Origin: Streptomyces flavofungini
GTDB taxonomy: Bacteria > Actinomycetota > Actinomycetes > Streptomycetales > Streptomycetaceae
DNA: 64,000 nucleotides
NCBI RefSeq assembly: GCF_030388665.1
Contig: NZ_CP128846.1
Location: 8,466,001-8,530,000 of the forward strand
Direction of reading: 5' to 3'
Shown: piece after piece, positions 1 through 64,000 of the stretch
Position numbering within the stretch: position 1 is the stretch's first letter
How the letters are laid out: every line of letters starts with the position of its first letter
Notes under the pieces: generated by a model
What the model was told of the DNA's origin: nothing
What the model saw: only the letters and a program-made list of their open reading frames with translations
Databases searched by the model: none
Made by a program: the position numbers and the translations under genes

Positions 1-2
1 CG

Positions 3-512
3 CCGGAGCGCGAGGGCGCGCCCGCCACCCTGCGCTACTCGCTGTACCAGGAGGTGTACCAGGTCGGCGTGGGCCTGCGGGAACGCGAGCCGCTGGCCTT
101 CGCCGGCGATCCGGTCCCGCCGGGCGGGCTGTTGCTGCATGTGGCCGCGCGGCGGATCACGCTGTACTGGGGGCTGCCCGGCGCGGGAGTCGCGGGGGCG
201 GCGAGCCGGGCGGCGGACACGGGGGCGGACCGGGGGCCCGAGGCGCCGATGGGGGCCGGGACGGAGCGGGACGCCGGGCCGGACCCGGCGCACCGGGAGT
301 TCGGGACCCTGACCGATGTGCCCGAGGGCTACGTCTGGGTGTCCCTCGACGCCACGGGCGCCCTGCGCTGCCACCAGCGGCGGCCCCGCCGCCGCACCGT
401 GGCCGAACCCCTCGACCTGATCGACGCCGCACCCGGCCAGGTCTACGAGGAGGTCATGAGGTCGGGGCTGTCCTACGACGAGAACAAGGACCCCTTCAGT
501 GGCATCCTCTGA
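3..512 (+). CDS. hypothetical protein, 5'-truncated by window edge
   Basis: The reading frame is open from base 3, so the start lies outside the window. The visible 169 codons show no domain I recognise. The C-terminal third contains a short conserved-looking stretch (PEGYVWVSLDA) and ends DENKDPFSGIL. The stop overlaps the GTG start of the next gene by 14 bases, so the two are translationally coupled. It heads a co-directional run with VWA, PP2C and kinase genes and is probably an accessory of that phosphorylation unit (inference from context only). The first in-frame GTG inside the window, at 54, is unlikely to be the true start because coding-quality sequence continues upstream of it. Confidence 0.7.
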   Translation, partial: PEREGAPATLRYSLYQEVYQVGVGLREREPLAFAGDPVPPGGLLLHVAARRITLYWGLPGAGVAGAASRAADTGADRGPEAPMGAGTERDAGPDPAHREFGTLTDVPEGYVWVSLDATGALRCHQRRPRRRTVAEPLDLIDAAPGQVYEEVMRSGLSYDENKDPFSGIL

Positions 513-1467
513 CGCCAGGAAACCCGTCGAAGACGCCCGGCCCGAGGAGGCCCGCGCGCCGGGAACCCGCACCTCGGGAAGCGGCCCCGGGAGCGGCCCC
601 GACCGTGCCCCCGAAAGCGGCCCCGCCGAGGCCCCCGACGCCACGCCCGCCCCCCTCGTCCGCGCCCTCTGCGACGACCTCAGCACCGTCCTTGGCACCC
701 TGGTGGACCCCGCCGACCTGCACCCCCGCCACGACGGGGCCGCCGCGCCGCTCCTCGGCCTGGTGGGCGTGGCCGCCGCCGGGCCGCGCCAGGTCGCCTG
801 CCGACTGCTCGCCGAATGGGTACGGGCCGGCACGGTCGAGGCGGGCGAACAGCCCGAGCTGTGGGGGCCCTCCGCGGTCGACGTCGCCACCCTCCGGCTC
901 GGTGGGGAGCGGCTGCTGCCCGGCCTGACCCTCACCCCGCTGCCGTCGGGGCTGCCGCCGCGCGAGGCCGTGGAGCGCCTCCTGCCGACCGTCGCCGAAC
1001 TCCTCGGCGCCATGCGCCAGGTGGCCCTCGTCGACCACACCCGGGCCACCACCGTGCCGGGCTGGTCGGCCCGGCTGCGGCTGCTCGCCGAGTGCGACGC
1101 CCTCGGCCCGGCCGCGGCGGCCACCGGCGACCCGGGCGCCTGGGTGGTCGCCGCCCACCACCTGGCCGCGTCGGCGTTCGTGCCCGAGGCCGCCGAGGGC
1201 AGCGTCTGGACCCAGCTGATGGCGGCGGTGCGGACGCACGCCGTGCGCGCCCTCGCCGAACTGGGGGAGGCCAGGGAGGGCGAGGGCGAGCTGGACCGGC
1301 GTGGCTCCCACGACTTCACCGCGCTCGTCGACATGGAGCGCAGCGTGACGCTCGACGACCATCCCGCGCGTTCCGGCAACGTCCTCCAGGTCGTACGGCT
1401 GCCGCGGGAACGGGCCGGGCGGATGGAGAAGGCCCTGGTGCTGCTCGCCCCGAGGAGCGGCGGATGA
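499..1467 (+). CDS. hypothetical protein of the VWA/PP2C/kinase operon
   Basis: A 322-residue soluble protein starting at GTG 499, inside the 3' end of the preceding gene. Residues 1-55 are a low-complexity linker rich in Pro, Gly, Ser, Arg and Glu. The rest is predicted mostly helical with many leucines (for example LVRALCDDLSTVLGTL near residue 55) and no catalytic motif I can name. It ends with an ATGA overlap onto the VWA gene, which implies one polycistronic message. No signal peptide or membrane segment is visible. I do not recognise the family; context makes it a candidate scaffold or target of the neighbouring kinase-phosphatase pair. Confidence 0.75.
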   Translation: MASSDARKPVEDARPEEARAPGTRTSGSGPGSGPDRAPESGPAEAPDATPAPLVRALCDDLSTVLGTLVDPADLHPRHDGAAAPLLGLVGVAAAGPRQVACRLLAEWVRAGTVEAGEQPELWGPSAVDVATLRLGGERLLPGLTLTPLPSGLPPREAVERLLPTVAELLGAMRQVALVDHTRATTVPGWSARLRLLAECDALGPAAAATGDPGAWVVAAHHLAASAFVPEAAEGSVWTQLMAAVRTHAVRALAELGEAREGEGELDRRGSHDFTALVDMERSVTLDDHPARSGNVLQVVRLPRERAGRMEKALVLLAPRSGG

Positions 1468-2135
1468 ACGTCCTTCCGCTGTACGTCCTCGCCGACAGGT
1501 CCGGGTCCATGGCCGAGACCGCCGGGTCCGTCACCGCGATCGAGGTGGTGAACACCGTCCTGCGCGAACTCCTCGCGCGCCTCGCGAAGGACCCCACGAT
1601 CCGGCGGGCGGTCCGGCTCTCGGTGATCTCCTTCGCCGAGGACGCCCGCGTCGACCTGCCGCTCACCAGCCTGTCGTCGACGACGGCCGTCCCGGACCTG
1701 GAGGCCTCCGGGCCGACCTCGTTCGCGATGGTCTTCGAGGCCACCGCGCACACCGTCGCGCACGACCTGGCCGCGCTCGGCCCCGCGGCGCGGCCGCCGC
1801 TGGTGTTCATGCTCACCGACGGCCGCCCCACCGCCCACCGCGACCGCGCCGCAGGCTGGTACGCGGAGCATCAGGCGCTCCTCACCAGCGCGGGCCCGGA
1901 GCGGCGGGTCCTGCTGGTGCCCTACGGCTACGGCCGCGTCGACCCGCGCACCCTCGCGTCCATCGCCGCCGATCCGAGCGCCGCCTACCTCGCGGGACGC
2001 AGCGACTCGCCGGCGCAGGCCATCGAACGCTTCGCCGAGCTGGTCTTCGGCTCCGTCGCGCGCAGCGTGGCGATGGACTCCGAGCAGGTCGTGCAGCCGC
2101 CGGGCACGGAGCGGCCCTATGACCCGGACTACTGA
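1464..2135 (+). CDS. VWA domain protein, TerY-like
   Basis: A 223-residue von Willebrand factor A domain protein. The metal-ion-dependent adhesion site is intact: residues 11-15 read DRSGS (D-x-S-x-S), followed by a threonine in GPTSF and an aspartate in FMLTDGRPT. TerY proteins of tellurite-type stress systems have the same single-domain layout and length. The ATG at 1464 overlaps the upstream stop as ATGA and has GAGGAG before it, which is why the longer frame beginning at 816 is rejected. It is followed by PP2C and kinase genes, matching the VWA-phosphatase-kinase order of the TerY-P triad described in comparative genomics of Ter systems. The VWA domain is expected to bind a partner protein via a divalent metal. 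Confidence 0.85.
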   Translation: MNVLPLYVLADRSGSMAETAGSVTAIEVVNTVLRELLARLAKDPTIRRAVRLSVISFAEDARVDLPLTSLSSTTAVPDLEASGPTSFAMVFEATAHTVAHDLAALGPAARPPLVFMLTDGRPTAHRDRAAGWYAEHQALLTSAGPERRVLLVPYGYGRVDPRTLASIAADPSAAYLAGRSDSPAQAIERFAELVFGSVARSVAMDSEQVVQPPGTERPYDPDY

Positions 2136-2171
2136 CCGAGGACTTCCGACCATGGACGAGGACCACTGACC

Positions 2172-3062
2172 ATGTCCGACTTTCCGGCCGTCGACGCCAT
2201 GGACCGACCCTGGCACGAGCCCCCGCTGTTCACCGGTGACGCGGAGGCGGCCCTGCCGCTGCTCGCCTACGACGGCGGACAGGCGGGCGCGGTCACGGTG
2301 CGGGCGGGCGCGGCGGCGGCGGAGACCTGCCGTCCCCGGGACAACTGCAACGACGCCTTCGCCCTCTGGTCCGACGCGTCGACCGGCATCTGCTTCCTGG
2401 CCGTCGCGGACGGCGTGGGCCGCTCGGAGGACGCGGGCCGCGCCGCCCGCGCCGCCGCCCGGGTCGCGGTGACGGCGTTCCGCGCGCAGTGGCTCGCGGC
2501 GCCGGACCCCTCCGGCGACCGCCTCGCGGACCGGGTGCGCGAGACGGTCGCCGACGTGGCGGTCACCCTCGACAGGCAGTCCCAGCGGCGCACCGGTGGC
2601 GGGCACGGGTACGGCGAGTACCGCACGACGCTCGTCGTGGCGGCCCTGCCGACCCGGATCCCGCCGGGCGGCGCCGTCGCCGCGGTGGTCGCCCGCGTCG
2701 GCGACTCCACCGCGTGGCGGCTGCGCCCCGGCTTCCTCGCACCCGTCTTCCCCGGCCGGGCCGAGGACCTGACACCCACCGCGGCCCTGCCCGGCAACTA
2801 CGCGGCGCTGGAGATCCAGGTCCTCGACCTCGGCGACGGCGAGGTCCTTGCCCTGACCACCGACGGGCTGGCCCGCGACGGCCGCGACGAGCAGGTGCGG
2901 ACCTTCCTGGGGCGGATCTGGGCGACCCCGCCGACCCCGCTCGCATTCCTGGGGTCCCTGGCCGTACGGCGCAACGACCGCAGCGACGACCGGGCCGCAG
3001 CCGTCGCCTGGCTCGGCCACTACGAAGCGCCCGACGGCACGTTCGGTGCCGGCGCGGGGTGA
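2172..3062 (+). CDS. PP2C-family protein phosphatase
   Basis: A 296-residue serine/threonine phosphatase-like protein. Recognisable PP2C elements are DNCNDAFAL (residues 57-65), the metal-binding AVADGVG (77-83), RVGDSTAW, LTTDGLA and the C-terminal DDRAA aspartates. These supply the usual metal-coordinating acidic residues, so it is probably active. It has no membrane segment. It lies 36 bases after the VWA gene and its TGA abuts the GTG of the kinase-like gene. It probably reverses phosphorylation by that kinase (inference from the TerY-P arrangement). Confidence 0.85.
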   Translation: MSDFPAVDAMDRPWHEPPLFTGDAEAALPLLAYDGGQAGAVTVRAGAAAAETCRPRDNCNDAFALWSDASTGICFLAVADGVGRSEDAGRAARAAARVAVTAFRAQWLAAPDPSGDRLADRVRETVADVAVTLDRQSQRRTGGGHGYGEYRTTLVVAALPTRIPPGGAVAAVVARVGDSTAWRLRPGFLAPVFPGRAEDLTPTAALPGNYAALEIQVLDLGDGEVLALTTDGLARDGRDEQVRTFLGRIWATPPTPLAFLGSLAVRRNDRSDDRAAAVAWLGHYEAPDGTFGAGAG

Positions 3063-4796
3063 GTGGCGTTGGACGTGACCCCCGGCTGGTGGCTCGTGCT
3101 CGCCGTGGCCGCCGCCCAGCTCCTCGCCGAAGTGGTGCGCCGCGCGATGGACGGCGCGGCGGCCGACGCGCAGCGGTTCGGCGCCGCGGCCGCGGAGCTG
3201 CGGCGGCGCGCGGACACCAGCGGTTCCACGACGCGGGGCGCCGAGCTCGCCGGACACGCCCACCGGCTGCGCGGCCTGCGATGGCGGGCCCGGCGCCGCC
3301 GCGCCGCCGGGTGGCTGCTGCTCACCGCGGTCTGGGCGGGCAGCCAGACGGCGTGCTGGCGGTGGGACGTCAACGCGCGCTGGACGGAGGCGAGGCACTG
3401 GGACGAGGACGTCCTCGTCGGCATCGCGGTCGGCGGCCCGGCCGTCGCGCTGCTCGCGCTGTGGGCGACGGCGCGCATCGCGGGGCAACCGGCGGCCCTC
3501 GACCGGTCGGTGGCCTTCGTCGTGTACGTGGCGGCGGGTGCGCTCCTGGTGGCCGGGGCCGCGGGGGCGGACGGCGCGGCCGAGGGCACGACGGCGAGCG
3601 CGGTCGTGATCGCCGCGTCGCCGGTGGTGCGCCGGGTCGTGGCGACCGTGCCGCGGCGCGCGGGCCCGGTGCCGCTCAGCGCGGAGGCCGCGGCCCTGGT
3701 GGACACGATCGACCCGCCCGCGCGGCTCCCGCACGGGGCACCGCCCGCCACCCCGTTCCCGGCTGCGTCCGTGCGCCGGTCCGACACCCTGCCCGACATC
3801 CCGCTCGGGTCCCTGGCGCACTCGTTCCGCATGCCCCCGCCGGCCCCGGCACCCACGCCCGCGAAGCCGCTCGGGACGCCGGAGAGCAGCTGGTCACGGC
3901 AGGGTTTCGGGCCCGCCCCACCGGCCCACGGCTACCCGATGATCGACCTCTTGCCCTGGGCAGGCCTGCGGCGGGGAGGCCCCCCGCCCGGGGCGCCGCC
4001 GCACATCTGCCGGGCCCACGCCGAAGGCTCCGCGGAGGAGTTCCTGTTCAAGCAGTTCGGCGTGGAGCGCGCGGCGGGCCCACCAGCCGGCGGGGAACGC
4101 CAGCGCAACCCCGTCCGCGCCCTCGCCCCGTACCGCGAACTCCTCTCCCGGGTCGGCACGTTGCCCACGCCCCGGCGCCGCGCCGCCGACCGCGTCCTGC
4201 TGTGGCCGCGCGCGGTTGTGGGCGACGGCGAGCGGGCCGTGGGCGTCCTGTACCCGCCGCTCGCGGCCCCGTTCCTGCTCCGCGAGGGCGGCGCGCAGAC
4301 CGGCGACCACCTCCTCGCCGAGGAGCCGGACTTCGTCGGCTGCCAGGTGCCCTCGTCCCGGCAGCGTGCCGAACTGCTCCTGGACGTGGTGTCGGCCCAC
4401 GCCCTGCTGCACGACCTGGGGCTCGCCCACGGCGACACCAACTGGAAGAACTTCGTGTACGGCGTCGAGGAGGGGCGGGGGCGCGGACGGCTCATCGACA
4501 TCGACAGCGTGACGTCCCTGGACGACCCGCGGCCCCTCCTGATGCATCAGCCGGACTGGGGCGACGACCCGCGCATGCCGCCCCTGGTCCGGGACGTCCA
4601 CCGGGTGGCGCTCCTGGTCGCGCGCCTCGCCGGGCCCGTACCCGACTGGGACAGGCAACAGCCGCCCGCCGAGGGCGAGTTCTGGTTCACTCCGGCGCTG
4701 CGGCAGCTCACCCGTGGCGCCCTGGAAAGGCCCGAGGAGGCCACGGCGGCGGATTTCACCGAGGCCCTGACGGCGGCGTTGCGCGGCCGGGGCTGA
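3063..4796 (+). CDS. membrane-anchored atypical protein kinase
   Basis: A 577-residue protein starting at GTG 3063, immediately after the phosphatase TGA. The N-terminal 175 residues carry about four hydrophobic segments (WWLVLAVAAAQLLAEVV, AGWLLLTAVWAG, GIAVGGPAVALLALWA, FVVYVAAGALLVAGAAG). A Pro-rich linker follows, then a C-terminal kinase-like domain. The catalytic loop reads HGDTNWKNF and the metal-binding position is LIDID instead of DFG. A lysine in EEFLFKQFG is a possible ATP-binding residue. The divergence places it with the unusual kinases of TerY-P triads rather than PknB-type kinases. It is the last gene of the run and converges on the pseudo-peptidase gene 60 bases away. Confidence 0.75.
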   Translation: MALDVTPGWWLVLAVAAAQLLAEVVRRAMDGAAADAQRFGAAAAELRRRADTSGSTTRGAELAGHAHRLRGLRWRARRRRAAGWLLLTAVWAGSQTACWRWDVNARWTEARHWDEDVLVGIAVGGPAVALLALWATARIAGQPAALDRSVAFVVYVAAGALLVAGAAGADGAAEGTTASAVVIAASPVVRRVVATVPRRAGPVPLSAEAAALVDTIDPPARLPHGAPPATPFPAASVRRSDTLPDIPLGSLAHSFRMPPPAPAPTPAKPLGTPESSWSRQGFGPAPPAHGYPMIDLLPWAGLRRGGPPPGAPPHICRAHAEGSAEEFLFKQFGVERAAGPPAGGERQRNPVRALAPYRELLSRVGTLPTPRRRAADRVLLWPRAVVGDGERAVGVLYPPLAAPFLLREGGAQTGDHLLAEEPDFVGCQVPSSRQRAELLLDVVSAHALLHDLGLAHGDTNWKNFVYGVEEGRGRGRLIDIDSVTSLDDPRPLLMHQPDWGDDPRMPPLVRDVHRVALLVARLAGPVPDWDRQQPPAEGEFWFTPALRQLTRGALERPEEATAADFTEALTAALRGRG

Positions 4797-4856
4797 GGGG
4801 CCCGCCCCGCCCGAGGGCGAGGAGCCCCGGCCGCCCCACGCCAAGGAGCCCCGCAC

Positions 4857-6329
4857 CTATCGCTCCGGCACCCGCACCCCCACCCGCTGCCACGCCTCCA
4901 GCACGGCCCGGTGCTCGGCGCTCCCCTCGCCGTACCTGCTCACGGCCGCCACCGCCGTGAAGCGCGCCCAGTCCTCGAACAGCAGACCACCGCCGACCGC
5001 GTGCACGGTCAGCGCGTCCCACCAGATCATCCCGGCGCGCTCCCACGCGTGCCCGCCCAGGCGCTCGGCCACGAGGTAGAAGGCGTGGCCGGGAATGCCG
5101 CTGTTGATGTGGACGCCGCCGTTGTCACGGCCCGTACGGACGTAGTCGTCCATGGTCGCCGCCTGCGGGTCCTTGCCGAGGACGTCGTCGTCGTATGCCG
5201 TACCGGGCGACTTCAGGGAGCGGAGCCCGACGCCGCGGACGCCCGGGGCGAGCAGTCCGGCGCCGACCACCCAGTCCGCCTCCTCGACGCCGAGGCCGAG
5301 GGTGTACTGCTTGACGAGCTGGCCGAAGACGTCGCAGATCGAAACCGAGAGGGCCCCGCTCTGCCCTGCGTGGGAGAAGAGCGCCATCATCTCGCGTACG
5401 CCCATCCAGATGCCGCCGGCGATGACCTCGACGCACTGGCTGAACCGCTCGAAGACCGTGCCGTCCCCGTCACCGAGGACCAGCAGTTCCCCGTTCCAGT
5501 ACATGTTGCTGAAGCCGCCGCCGTAGTGGACGACCGCGGTCATGGGCCGCCGGACCAGGGGGTCGCGGCCCAGGACGGCCCGCGCGAAGACGGAGGTGGC
5601 CAGCATCGCGTCGTACGCCTCGTCCACAGAGGCGTCGCCGGTCGGCTCCTGCCCGGTGCGCCGGGCCACGGCGAGCCCCGTGGTCTCGCGGCTGTGCCGG
5701 GCGTCGTACACGACGTGGTCGGCGTCCTCGGTGCCGGCCGCCTCCGAGGCCGACGGCAGCGGCACGGGCTCGCTGACGAGGCGGGCCACGTCCTCCGGGG
5801 CGAGACGCGCCTGGAGCGCGAGCGGGACGACGCCCTGGAGCAGCCAGGTGAGCGCGCCGGTCTCCTCGGCGGGCGCCGGGTGCGAGCCGTCGAGCAGGCC
5901 CGTCGCCTCGCGGACGAGCTCCGGAGGGATCCGCGCGATCGCGGCGACCTCTTCGAGGGCCCGCACCAACTGGCGCACCGCCCCGCTGAGGAGCCGGTCG
6001 CGCACGGCGTCGCTCAGCTCGCCCGCCGCGAGGACGGGGGCGGTCTCCAGCGCCTCGTACCCCTGGTGCACGGCGACGAAGGCCGCGCTGCCGCGCCTGC
6101 GGGCGATGACCGCGGCCTGCTCGTCCCACGCGGTCCGCGACAGGGCGGGCGCCGTCCAGTGTCCGGTCTGCCGGAAGTAGGCGATGGCCGCGCTGTTCCT
6201 GGCCAGCTCGGCGTAGATGAGGCGGGCGGCGGTGCGGGTGTTGCTGCGGTGGCTCAGCATCGCGCCGCCCCCGCCGAGCAGACCACCGCCCACGGTGGCG
6301 ATGACGGTACTGATCAGACCGCTGTCCAT
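4857..6329 (-). CDS. thermolysin-fold (M4) pseudopeptidase, membrane-anchored
   Basis: A 490-residue protein. From about residue 235 it follows the M4 thermolysin fold: the substrate-binding stretch SNMYWNGELLVLGDGDG (274-290), FSQ, GALSVSICDVFG (325-336) and DNGGVHINSGI (402-412), which keeps the active-site histidine (H407). The zinc site is gone. Where M4 enzymes have HExxH, residues 305-309 read GGIWM, and the third ligand glutamate is V329. It also lacks a secretion signal and PepSY/FTP propeptide, having instead a Gly-rich hydrophobic segment (residues 4-24) and a helical region. It should be catalytically dead and may be a binding protein. ATG 6329 has GGGGAGG 11 bases upstream; an in-frame start at 6368 is possible. 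Confidence 0.75.
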   Translation of the reverse strand: MDSGLISTVIATVGGGLLGGGGAMLSHRSNTRTAARLIYAELARNSAAIAYFRQTGHWTAPALSRTAWDEQAAVIARRRGSAAFVAVHQGYEALETAPVLAAGELSDAVRDRLLSGAVRQLVRALEEVAAIARIPPELVREATGLLDGSHPAPAEETGALTWLLQGVVPLALQARLAPEDVARLVSEPVPLPSASEAAGTEDADHVVYDARHSRETTGLAVARRTGQEPTGDASVDEAYDAMLATSVFARAVLGRDPLVRRPMTAVVHYGGGFSNMYWNGELLVLGDGDGTVFERFSQCVEVIAGGIWMGVREMMALFSHAGQSGALSVSICDVFGQLVKQYTLGLGVEEADWVVGAGLLAPGVRGVGLRSLKSPGTAYDDDVLGKDPQAATMDDYVRTGRDNGGVHINSGIPGHAFYLVAERLGGHAWERAGMIWWDALTVHAVGGGLLFEDWARFTAVAAVSRYGEGSAEHRAVLEAWQRVGVRVPER

Positions 6330-6437
6330 GGACCTACCGGCCTCCCCCGACGCGCCCGGCCCCTGCACGCATCATCGGGGCGCGGGGGAGGGCGGCCAAG
6401 AGCCCGCGGGCTCCGGTGGCGATGAGTTTCCACCGGA

Positions 6438-6475
6438 GCGAGGGTCAGTACGGACAAGCGAGGGTCCGTACGGAC
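6438..6475. promoter_or_regulatory. two direct repeats with a 12-bp palindrome before the VOC gene
   Basis: Two near-identical 18-bp copies, GCGAGGGTCAGTACGGAC at 6438-6455 and GCGAGGGTCCGTACGGAC at 6458-6475, spaced 20 bases centre to centre. The second contains the perfect palindrome GTCCGTACGGAC. They lie 15-50 bases before the VOC-gene ATG, where a regulator could bind. Confidence 0.4.
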
Positions 6476-6489
6476 GACAGGAGAGCGCC

Positions 6490-6966
6490 ATGCCCAAGAT
6501 CACGCCCAACCTCTGGTTCGACACCCAGGCACTGGAGGCCGCCGAGTTCTACGTCTCCGTGTTCCCGAACTCCAAGGTCACCAACGTCTCGTACTACGGC
6601 GAAGCGGGCCCGCGCCCGGCCGGCACGGTCCTGACGGTCGAGTTCTCGCTCGACGGCCAGGACTTCACCGGCATCAACGGCGGCCCCGAGTTCACCTTCG
6701 ACGAGGCCGTCTCCTTCCAGATCGGCTGCGCCGACCAGGACGAGGTCGACCACTACTGGACCGAGCTCACCGCGGACGGCGGCCAGGAGAGCCAGTGCGG
6801 CTGGCTCAAGGACAAGTACGGCCTGTCCTGGCAGGTCGTCCCCGACGAACTGGGCGCCCTGATGACCGACCCCGACCCACAGCGCGCGCAGCGGGCCATG
6901 GCGGCGATGCTCACGATGCAGAAACTCGACGTGGCGGCGCTGCGAGCGGCGGCGGACGGCGCCTAG
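6490..6966 (+). CDS. VOC superfamily protein (PhnB / 3-demethylubiquinone methyltransferase-like)
   Basis: A 158-residue protein of the glyoxalase/VOC fold. It has the PhnB-subfamily layout: PNLWFDTQALEAAEFY at the N-terminus, the central GGPEFTFDEAVSFQI strand, and a C-terminal GLSWQVVPDELGALM followed by a helix with LTMQKLDVAAL. Members are often annotated as 3-demethylubiquinone-9 3-methyltransferase, but function is rarely proven. ATG 6490 is chosen because CAGGAGAG precedes it at 6478 and the fold begins at once; the frame is open further upstream without coding character. It is monocistronic and convergent with the downstream ABC transporter gene. Confidence 0.85.
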   Translation: MPKITPNLWFDTQALEAAEFYVSVFPNSKVTNVSYYGEAGPRPAGTVLTVEFSLDGQDFTGINGGPEFTFDEAVSFQIGCADQDEVDHYWTELTADGGQESQCGWLKDKYGLSWQVVPDELGALMTDPDPQRAQRAMAAMLTMQKLDVAALRAAADGA

Positions 6967-7070
6967 GCCCGCCCTCTTGTGTTGCAGCAGAACGGTGGTG
7001 GTGCCCCCATGACTGATCGTGGACCTCCCCATCGGACGCAAAGGCGTGGGCGAGAGCGCGATCGGTAGAG

Positions 7071-7110
7071 GGCCCCGGGGCATCTGCGCGCGCTGGCGCT
7101 GCCCCGGGCC
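7071..7110. terminator. GC hairpin between convergent genes
   Basis: GGCCCCGGGGC (7071-7081) pairs with GCCCCGGGCC (7101-7110) with one bulged base. It lies between the convergent VOC and ABC transporter genes. There is no T-tract, as is common in Streptomyces. Apart from this and the repeat at 7377, the 458-base gap (6967-7424) shows nothing I can support. Confidence 0.4.
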
Positions 7111-7376
7111 TCCGTGTCGCTGGGCGGTCGGCTGACGTCGGCGCAACCATGGGAAGGGCTGCTCCCCGCGCGGTCGAGGGTGTGCCGACTGCGGAGTACC
7201 TCCGGTCCCGATCGCTCGCGAGGCCCCGGGACACGATCCAGTTCCCCAACCTGTGCCGGGACAGGGCGGCGGAAGGTGGACTTACCAGCATCCGCGCGAG
7301 TGATGTCGTCGTTCCGGAGCACCGGCCATGTGGTGACGCGGGCTGCGTTGCAGAGCCGCTTCGGGGAACATCGCGA

Positions 7377-7403
7377 GACAGGAGGGACAGGAGGGACAGG
7401 AAG
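7377..7403. repeat. three tandem 9-bp copies (GACAGGAGG)
   Basis: GACAGGAGG is repeated three times (last copy GACAGGAAG) just beyond the stop codon of the ABC transporter gene. No function is evident. Confidence 0.7.
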
Positions 7404-7424
7404 GCGCCCGCGGGACAGCTGGAG

Positions 7425-9323
7425 CTATCGGTCCCGCGAGAGCGCCAGCAGTTCCGAGAAGGTGCCGCCTGCGTTGACCAGGTCGTCATAGCGGCCCTGT
7501 TCGCAGATGCGGCCCTCTTCCATGAGCACGATGTGGTCGGCGCTCTTGGTGTTCTCCAGCCGGTGCGTGACCACGATCGTGATGCGGTCGGCCGCGATCG
7601 CCTTGATCTCCTCGAAGACGGCGTGTTCGCCCCGCGGGTCCATCTGGGATGTGGGCTCGTCCAGGATCAGCAGCGATGGACGGCGGTACAGGGCCCTGGA
7701 GCAGGCCAGCCGCTGCCACTGGCCTCCCGACAGCTCGGCACCGCCGAACACCTCCCGGGCGAGGAGGGTGTCCAGGCCGCTCGGCAGGTTCTCGATGGCC
7801 TCCCGCATTCCGACCGCGTCGATCGCCTCCCACACTTGCTCGTCGTCGAAGCTGCGGGGTTGGCCCAGCGTGACGTTCTCGCGGGCCCGCAACGGCCACT
7901 GCGCGAAGATCTGCGGCACCAGCCCGGTGCGGCACCAGACGGTGGCGGGCGCGACCTGGGAGAGGTCCGTTCCGTTCCATGTGACCCGGCCCTTGTCGGC
8001 GAGGTAGATGCCTGTGATCAGCCGGGTGAGCGTGGACTTGCCGGAGCCGTTGGCTCCGACGATGGCGAGGATCTCCCCGCGCCGCAGGGTCAGGGAGACG
8101 CCGTCGACGGCGGGCCTGCCCCTGCCGGGGTACTGGTAGACGACTTCGTCCAACTGGATCTCGTCCACGGGGGCGTGCAGGTCGAGGTCTCCCCGCTTGG
8201 GCGCGCGGGCGGCGGCGTCGTCGAGGAAGGCCTGCATGTCGCTGAGGTAGAGACTGGTGTGGAACACCGCGGCGGCGTTGACGACGACTTGTGAGAGGGC
8301 GGCCAGCGTCGTCTGGACGGCGACCACCGCGGTGGCGGCGATGGCGAGCGCGATCCGTCCCGTCAGCGCGAGCCAGGCGAGGGCGGCCCAGGTCGCGACG
8401 AGGAACAGACCGCTCACGAGGGAGGAGACGAGGGTGATCCGCAGGGTTCGCGGCGCGGCGGCCAGGGTGCGTCGGTCGCAGCGGTCCGACAGCGACCGGT
8501 ACCAGAAGAGGAGGTAGTCGGTCATGCCGTTGGCGCGGACCTCGTCCCCGTACTTGGGAGTCGTCGTCCACCACCGCATCATGCCGCGCACATTGCGATC
8601 GGCGATGTTCGCGTAGTGGACCTGGTAGTCCACGCGGGCACTGAGCACCGCCCCCGCACCGGCCGGGAGCACCGCGAGCAGCAGAAGGGGCAGCATCAGC
8701 GGGTTCAGCACCGACAGGAATCCGCTCGCCGTGACCATACGTACCAGGGCCGACATCAGTCGCTGGGCGTCGGTGACCATCACGCGGGTGCGCATCGCCC
8801 CCATCTCGGCGGCTTCTTGACGGTCGGCGAACCCGTCGACGGCATAAGCTGCGGCCTCGACCCGGCAGACGGCCTCCACCAGCGCGGTGTCCGTCTCCGT
8901 CGTCAGCTTGGGAGTGATCCGGCGCTCGGCGTACGTGGCGACAGCACCGGCGACACGGGCGAGGGAGCCGGCGCCGGCCGCGACGAGAAGCGCGGGCAGG
9001 GCCTGATGGAGCCGCTCCGGGACGGGGCCGCCGCCCAGGATCGGCCCCATGGCCCGGGAGGTCGCCGTCAGCAGGACCGCGGCGGCCAGGCCCGTGCACA
9101 ACTGGCAGACCAAGAGGAGCAGTACGGCACGGCGATCGACGCTCCACGACATCTTGACGATGCGGCGAAGGACGTTGGGCAACTGCGCGCACAGGTTGAG
9201 GAAGGAAGCCTCGCCGAGCGGGTTCACGGAGTACTGCCCTGAGTAGGTGAGCTCGGCGGGGGGCGGCGGCGGAGGGGGAGACGGGGGAGCGGCTTGCTGA
9301 TCGCGAGCATCTGCTGAGGTCAA
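7425..9323 (-). CDS. ABC transporter, fused permease and ATP-binding domains
   Basis: A 632-residue half-transporter. A Pro-rich N-terminus (seven consecutive prolines) precedes a transmembrane domain with about five to six hydrophobic helices (for example AVLLLLVCQLCTGLAAAVLL, LSVLNPLMLPLLLLAVL). The ATPase domain has Walker A GANGSGKST, signature LSGGQ, Walker B LLILDEPTS and the H-loop VVTHR. TTG 9323 is chosen as start because AAGAGGAG precedes it at the right distance; the frame is open upstream to 9401 without a binding site. It should act as a homodimer or with a distant partner. No peptide precursor or biosynthetic gene is adjacent, so the substrate is unknown. Export is more likely than import because permease and ATPase are fused without a binding protein. 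Confidence 0.9.
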   Translation of the reverse strand: MTSADARDQQAAPPSPPPPPPPAELTYSGQYSVNPLGEASFLNLCAQLPNVLRRIVKMSWSVDRRAVLLLLVCQLCTGLAAAVLLTATSRAMGPILGGGPVPERLHQALPALLVAAGAGSLARVAGAVATYAERRITPKLTTETDTALVEAVCRVEAAAYAVDGFADRQEAAEMGAMRTRVMVTDAQRLMSALVRMVTASGFLSVLNPLMLPLLLLAVLPAGAGAVLSARVDYQVHYANIADRNVRGMMRWWTTTPKYGDEVRANGMTDYLLFWYRSLSDRCDRRTLAAAPRTLRITLVSSLVSGLFLVATWAALAWLALTGRIALAIAATAVVAVQTTLAALSQVVVNAAAVFHTSLYLSDMQAFLDDAAARAPKRGDLDLHAPVDEIQLDEVVYQYPGRGRPAVDGVSLTLRRGEILAIVGANGSGKSTLTRLITGIYLADKGRVTWNGTDLSQVAPATVWCRTGLVPQIFAQWPLRARENVTLGQPRSFDDEQVWEAIDAVGMREAIENLPSGLDTLLAREVFGGAELSGGQWQRLACSRALYRRPSLLILDEPTSQMDPRGEHAVFEEIKAIAADRITIVVTHRLENTKSADHIVLMEEGRICEQGRYDDLVNAGGTFSELLALSRDR

Positions 9324-9682
9324 CTGATCTCCTCTTGCACGGTCGTTGGGGGACCCGGCGGTGTCACCCCGGACAACGACACGAGCAGCCGGATCGAACA
9401 CACGTCTTTGAGACGGGAGCGAATCCGCGAGATGGAGCGAGAAGCGAACAGTGCGCAGTCCATGGACCCTTGCCCCGCAGGAAGCGAGGGTCCGCCGAGG
9501 TTGGCCGAATCGCCGGTGCCTGAAAGGCCTGTGACGAATGGGGTAGCCATCGGTGCCACGTCGCGCTCACCAGTGGATCTCGGAAGCCCGTCGATCCCCT
9601 TCGCGTTCCAGGGCGCCGTCGAGCTCCCTCGGCACTCCGCGTCGACGCAGCCCTGGTACGCGACCCTGGTGGGACGGCCCGG
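9324..9682. other. intergenic region without a supported gene
   Basis: This 359-base stretch is the upstream region of the ABC transporter gene and the downstream region of the SDR gene. Frames through it are shadows. I see no hairpin, operator or small gene that I can defend. Confidence 0.5.
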
Positions 9683-10480
9683 TCAGGTGCCGATGCCCTG
9701 GCCGAAGCCGCCGTCCACGGGCAGTTCCACGCCGGTGGTGAAGGTGGCGTCGACGGCCAGGTACAGCGCGGCGGCGGCGATTTCCTCCACGGTGCCTCCC
9801 CGGCCCATCGGTGTGGAGGCGTTGCCCTGTTCGATGAACTCGGCGCGCTGTTCCTCGGTCAGTTCGGCGACGCCCATGGTGGGAGTGAGGATGAAGCCGG
9901 GGGTGATGGCGTTGACGCGGATCTTGCGGGGGAGCAGTTCGGCGGCGAGGACCTTGGTGAACGCGGTGACGGCCTCCTTCGCAGCGGAGTACGCGCTGAG
10001 GCCGGGAAAGATCTGGTCGTTGGAGACCGTGGTGAACACGATCGAACCGCCCTCGGACAGCAGCGGCGCCAGTCGCTGCACCGTGAAGAAGGCGCCCTTG
10101 GTGTTGACGTCGAAGATGCGGTCCCAGGACTCCTCGGTGACCTCTTCGAGCGTCTGGAACTCGGCGATGCCCTGATTGACGAAGAGGTGGTCGATCCGGC
10201 CGAAGCGGTCGGCGACCCGGTCGCCGAGGGCGGCGATGGCGGCGGCGTCCGTGGCGTCGGAGCGCACCGGGTGGGCCAGCGGGGTGTCGAGCGCCGCCTG
10301 TGCCTCGGCGAGCCGCTGGTCGCTGCGTCCGGTGTAGATCACTTCGGCGCCGCGGTCGGTGAGGGCCCGGACGACGGCCCGGCCCATGCCGACGGTGCCG
10401 CCGGTGACGACGGCCCTCTTGCCCGTCAGGAACTTCGGGGGGATGGCGGAGGAGGGCTGGGTGCTGGTGGTCGTTGTCAT
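9683..10480 (-). CDS. SDR family oxidoreductase
   Basis: A 265-residue classical short-chain dehydrogenase. The cofactor loop is TGGTVGMG near residue 24, NQG stands where NAG is usual, and the catalytic Ser-Tyr-Lys set is present (TTVS ... YSAAKEA). The C-terminal PVDGGFG is also typical. An Arg in YTGRSDQRL suggests NADP(H). ATG 10480 is preferred to the longer frame to 10519 because the latter would begin inside the operator. It is divergent from a MerR regulator and shares a 22-bp palindrome with it, so the MerR protein very likely controls it. Substrate unknown. Confidence 0.9.
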   Translation of the reverse strand: MTTTTSTQPSSAIPPKFLTGKRAVVTGGTVGMGRAVVRALTDRGAEVIYTGRSDQRLAEAQAALDTPLAHPVRSDATDAAAIAALGDRVADRFGRIDHLFVNQGIAEFQTLEEVTEESWDRIFDVNTKGAFFTVQRLAPLLSEGGSIVFTTVSNDQIFPGLSAYSAAKEAVTAFTKVLAAELLPRKIRVNAITPGFILTPTMGVAELTEEQRAEFIEQGNASTPMGRGGTVEEIAAAALYLAVDATFTTGVELPVDGGFGQGIGT

Positions 10481-10497
10481 GGCGGTTACGCTAAACA

Positions 10498-10519
10498 TTG
10501 ACGTTGACGTCAGAGTCAA
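10498..10519. promoter_or_regulatory. 22-bp MerR-type operator/promoter
   Basis: An imperfect palindrome: outer arms TTGAC/GTCAA and a perfect centre TGACGTCA, 18 of 22 positions symmetric. It lies between the divergent SDR and MerR genes. On the minus strand the outer arm gives a TTGACT -35 element with a TTAGCG/TAGCGT-like -10 about 19-20 bases away. That long spacing is typical of MerR-activated promoters. Confidence 0.65.
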
Positions 10520-10539
10520 ACTTCTGTGCCGGGAGTCAC

Positions 10540-10902
10540 ATGTTCATCGGCGAGCTGTCGAGGCGCACCCACGTGAGCACCAGGGGCCTTCGGTACTACG
10601 AGCAGCAAGGGCTGCTGCGACCGCGGCGGCGAGCCAGCGGCTACCGCGAGTTCGACGCGTCCGACGTGGCCACCGTGCGCCGGATCCGGATCCTGCTCGC
10701 GGCCGGGCTGAACACCGACCTGATCCGGGAGGTGCTGCCCTGCATGGCTGACGAAGGCGCCATCCTCGCGCCCACCTGTGAGGAAATGGCGCAGGACCTC
10801 GAGCGCGAACGCGAGCGTCTGGGCACCTCCATCGAGCAGCTCCAAGCCGCTCACGCCATGCTCGGCTCGATCATCGACGCGGGACGGGCGGCACCCGCCT
10901 GA
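10540..10902 (+). CDS. MerR family transcriptional regulator
   Basis: A 120-residue regulator. The winged-helix DNA-binding domain starts at once (MFIGELSRRTHVSTRGLRYY; then EQQGLLRPRR...GYREF). A long dimerisation helix follows (ERERERLGTSIEQLQAAHAML). Cysteines in PCMADEGAILAPTCEE could be sensory, but there is no clear metal-binding set. ATG 10540 has GGGAG five bases upstream. It is divergent from the SDR gene with a shared palindromic operator. Likely role: effector-dependent activation of that SDR. Confidence 0.9.
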   Translation: MFIGELSRRTHVSTRGLRYYEQQGLLRPRRRASGYREFDASDVATVRRIRILLAAGLNTDLIREVLPCMADEGAILAPTCEEMAQDLERERERLGTSIEQLQAAHAMLGSIIDAGRAAPA

Positions 10903-11019
10903 GTGGAACTTCGAACCCTGTTGGCTCAGGTGAGTGACATTCCGCGTGCTTCGTTCCTCTCGGGCATTTCTGTCTTCGAGCAGCAAGAACACCGGGAGAC
11001 GAAATCGAAGTGGATCAGG

Positions 11020-11540
11020 ATGCCTGTGCTGGCGGCGGTCGCCGCCCTGGCCCTCACCGCGGGAATGTCCCATGCCGTCGGCTCGACCGGCGGCGCGCGG
11101 ACCGCCGAGCCCAGGGCCGCGGCCCCCGCGGATCACACCGGGATTCAAGGCCGCGAGGTGGTCACCCCGGCGGGCGGGGCCGCGACGGCCATCGCGTCGT
11201 GCCCAGTCGGCTCTCCTCCTCGGGCGGCAACTACCACGCCGTGGTGTTCAACAACTCGGACGCGGAGCAGAACTTCAACGCGGTCGTGCTGTGCTCGGCG
11301 GTCGCCCACGAGCCGCGGCTCGGCGGCCAGGTCACCGTCCAGCCCGGCGGCGAGGTGGTCGCGACGGCCAACTGCGACCCCGGCCACGTGGTCAGCGGCG
11401 GTGGCTCCTTCCCCAGCGGTCAGGCCTTCATCGGCGCCTCGCGTCCACTCGCCGACGGCACCGGATGGCAGATCACCGCCGAGAACACGACCGACACCTC
11501 TCAGAAAGTGACCGCCCAGGCGATCTGCACATCGTCGTGA
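11020..11540 (+). pseudogene. secreted protein gene broken by an internal deletion/frameshift
   Basis: One frame gives a signal peptide (MPVLAAVAALALTAGMSHAVG) and runs to ATAIASCPVG near 11207. A second frame then continues SSGGNYHAVVFNNSD... to a stop at 11540. The second part holds the Cys-pattern repeat of a Streptomyces secreted family (CPVG/CDPG...VVSGGGSF...GWQITAENTT...VTAQAIC). The first repeat unit lacks its GGG core just where the frame changes, so a deletion of some tens of bases plus a shift is the simplest reading. No good ribosome binding site precedes ATG 11020. A sequencing error alone would not explain the missing core. Confidence 0.6.
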
Positions 11541-11559
11541 ACGCGGCACAGCGGCATGA

Positions 11560-11613
11560 GCGGGGCCGCAGGTTTCATCGGGGCGGCGCGTCCCATGAAC
11601 CCTGCGGCCCCGC
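11560..11613. terminator. strong bidirectional hairpin
   Basis: Nineteen-base arms (11560-11578 and 11595-11613; GCGGGGCCGCAGGTTTCAT against its complement) match at 18 positions around a 16-base loop. It sits between the broken secreted-protein gene and the convergent TetR gene and can serve both strands. Confidence 0.75.
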
Positions 11614-11648
11614 GGCCTGCGCTCCGCTGGGGCCAGCTGTCGAACGGC

Positions 11649-12293
11649 CTAGGCCGCCCCGGTCCCCAGGAGCAGATCGAGGCCGTGCTCGAAGCGGCCG
11701 TCGAAGGACGGGTCGCGGAAGTGCGCCGCGAGGCGGTGGAGTGACGGGTACTCGCCCGACTCCAGCGACCGCTCGAGACGCGGGTCGAGGGTCTTTGGCA
11801 GTGACTGCTCCTCCTGCGTCAGGCCGAGGACGAAGTACAGCAGGCTCCAGACCGTCCACGCGGCCTCGCGCTCGCTCGTCGGGTGGCCTGCCATGAGTGC
11901 CGTCGAGAGCGTCTCGGCGAAGCGGAGCGTGGCGGGCTCGGCGGCGTAGGTGCCCGCCACGATGCGCGCGCCGTCCCGGTGTGCGAGCAGCGCGCGCCGG
12001 TAGCGGCGCATGAGCTCGCGCACGCGCGCCCGCCACTCGTCCGGCAGGCCGTCGAGGGGGATCTCCGCGACGATCGCGTCGGCCATCAGCTCCAGGAGCC
12101 TGGTCTTGGTCTTGGCGTGCCACAGCACGGTGTTCATGCGCACGCCCAGGCGCTCCGCCGTCGCCCGCACCGAGAGCCCGTCGGCACCCTTCTCGGCGAG
12201 TACGTCGAGAGCCGCGCGCGCCACGGCGCCAGGCGTGAGTCCCGCCCGGTAGCCGCTCTCGGTCCGTGCGGCCGTCCCTTGCTTTTTGGTCAC
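11649..12293 (-). CDS. TetR/AcrR family regulator
   Basis: A 214-residue repressor. The N-terminal helix-turn-helix is in GAVARAALDVLAEKGADGLSVRATAERLGV...NTVLWHAKTK (residues 22-62), with a TetR_C-type ligand domain after it (REAAWTVWSLLYFVLGLTQEE). It starts at GTG 12293 with only a weak AGG upstream. It is divergent from a flavin monooxygenase. Two copies of a palindromic operator lie between the genes, one over its own start codon. Expected role: repression of itself and the monooxygenase until an aromatic or antibiotic-like ligand binds. Confidence 0.9.
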   Translation of the reverse strand: MTKKQGTAARTESGYRAGLTPGAVARAALDVLAEKGADGLSVRATAERLGVRMNTVLWHAKTKTRLLELMADAIVAEIPLDGLPDEWRARVRELMRRYRRALLAHRDGARIVAGTYAAEPATLRFAETLSTALMAGHPTSEREAAWTVWSLLYFVLGLTQEEQSLPKTLDPRLERSLESGEYPSLHRLAAHFRDPSFDGRFEHGLDLLLGTGAA

Positions 12294-12337
12294 TGACCTA
12301 GTCTACTGGCGGTCAGTCGACTTGGTCACTGACCAAG
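12285..12337. promoter_or_regulatory. paired TetR operators
   Basis: A perfect 17-bp palindrome CTTGGTCACTGACCAAG (12321-12337) and a 15/17 copy TTTGGTCACTGACCTAG (12285-12301) lie 36 bases apart in the TetR/monooxygenase divergent region. The second overlaps the TetR GTG start. Confidence 0.75.
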
Positions 12338-12368
12338 TGCTACGCGACATGCTCGAAGGGGAGGCCCC

Positions 12369-13835
12369 GTGCACACGAACCAGGCGCAGGACACGATGCG
12401 TACGCAGCACTCGGATCGTTCGGACCGGCCAGGGCGCGACGTCGTCATCGCAGGAGCGGGCCCCGTCGGCCTGTGGCTCGCCGCCGAACTGCGCCTGGGT
12501 GGCGTGCCGGTGACCGTCCTGGAGCGGCGCGCCACGCCGTCCCCGCACTCCAAGGCCCTCACCGTGCACCCCCGCACCCTGGAGGTCCTGGCGTGCCGCG
12601 GCGTCGTCGAGCCGTTCCTCGACGAAGGCGTGCGGCTGCCGGACGGGCACTTCGCGGCCCTCGACCACCGCCTCGACTTCGGCGTCCTCGACACCCCGTA
12701 CCCGTTCACGCTCGCCCTGCCGCAGGCCCGCACCGAAGCGCTCCTGGAGCGGCACGCGCGCGCCGCGGGCGCCGACATCCGGCGCGGCCATCGCGTGACG
12801 GGCCTGACCGAGCACGCGTCCGGCGTGCGCGTCGAGGTCGAGGGTCCGGACGGCCCGTACGAGACGGAGGCGGCGTACGTCGTCGGCTGTGACGGCACCC
12901 GCAGCACCGTGCGGGAAGCGGCGGGCATCGGCTTCCCCGGCAGTGACACCACGGTGTGGGGCTGGCTGGGCGACGTCGTCCTGGACACGCCGCCCGCCCG
13001 GCCCGTCATCAGTGTGTCGACACCCCGGGGCGGACTGCTCTGCGTGGCTCTGCCCGACGGAGTCCACCGCATCGTCGGCCACACTCCGGACGACCGACGG
13101 CAGGACTGGCCCGGGGAATTGACCTTCGAGGAGCTGCGGGCGAAGGTCCGGCGCGTCAACGGCGACGACTTCGGCATGCGCGACCCGCGCTGGCTCTCGC
13201 GGTTCGGGAACGCGGCACGGCAGGCGGAGACGTACCGCAAGGGCCGGGTGCTGCTCGCGGGCGACGCCGCGCACATGCACTTCCCGGCGGGCGGGGTCGG
13301 CCTCAACGTCGGGGTGCAGGACGCCGCCAACCTCGGCTGGAAGCTGGCCGCGACCGTGCGCGGCGACGCCCCGGACGGGCTCCTCGACAGCTACCACCGC
13401 GAACGGCACCCGGTCGGAGCCGAGTTGATCGAGACGACCCGCGCCCAGACCGCCCTGATGACGTCCTGCTCCGGCGACGGAGCGGCCCTGCGCGACCTGC
13501 TCAGCGGTGCCGTCGCCGCCGTACCGGAGTTCTCCCGGCGACTCGCCGAAGGGCTTTCGGGCCTGTCGGTGGCGTATCCGGCGGACTCCGGCAGCCACCC
13601 GCTCACCGGCCGCCGCGCCCCGAACCTGCGGCTCGCGGGCGGGCGCGATCTCTTCGGCCTGCTGCGGCCCGGCCGTCATGTGCTGCTCGACCTCACCGGC
13701 GCCGGGCGCGCCGACGGCCCCTCGCCGGACGTCGTCGTCCACGAGGGGCCGCTGGCCGAGGCCCGCCCCGACTGGGTGGGGGTGGGATCGGCGCTGATCC
13801 GACCGGACGGGCACGTGGCGCGAGTCCGGGTGTGA
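12369..13835 (+). CDS. FAD-dependent monooxygenase, rifampicin monooxygenase-like
   Basis: A 488-residue group A flavoprotein hydroxylase. It has the FAD-binding GAGPVG (29-34), the DG motif CDGTRSTVR (174-182), the GD motif LLAGDAAHMHFPAGGVG (295-311) and a C-terminal thioredoxin-like region. Family members (RIFMO/Rox, tetracycline-modifying and polyketide hydroxylases) use NADPH and O2 to hydroxylate aromatic rings. Size and layout suit antibiotic-inactivating members, but no motif fixes the substrate. It is TetR-controlled and divergent. An arr-type ADP-ribosyltransferase pseudogene lies elsewhere in the window (41.2 kb). A longer minus-strand frame here is a GC shadow. Confidence 0.85.
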   Translation: MHTNQAQDTMRTQHSDRSDRPGRDVVIAGAGPVGLWLAAELRLGGVPVTVLERRATPSPHSKALTVHPRTLEVLACRGVVEPFLDEGVRLPDGHFAALDHRLDFGVLDTPYPFTLALPQARTEALLERHARAAGADIRRGHRVTGLTEHASGVRVEVEGPDGPYETEAAYVVGCDGTRSTVREAAGIGFPGSDTTVWGWLGDVVLDTPPARPVISVSTPRGGLLCVALPDGVHRIVGHTPDDRRQDWPGELTFEELRAKVRRVNGDDFGMRDPRWLSRFGNAARQAETYRKGRVLLAGDAAHMHFPAGGVGLNVGVQDAANLGWKLAATVRGDAPDGLLDSYHRERHPVGAELIETTRAQTALMTSCSGDGAALRDLLSGAVAAVPEFSRRLAEGLSGLSVAYPADSGSHPLTGRRAPNLRLAGGRDLFGLLRPGRHVLLDLTGAGRADGPSPDVVVHEGPLAEARPDWVGVGSALIRPDGHVARVRV

Positions 13836-13900
13836 GGGGCGCGGGGTGTACTGGCGGCCGGGTGTGAGGGGCGCGGGACGTACCGGCGGCCGGGTGTGAT
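13826..13900. repeat. 32-bp tandem duplication across the monooxygenase stop
   Basis: Copies at 13826-13857 and 13858-13889 share CCGGGTGTGAGGGGCGCGGG, and a third partial copy runs to 13900. The monooxygenase TGA (13833-13835) is in the first copy and the same TGA recurs in each later copy. Confidence 0.8.
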
Positions 13901-13906
13901 CGACCG

Positions 13907-14893
13907 TCAGCCGAAGGTGATCGAGCTGGTCTTGTTGTCGAAGCCGATGGTGGCGAGGTCCGCCACGTCGCCGTTGATCACCTTCGACTCGCCCTTGCAG
14001 TCGGCCTTCGACCAGAGCTTCAGCGAGCCGCTCGCCGAGATGGAGGACGCCACCTTCGGGCGCGCCACGTTCTGGCAGCCCTCGCCCGCGACGCCCTGCG
14101 CGACGCCGTCGCCGGGGAAGTTGGCGTCGTCGAAGAGGATGGCGCTGGTGGCGGGGGCGGCGGCCCGGCCTCCGCCCGTCCCGCCGGTGCCTTCGCCCGA
14201 GCCTGTGCCCTCGGTGCCTTCGTCGGAGCCCGTGCCGCCGTCCGCGGGCCGCCCCGACTTCTGGCCGTCCGGTGTCACGCCGAACCAAGTGCCGCCCACG
14301 CCCTGGCCGTTGGTGTCACCGGGCTTGGTGTCCTTGCTGAAGCGGTAGACGGGCCAGCCGCCGATCGTCACCTGGCGCGTGCCGTCGTCCCGCTTGATGA
14401 CGCCGACGTCCGACGGCTGCACCCCGTCGACGAAGATCTTGCCGCCCGGGTTCACCAGGACGGGGGGCCAGGTGGTGGCGCAGGCGCCGGCGCAGTTCGA
14501 CTTGGACGGCTGCGCGGTGTCCTTGTCGAAGCGGTACAGGGTGAAGCCCGCCCCGTTCACCACGACCGGGTTCAGGTCGCCCGCCCGGCTCGCCGAGAGC
14601 TGGACCCACGTGCGCTGCACGGGCTTGGTGGCGGGCTTGCCCGGAGGGTTGGCCCAGTCGCCGGTGCGCCGCTCGGCGTTGTTCTGCTCGGCGGTGCCCG
14701 AGCGCAGCGAGAGTTCCATCGCGCTGCCGCCGCCCGACTGGCCGTCGGCGGCCGGGGTGTTGGACGCCGGGGCGTCGCCCGCGGCCTTGGCGTCGCCGCC
14801 GTCGTCACCGCCGCCGCACGCGGTCAGGAGCAGCACGCCCGCCGCTGCGAAGGACGTGAGGAGCATGGCCGGCCGGGTGTTCTTGCTGAACAT
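13907..14893 (-). CDS. lipoprotein of the SCO0930 type with COG4315 repeats
   Basis: A 328-residue lipoprotein. The lipobox LLTAC ends at C26. A Gly/Ser/Asp-rich linker follows, then two COG4315 'secreted repeat' units (NGAGFTLYRFDKDTAQP...CATTWPP and GGWPVYRFSKDTKPGDTNGQG). After a Gly/Glu/Thr linker comes a C-terminal beta/gamma-crystallin-like domain (AILFDDANFPGD...). It should be anchored to the outer face of the membrane. ATG 14893 is chosen by a GGGAG eight bases upstream; the frame is open to 15016 without a signal. Biochemical role unknown. Confidence 0.85.
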   Translation of the reverse strand: MFSKNTRPAMLLTSFAAAGVLLLTACGGGDDGGDAKAAGDAPASNTPAADGQSGGGSAMELSLRSGTAEQNNAERRTGDWANPPGKPATKPVQRTWVQLSASRAGDLNPVVVNGAGFTLYRFDKDTAQPSKSNCAGACATTWPPVLVNPGGKIFVDGVQPSDVGVIKRDDGTRQVTIGGWPVYRFSKDTKPGDTNGQGVGGTWFGVTPDGQKSGRPADGGTGSDEGTEGTGSGEGTGGTGGGRAAAPATSAILFDDANFPGDGVAQGVAGEGCQNVARPKVASSISASGSLKLWSKADCKGESKVINGDVADLATIGFDNKTSSITFG

Positions 14894-15024
14894 GAGAAGT
14901 CTCCCAAGGATGTCGTCGCTCGGTCGTCCGGGCTGTTGTGGCCCGTCGAGGCGGGAGTACGGGCGCCGCGCTCCCGCCTGTTCAGCCTCTTCGGGGCTGT
15001 GACCAAACCGAGACAATGTCCAAG

Positions 15025-15780
15025 CTAGGAGTCCGTCCGAAAGTCGTGCTTGCGGGGCGGACCGCCCGTCCCCTCAGGGGTCACCCCCGGCCGCTCGCGA
15101 TACACGCAGGCCACGACCGTCACTGCCGCGGTCCCCACGAGCAGCGGCCAGCCGATCCCGTGGCGAAGAACCAGCCAGGCGCCCGGCAGTGCCCCCGCGA
15201 TCATCGCGAGGGTCGCGCCGACCCGCCGGACCGCGAGCCGGTCCGTGCCGCCCGCGAGCCGGGACTCGGCGGCGAGCCCGGTGAGGGTGCGCGTCAGGAC
15301 GGTCGTGGTGAGGTCCGGGACGTTCAGCTTCAGGACGGTGCCGTTGCGCAGCCCCATCGCCAGGGCCAGCAGGGCGATGAGGGCGTACGTGGCGTCGGCG
15401 GCCCCCGCGAACGCCAGGGCCGTCGTGACGCCGAGGAGCACCGCCTCGCCGGCCAGAGCGGCCCGCACCCACGTCGCCCGCCGCCGCCCCCGCAGCGCCC
15501 GCGCGAGGCGCCCCGCCCCGGCCGCGCCCACCAGGAACGCACCGAGCGACACCAGTGATCCGACGACGGAGAATCCGGGCGCCCCGGCCGCGGCGAAGCC
15601 GATGACGACGACATTGCCGGTCATGTTCGCCGCGAAGACCCGCCCGAGCCCGAGGAAGGTGACGGCGTCCACGAACCCGCTGACCGCGGTGAGCGCGAAG
15701 AGGACCAGGGCGAGGGGGTGCCGGTCGCCGACCTGCGGACCGGGAGTCTCGACGCCCGCACCCTGCTGATCATTCGTCAT
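15025..15780 (-). CDS. YoaK/DUF1275 family membrane protein
   Basis: A 251-residue integral membrane protein with about six hydrophobic helices. It has the family marks SGFVDAVTFLGLGRVFAANMTGN (residues 34-56) and LALAMGLRNGTVLKLNVPDLTTTVLT. DUF1275 proteins are widespread and of unknown transport or sensory function. It is upstream of the lipoprotein gene on the same strand with a 131-base gap, so they may be transcribed separately. Confidence 0.9.
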   Translation of the reverse strand: MTNDQQGAGVETPGPQVGDRHPLALVLFALTAVSGFVDAVTFLGLGRVFAANMTGNVVVIGFAAAGAPGFSVVGSLVSLGAFLVGAAGAGRLARALRGRRRATWVRAALAGEAVLLGVTTALAFAGAADATYALIALLALAMGLRNGTVLKLNVPDLTTTVLTRTLTGLAAESRLAGGTDRLAVRRVGATLAMIAGALPGAWLVLRHGIGWPLLVGTAAVTVVACVYRERPGVTPEGTGGPPRKHDFRTDS

Positions 15781-15953
15781 GCGGCCAGCTTCTCAAGGGG
15801 GCCGGGCGCGGGCCGGCTGCGACGGGGCCGGGGTGGACGGGCTCGCCCGGAACGCGCCCGTGTCGTGGCGGGTGCCGCACCCGCATGCCCGGGCCCGCCC
15901 CTCCCCGCATCCCCGCGCCGCCGCATCCCCGTGCCCTCGCCCTTCCCCCTCAC

Positions 15954-15967
15954 TGAAACACGTTCTA
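15954..15967. promoter_or_regulatory. KstR-type operator upstream of acyl-CoA dehydrogenase
   Basis: TGAAACACGTTCTA matches the mycobacterial KstR consensus TNNAACNNGTTNNA at all eight fixed bases. It is 63 bases upstream of the GTG of a FadE26-like gene. A second match in the window precedes sterol side-chain genes, which raises its credibility. Confidence 0.65.
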
Positions 15968-16030
15968 CTCTGTCCGCCGTCAAGCCGCAGCGCCACGGCA
16001 GGGTCGGGCGCAGGGACGACAGGAGGGCCC

Positions 16031-17221
16031 GTGCACCTCGAATACACCCCCGAGCAGCAGCGGTTGCGCACCGAACTGCGCGCGTACTTCGCCGACCTCG
16101 TGCCCGACCGCGCGTACACCCGCTACGCCGAGCCCGCCGCCCAGAAGCGGTTCTACCGCGAGACGATCCGCCGCCTGGGGGCCGACGGCTGGCTCGGGGT
16201 CGGCTGGCCCGAGGAGTTCGGCGGCCGCGGGCTCACGCCGATGGAGCAGTTCATCTTCTTCGACGAGGCGGCCCAGGCCGGGGTGCCGCTGCCGCTCATG
16301 GCCCTCAACACCGTGGGCCCGACGCTCATGCGGTACGGCACGGACGAGCAGAAGGCGTACTTCCTGCCCCGGATCCTCTCCGGCGAGATCGACTTCGCGA
16401 TCGGCTACAGCGAGCCCGACGCGGGCACGGACCTGGCGGCGCTCAGGACCCGGGCCGTCCGGGAGGGCGACGAGGAGACCGGCCACTACACGGTCAACGG
16501 CCAGAAGATCTGGACGACCAACGGCGACACGGCCGACTGGGTGTGGCTGGCCGTCCGCACCGACCCCGACGCGCCCCCGCACCAGGGCATCACCATGCTG
16601 CTCGTGCCGACGTCCGACCCCGGCTACTCCTGCACGCTCATCAACACCCTCGCCTCGCACGACACCACGGCGAGCTACTACGAGAACATCCGCGTGCCCG
16701 TCTCCCGCCGCGTCGGCGCGGAGAACAAGGGCTGGCGCCTGATCACCAACCAGCTCAACCACGAACGCGTCACCCTCGCCGCACACGGCACCATGGCCAT
16801 CCGCGCCCTGCACGACGTCCAGCGCTGGGCCGCCGAGACCAAGCTCGCCGACGGCCGCCGCGTCATCGACCTGCCCTGGGTGCGCCGCCGCCTCGCCCAG
16901 ACCCACACCAGGCTCGACGCGATGAAACTCCTCAACTGGCAAATGGTGAACGCCGTCCAGGACGGCACCCTCACCCCCCAGGACGCCTCCGCCGTCAAGG
17001 TCTACGGCTCCGAGGCCCGCCGCGACGCCTACGCCTGGCTCATGGAAGTCATCGGCGCCGCAGGGCCCTTGAAGGAGTCCTCGGCAGGCTCCGTCCTCCA
17101 CGGCGAACTGGAACGCGGCTACCGCTCGGCGGTCATCTTCACCTTCGGCGGCGGCAACAACGAGATCCAGCGCGAGATCATCTCGTGGATCGGCCTGGGG
17201 ATGCCGCGGGTGCGCCGCTGA
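16031..17221 (+). CDS. acyl-CoA dehydrogenase, FadE26 (ChsE4)-like
   Basis: A 396-residue flavoprotein of the acyl-CoA dehydrogenase family. It matches the actinobacterial FadE26/ChsE4 pattern: LEYTPEQQRLRTELRAYFA at the start, GWPEEFGGRG, IGYSEPDAGTDLA (FAD-binding loop), VNGQKIWTT, NQLNHERV and the C-terminal TFGGGNNEIQRDII-like stretch. In sterol-degrading actinobacteria FadE26 pairs with FadE27 to desaturate the sterol side-chain CoA ester; no FadE27 gene is adjacent here. GTG 16031 follows AGGAGG, so the open frame back to 15779 is not used. A KstR-type operator lies upstream. Confidence 0.85.
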   Translation: MHLEYTPEQQRLRTELRAYFADLVPDRAYTRYAEPAAQKRFYRETIRRLGADGWLGVGWPEEFGGRGLTPMEQFIFFDEAAQAGVPLPLMALNTVGPTLMRYGTDEQKAYFLPRILSGEIDFAIGYSEPDAGTDLAALRTRAVREGDEETGHYTVNGQKIWTTNGDTADWVWLAVRTDPDAPPHQGITMLLVPTSDPGYSCTLINTLASHDTTASYYENIRVPVSRRVGAENKGWRLITNQLNHERVTLAAHGTMAIRALHDVQRWAAETKLADGRRVIDLPWVRRRLAQTHTRLDAMKLLNWQMVNAVQDGTLTPQDASAVKVYGSEARRDAYAWLMEVIGAAGPLKESSAGSVLHGELERGYRSAVIFTFGGGNNEIQREIISWIGLGMPRVRR

Positions 17222-17372
17222 CGGGCCGTGCGGCCTCGCGACCCGGACGATCCGGCGCTCCCGTACAGCGGGAGGCGTCGGACGGCACCCGCCAGGGAAG
17301 CCTGCCCTTGATCGGCACGGGGCGTCGTCCGAGTCGTCCACGCCGTCCGAGCCCTCCGAGGAGAACCGCCGT

Positions 17373-18404
17373 ATGCGCACCCTGACCTTCGTCGTCGGTA
17401 CCGGCCGCAGTGGGTCGACCGCGCTGTCCGGCATTCTCCACGCGCATCCGGATGTGCTGAGTCTCAACGAGTTGCTGGCGTCGGTGCAGAGCCGGGGGTT
17501 TCCGGAGGGGCGGCTCGGGGGCGGGGATTTCTGGCGGTTGCTCGCCGAGCCCAATCCGCTGTTCGAGCGGATGATCCGGAACGGCGTGTCGATGCCGGAG
17601 TTCGTGTATCCGCGTCGTCCCGGTCGCTTCTCGACGGAGAAGGACGGGATCCCCGCGCTGTCCCTGATGGTGCTCCCGCATCTGAGCGACGACCCGGACG
17701 GGCTCTTCGACGAGCTGGAGGGGACCGTGCGCCGGTGGCCGGAGCGTACGGCCGCTGAGCACTACGAGGCGCTGTTCGACCTGTTGGGCGCGCGCTTCGG
17801 GCGTACGGCGGCCGTCGAGCGGTCCGGGTACTCACTGGGGTGGGTTCCGCTTCTGCGCGAGGTGTTCCCGAAGGCGCGCTTCGTGCACCTTTTCCGGGAC
17901 GGGCCCGACTGCGCCCTGTCCATGAGCCGACACCCGGGCTACCGGCTGATCTTCCTGCTGCGTGAGATCCTCGCGCGGACCGGAGCCGCGCGCGTCGAGG
18001 AGCTGACGGAGGATCAGGTCAGGTCCCTGCCAACCGAGTTGGCTGCGCTGCTCGGGGAGCGGTTCGACGCCGCTCTGGTACTGGACAGCGAGCTGCCGTT
18101 GACCGGGTTCGGGAAGCTGTGGTCGGAGCTGGTCAGCCAGGGCGTGGACCTGCTCGGGGAGGTTCCCGCCCCCTCGCGGACCACGCTCGCCTACGAGGAC
18201 CTGCTCGACGAGCCCCGCGCGGAGCTGACCCGGCTTGCCGAGTTCATCGGCGTGGAGCCGCTCCCGCAGTGGCTCGACACCGGGGCCGCGCGGCTCGACG
18301 GCAGTCGGCGGGGCTCCTCACTGCGGCTGCCCGCGGCCGAGCTCGCCGCGCTCCGGGAGTGCTGCGCTCCCGGAACGCGGGCTCTGGCGGACGGCCGACG
18401 GTAG
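17373..18404 (+). CDS. sulfotransferase family protein
   Basis: A 343-residue protein. The 5'-phosphosulfate-binding loop for PAPS is GTGRSGST (residues 9-16). The 3'-phosphate region is probably ARFVHLFRDGPDCALSMSRHPG (near 170), and TLAYEDLLDEPRAELTRLAEFIGV is a typical C-terminal sulfotransferase segment. It would transfer sulfate from PAPS to a hydroxyl or amine acceptor in the cytoplasm. It stands alone 151 bases after the acyl-CoA dehydrogenase gene, with no sulfate-activation genes nearby. A sterol or lipid acceptor is a guess only. Confidence 0.85.
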   Translation: MRTLTFVVGTGRSGSTALSGILHAHPDVLSLNELLASVQSRGFPEGRLGGGDFWRLLAEPNPLFERMIRNGVSMPEFVYPRRPGRFSTEKDGIPALSLMVLPHLSDDPDGLFDELEGTVRRWPERTAAEHYEALFDLLGARFGRTAAVERSGYSLGWVPLLREVFPKARFVHLFRDGPDCALSMSRHPGYRLIFLLREILARTGAARVEELTEDQVRSLPTELAALLGERFDAALVLDSELPLTGFGKLWSELVSQGVDLLGEVPAPSRTTLAYEDLLDEPRAELTRLAEFIGVEPLPQWLDTGAARLDGSRRGSSLRLPAAELAALRECCAPGTRALADGRR

Positions 18405-18850
18405 GTGGGGGCGGACGGGCGGCTCGGGGCGGACTGCTCGGGCGGGGCGACGAGGGTTGCCCAGGGGGTGGTGACGGAGAACACCACCCGCTTGCCCTTT
18501 GTGGAGTTGATGCGTTCGTTCACGCCCCACAGCCTGTCCGTGGTCCAGGAGCAGGCGAGGTTCTGCGTGGAGACGGGGGCCGGCGCACGACGCGGCCGCC
18601 CGCGGCGTCCTTCTTGTACTCGGCCGAGACGAGGGCGTCCTGGCCGCCGGTGCGGTCGAGGCTGTGGGAGTTCGGGCAGGGGGGTGGTGCCCGAGGCGAC
18701 GGAGCAGGGGGCGTCGCCGGTGGTGGTGCGGTACATCGCGACCATCGGGACGGCGTTGCGCGCGTTCACCAGCGTGAGCCGGGCGTACTCGTCACCGCCG
18801 CTTCGTCGGGTCGGGGTTGCCGAGGCCGGTGCTGTGGTGCCAGGTGTGCG
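18405..18850 (-). pseudogene. frameshifted remnant of a secreted/cell-surface protein gene
   Basis: On the minus strand, coding-like pieces lie in successive frames. They are GDEYARLTLVNARNAVPMVAMY (about 18795-18730), CPNSHSLDRTGGQDALVSAEYKKDA (about 18680-18605) and APVSTQNLACSWTTDRLWGV to FSVTTPWATLV (about 18580-18450). Each switch needs a frameshift and no start or clean stop is visible. I do not recognise the family. The rest of the 756-base gap (18405-19160) shows nothing further. Confidence 0.45.
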
Positions 18851-19160
18851 GCGGACCCTGAGGCGTTCCTCGTGCTTGTTCGATCGCGTGAGCGAAGCCC
18901 GACCCCGGCCCGGCAACGCGGAGTTCACCGCGCGGTCGTGTCGATGTGGCCGAAAGCCAGTGCTGGTCGGGCCGTGCGGACGGGACGCGTGGCTGGTTCC
19001 TTGCCCCGCCGAAAATGCCGGGCAACCATCGGACGGCACCCTCACGTCTGGTCCCACAAGGGCACCTCGGCAGCAGGGAGAACGCGGTCGCGACCTCGCG
19101 GCGGCACTCGGCCGCGGTGCCCCGGACCATCGATCCACATGCAACGTATGGGAGACATAC

Positions 19161-19472
19161 ATGGCTGCCTTCGAAGCCCCGGCCACCCCCCTGGAGCAGC
19201 TCCTCATCGCCACCCTCTACGACGGCAGCCAGGTCGCTGCCGCCTTCGATGAGCTGCGTCAGGCCGGCCTCGGCGACAAGGTCGACTCCTGGCTGAGCAC
19301 GGGTGAGAACCTGCCCGTCACCGCGGACGAGCTCGGCAAGGTCCTCGGCGGGCACATCGCCCGGATAGCCACGATCACCGGCACCACCGCCGACGAGATC
19401 GCCGAGAAGGTCGCCCTGATGCTGCCGCTGGCCGTGGACGCGGCAAGCCCGAACGGCGAACTGGGCCAGTAG
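19161..19472 (+). CDS. YidB family protein (DUF937)
   Basis: A 103-residue soluble protein with the YidB/DUF937 signature DKVDSWLSTGENLPVTADELGKVLG (residues 35-59) followed by the helix GTTADEIAEKVALMLPLAVD. Members are small helical proteins of unknown function. ATG 19161 has GGAG six bases upstream. The open frame back to 18405 runs through the decayed gene and is not coding. Monocistronic, followed by a hairpin. Confidence 0.9.
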   Translation: MAAFEAPATPLEQLLIATLYDGSQVAAAFDELRQAGLGDKVDSWLSTGENLPVTADELGKVLGGHIARIATITGTTADEIAEKVALMLPLAVDAASPNGELGQ

Positions 19473-19500
19473 TCCAGAGCCTCCGGGCCGCTGAGGCGAC

Positions 19501-19536
19501 CGTCTCGTGCCCGTGCCGCCGCACGGACACGGGACG
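19501..19536 (+). terminator. imperfect hairpin after the YidB gene
   Basis: CGTGCCCGTGC around a CGCC loop pairs with GCACGGACACG, with small internal mismatches. It lies about 30 bases after the YidB-gene stop. Confidence 0.45.
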
Positions 19537-19599
19537 ACCCGCTCACGGCCGTATCGCGGGCCGCGCGCGTGTGCGTAACCTGCGAGGGGAGGTGACGGC

Positions 19600-20568
19600 A
19601 TGCGCGAAGCGGACGCCGGGCTCTTCGGGCCCTCGTCGGTGACCTGGCAGGCGCACGGAGACCCGATGATGTGGGTCGCGGGCGTCAGGGCCCTGTACTT
19701 CCAGGCGCTGCACCCGCGCGCGGTGCGCGGCGTCATGCAGAACTCGACAGCGTTCGATCGTCAGAAGAGTGGCCGCAAGGACGCCTGGGGCCGCCTGATG
19801 CGCACCGCGAACTTCGTGGGCACGACGACGTACGGCACCACGCAGGCCGCGGAGAAGGCGGGCGCCCGGGTCCGCAAGATCCACTCGATGCTCTCCGCCA
19901 CCGACCCCGACACCGCGGAGCGCTACGGCGTCGACGAGCCCGAGCTGCTCCTGTGGGTGCACTGCGCGGAGATCGACTCCTACCTCCACGTCCTGCGCCG
20001 CTCCGGCTTCCCGATCGGCGCCGCGGCCGCCGACCGCTACGTCGCCGAACACCGCGAGAGCGCCCGCCTGGTCGGCCTCGACCCCGACGCCGTACCGGCC
20101 TCCACCGCCGAACTCGCCGCCTACTTCGAGCAGGTACGCCCCGAGCTCGCCGTCGGCCCCGAGGCCCGCGCCGTCGACGACTTCCTGCTCCGGCCGCCCA
20201 CGAAGGCCCTGCTGGTCCCGGCGCGCGCCCTGCTCTGGCGGCGCGTGGCGAACCTCGCGTACGCGTCCCTGCCCCGCTACGCCCACGAGCTGTACGGCAG
20301 GCCCGCCCCGCCCCCGAGGACGGTCACCCGCCGCCTGGTCGCCACCGGCACCCTGCTGCGCCTCGTACCCGCCCGGGTGCGCTGGCAGCTCCCGCCGAAG
20401 CACATCCTGCGCGCCATGGCCCGCCTCGGCCCCGGCAGCCGCCCCGACCCGCGCCATGTCCCGTACAAAGTCGACAGACGGGACGCCATACTGGACGGGC
20501 CGGGGAGGGCGCAGCGAGGCAACGGGGGCGATGGCGCGAGATGCCAGAGGTGGGGGACACCAGGCTGA
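19600..20568 (+). CDS. oxygenase MpaB family protein (DUF2236)
   Basis: A 322-residue member of the DUF2236 family related to fungal MpaB and rubber oxygenase (Lcp). Signature elements are GDPMMWVAGVRALYFQALHPRAVRGV near residue 20, FVGTTTYG, and the histidine-containing LLLWVHCAEIDSYL (about 117-130). These conserved histidines coordinate haem in characterised relatives. The start is ATG 19600. The 3' end overlaps the following kinase gene by 28 bases in another frame, so the extreme C-terminus (after RHVPYKVDRRDAIL) looks like run-on sequence. The substrate is unknown. Confidence 0.85.
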   Translation: MREADAGLFGPSSVTWQAHGDPMMWVAGVRALYFQALHPRAVRGVMQNSTAFDRQKSGRKDAWGRLMRTANFVGTTTYGTTQAAEKAGARVRKIHSMLSATDPDTAERYGVDEPELLLWVHCAEIDSYLHVLRRSGFPIGAAAADRYVAEHRESARLVGLDPDAVPASTAELAAYFEQVRPELAVGPEARAVDDFLLRPPTKALLVPARALLWRRVANLAYASLPRYAHELYGRPAPPPRTVTRRLVATGTLLRLVPARVRWQLPPKHILRAMARLGPGSRPDPRHVPYKVDRRDAILDGPGRAQRGNGGDGARCQRWGTPG

Positions 20569-22817
20569 TCCAGGGCCGGTACCGACTGCTCGACCTGATC
20601 GGGCGCGGCGGCATGGGCGAAGTGTGGCGGGCGCGCGACGAATCGCTCGGCCGCAAGGTCGCCGTCAAGTGCCTCAAGCCGCTCGGGCCCCAGCACGACC
20701 AGTCGTTCACCCGGGTCCTGCGGGAGCGCTTCCGGCGCGAGGCGCGGGTCGCGGCGGCGCTGCAGCACCGCGGCGTGACCGTCGTGCACGACTTCGGCGA
20801 GAACGACGGCGTGCTGTTCCTGGTCATGGAGCTCCTGGAGGGCCGCAACCTGAGCCAGGTCCTGGAGGACCACAGACAGCACCCACTGCCCGTCACCGAC
20901 GTCGTGGACATCGCCGACCAGGTCACCTCCGCGCTGGCGTACACCCATGAACAGGGCATCGTGCACCGCGACCTGAAGCCCGCCAACATCATGCGGCTGC
21001 TCGACGGCACGGTGAAGATCTGCGACTTCGGCATCGCCAGGCTCGGCCACGACATCGGCTTCACCTCACGGCTCACCGGCACCGGCATCGCCATGGGCAC
21101 CCCGCACTACATGTCGCCCGAGCAGATCAGCGGCGCCGAGGTCGACCAGCGCAGCGACCTCTACTCCTTCGGCTGCGTCCTCTACGAACTCGCCACCGGC
21201 GCCCCGCCGTTCGACATGGAGGACGCCTGGGCGGTCCTCGTCGGCCACCGCGACACCGCGCCCGAGCCGCCCCGCCGCCACCGCGGCGAACTGCCCGCGT
21301 ACTTCGACCGGATCGTCCTGGACCTGCTGGCCAAGCACCCCGACCAACGCCCCGCCGACGCCCGCGAGCTCGGCCGCCGCATCGCCGCGGGCCGCAGCGC
21401 CCCCGCCGCCTACGTACCGACCGTCGTCTCGCCCTGCCTGCGCCGCCCCGGCGCCGCGCCCCCCGAGCGTCACGCGCGCCCCGAACCGCACTCCGAGCCC
21501 GCCCTGCCGCCCTGGACGCGCGGCATGACCACCGGCCACAAGGCGACCGGCACCAGCCTGCGCGCCACGCCGCCCGACGCCGCCGCCGGCCTGACCGGCG
21601 AGTGGATCCCGCGCCCCACGGGGCGCCACACCGTGGTCCCGCCGCCCGCGCCGGAGCGGCCCGCGCCCCCGGCGTCCGTCGTCGCCGCCCTGGTCAGCCG
21701 CCACAACGCGGGCCTGAGCCTCGGCCGCCTCGGCCGCTGGGCGGAGGCGGGCGAGGTGCACCGCGCCGTCGCCGCCGAACGCGAGCACGTGCTCGGCCCC
21801 GACCACCCCGACACTCTCGCCAGCCGGTACGAGGTCGGCTTCACGCTCAGCCGCACCGGCCGCCCCGCGGACGCCCTGCGCGAGTACGGGCGCGTCGCGG
21901 AGGGCCGTGAACGCGCCCTGGGTGCCGAGCACTTGGACACCCTCGCCGCCCGGCAGGAGATGGCCTACGTCCTCGGTCAGCTCGGCCGGCACTTCGAGGC
22001 GCACCAGGTGTACACGCAGGTGCTCGCCGTCCGGGAGCGGGCCGTGGGCCCCGACCACCCCGACACCCTGCGCTGTCGCCACAACCTCGCGTTCAACCTC
22101 AGCCGCCTGGGCCGCCTCGAGGACTCCTACCGGCTGGCCCGCGACGTGGCCGCCGCCCGGGCCCGCGTCCTCGGTCCGACCCACCCCGACACCCTCGTCA
22201 CCCGCTACGAAGTCGCTTACGCGCTCGGCCAGTTGGGGCACTGGCCGGAGGCGCTGCAGACGTACCGCGAAGTGGCCGAGGCGCGGACGCGGGCGCTCGG
22301 CGCCGACCACCCCGACACGCTCGCTGCCCGCTACGAGGTCGGCATCAGCCTCGGCCGGCTCGGCCGCAGCACGGAGGCCCTGGAGCTGTACCGCGCCCTG
22401 ATCGAGGACCGCACCCGCGTCAACGGCCCCGCCGACCCCGAGACCCTGCGCGCCCGGCACGGCCTCGGTGTGAACCTGGGCCGCCTCGGCCGCTGGGAGG
22501 AGGCCCTCGCGGAGGCCCGCGACGTGTGCGCGATCCGTGAACGCGTCCTCGGCGCCGGTCACCCCGACACCCTGGTCAGCCGCCGGGAGGTCGCCGTCGG
22601 ACTCGGTTGGCTCGGCCGGTGGCCGGATGCCCTCACCGAGTACCGCAGGGTGGCCGCCGCCCGCGAACAGGTCCTCGGCGCCGACCACCCCGACACCCTC
22701 GCGAGCCGCAACGACGAGGCGCACTGCCTGGAGCAGCTGGGCCGGGGCACGGAGGCGGTGGAGCTGTACCGGAGGGTGGCGGCGCTGCGGCAGCGGCGGG
22801 CGTCCGGGGCGCACTGA
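20541..22817 (+). CDS. serine/threonine protein kinase with C-terminal TPR array
   Basis: A 758-residue soluble protein. Residues 13-280 form a complete Hanks-type kinase: GRGGMGEVW (21-29), K43 in VAVKCL, catalytic HRDLKPANIM (142-151), DFG (162-164) and the SPEQ/RSDLYSFGCVLYEL region. A Pro/Arg-rich linker follows. From about residue 390 come eight kinesin-light-chain-type TPR repeats of about 42 residues, each with LG(A/P)DHPDTL and GRLGR...A. There is no membrane segment or PASTA domain, so this is a cytoplasmic kinase with a protein-interaction array. ATG 20541 lies inside the upstream MpaB-family gene (28-base overlap), implying coupled translation. Confidence 0.9.
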   Translation: MPEVGDTRLIQGRYRLLDLIGRGGMGEVWRARDESLGRKVAVKCLKPLGPQHDQSFTRVLRERFRREARVAAALQHRGVTVVHDFGENDGVLFLVMELLEGRNLSQVLEDHRQHPLPVTDVVDIADQVTSALAYTHEQGIVHRDLKPANIMRLLDGTVKICDFGIARLGHDIGFTSRLTGTGIAMGTPHYMSPEQISGAEVDQRSDLYSFGCVLYELATGAPPFDMEDAWAVLVGHRDTAPEPPRRHRGELPAYFDRIVLDLLAKHPDQRPADARELGRRIAAGRSAPAAYVPTVVSPCLRRPGAAPPERHARPEPHSEPALPPWTRGMTTGHKATGTSLRATPPDAAAGLTGEWIPRPTGRHTVVPPPAPERPAPPASVVAALVSRHNAGLSLGRLGRWAEAGEVHRAVAAEREHVLGPDHPDTLASRYEVGFTLSRTGRPADALREYGRVAEGRERALGAEHLDTLAARQEMAYVLGQLGRHFEAHQVYTQVLAVRERAVGPDHPDTLRCRHNLAFNLSRLGRLEDSYRLARDVAAARARVLGPTHPDTLVTRYEVAYALGQLGHWPEALQTYREVAEARTRALGADHPDTLAARYEVGISLGRLGRSTEALELYRALIEDRTRVNGPADPETLRARHGLGVNLGRLGRWEEALAEARDVCAIRERVLGAGHPDTLVSRREVAVGLGWLGRWPDALTEYRRVAAAREQVLGADHPDTLASRNDEAHCLEQLGRGTEAVELYRRVAALRQRRASGAH

Positions 22818-22821
22818 GGCG

Positions 22822-22859
22822 CGGGCCGCCGTCCGCTTCGCCTCGGGCGCGGCGGCCCG
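22822..22859 (+). terminator. hairpin after kinase gene
   Basis: Perfect 10-bp arms CGGGCCGCCG (22822-22831) and CGGCGGCCCG (22850-22859) with an 18-base loop, five bases after the kinase stop. No T-tract. Confidence 0.5.
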
Positions 22860-22972
22860 GACCGCTTCGGGTCGAGGCGGGCGTGCGGCAGCGCGAGGGC
22901 GCCGTGGACGCCCGGCCGCGCTCGTCCGGGTCCGGCTCCGGACAACAGCTCGATTCCGTGCTACGAAGAATC

Positions 22973-24541
22973 ATGCGATCCAGCTACGACGCAGTGGTGG
23001 TCGGCGGCGGCCACAACGCCCTGGTTGCCTCCGCCTACCTGGCCAGAGCGGGCCACTCGGTGCTGCTCCTCGAACGGCTGCCCGACATCGGCGGAGCCAC
23101 CGTCTCGACGCGCCCCTTCCCCGGCATGGACGCCCGCCTCTCCCGCTACTCGTACCTGGTGAGCCTGTTGCCGCGGAAGATCGTGCGGGATCTGGACCTG
23201 GACTTCCGGGTGCGCGCCCGCACGGTGTCGTCGTACACGCCGACGGTCCGCGAAGGGCGCCCCACGGGGCTGCTCGTGGGCGGCGGCGAGGCCCGCACCC
23301 GGGAGTCGTTCGCCCGGCTCACAGGCGACGACCGCGAGTACACGGCCTGGCGGGAGTTCTACGCGCGCACGGCCCACGTCGCCACCCGGGTGTTCCCCAC
23401 CCTCACCGAACCCCTGCCGACGAAGAAGGAGCTGCGCCGCCGCGTCGACGACGAGACCGCCTGGCGCATGCTGTTCGAGGAGCCCATCGGCCGGGCCGTC
23501 GAGGAGCGCTTCGCCGACGACCTGGTGCGCGGCGTGGTCCTCACGGACGCGCTGATCGGCACCTTCGCCGACGCCCACGACCCGTCCCTGCGCCAGAACC
23601 GCTGCTTCCTCTACCACGTGATCGGCGGGGGCACCGGCGACTGGAACGTGCCCGTCGGCGGCATGGGCGCCCTGACCCGCGCCCTCACCGACGCGGCCCG
23701 CGCGGCCGGCGCCGACCTGCGCACCGGCCACGAGGTGACCCGCGTCGACACCGACGGACGGTACGCCGAGGTGACGTACCGGACGGCGGACGGCGAGGGC
23801 ACGGTCGGGGCCCGGCACGTCCTCGTGGGCGCCTCGCCGCAGCAGCTCGCCGCGCTGACCGGCGACGAGCCGCCGCCCCCGGCCGAGGGCGCCCAGCTCA
23901 AGGTGAACATGCTCCTGGACCGGCTGCCCGCGCTGCGCGACCCTGACGTCGACCCGCACGAGGCCTTCGCCGGGACCTTCCACATCGCCGAGGGGTACGC
24001 GGAGCTCGCCCGGGCCCACGCGCAGGCGGCCGCGGGCGGGCTGCCCGCCGCACCGCCCTCCGAGATCTACTGCCACTCCCTCACGGACCCGACCATCCTC
24101 GGCCAGGACCTCGTCGAGCGCGGCTGCCACACCCTGACTCTCTTCGGCCTGCACACCCCCGCCCGCCTCTTCACCGACGCCACCAACGACGCCCTGCGCG
24201 CCGAACTCCTCACCTCGGCCCTCGCCCAGCTCGACGCGCACCTGGCCGAGCCGATCGCCGACTGCCTCGCCACGGACGCGCAAGGGCGCCCGTGCGTCGA
24301 GGCGAAGACCCCGCTGGACCTGGAGCGCACCCTGCGCCTGCCCGGCGGCAACATCTTCCACGGCGACCTTTCCTTCCCGTACGCCGACGAGGGCGCCCCC
24401 GACCAGCGGGGCCACCAGGGACGTTGGGGAGTGGAGACCCGGCATGCGAACGTCCTGCTGTGCGGCGCGGGCGCGCCGCGCGGGGGCGGGGTCAGCGGCA
24501 TCCCCGGGCACAACGCGGCCATGGCCGTACTGGAACGGTGA
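22973..24541 (+). CDS. CrtI/phytoene desaturase-like FAD-dependent oxidoreductase
   Basis: A 522-residue flavoprotein. The N-terminal FAD-binding motif is VVVGGGHNALVAS (about 8-20) with LLERLPDIGGATVS; the C-terminal FAD motif is NVLLCGAGAPRGGGVSGIPGHNAA. The centre has GGTGDWNVPVGGMGALTRAL, typical of the NAD(P)/FAD-dependent family that includes phytoene desaturases and PYROXD2. No carotenoid genes are nearby, so a desaturase role in carotenoid synthesis is not supported. ATG 22973 is chosen; an in-frame GTG five codons upstream is possible. Monocistronic. Confidence 0.85.
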   Translation: MRSSYDAVVVGGGHNALVASAYLARAGHSVLLLERLPDIGGATVSTRPFPGMDARLSRYSYLVSLLPRKIVRDLDLDFRVRARTVSSYTPTVREGRPTGLLVGGGEARTRESFARLTGDDREYTAWREFYARTAHVATRVFPTLTEPLPTKKELRRRVDDETAWRMLFEEPIGRAVEERFADDLVRGVVLTDALIGTFADAHDPSLRQNRCFLYHVIGGGTGDWNVPVGGMGALTRALTDAARAAGADLRTGHEVTRVDTDGRYAEVTYRTADGEGTVGARHVLVGASPQQLAALTGDEPPPPAEGAQLKVNMLLDRLPALRDPDVDPHEAFAGTFHIAEGYAELARAHAQAAAGGLPAAPPSEIYCHSLTDPTILGQDLVERGCHTLTLFGLHTPARLFTDATNDALRAELLTSALAQLDAHLAEPIADCLATDAQGRPCVEAKTPLDLERTLRLPGGNIFHGDLSFPYADEGAPDQRGHQGRWGVETRHANVLLCGAGAPRGGGVSGIPGHNAAMAVLER

Positions 24542-24560
24542 GCCGCCACCGCGGGGGACG

Positions 24561-24752
24561 CGCTGATCGGCTACCAGCAGGCGCACCGCCGCCACGTCCG
24601 CGTCATCACGGAGATGCGTCTCCCTCGCCGTCGGCGGCGCCATCGACGGCGTCATCGGCCACTGGCTGGCCCACCCCGACCTCGACCTGGACGCGGCCGC
24701 AGACGAGTTGGAGACGTTCACGCTGAACGCGATCGGGGCCGGGGGCGGCTGA
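24561..24752 (+). pseudogene. remnant of a TetR-family regulator C-terminus
   Basis: Two pieces in different frames, DALIGYQQAHRRHVRVITEM and AVGGAIDGVIGHWLAHPDLDL, then AAADELETFTLNAIG and a TGA at 24750. The pattern (GAIDG...HWL.DP..DL.AAAD.L) is that of the last helices of TetR regulators. No start or DNA-binding domain remains in the 332-base gap (24542-24873), so this is a degraded end. Confidence 0.55.
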
Positions 24753-24873
24753 ACCGGGCGCGGGGGCGTACAGGTGTGTGCCCCGAGGGCCGTGGGCAGC
24801 AGTTGGGGGGCGTGATCCCTCGGCCGCCGGGGCCGCGGGGCGACGCCGCAACCGCGTGCCGAAGGAGCGTCGC

Positions 24874-26169
24874 ATGGGCGTCAGCAAGCCCCCGTCCGAA
24901 CCGCAGGAGCCCGCCGCCGGGACCGTTCCCCCTGCCGGACCCATACCCTCCGCCCTCGGCGGTCTCGACGCAGCCCTGCCCGAACTCGTCGCCCTGTACC
25001 GGGACCTGCACTCCCACCCGGAGCTGCCCTTCGAGGAGCACCGCACCGCCGCCGAGATCGTCCGGCGCGCCACGGCGTACGGCTGCGACGTCACGCCCGG
25101 CGTGGGCCGCACCGGCGTCGTGGCCGTCCTCGACAACGGCGAGGGCCCCACCGTCCTGCTGCGCGCCGACTTCGACGCCCTGCCCCTCGTCGAACTGACC
25201 GGCCTGCCCTACGCCTCCCGCACCGAGGGGGTGATGCACGCCTGTGGCCACGACCTGCACGTCACCTGTCTGCTGGGCGCCCTGAAGCTGCTCGCGGCGG
25301 CGCGCGGGAGCTGGCGCGGACGGGTCGTCGCCGCGTTCCAGCCCGCCGAGGAGGTCGGTGAGGGCGCGCAGGCGATGGTGGACGACGGGCTCTTCGAGCG
25401 CTTCGGGACGCCGGACGTGGTGCTCGGCCAGCATGTCGCGCCGCTGCCCGCGGGCATGGTGGCCTGTCACGCCGGAGAGGCGTTCGCGGCCACCGACTCG
25501 CTGAAGGTCGTCATGTACGGCAAGGGCGCGCACGGCTCACGGCCGGAGACGTCCGTCGACCCCGTGGTGATGGCCGCCGCGACGGTGATGCGGCTGCAGA
25601 CCGTCGTCTCCCGCGAGGTGCCGGCGGGGGAGACGGCGGTGCTCACCGTGGGGTCGCTGCGGGCGGGCACGGTCGACAACGTCATCCCGGACGAGGCCGA
25701 GCTGCGGCTGAGCATCCGCTCCTACACGGAGGACGTCCGGGCCCGGATGCGGGCCGCCGTGGAGCGGATCGTGCGCGGCGAGGCCCGGGTGGCGGGAGCC
25801 ACGCGCGAGCCCGAGTTCACGCAGCTCGACGCGTTCCCCGTGGTCGTCAACGACGAGGCGGCGGTGGCCAGGACCATGGCCGCGATCGGCGCGGTCGTCG
25901 GCGCGGGACAGGTGATCGACCCGGGGCCCGTGACCGGCAGCGAGGACGTGGGGATCCTCGGCACGGCGGCCAAGGCTCCGCTCTGCTACTGGCTGTTCGG
26001 CGGCTGCGACCCCGCGACGTACGCCGCGGCCCGGGCCGCGGGCACCGTGGACCGCGACATCCCCTCCAACCACTCGCCGCGCTTCGCGCCCGTGCCGGAG
26101 CCGGCCGTCACCACCGGTGTGACGGCGCTGACGACGGCGGCGCTGGAGTGGCTGGGGCGGCCGCGGTGA
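24874..26169 (+). CDS. M20 family amidohydrolase
   Basis: A 431-residue metallopeptidase-like hydrolase (M20D, hippurate/IAA-amino-acid hydrolase type). The metal-ligand motifs are RDLHSHPELPFEEHRTA, LLRADFDALP, MHACGHDLHV (near 120) and AFQPAEEVGEGAQAMVDDG; the dimerisation domain has GKGAHGSRPETSVDP. It would cleave N-acyl amino acids in the cytoplasm. ATG 24874 has GAAGGAG six bases before it. It is convergent with the IclR gene and may act with the carbohydrate-acid genes only by proximity. Confidence 0.9.
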   Translation: MGVSKPPSEPQEPAAGTVPPAGPIPSALGGLDAALPELVALYRDLHSHPELPFEEHRTAAEIVRRATAYGCDVTPGVGRTGVVAVLDNGEGPTVLLRADFDALPLVELTGLPYASRTEGVMHACGHDLHVTCLLGALKLLAAARGSWRGRVVAAFQPAEEVGEGAQAMVDDGLFERFGTPDVVLGQHVAPLPAGMVACHAGEAFAATDSLKVVMYGKGAHGSRPETSVDPVVMAAATVMRLQTVVSREVPAGETAVLTVGSLRAGTVDNVIPDEAELRLSIRSYTEDVRARMRAAVERIVRGEARVAGATREPEFTQLDAFPVVVNDEAAVARTMAAIGAVVGAGQVIDPGPVTGSEDVGILGTAAKAPLCYWLFGGCDPATYAAARAAGTVDRDIPSNHSPRFAPVPEPAVTTGVTALTTAALEWLGRPR

Positions 26170-26192
26170 GCGTGCCCGTGCCGGGCGGAGGG

Positions 26193-26232
26193 CGGCGTAC
26201 GGACTGAGTCTCGGCGTACGGACCTTGAGTCT
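26193..26232. repeat. tandem duplication at the IclR gene 3' end
   Basis: CGGCGTACGGACTGAGTCT (26193-26211) is followed by CGGCGTACGGACCTTGAGTCT (26212-26232). The IclR stop codon (complement of 26232-26234) begins in the last base of the second copy. Confidence 0.75.
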
Positions 26233-27020
26233 CAGCGCCAGTCGGGGGCGCCCGGTGCCGGTACGACGGCACTCTCGATCCTGGCCCGGGTCTCCCGCAT
26301 GACCGCGACGATCCGGGCCTCGTGCTCCGCGCTCAGCCGTGCCACCGGCACCGAACAGCTGATGGCGTCGGTGGCCGGCTCGTCGTAGCGCAGCGCGAAG
26401 CCGAAGCCCGCGATGCCGGTCACCGTCTCTTCGCGGTCGATGGAGTAGCCGCGCTCGCGGACCTGGGCGAGGTCGGCGACGAGCGTGCTCCTTTCCGTGT
26501 GGGTGTTCTCCGTGTACGCGACCAACGGGCCCTCGGGGAGGGGGAGTTCGCCGTCGGGGCGCTCGGCGAGCAGGGCCTTGCCGAGGGCTCCCGCGTGCGC
26601 GGGGATCCGGCGGCCGACCCGGCTGAGGGTCCGCGCGTAGGCGTGCGACTCGCGCGTCGCGAGGTAGACGACGTTCGGGCCGTCGAGCCTGGCCAGGTGG
26701 ACCGTCTCGCCGAGCGTGTCCGACGCCTGCTCGAGCGCGGGGCGGGCCCGGCGCACGCGCGGGTCGCTGTCCAGGTAGCTGGTGCCCGTGAGCAGGGCGC
26801 GGATCCCGATGCCGTACAGCGACCCGGTCGTGTCGGAGCGCACCCAGCCGCAGTCGACGAGGGTCTGGAGCAGTTGGTACATGCTGCTGCGCGGTACGCC
26901 GAGTTCCGCGGCCAGTTCGTCCAGGCGGGCGGGCCGGTCGCCCCGGGCGGCGAGCAGTTCGAGCAGTTCCACGGTGCGGGCCGCCGACTTCACCCCGCGG
27001 GTCCCGCTCGTCTTCGACAT
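26232..27020 (-). CDS. IclR family transcriptional regulator
   Basis: A 262-residue regulator. The N-terminal winged helix is VKSAARTVELLELLAA...RLDELAAELGVPRSSMYQLLQTLVDCGWV (10-60). The C-terminal effector domain has GETVHLARLDGPNVVYLATRES, AHAGALGKALLA and the cysteine in AISCSVPV. ATG 27020 is used; the frame continues upstream without a plausible start except GTG two codons earlier. It is divergent from glucarate dehydratase, so it most likely controls that sugar-acid gene (IclR proteins commonly do). Confidence 0.9.
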   Translation of the reverse strand: MSKTSGTRGVKSAARTVELLELLAARGDRPARLDELAAELGVPRSSMYQLLQTLVDCGWVRSDTTGSLYGIGIRALLTGTSYLDSDPRVRRARPALEQASDTLGETVHLARLDGPNVVYLATRESHAYARTLSRVGRRIPAHAGALGKALLAERPDGELPLPEGPLVAYTENTHTERSTLVADLAQVRERGYSIDREETVTGIAGFGFALRYDEPATDAISCSVPVARLSAEHEARIVAVMRETRARIESAVVPAPGAPDWR

Positions 27021-27052
27021 GGCCACATCGTAATTCCGCGTGGCCGCACCCA

Positions 27053-27079
27053 TTGACCCCACCTGTTCATCCCCATAAT
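27053..27079 (+). promoter_or_regulatory. possible gudD promoter
   Basis: TTGACC (27053) and CATAAT (27074) are separated by 15 bases, slightly short. They lie in the 295-base IclR-gudD intergenic region, leaving a leader of about 230 bases. The leader contains GCATGCGCGGATGC but no riboswitch or small gene I can support. Confidence 0.3.
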
Positions 27080-27315
27080 CTCCGTTCTCATACATGCACA
27101 TCATCTGCATGCGCGGATGCGAGAGAACATCCAGGAGCGACTCCGGTGCGGCCCGGCGCATCGCGGGCCGCCTCGGCGGCGTCCTGGCCCTGGAGGGAAC
27201 CCTTGACGCCCTGAACCTCTGAGACCGCGCATCACGACCCGCGAACTCCCCCTCTGCGCGCCCCCACGTACTTCCTCCCCACGTACTCCCTCTCCTCGGA
27301 AGGACCTCGACCGGC

Positions 27316-28647
27316 ATGAGCCGCCAGCCGACCGTCACGCAGTTCGCCGTCTACCCGGTCGCGGGCCGCGACTGCATGGAACTGAACCTCTCCGGCGCCC
27401 ACGGCCCCTACTTCACCCGCAACATCGTGGTCCTCAAGGACTCCGAGGGCCGTACGGGCCTGGGGGAGGTGCCCGGCGGCGAGAAGATCACGCAGACCCT
27501 CAGGGACGCCGAACCCCTGGTCGTGGGAGCCGAGTTGGGGGACTACAAGCGGGTGCTGCGCGCGATGGGGAGCCGTTTCGCGGACCGCGACGCGGGCGGA
27601 CGCGGCGCCCAGACCTTCGACCTGCGGACGACCGTGCACGCCGTCACGGCGGTCGAGTCGGCCCTGCTGGACCTGCTCGGCCAGCACCTCGACGTCCCGG
27701 TGGCGGCGCTGCTCGGCGACGGCCTGCAGCGCGACTCCGTACGCGTGCTCGGCTACCTCTTCTACGTCGGCGACCCGGACCGCACGGACCTGGACTACGT
27801 CCGGGAGCCGGACGCGGACGTCGCCTGGCACCGCGTCCGGCACGAGGAGGCGCTGACGCCGCAGGCCATCGTCCGCCAGGCCGAGGCGGCCCACACCCGG
27901 TACGGCTTCCGGGACTTCAAACTCAAGGGCGGGGTCCTGCCGGGCGCCGAGGAGGTCGCGGCCGTGCGTGCCCTCAAGGACCGGTTCCCCGAGGCGCGGA
28001 TCACCCTGGACCCGAACGGAGCCTGGTCACTGCGCGAGGCCGTCGACCTGTGCGCACCCCTGGTCGGCACCCTCGCCTACGCCGAGGACCCCTGCGGAGC
28101 CGAGGACGGCTACTCGGGCAGGGAGGTCCTGGCCGAGTTCCGCCGCGCCACCGGCCTGCCGACCGCGACCAACATGATCGCCACCGACTGGCGCCAGCTG
28201 ACCCACGCGCTCGCCCTCCAGTCGGTCTCCATCCCCCTGGCCGACCCGCACTTCTGGACCATGCAGGGCTCGGTCCGCGTGGCCCAGCTCTGCAACGCCC
28301 TCGGCCTGACCTGGGGCTGCCACTCCAACAACCACTTCGACATCTCCCTGGCGATGGTCACGCACTGCGGCGCCGCGGCTCCCGGCCCCTACAACGCCCT
28401 GGACACCCACTGGATCTGGCAGGAGGGCCTGGAACGCCTCACCGTCACCCCGCCGACCATCACCAACGGCGAGATCCCCCTCCCCGACGCCCCCGGCCTC
28501 GGCCTCACCCTCGACCCGGACCGCCTCCAGGCGGCCCACGACCTCTACCGGAAGCAGTCCCTGGGCGCCCGGGACGACGGCGCGGCGATGCAGTACCTGA
28601 TCCCGGGCTGGAGGTTCGACGCGAAGAAGCCTTGTCTGGTGCGCTAG
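27316..28647 (+). CDS. gudD: glucarate dehydratase
   Basis: A 443-residue enolase-superfamily enzyme, the usual length for GudD. It dehydrates D-glucarate to 5-keto-4-deoxyglucarate in the cytoplasm. Catalytic marks are FKLKGGV (KxK base), LDPNGAW and EDPCGAE (metal ligands Asp, Glu), NMIATDW and [12 protein letters not shown] (general-base histidine). ATG 27316 follows GGAAGGACC. It is divergent from IclR. No aldolase or transporter of the pathway follows in the window, so the pathway is completed elsewhere. Confidence 0.93.
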
Positions 28648-28717
28648 GACTCCACGCCGCTCGCAGGAGGATCCGCGCCTGAGCGGCCCGCCCGCGAGGG
28701 GTGCTTCGAGCGGAGCT

Positions 28718-29229
28718 TCATGCCGTGAGGCGGCGCGTGAGGTCGAGCAGCTCCGGAAGACGCAGGACCCGTCCTGCGAACCCCGGCAGGGGGCATGGAG
28801 CGGGCGCGTCCACCGCGCGGGGATCGCGTCCAGGCCGTAGCGCGCCCCCGCGAGACCTCCGGTCACCGCGGCGACGGTGTCCGTGTCGCCGCCGAGGCCG
28901 ATCGCGGCACGCAGTGCGCCCTCGCAGCAGGTGGTGGTGCGTACGGCCCGGACCGCGGAGCCCAGGGCAGGGCCGGACGACTCCGTTCCCGCCGGGCGAA
29001 CCCCGGCGCACGCTCCGGGCGCACCCCCCACCCCGGCCACGTACCCCGCGAGCATCCGCAGTGCCGGTGCTCGGCGCAGGCGGCGGAGGGAGGTCGGGAG
29101 GTGACCGGGGCGGAGGGTGCCGTTGAGGGCGGGGGGCAGGAGGGTTTCGTGTTCGGTGAGTTGGGAGCGTCGGGTGAGGGCGGTGGGGAACTCGCGGCGG
29201 CGTTGGACGCGGTGCGGGTCCGTGATCGG
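28718..29229 (-). pseudogene. ADP-ribosylglycohydrolase gene, truncated and frameshifted
   Basis: The minus strand encodes the C-terminal half of an ADP-ribosyl-glycohydrolase (DraG family). The conserved metal site AIGLGGDTDTVAAVTGGLAGA is intact at about 28915-28855. After TRPLH the frame shifts near 28797 and continues LPGFAGRVLRLPELLDLTRRLTA to a stop at 28718. The 5' half is missing: the frame begins directly after a TAG near 29243. It is not functional as it stands. Confidence 0.75.
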
Positions 29230-29239
29230 CGGGGGCAGG

Positions 29240-29536
29240 GTGAGCGGCTATCGTCGGTCGGCCCTCGTGGCCGCCACACTGTCATCGGTGGTGCTCGGGG
29301 CCGTCGTGAACGTCGCGACCAGCTTCATCGAGCTGCCGGACGCCGCAGCCTGGTGGGTGGTCGCCGGGGTGCTGCTCGTCATCGCCGTGGTCCTCCTCGA
29401 CGCGTGCCGGGCCCGCGTCGAGGAGACCGTGCGCGCGTGGAGGAGCACGTCGGGCAAGGGGAGCGTGCGGAGTCGTTCCCAGCCACCAGGGTGCGACGGC
29501 GCAGTACGCGGTCATCCCCGCGCGGGAGACGGCTGA
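29240..29536 (+). CDS. small membrane protein, hypothetical (possibly 3'-frameshifted)
   Basis: A 98-residue frame from GTG 29240 with two hydrophobic helices (LVAATLSSVVLGAVVNVA and AAWWVVAGVLLVIAVVLLDA) and a basic C-terminus. A GGGGGCAG lies just upstream. Coding-like sequence in another frame (AQYAVIPARETADAFVAEV to LLRRNGIPQGN, stop 29614) follows. The original gene may have been longer and broken near 29470-29500. Family not recognised. Confidence 0.4.
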   Translation: MSGYRRSALVAATLSSVVLGAVVNVATSFIELPDAAAWWVVAGVLLVIAVVLLDACRARVEETVRAWRSTSGKGSVRSRSQPPGCDGAVRGHPRAGDG

Positions 29537-29669
29537 CGCCTTCGTGGCGGAGGTGTCCACGGTGGTCGCCCAGCTGAGGCTGCTGCGCCGGAACGGCATC
29601 CCGCAAGGAAACTGACGCAGCATCAGAAAATCTCTTCCCTCGTCCGCGCCGCTGCGGCATCCTGCGCCC

Positions 29670-30788
29670 ATGCAGACGGAGCTGAGCAAGCAACTCGGAG
29701 TCGAGTACGCCGTCTTCGGCTTCACGCCGTTCCCCGCCGTGGCGGCCGCCATCAGCCGGGCGGGCGGGTTCGGGGTGCTCGGTGCGGTCCGCTACACCGC
29801 GCCCGACGACCTCGCGCGCGACCTCGACTGGATGCAGGAGCACGCGGACGGCCTGCCCTATGGGCTCGACGTCGTCATGCCCGCGAAGCGGGCCGAGGCT
29901 CCCGGGGGGCAGGCGCTGACCGAGGCCGACGTGGAGGCGATGATCCCCGCGGGGCACCGCAAGTTCGTCGAGGAGACCCTCGCCGAGCACGGCGTGCCCG
30001 CGCTCGCCGAGGGCGAGGCGTCCGGCTGGCGCATCACCGGCTGGATGGAGCAGGTGGCGCGCGGCCAGCTCGACGTCGCCTTCGATCACCCCATCAAGCT
30101 GCTCGCCAACGCCCTCGGCTCCCCGCCCGCCGACGTCATCACCCGCGCCCACGACCAGGGCGTCCTCGTCGCCGCCCTCGCGGGCAGCGCCCGGCACGCC
30201 CGCAAGCACGCGGACGCCGGCATCGACATCGTGGTGGCCCAGGGCTACGAAGCGGGCGGCCACACCGGTGAGATCGCGTCCATGGTGCTCACGCCCGAGG
30301 CCGTCGATGCGGTCGCGCCGCTGCCGGTGCTCGCGGCGGGCGGCATCGGCAGCGGGGAGCAGGTCGCGGCGGCTCTCGCCCTCGGCGCGCAGGGCGTCTG
30401 GCTCGGCTCGGTGTGGCTCACGACGACGGAGGCCGACCTGCACTCCGCCGCCCTCACCCGCAAACTGCTCGCCGCCGGGTCCGGGGACACCGTCCGCTCC
30501 CGGGCCTTGACGGGCAAGCCCGCACGCCAGTTGCGGACGGAGTGGACCGACGCGTGGGACGACCCGGCGGGGCCCGGGGCGCTGCCGATGCCGCTGCAGG
30601 GACTGCTCGTCGCCGAGGCCGTGTCGCGCATCCAGAAGTACGAGGTGGAGCCGCTGCTCGGCACGCCCGTCGGGCAGATCGTCGGCCGGATGAACAGCGA
30701 GCGCAGCGTCCAGGCCGTGTTCGACGACCTGACCCGGGGGTTCGAGCGCGCGATCGCCCGCCTCAACCGCATCGCGGGGCGGACCTGA
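29670..30788 (+). CDS. NAD(P)H-dependent flavin oxidoreductase / nitronate monooxygenase
   Basis: A 372-residue FMN-binding TIM-barrel protein of the nitronate monooxygenase (2-nitropropane dioxygenase) family. Marks are AAISRAGGFGVLGA near residue 30, the catalytic-type histidine in GYEAGGHTGEI and the phosphate-binding LPVLAAGGIGSGEQVAAALALGAQGVWLGS. It lies 83 bases before an acyl-CoA ligase on the same strand and may be co-transcribed. Relatives in sterol-catabolic clusters (IpdC-like) are also annotated this way, but that assignment is not shown by sequence alone. No KstR-type site precedes it. Confidence 0.85.
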   Translation: MQTELSKQLGVEYAVFGFTPFPAVAAAISRAGGFGVLGAVRYTAPDDLARDLDWMQEHADGLPYGLDVVMPAKRAEAPGGQALTEADVEAMIPAGHRKFVEETLAEHGVPALAEGEASGWRITGWMEQVARGQLDVAFDHPIKLLANALGSPPADVITRAHDQGVLVAALAGSARHARKHADAGIDIVVAQGYEAGGHTGEIASMVLTPEAVDAVAPLPVLAAGGIGSGEQVAAALALGAQGVWLGSVWLTTTEADLHSAALTRKLLAAGSGDTVRSRALTGKPARQLRTEWTDAWDDPAGPGALPMPLQGLLVAEAVSRIQKYEVEPLLGTPVGQIVGRMNSERSVQAVFDDLTRGFERAIARLNRIAGRT

Positions 30789-30871
30789 GCCGACCGGAGC
30801 GCACGGAAACCCGTCGGGCCCACGCCCCGTCCCTCCCACAGCGCCCCGCGCCCAACCCCCGAGGAGACCCG

Positions 30872-32422
30872 ATGAGCACCCCGCCCAACGGATTCTGGGC
30901 CCAGGCCGGCGCCGACCCCGGCCGCACCGTCCTCGTCGACCCCGGTGGCGAGGAGTGGACGGCGGGCCGACTGCACGCCGACGCCAACCGGCTCGTGCAC
31001 GGCTTGCGCGCGGCCGGCCTGGAGCCCGGCGACGCGTTCGCCGTCGTACTCCCCAACGGCGTGGAGTTCCTGACCGCGTACCTCGCCGCCAGCCAGGCCG
31101 GGTTCTACCTCGTCCCGGTCAACCACCACCTGGTGGGCCCGGAGATCGCCTGGATCGTCGCCGACTCGGGCGCGCAGGTCCTGATCGCGCACGAGCGGTT
31201 CGCCGCCGCCGCGACCTCGGCGGCCGACGAGGCGAAGCTTCCCGCGACACACCGCTACGCCGTCGGCGACGTACCGGGATTCCGCCCGTACGCACAACTC
31301 CTCGACGGGCAGCCGGAGTCGGTGCCCGCCGACCGCACCCTCGGCTGGGTCATGAACTACACGTCCGGCACCACGGGGCGGCCCCGCGGCATCCGCCGCC
31401 CCCTCCCGGGCAAACCGCCCGAGGAGTCCTACCTGGGCGGCTTCCTCGGCATCTTCGGCATCAAGCCCTTCGACGGCAACGTCCACCTGGTGTGCTCGCC
31501 GCTCTACCACACGGCCGTGCTCCAGTTCGCGGGCGCGGCCCTGCACATCGGTCACCCCCTCGTCCTCATGGACCGGTGGACACCCGAGGAGATGCTGCGC
31601 CTCATCGACGAGCACGCCTGCACACACACCCACATGGTCCCCACCCAGTTCCACCGCCTGCTCGCCCTGCCCGGCGGGATCCGGGAGGCGTACGACGTGT
31701 CGTCGATGCGGCACGCCATCCACGGGGCGGCGCCCTGCCCCGACCACGTGAAGCGGGCGATGATCGAGTGGTGGGGCACCTGCGTGGAGGAGTACTACGC
31801 GGCCAGCGAGGGAGGGGGCGCGTTCGCCACCGCGGAGGACTGGCTGGAGAAGCCGGGGACCGTCGGAAAGGCCTGGCCCATCAGCGAGTTGGCGGTCTTC
31901 GACGACGACGGCAACAAGCTGCCGCCCGGCGAACTGGGCACCGTCTACATGAAGATGAGCACCGGCGGCTTCTCGTACCACAAGGACGATTCGAAGACGC
32001 GCAAGAACCGCATCGGCGACTTCTTCACCGTCGGCGACCTCGGCTATCTGGACGAGGACGGCTATCTCTTCCTGCGCGACCGCAAGATCGACATGATCAT
32101 CTCGGGCGGCGTCAACATCTACCCGGCGGAGATCGAGTCCGCGCTGCTCACCCACCCCGCCGTCGCCGACGCCGCCGCGTTCGGCATCCCGCACGACGAC
32201 TGGGGCGAGGAGGTCAAGGCCGTCGTCGAGGCCGCCGAGGGGCACCCGGCCAACGCGGCGCTCGCCGCCGACATCCTGCGCCACTGCGAGCGCCTGCTCG
32301 CGGGCTACAAGCGGCCCAAGAGCGTCGACTTCGTCGCGTCCATGCCCCGGGACCCCAACGGCAAGCTGTACAAGCGCCGACTGCGGGAGCCCTACTGGGA
32401 AGGGCGGGAGCGGGCGGTCTGA
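30872..32422 (+). CDS. acyl-CoA synthetase (FadD4-like)
   Basis: A 516-residue ANL-superfamily ligase that activates a carboxylic acid through an acyl-adenylate to a CoA thioester. Motifs: P-loop YTSGTTGRPRG (about 165), HGAAPCPDHVKRAMIEWWG, EYYAASEGGG (A5), VGDLGYLDEDGYLFLRDR (A7/A8) and the catalytic lysine in PNGKLYKRRL. ATG 30872 is preceded by GAGGAGA. It follows the flavin oxidoreductase gene and converges on an acylase gene. Substrate unknown; the closest remembered pattern is mycobacterial FadD4. Confidence 0.88.
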   Translation: MSTPPNGFWAQAGADPGRTVLVDPGGEEWTAGRLHADANRLVHGLRAAGLEPGDAFAVVLPNGVEFLTAYLAASQAGFYLVPVNHHLVGPEIAWIVADSGAQVLIAHERFAAAATSAADEAKLPATHRYAVGDVPGFRPYAQLLDGQPESVPADRTLGWVMNYTSGTTGRPRGIRRPLPGKPPEESYLGGFLGIFGIKPFDGNVHLVCSPLYHTAVLQFAGAALHIGHPLVLMDRWTPEEMLRLIDEHACTHTHMVPTQFHRLLALPGGIREAYDVSSMRHAIHGAAPCPDHVKRAMIEWWGTCVEEYYAASEGGGAFATAEDWLEKPGTVGKAWPISELAVFDDDGNKLPPGELGTVYMKMSTGGFSYHKDDSKTRKNRIGDFFTVGDLGYLDEDGYLFLRDRKIDMIISGGVNIYPAEIESALLTHPAVADAAAFGIPHDDWGEEVKAVVEAAEGHPANAALAADILRHCERLLAGYKRPKSVDFVASMPRDPNGKLYKRRLREPYWEGRERAV

Positions 32423-32452
32423 GACCGCCGCGCCCCGCCCCACCGGTGGGCG

Positions 32453-34882
32453 TCAGCGCTGGCGGACCTTCACCACCTTCAGGCCGGGCGCGCTGCGGAT
32501 GTCCTTCTCGCAGAAGCGTGACGTCACCCAGCGCTCCTCGGCGTAAAGCCGTGTCTGGTCGCTGTAGTGCGGTGAGTGGGGGTTCGACGACTGGGAGTAG
32601 GACAGCAGCGTGCGGGCCTTGGGGCACGACGACGCGTCCCAGCCGACGGCCTGGATGTGGCTGGAGCCGTGCGCCACCTCCGTGTAGCCGCCGCCCGCCG
32701 CGTCCCACCGAGGCTCGATCTTGTTCCAGACGCCCAGGGACTCGGTGCCGCCGTGGATCGGCAGCCGCTTGCCACCGCGTACGACGAACTGGTGGTCCCC
32801 GAGCCGGGAGTCGAGCGGAATACCTGCCGCCGTCAGCTCCGCCACCGTGTCGGCGAGCGCCGTCGCGAAGCCGGGCGCACCGGTGTTGAGGGTGTTCGGG
32901 GTGCGCACCGGATCGGCCGCGGAGAACGGCACCTGCCACAGCCGGCCGCTCGGCACCTTCGCCGTCAGGGCGCGCCAGAACCGGTCGAAGAGCAACGCGC
33001 CCCTGCTGGACGCGTCCATGGTGCGGTCCCAGGACCTGATCACCCGGCAGGCGTCGGTGACGTCGACGGCCTTGCCGTCGCTGGTGCGTGCGGCCCCGGG
33101 CGGCAGCGCGGCGCAGGCGCGCGCCACGTCGGCGGCGGCGAGGTCGCCGGCAGGGGCGCGGTTCGCGAACTGCTGGCGCTGGAGGTCCTTGACCGTCAGG
33201 CCGCCGCGCTCGGCCATCGCCGCGACGTCCTCGATCGCGCCGCGAGTGCGCATCGAGCGCTGGGTGCCGATGGTGCCGAAGACCCGCTCGTACCCGGTCA
33301 GCGGCTGGTCGGCGTTGCTCAGCCAGGCGCTGTCGTTGGAGTTCTCGGCGTACGGGGCGTTCACCAGCGTCGGCATCCGTGACGGGCCGAAGGTGCCCGG
33401 CTGGATCGCGTCCTTGTCCTCGCCGAGCGCGCACGCGCCGCGGGACCCGTCGAGGACGGCGACGCCCGCCGCCGGATAGGTGGCCTTGCCGAGGGCGGTG
33501 GAGCAGCGCCCGACGAGGCCGTCGGTGAGCCGGGGCAGGATCTGTGACTGCGTGTAGAGGGTGTTGCCGTACCGGTCGGCGGCGACGGTGTTGACCCACG
33601 GCAGGCCCTGGGTGGCGTTCAGCGCCCGCAGTACGCCCTTGACCGAACGGGCCTTGCTGAAGCGGAGGTTGGCCTCACCGACGCGCAGGTTGCGGGAGTT
33701 GGGGTCGTTGAGCGCGTACGCCGTCGTCTTCGTCCACGGCAGCGGCAGCTGGCCGCCGAGTGACGTCACGACCGGGCCGAAGCGGGTCCAGTACTGCGTG
33801 CGCGTCACCGGGGCGCCGCCCTTCACCGGGACGGTCACGGTCCGCTTCGTCATCCGCTCGCGCTTGCCGTCCACGACGTAGGCGGTCGGATCCGCGGGGT
33901 CGAGGGTCAGCTCGTGCACGTTGAAGGGGACGCCCGTCGCGACGGTGTGGCTCCACGCCACCTTGGCGTTGAAGCCGACGTTGATCACGGGCGTGCCGAG
34001 GAGCGAGCCGCCCGACGCGTTCAGTTCGCCGGGGATGGTCTGCTGCGACTGCCAGAAGCGTCGGCTGCCGTGCCAGGGGTAGTGCGGGTTGCCGATCAGC
34101 AGGCCGCGGCCGTTCGCCGTGGTGGTGCCGCTGAAGGCGACGGCGTTGGAGCCCATGTCGGCGTCGCCGGGGCCCGGGGAGACCAGCTCGCGCGCCGCGT
34201 CGGCGGCCCTGCGCGGGTCGGGCGCCTTGCGGGCGGCGTCGGCGCCCGCGCCGGGCGGCCTGGCCGCGACGATCCCCTCGACGCCGCGGCCCTCGCCGCC
34301 GAGCACCGCCACCGCGTAGGTGAGCCGGGCCTGGTCGAGGGCGGTGACCGGGCGCACCCAGTCGGCCTTGGCGCATGCCGGGTCCGTGACGCGGTTCCGC
34401 TTCAGCCAGGTGTTGTAGCCCGCGGCGAACCCGCGCGCCAGTTCCTTGCTCTCGCGGCTCATGCCGAGCGGGGCGGGCTGCCGGTACAGCCGCTCCACGG
34501 TGCCCGCTTCGCGTACGCCCCGGAAGTACTGGTCGCTCGCGAGGTTCGTGGCGGCCGACGACAGCTGGCCGCCGGGGTCGCCGTCGGCGCCGAAGTAGCG
34601 GGAGCGCTCACCGCGCACGGTGGCGTACCCCTCGGCGAGCGTGCACACCTGGTCCGCGGCCTGGGCCCAGCCGGTGCCGAAGCCGAGGTCCGCGTAGTCG
34701 TCGGCGCGGATGTGCGGGATGCCGTACTCGGTGTAGCGGATCGTGGCGGACAGGCCGCCGCCGGACGGGCGGGTGTCGGGGGAGCGGTCGTCGTCGCGCG
34801 CGGACGCCATGGGTGAGAGCAGGGCCGAGGTGGTCAGGAGCGCGGCGGACAACGCCACGACGGGTCTGACGCGGATGCGCAT
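32453..34882 (-). CDS. penicillin acylase family protein (AHL/cyclic lipopeptide acylase-like)
   Basis: An 809-residue secreted Ntn-hydrolase precursor. It has a signal peptide (residues 1-28), an alpha chain (TIRYTEYGIPHIRADDYADLGFG) and the autoprocessing site G244/S245 in DADMGSNAVAFSG, where Ser becomes the beta-chain nucleophile. The beta chain has GNPHYPW, WSHTVATG, NSNDSAW and VAHGSSHIQAV. This pattern is that of aculeacin A/AHL acylases, which remove fatty acyl chains from lipopeptides or homoserine lactones. ATG 34882 follows GGGAGG. It is flanked by two acyl-CoA ligase genes that could use the released acids (inference). Confidence 0.9.
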   Translation of the reverse strand: MRIRVRPVVALSAALLTTSALLSPMASARDDDRSPDTRPSGGGLSATIRYTEYGIPHIRADDYADLGFGTGWAQAADQVCTLAEGYATVRGERSRYFGADGDPGGQLSSAATNLASDQYFRGVREAGTVERLYRQPAPLGMSRESKELARGFAAGYNTWLKRNRVTDPACAKADWVRPVTALDQARLTYAVAVLGGEGRGVEGIVAARPPGAGADAARKAPDPRRAADAARELVSPGPGDADMGSNAVAFSGTTTANGRGLLIGNPHYPWHGSRRFWQSQQTIPGELNASGGSLLGTPVINVGFNAKVAWSHTVATGVPFNVHELTLDPADPTAYVVDGKRERMTKRTVTVPVKGGAPVTRTQYWTRFGPVVTSLGGQLPLPWTKTTAYALNDPNSRNLRVGEANLRFSKARSVKGVLRALNATQGLPWVNTVAADRYGNTLYTQSQILPRLTDGLVGRCSTALGKATYPAAGVAVLDGSRGACALGEDKDAIQPGTFGPSRMPTLVNAPYAENSNDSAWLSNADQPLTGYERVFGTIGTQRSMRTRGAIEDVAAMAERGGLTVKDLQRQQFANRAPAGDLAAADVARACAALPPGAARTSDGKAVDVTDACRVIRSWDRTMDASSRGALLFDRFWRALTAKVPSGRLWQVPFSAADPVRTPNTLNTGAPGFATALADTVAELTAAGIPLDSRLGDHQFVVRGGKRLPIHGGTESLGVWNKIEPRWDAAGGGYTEVAHGSSHIQAVGWDASSCPKARTLLSYSQSSNPHSPHYSDQTRLYAEERWVTSRFCEKDIRSAPGLKVVKVRQR

Positions 34883-34923
34883 GGAGCCTCCCAACTGGTG
34901 TGAGAGCAGTGGCCATTGGAGCG

Positions 34924-34939
34924 TACCAACCGGTATGTA
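34924..34939. promoter_or_regulatory. possible operator between acylase and FadD genes
   Basis: TACCAACCGGTATGTA is symmetric at 12 of 16 positions around ACCGGT and lies 42 bases upstream of the acylase start. The size and core resemble TetR-family operators; no adjacent TetR gene is present. Confidence 0.3.
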
Positions 34940-35112
34940 TCTTGTCCGGAGCGCCTGACGTGGGGCGATGGCGCCTGGGGGCGTGGGGCGCCAGTGCCGG
35001 AGGGCGTGGGGTGGCGACGCCGCAGGGCATGGGGCGACATCGCCCGGCAGGGTCGACGCGGGCGGCGCGGGGGCCTTGACCGCCGTGCGGGACCGCCCGC
35101 AGGATCACGCCC

Positions 35113-36657
35113 ATGACGGGTGAACACGGCAGGGCGACAGCGGGCGACGAGGCGGCCACCGCGGCGGCGCGCGGCAGCACGGTCGACGGCGTCCTCAGGC
35201 GCAGCGCCCGCCGGACACCGGCCCGCACCGCGCTGCGCTACGGCGACCGCGCCTGGACGTACGCCGAACTCGACGACGCCGTCTCGCGCGCGGCCGGAGT
35301 CCTGCGCGCGACCGGCCTCGACCGGGGCGACCGGGTCGGCGCCTACGCCCACAACTCGGACGCCTACCTCATCGGCTTCCTGGCCTGCGCCCGCGCGGGC
35401 CTCGTCCACGTCCCGGTCAACCAGAACCTCACCGGCGACGACCTCGCGTACATCGTCCGGCAGTCCGGCAGCACCCTCGTCCTCGCGGACCCCGACCTCG
35501 CGGGCCGCCTCCCCGACGGCGTGGCCGTCCTGCCGCTCAGGGACGCCGACGACGCACTCCTCGCGCGGCTCGTGACCACGACCCCCTACGACGGACCCGC
35601 GCCGGACGCCGAGGACCTCGCGCAACTCCTGTACACCTCGGGCACCACGGCCGCTCCCAAGGGAGCGATGCTCACCCACCGGGCCCTCGTCCACGAGTAC
35701 ATGAGCGCCGTGCACGCCCTGGACTTCAAGGAGTCCGACCGGCCGCTGCACTCCCTGCCGCTCTACCACTCGGCCCAGATGCATGTGTTCCTGCTGCCGT
35801 ACCTGGCGGTCGGCGCCGAGAACACGATCCTCGACGCGCCCGAAGCCGTACGGATCTTCGACCTGGTGGCGGCGGGCCGCGCCGACAGCCTGTTCGCGCC
35901 GCCGACCGTGTGGATCGGCCTGTCGCAGCACCCCGAGTTCGCGACCCGCGACCTGAGCGCCCTGCGCAAGGCCTACTACGGTGCGTCGATCATGCCGGTC
36001 CCGGTCCTGGAGCGGCTGCGCGCACGCCTGCCGGGGCTCGCCTTCTACAACTGCTTCGGCCAGAGCGAGATCGGCCCGCTCGCCACCGTCCTCGGCCCGG
36101 ACGAGCACGAGGGCCGCCTGGACTCCTGCGGGCGGCCCGTCCTGTTCGTCGAGGCGAGGGTCGTCGACGAGGCGGGCAAGGAGGTGCCGGACGGCACCCG
36201 GGGCGAAGTGGTCTACCGCTCACCGCAGTTGTGCGAGGGCTACTGGGACAAGCCGGAGGAGACCGCCGAGGCCTTCCGTGACGGCTGGTTCCACTCCGGC
36301 GATCTTGCGGTGCGTGACGCGGAGGGCTTCTTCACGGTCGTCGACCGGGTCAAGGACGTCATCAACTCCGGCGGCGTCCTCGTCGCCTCGCGCCAGGTCG
36401 AGGACGCGCTCTACACCCACCCCGCCGTCGCCGAGACCGCCGTCGTCGGCCTGCCCGACGAGCACTGGATCGAGGCCGTCACCGCCGTCGTCGTCCGCGG
36501 CGGCGAGGTCACCGAGGCCGAACTCATCGCCCACGCCCGCGAACGCCTCGCGCACTTCAAGGCCCCCAAGCGGGTGGTGTTCGTGGACACGCTGCCGCGC
36601 AACGCCAGCGGGAAGATCCTCAAGAGGGAGCTACGGGACCGGTTGGGCTCGGGCTGA
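35113..36657 (+). CDS. long-chain acyl-CoA synthetase (FadD)
   Basis: A 514-residue ANL ligase. Motifs: LLYTSGTTAAPKGAMLTH (AMP-binding), YNCFGQSEIGPLAT (A5), GWFHSGDLAVRDAEGFFTVVDRVKD (A7/A8) and the catalytic lysine in ASGKILKREL. It activates a carboxylic acid to its CoA ester in the cytoplasm. The first ATG at 35113 is used; no strong ribosome binding site is visible. It stands alone between the divergent acylase gene and the LysR gene. Confidence 0.88.
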   Translation: MTGEHGRATAGDEAATAAARGSTVDGVLRRSARRTPARTALRYGDRAWTYAELDDAVSRAAGVLRATGLDRGDRVGAYAHNSDAYLIGFLACARAGLVHVPVNQNLTGDDLAYIVRQSGSTLVLADPDLAGRLPDGVAVLPLRDADDALLARLVTTTPYDGPAPDAEDLAQLLYTSGTTAAPKGAMLTHRALVHEYMSAVHALDFKESDRPLHSLPLYHSAQMHVFLLPYLAVGAENTILDAPEAVRIFDLVAAGRADSLFAPPTVWIGLSQHPEFATRDLSALRKAYYGASIMPVPVLERLRARLPGLAFYNCFGQSEIGPLATVLGPDEHEGRLDSCGRPVLFVEARVVDEAGKEVPDGTRGEVVYRSPQLCEGYWDKPEETAEAFRDGWFHSGDLAVRDAEGFFTVVDRVKDVINSGGVLVASRQVEDALYTHPAVAETAVVGLPDEHWIEAVTAVVVRGGEVTEAELIAHARERLAHFKAPKRVVFVDTLPRNASGKILKRELRDRLGSG

Positions 36658-36804
36658 CCGGGGGGCGAGGGCGCGGCGGATGCCACGCACACCGCGGCGC
36701 GGACCCAGCGGATCGCCCTGACCCCGCACCCCAAGATCCGCACCCGGCACGGGGCGTTGACGACCGCGTACGTCGAGGGGGAGGCGGAGGACGGCGAGCG
36801 GTGA
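36658..36804 (+). other. 48-codon open frame continuing past the fadD stop
   Basis: Directly after the TGA of the preceding gene, and in the same frame, 48 codons run to a second TGA at 36802. They include RTQRIALTPHPKIRTRHGAL and TTAYVEGEAED. Composition is coding-like and there is no start codon. It may be the 3' end of a lost gene fused against fadD, or a former C-terminal extension. Not recognised. Confidence 0.3.
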
Positions 36805-36859
36805 GGGCGTGCGGGGCGACCGCGGGCTCTCGGGGCGTCGGCGCTCGGCTCGGCCCTTG

Positions 36860-36990
36860 TGTCAGCGGGACGTCGGCCTGCGGTGCGGTCCTCGTGTCAG
36901 CGAGATGTCGTCGCGGGGTGCGGCCCTGTCAACGGGAGGCCTCGCCTCACGGTGCGGTCCTGTCAGCGAGGCCTCGTCGCTGTCCGCGCG
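36860..36990. repeat. four degenerate tandem copies of about 34 bp
   Basis: Copies begin at 36860, 36895, 36927 and 36961, each starting TGTCA(G/A)CG and most containing GGTGCGGTCC. The array lies at the 3' end of the LysR gene, whose stop (36963) is in the last copy. Irregular length and divergence exclude a CRISPR array. Confidence 0.65.
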
Positions 36991-38003
36991 TCGGGAACGT
37001 GGGCGGGCTGTTCCGGCAGCCAGTCGCGGGCTGGGTCGTACTCTAGCCACCGGCTCGGCCCCGCCTCCCCGGCGCACGTGGCGGCGAGGGCGTCGAGGCC
37101 GGGGTGGGTGTTCGCTGTGCGCCACAGGAGCGACCAGGCGTACAGGGGGGTGGGGTCGACCAGGGGGACGGAGCGCAGGCCGGGGACGTCCGGCAGCGGT
37201 ACGTCGGCGGGGAGCAGGGAGAAGCGGCGCGGGTGTGCCGCGACCTCGGCGAGGAAGTGGGCGAGGCCCAGGTTGACGCCGACGGCCCGTTCGCGGACGT
37301 CGAAGCGGTCGGCGAACTGGCGCAGGAAGTCGAGCCGGTCCAGGGCGCCGGGTGCCCACAGGACGCTGTCGCGCAGTTGCGCGGGCCGGAGCGCCGGCTC
37401 GGACGCCAGCGGATGGTCCGCGCTCAGGACGGCGTCGACGGGTTCGAGGCGGACCAGGCGGTGCGTCAGCTCAGCGGGCAGCGGCGGGTGGACCCGGCCG
37501 AAGGCCGCGTCGATGTCGCCGTGCAGCAGTGCCGTCATCACGGTCGGCAGATCGCGCCCGTGCCCGAGTTCGAGCTCGTGGGTCCGGCCGGCGACGTGGG
37601 GGACCCGACTGGCCCCGTCCCCGGCCTGACCGGCCGCTTCCAGGGTCCGCCCGGCCACCTCCCGGATCCTGTCGGCGACGCGCGCCAGCGTCCGCATCGG
37701 CGCGTAGAGATGGCCCCACACGTCGACGCGCAGCGGGCTGTCGTTCCGCGTCATCGACGCCACCGCGTCATCGGCGGCGGCCAGGGCCCGCCGCGCCGGT
37801 TCGAGGAAGCCGCGCCCCGCCTCGGTGAGGGCCACGCCGTGGCCGAGGCGCGCGAAGAGCGTCGCGCCGAGCAGCGACTCCAGGCGCCCGATCCGCTTGG
37901 ACAGGGCCTGTTGCGTGATCGCCAGCTTCCCCGCGGCCCGCCCGAAGTGCAGTTCCTGCGCGGCGTACACGAAGGCGCGCACCTGCGCCATGTCCAGATC
38001 CAC
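36963..38003 (-). CDS. LysR family transcriptional regulator
   Basis: A 346-residue regulator. The N-terminal helix-turn-helix (QVRAFVYAAQELHFGRAAGKLAITQQALSKRIGRLE) is typical. The effector domain includes MTALLHGDIDAAFGRV and SLLPADVPLPDVPGLRSVPL. GTG 38003 places the protein start where LysR proteins normally begin; ATG 37991 is an alternative. It is divergent from an oxidoreductase-hydrolase-SDR operon with a 19-bp dyad in between, and so is its probable activator. Confidence 0.9.
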   Translation of the reverse strand: MDLDMAQVRAFVYAAQELHFGRAAGKLAITQQALSKRIGRLESLLGATLFARLGHGVALTEAGRGFLEPARRALAAADDAVASMTRNDSPLRVDVWGHLYAPMRTLARVADRIREVAGRTLEAAGQAGDGASRVPHVAGRTHELELGHGRDLPTVMTALLHGDIDAAFGRVHPPLPAELTHRLVRLEPVDAVLSADHPLASEPALRPAQLRDSVLWAPGALDRLDFLRQFADRFDVRERAVGVNLGLAHFLAEVAAHPRRFSLLPADVPLPDVPGLRSVPLVDPTPLYAWSLLWRTANTHPGLDALAATCAGEAGPSRWLEYDPARDWLPEQPAHVPDARTATRPR

Positions 38004-38041
38004 GCCCCTCACTCTAGGCGACACGCGCCCCTCACCAGAGG

Positions 38042-38060
38042 CGACAACTGATGGTTGTCG
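38042..38060. promoter_or_regulatory. LysR-type operator dyad
   Basis: CGACAACTGATGGTTGTCG is a perfect 7-bp inverted repeat around TGATG. It lies 39 bases from the LysR start and 56 bases before the oxidoreductase ATG. Confidence 0.6.
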
Positions 38061-38115
38061 GGTTTTGCGGTCCGTTGTTGGATCACCGGGCGGCGGCCGG
38101 GATTGCATCGGCCGC

Positions 38116-39258
38116 ATGCGAAGACTGATTCCCACGGGGGAAGCGGCACGGCCGGTGGAGTTCACCGACGTCCCCCAGCCCGTTCCGCAGGCCCATGAGG
38201 CGCTGATCAAGGTGGAGGCGTTCGCGCCGAACAGGGGCGAGACGTTCCTCCTCGAACGCCCCGCCCCCGGGCTGCTGCCCGGCAAGGACATCGCGGGGCT
38301 CGTCGTGCAGGCCGCAGCGGACGGCTCGGGCCCCGGCGTCGGCACCCGCGTGGCCGGGCATCCGGCACAGGGCGGCTGGGCCGAGTACGCGGTCGTCCCC
38401 ACCCACTCCCTCGCTGTGCTCCCGGACGGCCTCGACAGTGTCCGGGCGGCGGCCCTGCCCCTGGCGGGCGTCACCGCCCTGCGCCTGCTGCGCGCGGCGG
38501 GCTCCCTGACCGGTCGGCGGGTGCTGCTGACCGGGGCCTCGGGCGGTGTCGGCCACTACGTCACCGAGCTCGCCGCCGCGGCCGGGGCCGACCTCACCGT
38601 GGTGACGGCCACCCCGGAGCGCGGGCGGCGGCTCGCCGAGCTGGGCGCGGCCGCAGTGGTGCACGAGGTCGCGGCGGCCCAGGGGCCGTTCGACGTGGTC
38701 CTCGAATCCACGGGCGGCCCGCAGCTTCCGGCCGCCTTGGCGAAGGCGCGCCCGGGCGGCCTGCTCGTCTGGTTCGGGCAGGCGAGCCGCACCCCGGTCA
38801 CCCTCGACTTCTTCGACCTGCTCGGCGGACCGGCGGGCGTCACGATCCAGCACTTCCACTACGCGGGCGCCCCCTACGGCCCCGACCTCGCCACGCTGGT
38901 GCGCCTCGTGGAACGGGAGCGGCTGCACCCCGAGATCGGCCGGGTCGCCGACTGGGGCGAGACCGCAGGGACTCTGGTCGCTCTGCGGGAGCGGCGCATC
39001 CGCGGCAAGGCCGTGCTCACGACGGGGGCGGAGCGAGCGACGCGGGCTGAGCGAACGGCTGGGGAGGCTCGGACGAGCGGGGCCGTGCCGACGGCCGGAG
39101 CCGTGCCGACGACGGGGGGCGCCCGAAGGACGGGGGGCGCCCGAACGACGGGGGTCACCCGGACGACAGGAGGCGATCGAACGGCGGAGCCTGCCCGAAC
39201 GGCGGAGCCGGCCCGAACGACGACAGCGGTCACGCGAACGACAGGAGAGACCCGATGA
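38116..39258 (+). CDS. quinone oxidoreductase-like medium-chain dehydrogenase with repeat tail
   Basis: A 380-residue protein. Residues 1-303 are a zinc-independent medium-chain dehydrogenase (QOR type): APNRGETFLL, AQGGWAEYAVVP and the NADP-binding LLTGASGGVGHYVTELAAAAG (about 138-158). Residues 304-380 are an Arg/Thr/Gly/Ala tail from degenerate nucleotide repeats (GGGGGGCGCCCGAA, GGCGGAGCC(T/G)GCCCGAAC, GTGCCGACG). Family members end near residue 310, so the tail is abnormal. ATG 38116 is chosen over the longer frame, which crosses the LysR promoter. The stop overlaps the next ATG (ATGA), so translation is coupled. Confidence 0.85.
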   Translation: MRRLIPTGEAARPVEFTDVPQPVPQAHEALIKVEAFAPNRGETFLLERPAPGLLPGKDIAGLVVQAAADGSGPGVGTRVAGHPAQGGWAEYAVVPTHSLAVLPDGLDSVRAAALPLAGVTALRLLRAAGSLTGRRVLLTGASGGVGHYVTELAAAAGADLTVVTATPERGRRLAELGAAAVVHEVAAAQGPFDVVLESTGGPQLPAALAKARPGGLLVWFGQASRTPVTLDFFDLLGGPAGVTIQHFHYAGAPYGPDLATLVRLVERERLHPEIGRVADWGETAGTLVALRERRIRGKAVLTTGAERATRAERTAGEARTSGAVPTAGAVPTTGGARRTGGARTTGVTRTTGGDRTAEPARTAEPARTTTAVTRTTGETR

Positions 39259-40244
39259 GCGCCGCCGAGTTCGCCGCCGCCCAGTGGAGCCGCGCCACCG
39301 GCGCGGGCCTCGACCCGCACGCGTACCAGCGCGTCACCGCGGGCCTGGAGTCCGTCGCCGACTGGGGCCCGGCCTTCGAGCGCACCGGACGCGAGCACCT
39401 CCGGCGCGCGCGGGCCGCGGAATCCTGGCTGTCGGCGGGCGAGGAACTGCTGAGGGCGGCGCGCTGGTTCCACGTCGCCACGCTGGCACCGTTCGCCGGG
39501 GCGGACCGTTCGGCGGCCGCGGCGGACGACGCGCTCGGCCGGGCGCTCGCCCTCCTCGAGCCCGGCGCCCGGCGCGTGCGCGGCCCGGAGTTCACCGGCT
39601 GGCTGCGCGGCCCGGCGGACGCGGCGGGAACCGTGGTCGTCGTCCCCGGCCTGGACTCGGCCAAGGAGGAGTTCCTCGACCTCGCGTCCGCGCTCCTGGA
39701 CCGCGGGCTCGCGGTGTTCGCGATGGACGGCCCCGGGCAGGGCGCGCTCGCCGCCACGACGGCCGTGCGTGCGGACTACCACCGGGTCGTCGGCCGCGTC
39801 ATCGACGCCCTCGGCGTGCCGCGCGTCGCCGTCGTCGGCCTCAGCCTCGGCGGCTACTACGCGGCCGAGTCCGCGGCACGGGAGCCGCGCGTGGCCGCCG
39901 CCGCGACCGTCAGCGGCCCCTTCCGGCTCGACTGGGACGAACTCCCCGAGCCCGTGCGGGACGTCCTGACCCGGCGCGCCGGATCGGCCGCAGCGGCCCG
40001 CGCGTTCGCGGACCAGGTGGACCTCGCCGCCCTCGCGCCGCACATCACGGTCCCCCTCCTGACCGTGGACGGCGGCCAGGACGTCATCCCCGGCGTGACG
40101 AACGGGGAACCCCTGGCCCGCCTCGCCCCGCACGGCACCCACCTGTCCGTGCCGCACGGCGACCATCTCCTCGGCAACGCGCGCCCCGACTGGCTGTCCC
40201 AGGTCGCGGACTGGATCACCCGAGCCCTGACGTCCACGCGCTGA
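39255..40244 (+). CDS. alpha/beta hydrolase (pseudooxynicotine hydrolase/FrsA-like)
   Basis: A 329-residue hydrolase with an N-terminal helical domain of about 110 residues and a C-terminal alpha/beta domain. The nucleophile elbow is GLSLGGYYA (Ser near 198). LTVDGGQDVI holds the probable acid and PHGDHLLGN the catalytic His. This layout matches 2,6-dihydropseudooxynicotine hydrolase-type C-C bond hydrolases. It is the second gene of the LysR-controlled operon. With the quinone oxidoreductase and SDR it suggests breakdown of a small ketone or aromatic compound; the substrate is not deducible. Confidence 0.85.
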   Translation: MSAAEFAAAQWSRATGAGLDPHAYQRVTAGLESVADWGPAFERTGREHLRRARAAESWLSAGEELLRAARWFHVATLAPFAGADRSAAAADDALGRALALLEPGARRVRGPEFTGWLRGPADAAGTVVVVPGLDSAKEEFLDLASALLDRGLAVFAMDGPGQGALAATTAVRADYHRVVGRVIDALGVPRVAVVGLSLGGYYAAESAAREPRVAAAATVSGPFRLDWDELPEPVRDVLTRRAGSAAAARAFADQVDLAALAPHITVPLLTVDGGQDVIPGVTNGEPLARLAPHGTHLSVPHGDHLLGNARPDWLSQVADWITRALTSTR

Positions 40245-40280
40245 CATCCGGGCCCCGAGCCCTGACATCCGGGCCCCGAC
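40241..40280. repeat. 21-bp-period duplication across the hydrolase stop
   Basis: CTGACATCCGGGCCCCGA occurs at 40241 and again at 40262. The hydrolase TGA (40242-40244) is in the first copy and the second copy repeats it. Confidence 0.8.
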
Positions 40281-40323
40281 ACCCGAGAGCCCGCCACCAA
40301 GCCCTGACAGGAGCACCGCCGTC

Positions 40324-41070
40324 ATGAACCGCTTCACCGGAAAGACCGCCCTCATCACCGGAGGCACCAGCGGCATGGGTCTCGCGACCGCGCGCCGTCT
40401 CGTCTCCGAGGGCGCCCACGTCGTCGTCACCGGCCGCACCCGCGCCCGGGTGGAGGCGGCCGTGGAGGAACTGGGCCCGAACGCGTCGGGCGCCGTGGCC
40501 GACGCCGCCGAACCCGACGCGGCGGACACGCTGATGGACACGGTCCGGGACCGGCACGGCCGCCTCGACTGCCTGTTCGCGAACGCGGGCACCGGCACCT
40601 TCCTGCCGTTCGAGGACATCACCGAGGCGGACTTCGACCACGCCGTCGACGTGAACCTCAAGGGGGTGTTCTTCACCGTGCAGAAGGTGCTGCCGCTGCT
40701 CGTGGACGGCGGCTCGATCGTCATCAACGCGTCCTGGACCCTGCACCGGGGCAACAGTGTCCTCACCCTGTACTCGGCGACGAAGGCCGCCGCGCACAAC
40801 CTGGCCCGGACCCTCGCCGCCGCACTCGCCCCACGCGGCATCCGCGTCAACTCCGTCAGCCCCGGATACATCGACACGCCCATGTACCCCGCCGCCTCGC
40901 TGAGCGACGCGGAGGCGGCGGTGGTGACGGGCCGCATCGTCAGCGGCCGCTTCGGCCGCCCCGACGAGGTCGCGGCGGCCGTCGCGTTCCTCGCCTCGTC
41001 CGACGCGTCCTACGTCAACGGCCAGGACCTGATCATCGACGGGGGGCTGGTCGGGGCGGTACCCGCCTGA
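40324..41070 (+). CDS. SDR family oxidoreductase
   Basis: A 248-residue classical short-chain dehydrogenase. Cofactor loop TGGTSGMG (13-20), NAG in LFANAGTG, catalytic Ser in INASWT, YSATK with Tyr and Lys, and C-terminal IIDGGL. TGRTRARV after the second strand suggests NADP(H). It is third in the operon, with ACAGGAGC before ATG 40324. It is only moderately like the MerR-linked SDR at 9.7-10.5 kb, so it is not a recent duplicate. Confidence 0.9.
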   Translation: MNRFTGKTALITGGTSGMGLATARRLVSEGAHVVVTGRTRARVEAAVEELGPNASGAVADAAEPDAADTLMDTVRDRHGRLDCLFANAGTGTFLPFEDITEADFDHAVDVNLKGVFFTVQKVLPLLVDGGSIVINASWTLHRGNSVLTLYSATKAAAHNLARTLAAALAPRGIRVNSVSPGYIDTPMYPAASLSDAEAAVVTGRIVSGRFGRPDEVAAAVAFLASSDASYVNGQDLIIDGGLVGAVPA

Positions 41071-41133
41071 CGGGGCACCGGTCTGACGGCGGCACGGGCC
41101 TGACGGCGGCACCGGCCCCGACGGCGCTACCGT
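41067..41133. repeat. four tandem copies of about 17 bp across the SDR stop
   Basis: Units start at 41067, 41083, 41100 and 41117 (CTGACGGCGGCACCGGC and variants). The SDR TGA (41068-41070) is in the first and recurs in the next two. Confidence 0.75.
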
Positions 41134-41162
41134 GGCCGGGACCGCCGCCCCGGAAGGAGCCC

Positions 41163-41617
41163 ATGGTGGACGCACCGATCCGCTGGGGCAGCAAGGACCC
41201 CGGACCCTTCTTCCACGGCACCAAGGCCGACGTCGCCGCCGGGGCCCTGCTGGGCCCTGGCCGCGGCTCCAACTACGGCAAGGGCGACAGGGCGAACTTC
41301 GTGTACCCGACCGCCACGCTGGACGCCGCCGTCCGGGGAGCCGAGCCGGCCGCCGGTGCGGAGCGCGAGCGGATCTACCTCGTCGAGCCCACCGGCCCCT
41401 TCGAGGACGACCCCCGACCTCACGGACAAGAGGTTCCCCGGAAACCCGACCCGCTCGCACCGCACCCGTGAGCCCCTGCGTGCCGTCGCAGAGGTCAGCG
41501 GCTGGCAGGGGCACCCGCCCGAGACCCTTCAGCACATGCGCGCCCACCTCGCGTCAGTACATGCGCGCCCACATCGCGGCGCTCAAGGTCCAAGGCGTCG
41601 AGGCGATCAACGACTGA
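41163..41617 (+). pseudogene. arr: rifampin ADP-ribosyltransferase (Arr) gene, twice frameshifted
   Basis: ATG 41163 follows GGAAGGAG and opens an Arr protein: GPFFHGTKADVAAGALL, GSNYGKGDRANFVYPTATLDAAV, RIYLVEPTGPFEDDP. Near 41413 one extra base shifts the frame. The next piece (LTDKRFPGNPTRSHRTREPL, then VAEVSGWQGHPPETLQHMRAHLAS) is in a second frame. A partial duplication of CATGCGCGCCCAC (41535 and about 41560) causes another shift, and the true end, MRAHIAALKVQGVEAIND, is in the third frame with a stop at 41617. All Arr blocks are recognisable, so decay is recent. The intact enzyme ADP-ribosylates rifamycins. Confidence 0.85.
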
Positions 41618-41696
41618 CGGCGCGGCCGACGGCTGCGGACCGGCATTCACTGACCGAGCGGCCAGAGGGCAGGGAGCGGCGAATTACTATGAACCG

Positions 41697-42164
41697 GTGG
41701 AAACAGTTCGAATAGCGCTTTCTCGACGCCGTCGCCGCTCCCTGCACCTCGGCCTCGCGGTGCTCACGCTCACGCTGGGACTCATCGCGCTGTTCGTGCT
41801 CCCCGGCGCCTACGCGCACTCGACGAGCAGCGGCCGGACCGCCACGACCGTGCTCGCCGGGATCTGGCTGCCGACCGCCTTCTACGTGATGAACCGCGCG
41901 AACGGCACGACCACGCTCACCCCCGCGGGGATGCGCATCAGGACGGTCGTCAGCCGACGGCTGATCCCGTGGCACACGGTCACCCGTGTCGAGGCGCAGC
42001 GACGTACCGGCCGCGGCGGCGTCGCCTGGTACGTCGCCCGCGCCCACCTGGTCCACGGCCGCCCCGTCGTCCTGCCCGGCGCCCTGGCCGATGGCCGTCA
42101 GGACGAGGAGTTCCGGGCCGCCGTGGAGGCGGTCGAGCGGTACTGGGAACGCGCCCGGCCCTAG
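41697..42164 (+). CDS. PH domain-containing membrane protein, hypothetical
   Basis: A 155-residue protein. Two hydrophobic helices (LGLAVLTLTLGLIALFVL and TTVLAGIWLPTAFYVM) are followed by a small beta-rich domain of the bacterial PH/DUF2581 type (TTTLTPAGMRIRTVVSRRLIPWHTVTRVEAQ...). It starts at GTG 41697. A TACTAT hexamer ends seven bases before the GTG, so the message could be leaderless. An out-of-frame ATG 41690 opens an 8-codon frame overlapping the start. Function unknown. Confidence 0.65.
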   Translation: METVRIALSRRRRRSLHLGLAVLTLTLGLIALFVLPGAYAHSTSSGRTATTVLAGIWLPTAFYVMNRANGTTTLTPAGMRIRTVVSRRLIPWHTVTRVEAQRRTGRGGVAWYVARAHLVHGRPVVLPGALADGRQDEEFRAAVEAVERYWERARP

Positions 42165-42182
42165 GGCCCGCCCGGTGCGGGG

Positions 42183-42470
42183 CTACGGGTCGCCGCCGGG
42201 GGAGACGAGGCTGACGCGGATGTCGCCGCCGGACTCCTGACGCAGCCACGCGGAGAGGGCCCGGACGGCGTACTTGGTGGCGCAGTACACGGCCGCGGTC
42301 GGCGACACCGCGTACGCGCCGATCGAGGCGATGTTCACGAAGTGGCCGCCTCCCCGCGTCCGCATGACGGGCAGCGCGGCGAGGCGGTCGGTGCGGCGGG
42401 CGCCGAGGTGGACGGTGTGCCCGGCGGCGGCCGGGCGGCGGGCGGTCGCCTCGCCGACGGCCCCCGCCCG
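42183..42470 (-). pseudogene. SDR gene remnant with internal deletion
   Basis: The minus strand reads VGEATARRPAAAGHTVHLGARRTDRLAAL, an SDR N-terminus whose TGASSGI is missing. It then jumps to VMRTRGGGHFVNIASIGAYAV, SPTAAVYCATKYAVRALSAWL and SLVSPG, ending GDP-stop at 42183. About 60-70 residues between the two halves and the whole C-terminus are absent. Its 5' break coincides with the 36-bp duplication at the end of paaK. Confidence 0.7.
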
Positions 42471-42522
42471 GCCGCGCTCACTTCCCTCGCCGGCAGCCCC
42501 CGCCGGGCCGCACTCACTTCCC
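42451..42522. repeat. 36-bp tandem duplication across the paaK stop
   Basis: Units 42451-42486 and 42487-42522 match at 32 of 36 bases (both end GGCCGC(G/A)CTCACTTCCC). The paaK stop is in the second unit and its copy is in the first. Confidence 0.8.
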
Positions 42523-43809
42523 GCGCAGATCCACGATCCGCTTGAACTTCCCCACCGACCGCTCGATCGTCTCGGGGTCCACGACCTCGACGGCGACCGT
42601 GACACCGATGCCGTCCTTGACCGCCGCCGAGATCTCCCGCGCCGCCGTGGCCCGCCGCCCGGGCGGGGTGTCCGCGCGGGCCTCCACACACACCGTGAGG
42701 GCGTCCATGCGTCCCTCCTTCGTCAGCCGGAGCTGGAAGTGCGGGGCGAGCCCCGGGGTGCGCAGGACGATCTCCTCGATCTGGGTGGGGAAGAGGTTCA
42801 CGCCGCGCAGGATCACCATGTCGTCGCTGCGCCCGGTGACCTTCTCCATGCGCCGGAACACCCGGGCGGTGCCGGGCAGGAGCCGGGTCAGGTCCCGGGT
42901 GCGGTACCGGATGACGGGCAGGGCCTCCTTGGTGAGGGAGGTGAAGACCAGCTCGCCGTGCTCCCCGTCCGGCAGCACCTCGCCGGTGATCGGGTCGACG
43001 ACCTCCGGGTAGAAGTGGTCCTCCCAGATGTGCAGGCCGTCCTTGGTCTCCACGCACTCCTGGGCGACCCCGGGACCGATCACCTCCGAGAGCCCGTATA
43101 TGTCGACGGCGTCGATCGCGAACCGCTCCTCGATCTCGCGCCGCATCTCCTCCGTCCACGGCTCCGCGCCGAAGATGCCGACCTGGAGCGAGGTGGTGCG
43201 CGGGTCGATGCCCTGGCGCTCGAACTCCTCCAGGAGGGTGAGCATGTACGACGGCGTCACCATGATGATCTCGGGCCGGAAGTCGAGGATGAGCTGCACC
43301 TGGCGCGCGGTCATGCCGCCGGAGGCGGGGATCACCGTGCAGCCGAGCCGCTCCGCGCCGTAGTGCGCGCCGAGCCCGCCCGTGAAGAGGCCGTACCCGT
43401 ACGCCACGTGCACCTTCTGCCCGGGGCGCCCGCCCGCGGCCCGGATGGACCGCGCCACCACGTCGGCCCACATGCTCAGGTCCTGCTCGGTGTAGCCGAC
43501 GACGGTGGGCCGCCCGGTGGTGCCGCTGGACGCGTGCAGCCGCCGCAGCTCGGACTGCTCCACGGCGAGCATCCCGAAGGGGTAGTTCGCCCGCAGGTCC
43601 GCCTTCGTGGTGAACGGGAACCGGGCGAGGTCGGCGAGCGTGTGGCAGTCGTCGGGGCCGAGCCCCGCCGCGTCGAACGCCGCCCGGTAGAAGGGCACGT
43701 TCTCGTAGGCGTGCAGCAGTGTGTCCTGGAGCCGGTCCAGCTGCAGTGCCTCCAGCTCCGCGCGGCCGAGCCGCTCCCCCGCGTCCAGCAGTGCCGGTGT
43801 GCGCGCCAT
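42514..43809 (-). CDS. paaK: phenylacetate-CoA ligase
   Basis: A 431-residue ANL ligase with PaaK features. They are RLQDTLLHAYENVPFYRAAFDAAG, the P-loop SSGTTGRPTVVGYT (about 95), YGYGLFTGGLGAHYGAERLGCTVIPASGG, IFGAEPWTEEMR, DIYGLSEVIGPGVAQEC, RTRDLT and the catalytic lysine in VGKFKRIVDLRGK. It converts phenylacetate, ATP and CoA to phenylacetyl-CoA in the cytoplasm. The paaABCDE ring-epoxidase genes are not in the window. ATG 43809 is used. The following 251-base gap (43810-44060) holds nothing I can support. Confidence 0.93.
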   Translation of the reverse strand: MARTPALLDAGERLGRAELEALQLDRLQDTLLHAYENVPFYRAAFDAAGLGPDDCHTLADLARFPFTTKADLRANYPFGMLAVEQSELRRLHASSGTTGRPTVVGYTEQDLSMWADVVARSIRAAGGRPGQKVHVAYGYGLFTGGLGAHYGAERLGCTVIPASGGMTARQVQLILDFRPEIIMVTPSYMLTLLEEFERQGIDPRTTSLQVGIFGAEPWTEEMRREIEERFAIDAVDIYGLSEVIGPGVAQECVETKDGLHIWEDHFYPEVVDPITGEVLPDGEHGELVFTSLTKEALPVIRYRTRDLTRLLPGTARVFRRMEKVTGRSDDMVILRGVNLFPTQIEEIVLRTPGLAPHFQLRLTKEGRMDALTVCVEARADTPPGRRATAAREISAAVKDGIGVTVAVEVVDPETIERSVGKFKRIVDLRGK

Positions 43810-44060
43810 CTGGAGTACCCCCGTCCCACGCCGGGCGACCGGCCCTTGGCCGATCTTGTGTCGGGGTCAGTTATTCAAGGTTTCATGGCTTCTGGCAAGG
43901 GTTTCGTACGAGGTGGCCCGGGCGGTGTCGCGGCGGGCGGGTGGCTCCCGGGACAGGGGTGGCGTTCCGGTTCTCGCGGGCACGGAGCGGGGGCGATCCG
44001 GGCGGGTGGTGCCGGGGACCGGCGCGGTCGGCGGACGCTGCGCGCCGGTCCCCACCGTGC

Positions 44061-45110
44061 TCAGAAGTCGTCCGCGGTGCGCATCCGCTCGCGGATCCAG
44101 ACGCCGGCCTGCTTCAGCGGCGCCGTGCCGGTCCAGGGGCCGCCCTTGTCGCAGGTGCCGGTCTTGAAGACGGCGCCGGAGCGGTCGTCGTCGGAGAAGT
44201 TCCAGTTGACCCAGCTGATCTTCTTCGAGGCCATCAGGTCCAGGTACTTCTGCGACATGGCGAAGTCGTTGGCCTCCTCGCCCGCGTAGTTCTGGGTGCC
44301 GAACTCCGTGACGAAGACGGGGAGCTTGGCCGAGGCCCGGGAGAGGGTGGCCAGGTACTCGTCGCGGTGCGAGGCGGCGTAGAAGTGGAAGGTGTACATG
44401 ATGTTGGTGGCGTTCACCGGGTTGTTGACCACCTCGGACTCAGTTGCGCCCTCCGAGACGCCGAACGACGACCAGGCGCGGGTGCCCACGAGCACCGGGG
44501 CGTTGGAGTCGATGTTCCTGATCACCGGGATGATCTGCTCGGCGTAGGACTTGATGCGCGACCAGCTCACACCGCTGGGCTCGTTGGCGATCTCGTACAG
44601 GACGTTGCTCTTGCCCTGATGCCGCTTGGCGATCTCGGTGAAGAAGGTCTTGGCCCGGGACAGGTTCGCGTGCGGGTCGCCGGGGCGGAGCATGTGCCAG
44701 TCCACGATCACGTACATGCCGCGCGCGGTGGCCTGCTCGATGAGGGAATGCGCGAGGTCGGTGTACTTCTTGGGGTTGGTCTCGTACCCGCCTTCCTGTA
44801 CGTACGTGGAGACGCGCAGGACATCGGCCTTCCAGTCGCCCGCGAGCGCGTCGAGCGAGCCCTTGGTCAGACAGTGCGCGTACCACTGGGTGCCGTGGCT
44901 GCTCATGCCGCGCAGCTGGACGGCCTTGCCGTTCTGGTTGCAGAGCTTGGTGCCGCACACGGTGAGCTGGCCGTTCGCGGCGACCGGGGTCGGCGCGGCG
45001 GCGCGCGGGGCGGCGGGGCCCGACCCGGTCGCCGCGGCCGGTGGGGCGGCGGAGGCGAGGCCGGCGACGAGAGCTGCGGCGAGAGCGGTGGCCAGACGAG
45101 CTGGTCTCAT
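44061..45110 (-). CDS. secreted endoglucanase, glycoside hydrolase family 5
   Basis: A 349-residue secreted GH5 cellulase: signal peptide (residues 1-30), then the catalytic barrel. The motifs are LRGMSSHGTQWY, VLRVSTYV, YVIVDWHM, the acid/base glutamate in LYEIANEPSGV, HFYAASH, the nucleophile in VFVTEFGTQ, and WVNWNFSDDD. It hydrolyses beta-1,4-glucan outside the cell. No carbohydrate-binding module is attached. ATG 45110 has GGAG six bases upstream. A 21-bp palindrome lies 22-42 bases before the start, which suggests substrate-dependent control. Confidence 0.93.
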   Translation of the reverse strand: MRPARLATALAAALVAGLASAAPPAAATGSGPAAPRAAAPTPVAANGQLTVCGTKLCNQNGKAVQLRGMSSHGTQWYAHCLTKGSLDALAGDWKADVLRVSTYVQEGGYETNPKKYTDLAHSLIEQATARGMYVIVDWHMLRPGDPHANLSRAKTFFTEIAKRHQGKSNVLYEIANEPSGVSWSRIKSYAEQIIPVIRNIDSNAPVLVGTRAWSSFGVSEGATESEVVNNPVNATNIMYTFHFYAASHRDEYLATLSRASAKLPVFVTEFGTQNYAGEEANDFAMSQKYLDLMASKKISWVNWNFSDDDRSGAVFKTGTCDKGGPWTGTAPLKQAGVWIRERMRTADDF

Positions 45111-45131
45111 GGGGGACTCCAAGCCATAGAA

Positions 45132-45152
45132 GGTTAGGAACCTTTCCTAACC
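45132..45152. promoter_or_regulatory. palindromic operator of the endoglucanase gene
   Basis: Perfect 9-bp arms GGTTAGGAA and TTCCTAACC around CCT. It is AT-rich relative to its surroundings and sits in the promoter region of the GH5 gene. It is not the CebR site pattern (TGGGAGCGCTCCCA). Confidence 0.65.
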
Positions 45153-45329
45153 AAGGAATAGCAAAGAGCCGATGCGCCTCACAAGGTGCATGACAAGGGA
45201 TCCTTCAGTGGGTTGATCGGCGGGACAACCCGCTGAACCGGAACGGCGGCCGTACGATGGCCGCGTCCCGGAAGGCGCCGTCTTCGGTGCCCGACCGCCC
45301 AACGGCAGCCGTCAGCAAGGGGAGTTCTC

Positions 45330-45941
45330 GTGCGCGTCGCCTCATCCGTCGGACGTCTGCTCGCTGCCGGAGGCGTCACCGCGGCGCTGCTCGTGGGCGG
45401 GGGCACGGCAGCCGCCGCCCCCGCCGCGCCGGACGTGCGGACGCCCGCGTCCGCCGGTCCGTACGCGCAACTGCGCCCGCTCTCCGCCCTCTCCGCCCGG
45501 CGCCTCGCCACTGCCGACCTCGTCGCCGCGGCCAAGTACGGTACGGGCAGCCCCATCGACGACCCCGCGCGCGAGCGGCAGGTCCTGGACGCCGTGGCGC
45601 GGCAGGCGGAGCAGGTCGGCGCGGACCCCGAGGCGACCGTGCGGATCTTTCGGGACCAGATCGAGGCCAACAAGGTCGTGCAGCGCGCCCTGCACCGGCG
45701 GTGGGACGCCGATCCCGCGTCGGCCCCGACCGAGCGGCCCGACCTGACGAAGGTGCGCGAGGAGATCGACCGCGTCAACGGCGAACTGGTCCACGCCATC
45801 GCCGCGTCCGGGCACGCCCGCACCGCCCCGTACTGCCGCGGCCTGCTCGCCGCGGCCACCGCCCACGTGCGGCACGAGCGACGCCTCGACGCACTGCACG
45901 CGGTGGCGCTCGCACGGGCTTCGTGGTCGGTGTGCGGCTGA
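45330..45941 (+). CDS. secreted chorismate mutase (AroQ gamma type)
   Basis: A 203-residue protein with a signal peptide (1-33) and an all-helical AroQ-gamma domain like the secreted mycobacterial enzyme. Key residues are in RLATADLVAAAKYGTGSPIDDPARERQVLD (catalytic Arg and Lys) and FRDQIEANKVVQRALHRRW. Cysteines in PYCRG and SVCG may form the disulfide of the family. It converts chorismate to prephenate outside the cytoplasm, where its purpose is obscure. GTG 45330 follows AAGGGGAG. It is convergent with the FadD19-like gene. Confidence 0.88.
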   Translation: MRVASSVGRLLAAGGVTAALLVGGGTAAAAPAAPDVRTPASAGPYAQLRPLSALSARRLATADLVAAAKYGTGSPIDDPARERQVLDAVARQAEQVGADPEATVRIFRDQIEANKVVQRALHRRWDADPASAPTERPDLTKVREEIDRVNGELVHAIAASGHARTAPYCRGLLAAATAHVRHERRLDALHAVALARASWSVCG

Positions 45942-45985
45942 GGGGCCGGGGCGCGCGGGGGCCGGGCGTCGGGCGGACCGCGGGG

Positions 45986-47599
45986 TCAGGCCCCGGCTGC
46001 CACCGTCCGCGCCCAGCGGTAGTCCGCCTTCCCGCTCGGTGAGCGCTGGATGCGGTCGGTGAAGACCACCGCCCGCGGGATCTTGTATCCGGCGAGGTGC
46101 GTGCGGCAGTGGGCCTGGAGGGCGGAAAGGTCCAAGGTCCCGGCTCCGTCGCGGAGTTGGACGACCGCCGCGACCCGGTTGCCCCAGCGTTCGTCCGGCA
46201 CTCCGGCGACCAGCGCGTCGTAGATGTCGGGGTGGGACTTGAGGGCCTGCTCGACCTCTTCCGGGTAGACCTTCTCGCCGCCCGTGTTGATGCACTGCGA
46301 GCCCCGGCCGAGCACGGTCACGACGCCGTCCGCGTCGACCGTCGCCATGTCGCCGAGCAGCACCCAGCGTTCGTCGCCGCGCTGGAAGAAGGTCTCCGCG
46401 GTCTTGCGGGCGTCGTTGTAGTAGCCGAGCGGTACGTGGCCGCGCTGGGCGATGCGCCCCGGTTCGCCGGGGGAGACGGGCGCGTATGTCGCCGGATCCA
46501 CCACCTGGGTACGAGAGTTGACCCGCAGTCGGAAGCCCTTCTCGGGTCCTGAGTCATCCGTGGCGGTGCCGTTGAAGCCGGACTCGGACGAGCCGAAGTT
46601 GTTCAGGAGCATCACGTTCGGGGCGAGCGCGGCGAACTGGGCGCGGACCGTCTCCGACATGATCGCGCCGGACGAGGAGACGCTGAAGAGAGCGGAGAGG
46701 TCGGTGCCCCGCAGGGGGCCGTTCAGGGCGTCGATGAGGGGCCGCAGCATCGCGTCGCCCACCAGGGACACGCTGGTGACCTTCTCCTTCGCGATGGTGC
46801 GCAGGACCTCTTCGGGGACGAACTTGCGGTGGATGACCAGGCGTTGGCCGAAGTTGAAGCAGATGAAGGCGGTGAGTGTGGACGTGCCGTGCATCAGGGG
46901 CGGGGTGGGGAAGAAGGTGATGCCGTCGCCCCCGGCCGCCACCCGCTCCGCGACCTCCTGCGGGCTCGTCACCGGCTCGCCGGTGGGTGCGCCGCCGCCG
47001 AGCCCCGAGAAGAACAGGTCCTCCTGGCGCCACATCACACCCTTGGGCATGCCGGTGGTGCCACCGGTGTAGATGATGAACAGGTCGTCCGCCGAGCGCT
47101 CCGGGAACCCGCGCTCGGGGGACCCGGACGCCTCCGCCTGAGCGAAGGCTACCGCGTCCGGCCCCGGCGTGCCGGGCGGTGCCTCGCCCACCCGGATCAG
47201 ATGCCGCAGCTTGTCCGCGCGCGGCAGCGCGGCGGCGACGCGCGGGCCGAACTCCGCGTCGAAGACCAGCGCGGCCAGATCCGCGTCCCGGTACAGGTAC
47301 GCCAACTCCTCCTCGACGTAGCGGTAGTTGACGTTCACCGGCACGATCCGCGCCTTCAGGCAGGCCAGGACCGTCTGGAGGTACTCGACGCCGTTGTAGA
47401 GGTGCAGGCCCAGATGCTCGCCCGGCTTGATCCCCTGGTCCATCAGGTGGTGGGCGAGGCGGTTGGCGGCCGCGTCGAGACCGGCGTAGCTGAGCGCGCG
47501 TTCCGCGCCCGTGCCGGGGTGGTCGATGTAGAGGAGCGCCGCGCGGTCCGGCACCACGTCCACGACCGACTCGAACAGGTCGGCAAGGTTGTACTCCAC
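45986..47599 (-). CDS. fadD19: acyl-CoA ligase, FadD19-like (sterol side chain)
   Basis: A 537-residue ANL ligase. The pattern is that of FadD19, the CoA ligase for sterol C-26 or C-24 branched side chains. The marks are YNLADLFESVVDVVPDR, NRLAHHLMDQGIKPGEHLGL, VNVNYRYVEEELAYLYRDADLAAL, IYTGGTTGMPKGVMWR (P-loop), GDAMLRPLIDAL, NNFGSSESGFNG, GRGSQCINTGGEKVYPEEVE and the terminal SPSGKADYRWA with the catalytic lysine. GTG 47599 has AGGAGG four bases upstream and aligns with the family start; ATGs at 47623 and 47638 are weaker. It is divergent from the EchA19-like operon, the same arrangement as fadD19-echA19 in mycobacteria. Confidence 0.85.
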   Translation of the reverse strand: MEYNLADLFESVVDVVPDRAALLYIDHPGTGAERALSYAGLDAAANRLAHHLMDQGIKPGEHLGLHLYNGVEYLQTVLACLKARIVPVNVNYRYVEEELAYLYRDADLAALVFDAEFGPRVAAALPRADKLRHLIRVGEAPPGTPGPDAVAFAQAEASGSPERGFPERSADDLFIIYTGGTTGMPKGVMWRQEDLFFSGLGGGAPTGEPVTSPQEVAERVAAGGDGITFFPTPPLMHGTSTLTAFICFNFGQRLVIHRKFVPEEVLRTIAKEKVTSVSLVGDAMLRPLIDALNGPLRGTDLSALFSVSSSGAIMSETVRAQFAALAPNVMLLNNFGSSESGFNGTATDDSGPEKGFRLRVNSRTQVVDPATYAPVSPGEPGRIAQRGHVPLGYYNDARKTAETFFQRGDERWVLLGDMATVDADGVVTVLGRGSQCINTGGEKVYPEEVEQALKSHPDIYDALVAGVPDERWGNRVAAVVQLRDGAGTLDLSALQAHCRTHLAGYKIPRAVVFTDRIQRSPSGKADYRWARTVAAGA

Positions 47600-47684
47600 C
47601 GCTCCTCCTGACCCCGGCGTCATCCGTGTGGCGGTCATCAGAGCAGAGGCCCGTACAAGTGTGAAGAGTCCGCGTAGAAGAAAA

Positions 47685-47699
47685 CTGACTACCTGTCAG
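47685..47699. promoter_or_regulatory. inverted repeat in the fadD19-echA19 divergent promoter
   Basis: CTGAC-TACCT-GTCAG flanked by AAAA on both sides. It lies between the divergent genes and may be a second repressor site. Confidence 0.4.
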
Positions 47700-47727
47700 A
47701 AAACTCTTGAACTGGCTCCTCGCCTCC

Positions 47728-47741
47728 TGCAACCTGTTCCA
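47728..47741. promoter_or_regulatory. KstR-type operator
   Basis: TGCAACCTGTTCCA matches TNNAACNNGTTNNA at all eight fixed bases. It is 23 bases before the EchA19-like ATG in the divergent region with the FadD19-like gene, where mycobacteria also have KstR control. Confidence 0.7.
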
Positions 47742-47764
47742 GGTCTGATGACGGGAGGACGGCT

Positions 47765-48565
47765 ATGGGTGGTACGGAACATCTCTCCGTGCGGCGCGAA
47801 GGCGCCACGCTGATACTCACGCTCAACCGGCCGGAGGCCAGGAACGCGCTCTCGCTGCCGATGCTGGTCGGCCTGTACGACGGGTGGGTGGCCGCCGACG
47901 AGGACGACGAGGTGCGCTCGGTCGTGCTCACCGGCGCGGGCGGAGCGTTCTGCGCGGGCATGGACCTGAAGGCGCTCGCGGGCGGGCAGATGGCGGGCGA
48001 GGAGTACCGGGACCGGCTCAAGACCGACCCCGACCTGCACTGGAAGGCGATGCTGCGCCACCACCGCCCCCGCAAGCCCGTGCTCGCCGCCGTCGAGGGC
48101 GCCTGTGTGGCCGGCGGCACCGAGATCCTCCAGGGCACCGACATCCGGGTCGCGGGGGAGTCCGCGACCTTCGGGCTGTTCGAGGTCAGGCGGGGCCTGT
48201 TCCCCATCGGCGGCTCCACCGTGCGCCTCCAGCGGCAGATCCCGCGCACCCACGCCCTGGAGATGCTGCTCACCGGCCGCCCCTACTCCGCCGCCGAGGC
48301 CGCCGCCGTCGGTCTGATCGGCCATGTCGTCCCCGACGGCACCGCCCTGGAGAAGGCCCTCGCCATCGCCGAGCGGATCAACGCCTGCGGGCCGCTGGCC
48401 GTCGAGGCCGTGAAGGCCTCGGTGTACGAGACCGCCGACATGACGGAGGCCGACGGCCTCGCCGCCGAACTGAAGCGCGGCTGGCCGGTGTTCGACACCG
48501 CCGACGCCAAGGAGGGCGCCCGCGCCTTCGCCGAGAAGCGCCCGCCCGCCTACCGCCGCGCCTGA
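47765..48565 (+). CDS. echA19: enoyl-CoA hydratase, EchA19-like
   Basis: A 266-residue crotonase-fold enzyme. Marks are NRPEARNALSLPM, the oxyanion-hole GAGGAFCAGMDLKAL (about 57-71), AVEGACVAGGTEILQGTDIRVAGESATFGLFE (catalytic Glu), LTGRPYSAAEAAAVGLIGHVVPDG and the family tail DAKEGARAFAEKRPPAY. These match EchA19, the hydratase acting on sterol side-chain enoyl-CoA. ATG 47765 has GGGAGG six bases upstream. It leads a four-gene operon in which the next genes encode an OB-fold partner and two thiolases. Confidence 0.88.
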   Translation: MGGTEHLSVRREGATLILTLNRPEARNALSLPMLVGLYDGWVAADEDDEVRSVVLTGAGGAFCAGMDLKALAGGQMAGEEYRDRLKTDPDLHWKAMLRHHRPRKPVLAAVEGACVAGGTEILQGTDIRVAGESATFGLFEVRRGLFPIGGSTVRLQRQIPRTHALEMLLTGRPYSAAEAAAVGLIGHVVPDGTALEKALAIAERINACGPLAVEAVKASVYETADMTEADGLAAELKRGWPVFDTADAKEGARAFAEKRPPAYRRA

Positions 48566-48582
48566 CCCGAGGAGCCACCCCC

Positions 48583-49539
48583 GTGACCGAAGTACTCAAG
48601 GCGCCACTGGTCGTCGAGTTCCCCTTCACCCGCTCCCTCGGCCCCGTCCAGTCCGCCTTCCTCACCGGCCTGCGCGAGCGCACCGTGCTCGGCGTGCGCA
48701 CCGCCGACGGCAAGGTCCTGGTGCCGCCCGTCGAGTACGACCCGGTGACCGCCGCGGAACTGCGCGACCTGGTCGAGGTCGCCCCCACCGGCACCGTCAC
48801 CACCTGGGCCTGGAACCCCGAGCCCCGCCGCGGCCAGCCCCTTGCCGCCCCCTTCGCCTGGGTCCTCGTGCGCCTCGACGGCGCCGACACCGCCCTGCTG
48901 CACGCCCTCGACGCCCCCGGCCCGGACGCCGTGCGCACCGGCATGCGCGTCCGCGTCCGCTGGTCCGCCCAGCGCACCGGCGCCATCACGGACATCGCCT
49001 GCTTCGAACCGTACGACCAGGTGACGGCTCATCAAGCAGCGGCGCACACAGGTGAGTTCGCAGGAGAGGCCGTCACCGGGATCGTCGCGCACGCCCGGCT
49101 CGACTACACCTACAGCCCCGGCCGCGCCCAGTCCCAGTACATCCACGCCCTGTCCGGACACAAGGTCGTCGGCGAGCGCTGCCCGTCCTGCCGCAAGGTG
49201 TACGTGCCGCCGCGCGGAGCCTGCCCCACCTGCGGCGTCGCCACCACGGAGCAGGTGGAGGTCGGACCGCGCGGCACGGTGACGACCTTCTGCATCGTCA
49301 ACATCAAGGCGAGGAACCTCGACATCGAAGTGCCCTACGTCTACGCGCACATCGCCCTCGACGGAGCCGACCTCGCCCTGCACGCCCGGATCGCGGGCAT
49401 CCCCTACGACCAGGTCCGCATGGGCCTGCGCGTCGAACCCGTGTGGGACGACTCCGACAAGGACAGCCGCTACCCCGACCACTACCGGCCCACCGGCGAA
49501 CCCGACGCGGACTACGACACGTACAAGGAGCTGGTGTAG
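48583..49539 (+). CDS. OB-fold/Zn-ribbon (DUF35) thiolase partner protein
   Basis: A 318-residue protein with two OB-like halves. The second has a four-cysteine zinc ribbon, CPSC (about 205) and CPTC (about 219). DUF35 proteins of this kind bind acyl-CoA and form complexes with Ltp-type thiolases/aldolases; the position immediately before two such thiolases matches the Rv3521-ltp4-ltp3 order of mycobacteria. GTG 48583 has GAGGAG eight bases before it, 17 bases after the hydratase stop. The first half lacks the cysteines. Confidence 0.82.
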   Translation: MTEVLKAPLVVEFPFTRSLGPVQSAFLTGLRERTVLGVRTADGKVLVPPVEYDPVTAAELRDLVEVAPTGTVTTWAWNPEPRRGQPLAAPFAWVLVRLDGADTALLHALDAPGPDAVRTGMRVRVRWSAQRTGAITDIACFEPYDQVTAHQAAAHTGEFAGEAVTGIVAHARLDYTYSPGRAQSQYIHALSGHKVVGERCPSCRKVYVPPRGACPTCGVATTEQVEVGPRGTVTTFCIVNIKARNLDIEVPYVYAHIALDGADLALHARIAGIPYDQVRMGLRVEPVWDDSDKDSRYPDHYRPTGEPDADYDTYKELV

Positions 49540-50603
49540 ATGGCGCCCGCCGCACCCGGGGCACGGGACGTTGCGATCGTCGCCTTCGGGCAGAGCGACC
49601 ACCGGCGCAGCACCGACGAGCTGTCCGAGGTCGAGATGCTCATGCCCGTCCTGCACGACGTCCTCGCCGCCACCGGCCTGAAGACCGGAGACATCGGTTT
49701 CACCTGCTCCGGCTCCTCGGACTACCTCGCCGGGCGCGCCTTCTCCTTCACGATGGCCCTGGACGGCGTCGGCGCCTGGCCGCCGATCTCCGAGTCGCAC
49801 GTGGAGATGGACGGCGCCTGGGCCCTGTACGAGGCGTGGGTGAAGCTCCAGACTGGCGACTGCGACACCGCGCTCGTCTACTCCTACGGCAAATCGTCGC
49901 CCGGCTCGGTGCGCGACGTCCTGACCCGCCAGCTCGACCCGTACTACGTGGCGCCGCTGTGGCCGGACGCCGTCGCGCTCGCGGCGCTGCAGGCGCGGGC
50001 CCTGATCGACGCGGGCGACACGGACGAGCCCGCCCTGGCCGGGGTCGCGACCCGCAGCCGCACGGCCGCGCGCGCCAACCCCCATGCCCAGCTGCGGGGT
50101 TCGGTGCCGCACGGCGACTACGTCGTGCGTCCGCTGCGCACCGGAGACTGCCCGCCGGTCGGCGACGGCGCCGCCGCCGTCGTCCTCGCCGCGGGGGAGC
50201 GGGCCCGGCGGCTGTGCGAACGGCCCGCGTGGATCCGCGGCATCGACCACCGCATCGAAGCGCACGGACTCGGCGTGCGCGACCTGACGGACTCCCCCTC
50301 GACGCGGCTCGCCGCCGAGCGCGCCGGCGTCTTCGAACGGCCCGTCGACACCGCCGAGTTGCACGCGCCCTTCACCTCGCAGGAGGTCGTGCTCCGCAAG
50401 GCGCTGCGCCTGGGCGAGCAGGTCACGGTCAACCCCTCGGGCGGCGCCCTCGCCGCCAACCCGGTCATGGCCGCCGGACTCATCCGGCTCGGCGAGGCCG
50501 CGGCCCGCATCCACAGCGGCGCCTCCGAGCGGGCCCTCGCCCACGCCACATCGGGCCCCTGCCTGCAACAGAACCTGGTCGCCGTCCTGGAAGGAGATCC
50601 GCG

Positions 50604-50607
<4 letters not shown>
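49540..50607 (+). CDS. ltp4: lipid-transfer/thiolase-like protein, Ltp4-like
   Basis: A 355-residue thiolase-superfamily protein of the SCP-x/Ltp class. It begins ARDVAIVAFGQSDHRRSTDE and has DIGFTCSGSSDYLAGRAFSFT, where a cysteine lies near the usual nucleophile region. C-terminal features are VNPSGGALAANPVMAAGLIRLGEAA and ATSGPCLQQN. Related Ltp proteins with a DUF35 partner carry out retro-aldol or thiolytic shortening of sterol side chains. Its ATG abuts the upstream TAG, and its stop overlaps the next ATG. Confidence 0.85.
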
Positions 50608-51806
<1,199 letters not shown>

Positions 51807-51922
51807 AGCGCGCCCCGGTGGGCGTGATTCCACCCGCGTCGGTGGCCGGTGCCGCGGCCTGTGCTGCGGCGGGGGTGAAAGCTAGGCTGGCGGGCGGACG
51901 ACGCATCGGGAGGAGCACGGAC

Positions 51923-52168
51923 GTGGCCGAGAGCACCATCACCCAGCAGCATCCGCTCGCGGGTTGGGACAAGCCGGACCTCGACCTCAGCGGCGCCGAA
52001 TGGCGGTCGAGCAGCGAGGGGCGCGGTGACGTGGAGATCGCCTTCGTCGAAGGGTTCATCGCGATGCGCAACGGCGGCCGCCCGGAGAGCCCGTCCCTGA
52101 TCTTCACCCCCGCCGAGTGGGGCGCGTTCGTGCACGGCGCCCGGGAGGGGCGGTTCGACCTGACGTAG
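51923..52168 (+). CDS. DUF397 domain protein
   Basis: An 81-residue protein. The DUF397 pattern is present in AEWRSSSEGRGDVEIAFVEGFIAMRNG and SLIFTPAEWGAFVHGAREGRFD. Such small proteins usually lie beside XRE (DUF5753) regulators in Streptomyces, but none is adjacent here. GTG 51923 has GGGAGG upstream; the frame back to 51773 is not coding. Confidence 0.85.
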   Translation: MAESTITQQHPLAGWDKPDLDLSGAEWRSSSEGRGDVEIAFVEGFIAMRNGGRPESPSLIFTPAEWGAFVHGAREGRFDLT

Positions 52169-52244
52169 GCCGCGCGGTGGCGCGCGTGCGCCGCGACGTC
52201 CGGTGGCCCCGGTCTCCGCTGCGGCGGGGGCCGGGGCCACGGAG

Positions 52245-53822
52245 TCAGGCGGCGGGCGCGGCCAGGTCGTCCTCGCCCTCGACGAAGGTGCCGAGCACCT
52301 CGATGTCGCCGATCCGCCCCGGCTCCACCTGTCTCGGGTCGTCGCCGAGGACGACCAGGTCGGCGCGCTTGCCGGGCGTGACGCTGCCCGCGCTGTCCTC
52401 CCAGTGGCAGGCGTACGCGGCGTCGATGGTGTACGCGCGCAGCGCCGCGTCCACGTCGATCGCCTCGTCGGGACCGATGGCCCGCCCCGAGGCGGAGGCC
52501 CGCTCGACCATGAACTGGATGGCCCGCAGCGGCGCCCCGTCGGCCACGGGCCGGTCCGAGCTGCCCACCAGGCGCACCCCGTGGTCGAGGAAGCCCCGGC
52601 CCCGGTACATCCACGGCGCCCGCTCCGCACCCATGATCGTGGCGTAGTCGTCGCCGAAGTACCGCAGGAAGCTGGGCTGGACGACCGCCGTGACACCGAG
52701 TTCGGCGAACCGGCGCAGCTGGTCCGGGCGGACCAGGCCCGCGTGCTCGACGCGGTGGCGGGCGTCGGGGCGGGGCCGGGAGCGCTGGGCCGCCTCCAGG
52801 CTGTCGAGGGCGACGTCGACCGCGCGGTCGCCGATCGCGTGCACGGCGAGCTGCCAGCCCGCGCGGTGGCCCGCGATGATGGTGTCCTTGAGCAGGTCGG
52901 GGGCCATCTGGAGCCGGCCGTTCGACTCACTGCCCACATAGGGGTCGGTGAGCGCCGCCGTCCGCGCCATCATGCCGCCGTCGGTGAACACCTTCAGGGC
53001 GCCGAGGGAGAGGCCGCCGTCGCCGAAGCCCGTGCGCAGGCCGAGCCCGAAGGCGCGGCTCGTGGTGTCCTCGCGCGCCGCCTCGACCGGGCGCAGCGCG
53101 TCCGCGGCCACCATCAGCTGCACCCGTACGGGCAACCTGCCCGACTCGTGGGCGAGTTGGTACGCCGCGGCCTCGATGGGGCTGTGTGCGAACAGCTCGC
53201 TGCCGATGCCCGCCTCCGCGACCGCCGTCACGCCCTCGGACCGGCACGCGCGCGCCGCGTGCTCGACGGCGTCGGCCAGTTCGCCGAGCGCGTGCGGTGG
53301 CCGCAGTCGCAGCACGGCGCCCATGTCCTCCTCCGCGAGGAAGCCGTCGGAGCCGGCGATGTGCGCCGGGAGCAGGTCCAGGATCGCCGTGTTGACCAGG
53401 CACGCGTGCCCTGAGACGTGCCCCAGGTACACCTTGCGTCCGGCGCTCACGGTGTCGAGTTCCTTGGCGGTCAGGGGCCGGTCGAGCTCGCGCTGGTCGT
53501 AGTCGGCCATGGTCACCCAGCCGTCACCGGGAGCCGCCGCGACGGCGTCGGCCACCGCTTTCAGGACGTCGTCGACACGGCTGCTGGGGGCCACGCTCGC
53601 CGCCCTGGCCTTCAGGCCCGCCCAGATGAGATGGACGTGGCTGTCGATGAAGCCGGGCAGCACGGTCGCGCCGCCGAGGTCCAGGACGCGGCGGGCCGGG
53701 AGGTCCGCCACATCGGAGTCGAGCCCCACGATCCGCCCCCGCCAGATGCCGAGTTCACGGGCGGTGGGACGGTCCGGGTCCATCGTGACGACGCGGGCGT
53801 TGGTGATCCTGGTGCAGAGCAC
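52245..53822 (-). CDS. amidohydrolase family protein (YtcJ-like)
   Basis: A 525-residue TIM-barrel metal-dependent hydrolase. Marks are VLPGFIDSHVHLIWAG (metal HxH), GHVSGHACLVN, WQLAVHAIGDRAVD, RHRVEHAGLVRPDQ, VRLVGSSDRPV and SVTPGKRADLVVLGDDP. This is the YtcJ/exoenzyme-regulatory-protein type, usually cytoplasmic with an unknown amide substrate. GTG 53822 follows GAAGGGA. An iron box lies 80 bases upstream, nearer to the divergent gene, so iron control of this gene is possible but less certain. Confidence 0.88.
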   Translation of the reverse strand: MLCTRITNARVVTMDPDRPTARELGIWRGRIVGLDSDVADLPARRVLDLGGATVLPGFIDSHVHLIWAGLKARAASVAPSSRVDDVLKAVADAVAAAPGDGWVTMADYDQRELDRPLTAKELDTVSAGRKVYLGHVSGHACLVNTAILDLLPAHIAGSDGFLAEEDMGAVLRLRPPHALGELADAVEHAARACRSEGVTAVAEAGIGSELFAHSPIEAAAYQLAHESGRLPVRVQLMVAADALRPVEAAREDTTSRAFGLGLRTGFGDGGLSLGALKVFTDGGMMARTAALTDPYVGSESNGRLQMAPDLLKDTIIAGHRAGWQLAVHAIGDRAVDVALDSLEAAQRSRPRPDARHRVEHAGLVRPDQLRRFAELGVTAVVQPSFLRYFGDDYATIMGAERAPWMYRGRGFLDHGVRLVGSSDRPVADGAPLRAIQFMVERASASGRAIGPDEAIDVDAALRAYTIDAAYACHWEDSAGSVTPGKRADLVVLGDDPRQVEPGRIGDIEVLGTFVEGEDDLAAPAA

Positions 53823-53901
53823 GTACAGATCCCTTCGAGGCAGCGGGGTGTCGGGTCCGGTCTTCGTCCGTACGGGAATCCGACGGGCTATTGTTCTATT
53901 G

Positions 53902-53920
53902 TTAGGTGAGGCTAGCCTAA
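53902..53920. promoter_or_regulatory. iron box (DmdR/IdeR type)
   Basis: TTAGGTGAGGCTAGCCTAA is an almost perfect 19-bp match to the actinobacterial iron-box pattern TTAGGTTAGGCTNNCCTAA. It ends 16 bases before the GTG at 53937. Confidence 0.85.
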
Positions 53921-53936
53921 GTTGCTTGGGGGGTGA

Positions 53937-54569
53937 GTGGTGGAAGACGAACGGGTGGAGCGGCGGACGGCCGCGGTCGACCGCCTCGAGGCCTGGGCCG
54001 ATGGTGTGGTCGCGGGCCTCGACGCGCAAGAAGATATCGATCGTTCCTTGCTGCGGGCCCTGCGGGTGGACCCGAGTCTGCGCGAGGAGACCGCGGTGCG
54101 CAGGGCCGACGCGTTGCGTGCGGCGGCACTCGGACTCGGGCAGGCGGGCTGTGCCGCTGCGGCCGGGGTGACGGAGCGGCTGCTGCTCAACTGGCAGGCC
54201 CAGGACCCCTCGTTCGCGGAGGCGATGGCGGCGGCGGCCCTGATGGCGGCGGACGGACGCGAGCGGGGCCGCCCGCCCGCGACCTCGGCCGGTCCGGGCC
54301 CGGCGGCCCTGCGGGTCGTCCTGCGGGCCGTGCGCGACGGGGTGCCCCAGCCCTCGGCCGCCGTGCTCGGCGGCTGGTCGGAGCGGTCCTTCCTGCGGCT
54401 GCGCCGCCGCAGTCCCGAGGTCGCGGCGCTCCTCGCCGCCGCCCGCCGCGCCCGCGCCCGAGCTCGCAGGGCGGAGCGGCGCGGGGTGCCCGGGGGTGGG
54501 CGCGGGTACCGCCTCGTGCGGGTCGACGAGGGGCCGCTCGCGCCCGCGCGGCGTCCGGGGGGCTCGTGA
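53937..54569 (+). CDS. iron-box-controlled hypothetical protein
   Basis: A 210-residue basic, Ala/Arg-rich protein. The central stretch GLGQAGCAAAAGVTERLLLNWQAQDPSFAEAM (about 62-93) looks like a homeodomain-type helix-turn-helix, and WSERSFLRLRRRSPEVAALLAAARRAR could be a second. GTG 53937 (or the adjacent GTG 53940) follows GGGGGGTGA. A near-perfect iron box immediately upstream means it is probably repressed when iron is plentiful. Neighbours make a hydroxamate siderophore building block, so it may be an extra regulator of iron acquisition. Family not recognised. Confidence 0.7.
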   Translation: MVEDERVERRTAAVDRLEAWADGVVAGLDAQEDIDRSLLRALRVDPSLREETAVRRADALRAAALGLGQAGCAAAAGVTERLLLNWQAQDPSFAEAMAAAALMAADGRERGRPPATSAGPGPAALRVVLRAVRDGVPQPSAAVLGGWSERSFLRLRRRSPEVAALLAAARRARARARRAERRGVPGGGRGYRLVRVDEGPLAPARRPGGS

Positions 54570-54584
54570 GGGCCGCCCCGGGCT

Positions 54585-54794
54585 TCAGCCGCGCGTGGCC
54601 TCGCGCAGGCTCCTGGGGCGCAGATCGGTCCAGTTGGCCTCGACGTGGTCCAGGCAGGACTGCCGGTCGGCCGGGCCATGGGTCACGGTCCAGCCGCCCG
54701 GCACCTCGGCGAACTCGGGCCACAGGCTGTGCTGGCCCTCGTCGTTGACGAGTACGGAGAACCGGCCGTCGGCGTCGTCGAAGGGGTTGCTCAT
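54585..54794 (-). CDS. mbtH: MbtH family protein
   Basis: A 69-residue protein with the MbtH signature: [35 protein letters not shown] and a C-terminal [17 protein letters not shown]. MbtH proteins bind and activate NRPS adenylation domains, commonly of siderophore assembly lines. No NRPS is in the window. An iron box lies 67 bases upstream of its ATG, consistent with iron-repressed expression. Confidence 0.95.
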
Positions 54795-54860
54795 CTGCGG
54801 TCTCTCCTCGGTGTCGGGGGTCCGGGGTCGGTGCGAGCGGTCCGGAGGTTGACGCCATAC

Positions 54861-54879
54861 TAAGGCAAGGTTTGCCTAA
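54861..54879. promoter_or_regulatory. iron box upstream of mbtH
   Basis: TAAGGCAAGGTTTGCCTAA, 19 bp, with symmetric TAGGCAA/TTGCCTA-like arms, lies before the MbtH gene on the minus strand. Confidence 0.75.
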
Positions 54880-54971
54880 GTAAGTGGTCGGCTTGGGTTC
54901 GGGAGCCGGGTGGCCGTGAGCGGGGGGCCGGGCCGTGCCGCCCTTGGCGCTGTGGGCCGGATCGGATCGGG

Positions 54972-55922
54972 TCAGGACGGGCGGGCCGCCAGATATCCGC
55001 CCATCGCGCGGAAGTAGTCCGTCGCCGCGTGCTCCGCCCCGTCCTCCGTCCGCACCCGCCTGACCGCGAGCCCGTGGCGGCGGCCGGTGCGCGCGTCGGC
55101 ACCGGCGACGATGACGACCGCGTCGCCCTCGCGGATGAAGACGCGTCCCGGAGTGCCGCCGTACCGGCCCCTGGACACGGCCGCCTCCACGATCCGCAGC
55201 CGCTTGCCGCGGTGGTACGTGAAGGCGTTCGGGTACGGGTCGCACTGGGCGCGCACCAGCCGGCCCAGGTCCTCGGCCGGCCAGGTCCAGTCGATGCGGC
55301 TGTCCTCCAGGGCGCGTTTGTGGAAGAAGCTGGCTCGCGACCGGTCCTGCGGTGTCCACACCGCCGTGCCCGAGGCGATCAGGTCGAGCGACTCGCGCAC
55401 GATCGGTGCGATCAGGGCGACCGTCGCGCGGAACAGGTCCGCGGCCGTGTCCCGGGGGCCGACGGGCACGGCGCGCTGGATCAGGACGTCGCCCATGTCC
55501 AGGTCGGCGTCCATGCGGTGGGCGGTGACGCCGACTTCGGGCTCGCCGTTGATGAGGGCCCAGATCAGCGGCGAGAAGCCGGCGTAGGTCGGCAGGAGCG
55601 AGTCGTGTACGTTCAGCGTGCCGTGCCGGGGCAGGTCGAAGATCTCCGGGGGCAGCCAGGTGCGCCAGTTGTTGGCGACGATGAGGTCCGGTTCGGCCGA
55701 CTTGAGGGTTTCGAGGAGTTCGGGGTCTCCGGGGCGGTTGCGCAGCAGCACGGGCACGTCGTGCTTCGCGGCGAGGTCGGCGACCGAGTCGTCCCAGATC
55801 TTCTCGTACGCGTGGTCGCTTCTGGGGTGCGTGACGGCGAGGGTCACGTCGTGCCCGGAGTCGAGGAGAGCCTGCAGTGTGCGGTGGCCCCACGTCTGAT
55901 AGCCGAACATGACGACCCTCAT
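54972..55922 (-). CDS. N5-hydroxyornithine formyltransferase (CchA-like)
   Basis: A 316-residue protein of the methionyl-tRNA formyltransferase fold. The formyltetrahydrofolate-binding/catalytic residues are in IVANNWRTWLPPEIF and GTLNVHDSLLPTYAGFSPLIWALINGE (Asn-His, SLLP), with TAHRMDADLDMGDVL (catalytic Asp). A C-terminal FMT_C-like domain follows. It resembles CchA, which formylates N5-hydroxyornithine for coelichelin. ATG 55922 has GAGGAGG six bases upstream. It is divergent from the ornithine monooxygenase and shares an iron box with it. Together they make N5-formyl-N5-hydroxyornithine. Confidence 0.87.
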   Translation of the reverse strand: MRVVMFGYQTWGHRTLQALLDSGHDVTLAVTHPRSDHAYEKIWDDSVADLAAKHDVPVLLRNRPGDPELLETLKSAEPDLIVANNWRTWLPPEIFDLPRHGTLNVHDSLLPTYAGFSPLIWALINGEPEVGVTAHRMDADLDMGDVLIQRAVPVGPRDTAADLFRATVALIAPIVRESLDLIASGTAVWTPQDRSRASFFHKRALEDSRIDWTWPAEDLGRLVRAQCDPYPNAFTYHRGKRLRIVEAAVSRGRYGGTPGRVFIREGDAVVIVAGADARTGRRHGLAVRRVRTEDGAEHAATDYFRAMGGYLAARPS

Positions 55923-55948
55923 GTGAATCCTCCTCAGACATTGCAAGG

Positions 55949-55967
55949 TAAGGCTAACCTTATCTAA
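55949..55967. promoter_or_regulatory. iron box shared by formyltransferase and ornithine hydroxylase genes
   Basis: TAAGGCTAACCTTATCTAA (reverse TTAGATAAGGTTAGCCTTA) fits the 19-bp iron-box pattern and sits between the divergent genes. Confidence 0.8.
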
Positions 55968-55989
55968 CATGTGCCTGCTTAGGGAGGCG

Positions 55990-57405
55990 ATGACGCGGGT
56001 GAACACTCTGCACAGCGAACAGGATTCGACGTACGGCGGCACGGAGCCGGCAATGGGGGGCACGGGGCCGACACACGGGGGACCGGAAGTGACGTACGAC
56101 GTCCTGGGGATCGGCTTCGGGCCGTCCAACCTCGCCCTCGCGATCGCGATCGAGGAGCACAACGCGCAGGCCGCGGAGGGTGACCGGATACGCGCCGCGT
56201 TCCTGGAGAAGCAGCCGAGGTTCGGCTGGCACCGGGGCATGCTCATCGACGACGCGACGATGCAGGTGTCCTTCCTGAAGGACCTCGTCACCATGCGCGA
56301 CCCGAAGAGCAGCTACAGCTTCCTGTGCTACCTGCAGGAGCGCGACCGGCTCGTGGACTTCCTCAACCAGAAGACGCTCTTCCCGCTGCGCATCGAGTTC
56401 CACGACTATCTGGAGTGGGCCGCCGGCCGGGTCGCCGGGCTCGTCCAGTACTCACGCGAGGTCGTCGCGGTGAACCCGGTGACCGAGGACGGCGAGGTCG
56501 TCGCCTTCGACGTGGTCAGCCGTGACCCGGCCGCCCCGGACCGGAAAACCGTGCGCCGGGCCCGCAGCCTCTGCGTCGCCACCGGCCTGGAGCCCCATCT
56601 GCCGCCCAGCGCGGCCCGCTCCGAACGGGTCTTCCACAACAGCGAGTTGATCCCGCGGGTCGGCGCCCTCCTGCAGGCGGGCACCCCCGTGCGCCGCGCC
56701 GTCGTCCTCGGCGCCGGCCAGAGCGCCGCGGAGAGCGTGGACTACCTCCACCGGCACTTCCCCGACGCCGAGATCTGCTCGGTGTTCGCGAAGTACGGCT
56801 ACACGCCCGCCGACGACAGCCCTTTCGCCAACCGGATCTTCGACCCGGAGGCCGTGGACCTCTTCTACCACGCGCCGCCGGAGGTGAAGCAGTCCCTCTT
56901 CGACTACCACCGCAGCACCAACTACTCGGTGGTCGACATGGACCTCATCGAGTCGCTCTCGCGCACCATGTACCAGGAGAAGGTGCAGGGGCGCCAGCGC
57001 ATGCGGATGCTCAACATCTCCCGCATCCGCGAGATCGAGGCCCACGACGACGGCCTGCGCGTGGGCATCGAGTTCCTGCCCACCGCCGAACGCGACGTCC
57101 TGGACGCCGACCTCCTCGTGTGCGCGACGGGCTACCAGCCGCGCGGCATCGACGAGCGCATGGGCGAGCTGGGCAAGCTGTGCCGCAGGGACGACGAGGA
57201 CGCCCTCGTCGTCGGGCGTGACCACCGCGTCGCCACGCACGCCAACGTCGCCGCCGACATCTACCTCCAGGGCGGCACGGAACACACCCACGGCCTCACC
57301 TCGACGCTCCTGTCCAACACGGCGGTCAGGGCGGGCGAGATCCGCGCCTCGCTGATCGAGCGCCGCCGACGGGAGCCCGCGCTGAACGGCACGGACAGGT
57401 CCTAG
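55990..57405 (+). CDS. L-ornithine N5-monooxygenase (CchB/SidA family)
   Basis: A 471-residue flavin N-hydroxylase. Marks are the FAD-binding GIGFGPSNLALAIA, LEKQPRFGWHRGMLIDDATMQVSFLKDLVT, the NADPH-binding VVLGAGQSAAESVDYL, and CATGYQ with the C-terminal THGLTSTLLSN. It hydroxylates ornithine at N5 with NADPH and O2, the first step to hydroxamate siderophores. ATG 55990 is near AGGGAGG; ATG 55969 lacks a binding site and abuts the iron box, and GTG 55999 is another option. Low-complexity residues 10-30 precede the FAD domain. Confidence 0.9.
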   Translation: MTRVNTLHSEQDSTYGGTEPAMGGTGPTHGGPEVTYDVLGIGFGPSNLALAIAIEEHNAQAAEGDRIRAAFLEKQPRFGWHRGMLIDDATMQVSFLKDLVTMRDPKSSYSFLCYLQERDRLVDFLNQKTLFPLRIEFHDYLEWAAGRVAGLVQYSREVVAVNPVTEDGEVVAFDVVSRDPAAPDRKTVRRARSLCVATGLEPHLPPSAARSERVFHNSELIPRVGALLQAGTPVRRAVVLGAGQSAAESVDYLHRHFPDAEICSVFAKYGYTPADDSPFANRIFDPEAVDLFYHAPPEVKQSLFDYHRSTNYSVVDMDLIESLSRTMYQEKVQGRQRMRMLNISRIREIEAHDDGLRVGIEFLPTAERDVLDADLLVCATGYQPRGIDERMGELGKLCRRDDEDALVVGRDHRVATHANVAADIYLQGGTEHTHGLTSTLLSNTAVRAGEIRASLIERRRREPALNGTDRS

Positions 57406-57411
57406 GGGTTC

Positions 57412-58137
57412 CTAGCGCAGCACCACGCAACCCCGCGCGCGCAGCGCCGCCAGGGTGTCCTCGCCGCCTCGCACGTCGTTCCAGCGCAGATCCAGCTTCT
57501 CCAGGGACGGCAACGCGGCCAGCCAGTGCGGCACTTCGCGCAGCCGGTTGGCCCGCAGGTCGAGGCGGCGCAGGAGCGGAAGGCCGCGCACCGCGTCCGG
57601 CACGGTCGCGAACGCGTTCTCCCGCAGCTCCAGTTCGCGGAGTTCACCGAGGCGGGCCACGCCGTCGGGGAGCGTGGTCAGCGCGTTGCCGCGCAGCCAC
57701 AGCTCGCGCAGTCGGCGCAGGTCGCCGAGCGTCGCGGGCAGCGCGGTGAGCCGGTTGTCCTGGGCCCGCAGCTCGACGAGGGACGCCATGCGGCCGAGCG
57801 CGTCGGGCAGGGCGCCGAGCCGGTTCTCGCCCACGTTCAGGTAGGCGAGCCGGTCGAGGCCGCCCAGCTCTTCGGGCAGGGAGGTCAGGCGGTTGTCGTG
57901 CAGATAGAGGAAGTCGGTCAGTGCGGGCAGCGCGCCCAGTTCGGGCGGGATTTCGGTCAGCAGGTTGTGGCCGAGGTCCAGGGTGCGCAGGCGCGTGAGG
58001 GCCGTGACGCGGGCGGGCAGGCGCGTGAGCGCGTTGTCGGCGAGGAGCAGGGACTCGACGCGGGGGTGATCCCACACCGCTGCGGGTACGGCGTCGAGTC
58101 CGGCGCGCCAGTAGTCGAGCACGGTCCCGTCCGTCAC
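57412..58137 (-). CDS. leucine-rich repeat protein
   Basis: A 241-residue protein made of about eight to nine 23-residue leucine-rich repeats of the bacterial type (L..LDL..N.L..LP..L..L..L), starting at VESLLLADNALTRLP and ending LEKLDLRWNDV. It has no signal peptide or membrane segment, so it is probably a cytoplasmic protein-binding scaffold. GTG 58137 is inferred from GGGGGTGG upstream. It converges on the ornithine hydroxylase gene and is divergent from the CGNR protein gene. Confidence 0.85.
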   Translation of the reverse strand: MTDGTVLDYWRAGLDAVPAAVWDHPRVESLLLADNALTRLPARVTALTRLRTLDLGHNLLTEIPPELGALPALTDFLYLHDNRLTSLPEELGGLDRLAYLNVGENRLGALPDALGRMASLVELRAQDNRLTALPATLGDLRRLRELWLRGNALTTLPDGVARLGELRELELRENAFATVPDAVRGLPLLRRLDLRANRLREVPHWLAALPSLEKLDLRWNDVRGGEDTLAALRARGCVVLR

Positions 58138-58150
58138 CGCGGGCCACCCC

Positions 58151-58179
58151 CTGTTAATGGTTGCCGGGGAACCTATCAT
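58151..58179 (+). promoter_or_regulatory. possible promoter for a leaderless CGNR gene
   Basis: TATCAT (58174-58179) is 17 bases after CTGTTA (58151-58156), a weak -35. The -10 element ends seven bases before the ATG at 58187, the spacing expected for a leaderless message; no ribosome binding site is present. Confidence 0.35.
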
Positions 58180-58186
58180 TAGCTCC

Positions 58187-58909
58187 ATGCCTGCCGCGCC
58201 CGAGCCGTCCGCACCGCCAGCAGTCACCGAGGGGTCGGTGCCGTCCGACCGGCCGAAGCCGACCGGCCCGCCCTCCCCGCAGGCCGCGCCGGCCACACCG
58301 GCCGCCACTCTCCTCACCCTCGACCTCGCCGCCACGATCCGCCACGACGGCCACGGCGGTGTCGCCGACGACCTCGACGCACCGGGCGGCCTCACCGCCT
58401 GGGTCCGCGCCCACGCCGCGGAGCTTCCCGACGCGCTCGGCCCCCGGCGCTTCCGGGCCGACGAGAGCGCGCGGGAAGCGGTACGGGGGGTGCGTGCCGC
58501 CGTCCGCGCGCTGTTCGCCCACGCCGTGCGTCCGGGAGCGCCGAGCCCCGCCGACGCCCGGCGGCTGCTGCCGGTCCGCGAGGCCGTGACCAGGCTCAAC
58601 GAGGCCGCCGCCCGGGTGCCCACCGTGCCCGTGCTGAGCTGGCCGCGCGGCGGCGCTCCCGTCGTCCGTGACGAGCCGGTCGACCGGGCCGAGGCCGTCG
58701 CGGGCACGGACCTCCTGACCGCCGCCCTGGCCCGCGCGGCGCTCACCTTCTTCGCCGGGCCCGACCGGGAGCGGCTGCGCGCCTGCCACGCGCCCCGCTG
58801 CGTGCGGTACTTCCTCAAGGACCACCCGCGCCAGGAGTGGTGCAAGCCCGCGTGCGGCAACCGGGCCCGGGTGGCCCGCCACCACGAGCGCAACCGGGGA
58901 CGGGCCTGA
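58187..58909 (+). CDS. CGNR zinc finger / ABATE domain protein
   Basis: A 240-residue protein. An N-terminal Pro-rich stretch precedes an ABATE-type (stress-induced) domain (LLTLDLAATIRHDG...). The C-terminal CGNR zinc finger has the cysteines in RACHAPRCVRYFL and EWCKPACGNRARVARHHERNR. CGNR proteins are presumed transcriptional regulators. ATG 58187 is preferred on promoter spacing; ATG 58157 in the same frame is an alternative. The gene is divergent from the leucine-rich-repeat protein. Confidence 0.85.
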   Translation: MPAAPEPSAPPAVTEGSVPSDRPKPTGPPSPQAAPATPAATLLTLDLAATIRHDGHGGVADDLDAPGGLTAWVRAHAAELPDALGPRRFRADESAREAVRGVRAAVRALFAHAVRPGAPSPADARRLLPVREAVTRLNEAAARVPTVPVLSWPRGGAPVVRDEPVDRAEAVAGTDLLTAALARAALTFFAGPDRERLRACHAPRCVRYFLKDHPRQEWCKPACGNRARVARHHERNRGRA

Positions 58910-59012
58910 GCCCGGTCCGGCCCGGTCCGGCCCGCGAAGCGCACCCTCACCGGCGCTTTCCCGGCGCCGCCCCCGGGCCGGGGCGGGCGCGTCGGACACG
59001 TACCATGGCGAC

Positions 59013-59513
59013 ATGTCCTTCCTCCGCCGCCGCAGCTCCGCCACTCCCGCGGGCCCGGACTTCGACGTCCTGGCCATGGACCCGGGTGACTGGCCCGGCA
59101 ATCTCGGCGCCGGCCTGCTGCCGGCCCCCGACGGCAGCTGTCAGGGCGTCTTCCTGCGCTACGACCTGTTCGGCGGCCGCGGCCCCGCGATGGTCATCGG
59201 CAATCTGCCGGAGGGCTCCCCGGCCCGCGAGCTCGCCGACGGCGAGGTGCCCTTCGAGGTGGCCCAGCTGCTGCTCGCGCTGGAGAACGACGAGGAGGTC
59301 ACCGTCGTCGCCAGCGAGGACGTGCCGGTGATGCAGGGCGACAACCTCCTGATCGTGCGCCGCCTGCGGCTGTCCGAAAGCCGCGTCTCCTGTGTGCAGT
59401 TCGACCGCAGCGACAACGTCCTGGTGACCATCGCGGCCTGGGACCGCCCGATCACCGACGACCTGTACGCCCTCCTCAAGCCACTGCCCGCGGAGCTGTT
59501 CCAGCAGGGCTGA
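59013..59513 (+). CDS. conserved hypothetical protein
   Basis: A 166-residue soluble protein with a mixed alpha/beta pattern, including DFDVLAMDPGDWPGNLGAGLLPAPDG, RGPAMVIGNLP and AWDRPITDDLYALLKPLP. Codon use is normal for the window. A clear intrinsic terminator follows. I do not recognise a domain of known function; it looks like a Streptomyces-conserved protein. Confidence 0.75.
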   Translation: MSFLRRRSSATPAGPDFDVLAMDPGDWPGNLGAGLLPAPDGSCQGVFLRYDLFGGRGPAMVIGNLPEGSPARELADGEVPFEVAQLLLALENDEEVTVVASEDVPVMQGDNLLIVRRLRLSESRVSCVQFDRSDNVLVTIAAWDRPITDDLYALLKPLPAELFQQG

Positions 59514-59535
59514 CGGCCTCAAGTCCACGGGTCCG

Positions 59536-59560
59536 CCCACTCCGTCCAAGGAGTGGGTTT
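59536..59560 (+). terminator. intrinsic terminator
   Basis: A perfect 8-bp stem CCCACTCC/GGAGTGGG with a GTCCAA loop, followed by TTT, lies 23 bases after the preceding stop. Confidence 0.85.
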
Positions 59561-59608
59561 GTCATGTGCCTTGTCAGTCGAGTCATCGGACTTTTAGCGT
59601 GGCGGCCC

Positions 59609-60932
59609 ATGAGGCCACAGTTCCTGGAATTCCTGCGACAGGGCATCACTCGAAGAAAGACCCTTCAGTCGGCCGTAGGAGCAGGGGCCGCGCTGGCCCT
59701 CGGCGGAGCGGCTTCCCAGGGCATTGCCGCCACCGGCGATGCCTCCCAGTCATCCGATGACATGAGGCTCTGGTGCCGGGCTCCGGCCGCCGACTGGGAA
59801 CGGGAGGCGCTGCCCATCGGCAGCGGGGCCCGGCGCCGAGGGCGGCTACGACCACGGCAACTGGCGCGCCCCCGCCCCGCCGCCCTCGCAGCCGTCCGCG
59901 AGGACCTCGACGACCGCGGCCGCCTCGCCCCGGACGCCGTCGCCGCCGCGCCCGGCCAGCCCCGGCGCGGCTACGGCGCCCACCAGACCCTGGGCGACCT
60001 GCGCATCGACGTCACGGGCGCGCCGGACGCCCCCGACGCCAGCTACCGCCGCACCCTGGACCTGCGCCAAGCCGTCGCCGACGTCGCGTACACCCACCAA
60101 GGAACCCGCCACACCCGGGAGTTCTTCGCCTCCCACCCCGACGCCGTGATCGTCGGACGGCTCGGCGCGGACCGCCCCGGAGCCGTCACCCGCATCCTGC
60201 GCACCACCTCACCGCGCACCACCTGCGGCACACCGCCTACCCGGTCCTGAAGGAAGCCGCGGAGTTCAGCTCGACCAACTGCGCACCGACCCGCGCGACG
60301 GCACCCTCGTCGTCACGCCCAGCTACTCGCCCGAGCACGGGGACCTCACCGTCGGCGCCGCCATGTCCCAGCAGATCGTGCACGACCTGCTCACCCACAC
60401 CCTTGAGGCCGCCCGCGTCCTCGGCGCCGACTCCGCCCCGCGCACCCGGCTGGAACAGACCCTGGACTCAGGGCGCGCGGTGACGGCGGCACCGGCTGGT
60501 CCAAGGCCCGGAAGATCAACTTCTGGGCGCGGCTCCGTGACGGCGACCACGCCCACAAGATGCTCGGCGAACAGCTCAAGTCGTCCACGCTGCCCGACCT
60601 CTGGGACACCCGCACGCCGTTCCAGATCGACGGCAACTTCGGCGCCATGTCCGGGATCGTCGGGATGCTGTCGCAGAGCCGGCACGACGCCATCGAGGTG
60701 CTGCCCGCCCTGCCCGCGAGCCGGCCCGACGGCTCGGTGCGGGGCCCGCGAGCCCGCGGCGGTGCCACGGTCGACATCACCTGGTCCGCCGGCCGCGCCA
60801 CCCACGTCGCCCTGCGCGCGTCCCGCACCCACGAACTGACCCTGCGCTGCGCCCTGGTGCCGGGGCGGCGAGCACACCTTCAAGGCGGTGGCGGGCCGCC
60901 GCTACGACCGCCGGCCCCAGCCGTACGCGGGG
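59609..60932 (+). pseudogene. GH95 alpha-L-fucosidase-type gene, multiply broken
   Basis: ATG 59609 opens a Tat signal (RRKTLQSAVGAGAALALGGAAS) and WYRAPA-like LWCRAPAADWEREALPIGSG. GH95 blocks then appear in different frames: EGGYDHGNW, PAALAAVREDLDDRGRLAPDAV, GYGAHQTLGDL, HTAYPVLKEAAEF, VTPSYSPEHGDLTVGAAMSQQIVHDLL, KINFWARLRDGDHAHKMLGEQLKSS, FQIDGNFGAMSGIVGML, and finally GEHTFKAVAGRRYD. At least four shifts and two deletions of hundreds of bases are needed against a full-length GH95 enzyme of about 780 residues. Confidence 0.8.
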
Positions 60933-60988
60933 ACGACGTCGGGCCCGGAGCCTGCCCCCACGCAGGTCCGGGCCCGACGAGTTCAGAC

Positions 60989-61018
60989 GGTCACGCGGTC
61001 ACACGGTCACGGGGTCAC
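60989..61018. repeat. four GGTCAC copies spanning the amidase stop
   Basis: GGTCAC recurs at 60989, 60998, 61005 and 61013; the amidase stop (complement of 61015-61017) is in the last copy. Confidence 0.6.
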
Positions 61019-63003
61019 GATCCGGACGGCACCACCTTCACGTCGGCGGCGCGCACGAACGCCACGCGGTGGCCGAACTGGATCTCGTAGTACATGTCCT
61101 TGCCGCGCACCACGCGGTGCGGGGCGAGGTCGAACGTCGGGGAGTAGAAGTACTCGCCCGGGAGCTTGTCGCCGACCGCGTACTTCTGGCCGGAGAGCAG
61201 CTTGTACGGCAGGGGCGACACGGCCTGCACCGGCACCCCGGCCGGGTAGGCCTCCTTCTCCGGGTAGGCGCGGCCGTACACCGGGACGTCGCTCACGCCG
61301 TCCTTCGGGGTGAGGACCCAGCCGCGCGCGTCGACGGCCGTCGGCTGCTTCGCCGGGTTCTTGAACCAGGCCTTCTGGCCGAGGTACCAGACGGCCGTCC
61401 AGTCGCCCTGGCGGTCGGCGACCGCGTACTGCTGGCCCGTCGACAGGCGCGAGCCCATGTCGTTGACGTCGATCGTCGACGGCTCGCCGCCCGGGCGCAG
61501 GCCGATGTCCTTGATGAGCGGGGCGTCCTCGCGGGGCTCGGTGTACACGCGCACCGCGCTGGAGCCGTGCGGCACGCACTTCTCGCCCGGCTTGGCGCAG
61601 CCCGTGAACTCCGGCTGGTTCTCGCTGAACTCGGGCGCCACCGTGACCAGACCGCCCTTGGGGCCCGCCGTGCGGTGCAGCGGCTTGCCGAGCAGCTTGA
61701 AGTAGTGCTGCCAGTCCCAGTACGGCCCGGGGTCGGTGTGCATGCCGCGGATCGTCGCGGCCGTCGTGCCCGGCACCGTGTCGTGGCCGAGGATGTGCTG
61801 GCGGTCCAGCGGAATGCCGTACCGCTTGGCGAGGTACTTCACCAGACGCGCCGACGAGCGGTACATCGCCTCCGTGTACCAGGTGTCGGGCGCCGTCAGG
61901 AAGCCCTCGTGCTCCAGGCCGACGGACTTGGCGTTGACGTACCAGTTGCCCGCGTGCCAGGCGACGTCCTTGGTCCGCACGTGCTGGGCGACATGGCCGT
62001 CGGAGGAGCGCAGCGTGTAGTGCCAGGACACGTACGTCGGGTCCTGCACCATCTTGAGGACGCCCTCCCAGGTGCCCTCCGTGTCGTGCACGACGATGTA
62101 CTTGATGCCCTGGCTCTTGGGGCGGTCGGCCTTGTCGTGGTTGCCGTAGTCGCCGTCGCCGAACTCCTCGTACGGCGCGGGGATCCACTCGCACGCGAGC
62201 GTCTTCGGGCAGTCCGTCCCGGCCGCCTTCGCCTTGCGCAGCCCCATGCCGCGCAACTGGGCCGCCTCCGGGGCGAGTCCGGGCCGGGCGGCGAGGGTCA
62301 CGCGCTGGCCCGCGTCGGTCGTGCGCCGCTGGCCGTCGCGGATCACGGCGAACACGTCGTTGGCGTACGTGGCCGCGCTCGCCCGGTCGTCGGCTCCCGA
62401 GAAGCGCGCGATGGCTCCGTACCAGTCGGCCGGGTCGGCGCTGAGCGGCTTGCCGAGCTGCTTCTGCGCGGCGGCGAGCAGGGCCGCGCCGCCCCGGACG
62501 TTCGCCGCCGCGTCCTCGCGCAGCCGCTCAGCGGGCAGCCCGCTGAGCTTCGCGGCCCGCTTCAGGGTCTTGAAGCGGGCCGGCAGCCGGGCCTCCGTCG
62601 GCGGCTTCGCCTCGGGCCGCAGCGTGGCCCGCGACGCGTCCCCGCGCGGGTCCTCCGCGCCGTCGCCGTGGTGCGGGGCGGAGGCGAGCGCGGTGCGGGC
62701 GTCGGTGAGGTGCATGGGGCCGTAGCCGCCGGTGACGCTCGGGGCGCCGCCGTGCGCGTCCCAGCGGGACTGGAGGTAGGAGACGCCGAGCAGCACGCTC
62801 TGCGGCACGTCGTACTCGGCGGCCGCCGCCGCGAAGGCGCGCTGCAGGCTCCCGGGCCCGGTGTCCGACGCGGGCCCGGTCGCGGAGGACGACGGCGCGG
62901 CGCCGAGCAGGGGCACCAGCAGCGCGGCCGACGCGAGAGCGCCCGCCGCCTTGGCGGCGCGTCTGCGCGTGGGCGGGACGGACGCGGTGACGGATCCTCG
63001 CAA
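61015..63003 (-). CDS. secreted N-acetylmuramoyl-L-alanine amidase
   Basis: A 662-residue secreted hydrolase: signal peptide (about 1-41), an N-terminal helical domain resembling lysozyme-like/SLT repeats (QRAFAAAAAEYDVPQSVLLGVSYLQSRWD), then an Amidase_2 domain. The zinc-site motifs are YIVVHDTEGTWEG, WHYTLRSSDGHVAQHV, AWHAGNW and ILGHDTVPGTT. The C-terminal 200 residues are SH3-like wall-binding modules. It should cleave the MurNAc-L-Ala bond of peptidoglycan. The start is TTG 63003, with AGGAGG five bases upstream. Confidence 0.9.
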   Translation of the reverse strand: MRGSVTASVPPTRRRAAKAAGALASAALLVPLLGAAPSSSATGPASDTGPGSLQRAFAAAAAEYDVPQSVLLGVSYLQSRWDAHGGAPSVTGGYGPMHLTDARTALASAPHHGDGAEDPRGDASRATLRPEAKPPTEARLPARFKTLKRAAKLSGLPAERLREDAAANVRGGAALLAAAQKQLGKPLSADPADWYGAIARFSGADDRASAATYANDVFAVIRDGQRRTTDAGQRVTLAARPGLAPEAAQLRGMGLRKAKAAGTDCPKTLACEWIPAPYEEFGDGDYGNHDKADRPKSQGIKYIVVHDTEGTWEGVLKMVQDPTYVSWHYTLRSSDGHVAQHVRTKDVAWHAGNWYVNAKSVGLEHEGFLTAPDTWYTEAMYRSSARLVKYLAKRYGIPLDRQHILGHDTVPGTTAATIRGMHTDPGPYWDWQHYFKLLGKPLHRTAGPKGGLVTVAPEFSENQPEFTGCAKPGEKCVPHGSSAVRVYTEPREDAPLIKDIGLRPGGEPSTIDVNDMGSRLSTGQQYAVADRQGDWTAVWYLGQKAWFKNPAKQPTAVDARGWVLTPKDGVSDVPVYGRAYPEKEAYPAGVPVQAVSPLPYKLLSGQKYAVGDKLPGEYFYSPTFDLAPHRVVRGKDMYYEIQFGHRVAFVRAADVKVVPSGS

Positions 63004-63306
63004 GGCAGCCTCCTGGGGCTTCAGGGCCGAAGCGGCGTGACGGGGCGTGCGGGGCCGGGCGTGCGTCAGTGGTACCGGCTCGCCGACGATCCGTCAATCA
63101 TGCCCAGGAGAAGGGATTTCCCATGTCAGCGCCGGTCTGGCGTGTTTTCGCCCACGGCGGTGTCATCGCCTGCGGCGCGTCAGTGGAGTGGACCAATGGG
63201 CGGATGGGGGGGGCACGTGCGGGCCCTCGGTGTAGGGGTCGCCCCAGCTTCGACTCTCTGGTGTGCCCCAGTGACTCGGGGGCTCCGGTGCACGAGGGTG
63301 AGCGGC
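63004..63306 (+). other. intergenic region with a doubtful small ORF and a G8 tract
   Basis: ATG 63123 has GAGAAGGGA upstream and begins APVWRVFAHGGVIACGASVEWTNG. The frame then reaches a run of eight Gs (63206-63213) and continues without coding character to 63506, overlapping the hydrolase gene. It may be a small gene truncated by slippage; I would not annotate it as functional. Confidence 0.3.
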
Positions 63307-64000
63307 ATGCCGATGAGAGCGCACCCCGTCAGCGGGCCCGGACCGTCCCGCACCCGACCTGCCCACCGCCGAGGCCGCATCCGGCTCCTCGCGGCGTCGT
63401 CGTTACTGGCCGCGACCGGCCTCGTCGTCACACTCGGCCAGCCAGGGCAGGCGGTCGCCCGCACGGACGGCCCGTCGAAGGCGGAGGCGGTCGCCCGCGC
63501 GGATGACACGTCGAAGGCCGCAGGGGTCGATGCGCCGCGGCGTGCCCAACTGGAGCGGCTGGCACGGAAAGTGGTGGCCGCCGGGGCGCCCGGCGTGATC
63601 GTGCGGGTCGACGACGGGGTCGGCCGGCCGGTCGAGGTCGTCGAGCAGGCGCCCTGGGCCAGAGCCGATCAGCGGCTGCGGGGCGGGGACGAGTTCCGGA
63701 TGGGCTCCAACACCAAGACCATGATGGCCACCCTCGTCCTGCAACTGGTCGGCGAGGGAAAGCTCGCCCTGACCGACCCGGTGGAGAAGTGGCTGCCCGG
63801 CCGGATCCCGCACGGCGACGCGATCACCCTGCGCATGCTCCTCAACCACACCGCCGGTCTCGCCGACTACACCGAGGACCCCGAACTCCTGCCGTCGATC
63901 CTCGGCAAGGACCAGCGGCGCTGGACGTCGGAGCAGTTGCTCGCCGTCGGCGTGCGGAGCGGCCCGGTCTCCGCGCCGGGCACCAAGTGGGGGTACAGCA
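63307..64000 (+). CDS. beta-lactamase family serine hydrolase / D-alanyl-D-alanine carboxypeptidase, 3'-truncated by window edge
   Basis: The frame runs open to the window end (231 codons). It begins with a secretion signal (RRGRIRLLAASSLLAATGLVVTLG). It then shows the class C beta-lactamase/DD-carboxypeptidase fold: GVIVRVDDGVGRPVEV, the active-site SxxK in FRMGSNTKTMMA, ALTDPVEKWLPGRIP and MLLNHTAGLADYTEDP. The window stops at KWGYS, just before the expected Y-x-N completes. Start candidates are GTG 63298, ATG 63307 and ATG 63313; 63307 is used. It is probably an extracytoplasmic peptidase. Confidence 0.85.
   Translation, partial: MPMRAHPVSGPGPSRTRPAHRRGRIRLLAASSLLAATGLVVTLGQPGQAVARTDGPSKAEAVARADDTSKAAGVDAPRRAQLERLARKVVAAGAPGVIVRVDDGVGRPVEVVEQAPWARADQRLRGGDEFRMGSNTKTMMATLVLQLVGEGKLALTDPVEKWLPGRIPHGDAITLRMLLNHTAGLADYTEDPELLPSILGKDQRRWTSEQLLAVGVRSGPVSAPGTKWGYS

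What the first reader, a model, noticed from the sequence alone, without database searches (positions are those of the whole stretch)
4857..6329. A thermolysin-fold protein with every zinc ligand lost
The M4 core is well conserved (WNGELLVLGDGDG, CDVFG, DNGGVHINSGI with its histidine), yet HExxH is replaced by GGIWM (residues 305-309) and the third ligand Glu by V329. Signal peptide and propeptide are replaced by a Gly-rich membrane segment and a helical domain. The reading frame is intact with normal codon bias, so this looks like a maintained pseudoenzyme rather than decay. It may bind peptides or sense a protease substrate from the membrane. It ends 60 bases from a VWA-PP2C-kinase run.
Basis: partly seen in the sequence, partly recalled or inferred. 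Interest (0 to 1): 0.78.

Follow-up and report, generated by a model that had tools for sequence, protein, structure and literature searches.

The report
Zinc-less protealysin-type pseudoprotease family
A Streptomyces gene encodes a protease-shaped protein that has lost every residue needed to hold the catalytic zinc; relatives show losses of the same kind several times over while the rest of the protein is kept, so it probably works by binding proteins rather than cutting them.

The parts
4857..6329 (-). CDS, 490 aa, N-anchored protealysin-type pseudoprotease
6261..6317 (-). Gly/Ala-rich hydrophobic segment, residues 5-23 (best 19-residue Kyte-Doolittle mean 1.44 here; mean 1.73 over the 55 of 60 that could be tested); probable membrane anchor, C-side flank more positive than N-side in 55 of 55
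   Evidence: hydropathy inference, borderline; modelled at pLDDT under 50
5886..6251 (-). Helical domain, residues 27-148 (RTAARLIYAEL motif), modelled as a helical bundle; no Pfam match
5769..5834 (-). Vestige of the protealysin propeptide PPL motif, residues 166-187 (GVVPLALQARLA...)
   Evidence: alignment with canonical proteases; motif named in PMC6778150 (passages)
4872..5729 (-). M4 (thermolysin/protealysin) fold, residues 201-486
5403..5417 (-). GGIWM, residues 305-309, in place of HExxH
5343..5345 (-). V329 in place of the third zinc ligand Glu166
5109..5111 (-). H407, equivalent of thermolysin His231, retained
3063..4796 (+). Kinase-like gene (only a sub-cut-off Pfam match, Kdo 0.0037) ending 60 bases from the pseudoprotease stop, convergent; not regarded as part of the system

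Best explanation
The protein is a selectively maintained pseudoprotease of the protealysin branch of family M4. It descends from an N-anchored, catalytically competent protealysin-like protease. In Streptomyces the zinc site was dismantled and the fold and cleft were kept. An N-terminal hydrophobic segment probably tethers it to the inner face of the membrane, with the helical and M4-like domains in the cytoplasm. It most likely works by holding a peptide or protein in the old substrate cleft without cutting it, as a trap, competitor or adaptor. The first candidate partners are substrates of the genome's own protealysin-like protease and the emfourin inhibitor, which docks on protealysin's active-site region. 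Shown: predicted fold, loss of ligands, family-wide pattern, purifying selection, conserved cleft residues, presence of protease plus emfourin in the same genomes. Inferred: membrane location and topology, absence of zinc, ligand binding, identity of the partner.
Against: Anchor hydropathy is borderline (1.44 for this protein) and residues 1-26 model at pLDDT under 50. E143 and H231 are not universal in the degenerate set, and in other subclades the replacement letters vary row by row, so the cleft may not be under uniform constraint. The 301-334 stretch has higher entropy than the M4 lobes on either side (1.80 against 1.56 and 1.26) and dN/dS 0.28-0.95 in the seven pairs where it is defined (few sites). 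Two of 60 are truncated or frameshifted in the M4 part (P0004, P0057), a sign of occasional decay. The gene is rare (6 of 392 genomes) and no neighbour is shared by all loci. No emfourin match lies near any of the six genes, and protealysin-like proteases are near-universal in the genus (186 of 199 genomes match at 1e-60), so co-occurrence says nothing. No binding was tested.
Confidence: 0.55

Rival explanations
1. It is a decaying protease: the M4 part is no longer used and only the N-terminal anchor domain is functional.
For: The anchor domain evolves more slowly than the M4 part in seven of eight pairs (for example dN/dS 0.18-0.31 in the three alboflavus-group pairs and 0.00-0.10 among L048/L049/L050), and two of 60 members are truncated or frameshifted in the M4 part.
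Against: M4 domain dN/dS is 0.27-0.31 in six of eight pairs and 0.52-0.53 in two against a neutral 1.03; against L047 the M4 part (0.27) is slower than the anchor domain (0.38); 40 of 44 keep N112 and R203; the fold is modelled at high confidence.
Confidence: 0.12
2. It is a decoy or anti-inhibitor that titrates emfourin and so regulates the genome's own protealysin-like protease, a specific form of the best explanation.
For: All 6 genomes searched carry emfourin with an M4 gene directly beside it; emfourin binds protealysin's active-site region 1:1 (PMC9505478 passages); the pseudoprotease has no emfourin of its own next door.
Against: Canonical proteases are near-universal in the genus while the pseudoprotease is in 6 of 392; no interface data; ligand-site letters differ between subclades.
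Confidence: 0.2
3. It belongs functionally to the adjacent VWA-PP2C-kinase gene run, as a phospho-regulated or defence-associated effector.
For: 60-base distance; same arrangement in S. alboflavus and S. flavofungini.
Against: Convergent transcription; no match to the VWA, PP2C or kinase-like proteins (tblastn, E 1e-5) in the fetched stretches of the 10 other named loci, up to 10 kb on each side, some contigs shorter; this VWA protein is in 1 of 392 genomes at 1e-30, the pseudoprotease in 6 of 392; only weak PADLOC matches (TerY 0.038, MkoA 0.091).
Confidence: 0.05
4. It kept or gained another catalytic chemistry in the old cleft.
For: E143 is kept in 31 of 44 and H231 in 35 of 44 degenerate members.
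Against: This protein lacks E143 too; no alternative metal or nucleophile set stands out in the active-site columns; letters differ by subclade.
Confidence: 0.05

Closest known systems
Protealysin (Serratia proteamaculans; PDB 2vqx) and protealysin-like proteases, MEROPS M4
   Different: No zinc ligands, no catalytic Glu; extra N-terminal hydrophobic segment and helical domain; no adjacent emfourin gene
N-anchored protealysin-like proteases with intact HExxH (e.g. Actinomadura scrupuli P0041, Spirillospora P0037)
   Same: Same full architecture, including the RTAARLIYAEL domain
   Different: Complete HExxH + Glu; basal in the tree
Metallopeptidase pseudopeptidases reviewed in PMC11266112 (e.g. 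Gone early, M13; FtsHi, M41; alpha-MPP, M16)
   Same: Zinc ligands lost, fold kept, cleft or surface reused for binding; Gone early is also membrane-anchored
   Different: Other families, mostly eukaryotic; the words thermolysin and gluzincin do not occur in its main text; abstract, term passages and section 13 seen, not the rest

Membership tests
Peptidase family M4 (structural membership) | Sequence match to Peptidase_M4 and M4_C above the curated cut-off | tested here: met
   137.8 vs 24.4 bits and 30.2 vs 22.4 bits
Peptidase family M4 (structural membership) | Thermolysin fold | tested here: met
Active M4 metallopeptidase | HExxH plus third-ligand Glu | tested here: not met
   GGIWM and V329
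Active M4 metallopeptidase | Zinc content and proteolytic activity | not testable with these tools
   needs protein
Protealysin-like subgroup | Closest to protealysin rather than to secreted thermolysins | tested here: met
   2vqx 5.5e-78, next solved sequence 1.1e-27
Protealysin-like subgroup | Short PPL-motif propeptide | tested here: inconclusive
   aligned vestige: P at 169 in 45 of 60 (119 of 120 canonical), P at 170 in 17 of 60 (119 of 120), L at 173 in 43 of 60 (119 of 120). Pfam PLN_propep not reported at E 1. A loose regular expression matched 48 of 60, but 30 of 60 after shuffling, so it says little
Protealysin-like subgroup | Emfourin encoded alongside | tested here: not met
   the genome's only emfourin match lies at the canonical protease, G000:C1:6295414-6295650
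TerY-P-like (VWA-PP2C-kinase) defence system as the gene's home | Linkage kept in relatives | tested here: not met
Four-helix-bundle sensor domains (chemoreceptor type) for the N-terminal domain | Fold match clearly above other helical bundles | tested here: inconclusive

The most novel reading that the evidence does not exclude
A membrane-tethered branch of bacterial protealysins has turned into pseudoproteases at least four times, and the Streptomyces clade uses them as non-cleaving traps that regulate a cytosolic protease-inhibitor (protealysin-emfourin) circuit, a bacterial counterpart of membrane pseudoproteases that control their active cousins.
Probability: 0.18. Interest if true: 0.75.

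Novelty: new variant of a known kind. Interest (0 to 1): 0.55.

Why it matters
These genes carry names such as 'M4 family metallopeptidase' or 'neutral metalloproteinase' in public records, although many lack the residues to bind catalytic zinc. The family offers a graded natural series: intact, Glu lost but ligands kept, one ligand left, none. It shows repeated loss of catalysis in one architecture, which makes the question of what pseudoproteases are kept for directly testable in bacteria. No M4 pseudoprotease stood out in the listings of the literature searches run here.

Tried and rejected
Local decay: rejected. VWA-PP2C-kinase partnership: rejected as a general rule. Phage or plasmid carriage of the anchored form: the full protein matches 80 plasmid records and 16 phage records, all under 60% identity. 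The three plasmid places that cover at least 80% are Bacillus velezensis M4 genes at 27% identity (60 of 80 records listed), and the anchor domain alone has no match in the plasmids; it was not run alone against the phages, where no place covers 80% (10 of 16 listed). Four of these records were fetched, and all four are protealysin-like proteases with HExxH and without the anchor domain. The N-terminal domain on other proteins: none found. Two class-wide searches found only the window's own genome, 1 of 394 and 1 of 393, so the DNA neighbourhood of the intact members could not be read. Fold of the N-terminal domain: no firm match. Papers: search listings only, except passages of PMC9505478 and PMC6778150 and, of PMC11266112, abstract and outline, term passages and section 13. 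The names TerY-P and the thermolysin residue numbers are recalled, as is the positive-inside rule.

An early residue mapping was off by one for D226 and H231 and used a wrong-strand translation of the own protease; both were corrected, and the counts for those columns come.

Full report

A family, not one oddity. Homology searches found the same architecture many times. With a profile of the N-terminal domain, 60 proteins carry it: the query and 59 of 181 fetched. Of these 60, 16 have complete HExxH + Glu and 44 do not. Zinc ligands kept: three in 18, one in 10, none in 32. Of 120 comparison proteins without the domain (119 fetched plus the genome's own protease; three short family members, P0043, P0047 and P0049, set aside), all 120 keep the three ligands and 119 the Glu. 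These 120 are the best-scoring hits of two searches, not a random sample.

Evolution. A tree of 75 rows (60 family members minus P0057, dropped for too few columns, plus the three short members and 13 canonical rows) was built with the ligand region left out. Intact members are basal and paraphyletic; a 42-row degenerate clade has support 100/99. Of its 42 rows, 29 carry an organism name and all 29 are Streptomyces; of the 16 intact members two are named, Spirillospora and Actinomadura. Four degenerate rows (P0050, P0053, P0055, P0067) fall outside that clade; the fewest changes of state are four. AU tests reject one clade of all 46 degenerate rows in the tree (p 1e-81) and of 45 without P0050 (p 9e-4). 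The groups were chosen after seeing the tree, several rows have long branches, and the branch joining P0055 and P0067 to the Actinomadura group is weak (93/42). P0024, inside the clade, keeps all three ligands but not the Glu, so ligand loss inside the clade may itself have happened more than once.

Selection. In the 44 degenerate members the counts kept are N112 40, R203 40, D170 39, D226 35, H231 35, E143 31, but H142 3, H146 11, E166 2. Replacements are uniform in three subclades (GGxxM 5 of 5; SExxP 5 of 5; AExxR-T 5 of 5) and differ between them; in others, such as the six-row groups around P0013 and P0015 and the rows around P0005, they vary. Trp at position 308 is in 27 of 44 degenerate, 0 of 16 intact (F, S or C there) and 0 of 120 canonical proteins. 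Nei-Gojobori dN/dS over the whole gene is 0.22-0.50 in 8 pairs: 0.30 and 0.31 for this gene against the two close species, 0.49 between those two, and 0.50 for L042-L045. The same two comparisons give 0.09-0.16 for VWA, 0.20-0.29 for PP2C and 0.43-0.45 for the kinase-like gene; the 322-aa unknown gives 0.50 in one, so the gene is of middling constraint. A neutral simulation with 130 substitutions gave 1.03 (5-95% 0.72-1.43), and no stop in 13% of runs, so the open frame alone is weak evidence and the dN/dS is the argument. The active-site stretch 301-334 is not more constrained than the rest. P0004 (frameshifted M4 part) and P0057 (truncated) are exceptions.

Surroundings. The stop is 60 bases from the stop of the kinase-like gene on the other strand. 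Matches to the neighbours VWA, PP2C and kinase occur only at the S. alboflavus and S. flavofungini loci among 12 named loci (up to 10 kb on each side, some contigs shorter, L044 only 4.8 kb in all). Across 392 Streptomyces genomes the VWA protein is in 1 at 1e-30 and the pseudoprotease's anchor domain in 6. Two loci (L042, L045) share flanking genes although their proteins are far apart. No operon is shared by all loci.

Possible partner circuit. The genome has a canonical protealysin-like protease (HELTH) with emfourin beside it, its only emfourin match. All six genomes with the pseudoprotease have emfourin, each next to an M4 gene and none on the contig of the pseudoprotease except in the window's own genome, where it lies about 2.2 million bases away. 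Passages of PMC9505478 state that emfourin binds the active-site region of protealysin 1:1 and that the two genes share an operon in Serratia. Since canonical matches are near-universal in the genus (186 of 199 at 1e-60), this is a candidate, not evidence.

Verdict. Observation confirmed; maintained pseudoprotease well supported; membrane tether likely; ligand-binding function plausible and untested; neighbour link rejected as a general feature. Literature: searches listed no description of an M4 pseudoprotease family; only listings were seen for most papers, searches listed 20 of 33 and 20 of 34, and most subscription papers are not in that library.

Noticed in passing
window 3-4796 (+), continuing upstream (L052:5643-14796): A gene run: a dynamin-like protein (Dynamin_N 1.3e-5, 25.7 bits, just under the cut-off of 27), a 967-aa unknown, a 322-aa unknown, VWA, PP2C and a weakly kinase-like protein; by its VWA in 1 of 392 genomes, and seen in S. 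alboflavus and S. flavofungini; only weak PADLOC matches.
   Followed up: partly
P0176 (metagenome protein): A protealysin-like protease and its inhibitor emfourin fused in one polypeptide (Pfam M4, M4_C and Emfourin all above cut-off).
   Followed up: partly
L067 (Streptomyces phage Quantum gene 9); similar matches in other Streptomyces phages: A large Streptomyces phage encodes a small protealysin-like M4 protease with intact HExxH and a PP motif near its start.
   Followed up: partly
L068:2890-4409 (linear plasmid of Streptomyces sp. HUAS 14-6): A protealysin-like protease and an annotated emfourin side by side on a plasmid.
   Followed up: no
P0024 and P0050: HTxxH and HNxxH forms with all three zinc ligands but no catalytic Glu: possible zinc-binding, non-catalytic intermediates.
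   Followed up: no
P0004 and P0057: Two family members are frameshifted or truncated in the M4 part; another S. alboflavus record (P0003, L040) is intact, so P0004 could be decay or sequencing error.
   Followed up: no
L051:3768-5108: S. glomeratus carries an intact (HELTH) protealysin-like protease about 5 kb from its pseudoprotease; its genome's one emfourin match lies on another contig.
   Followed up: partly
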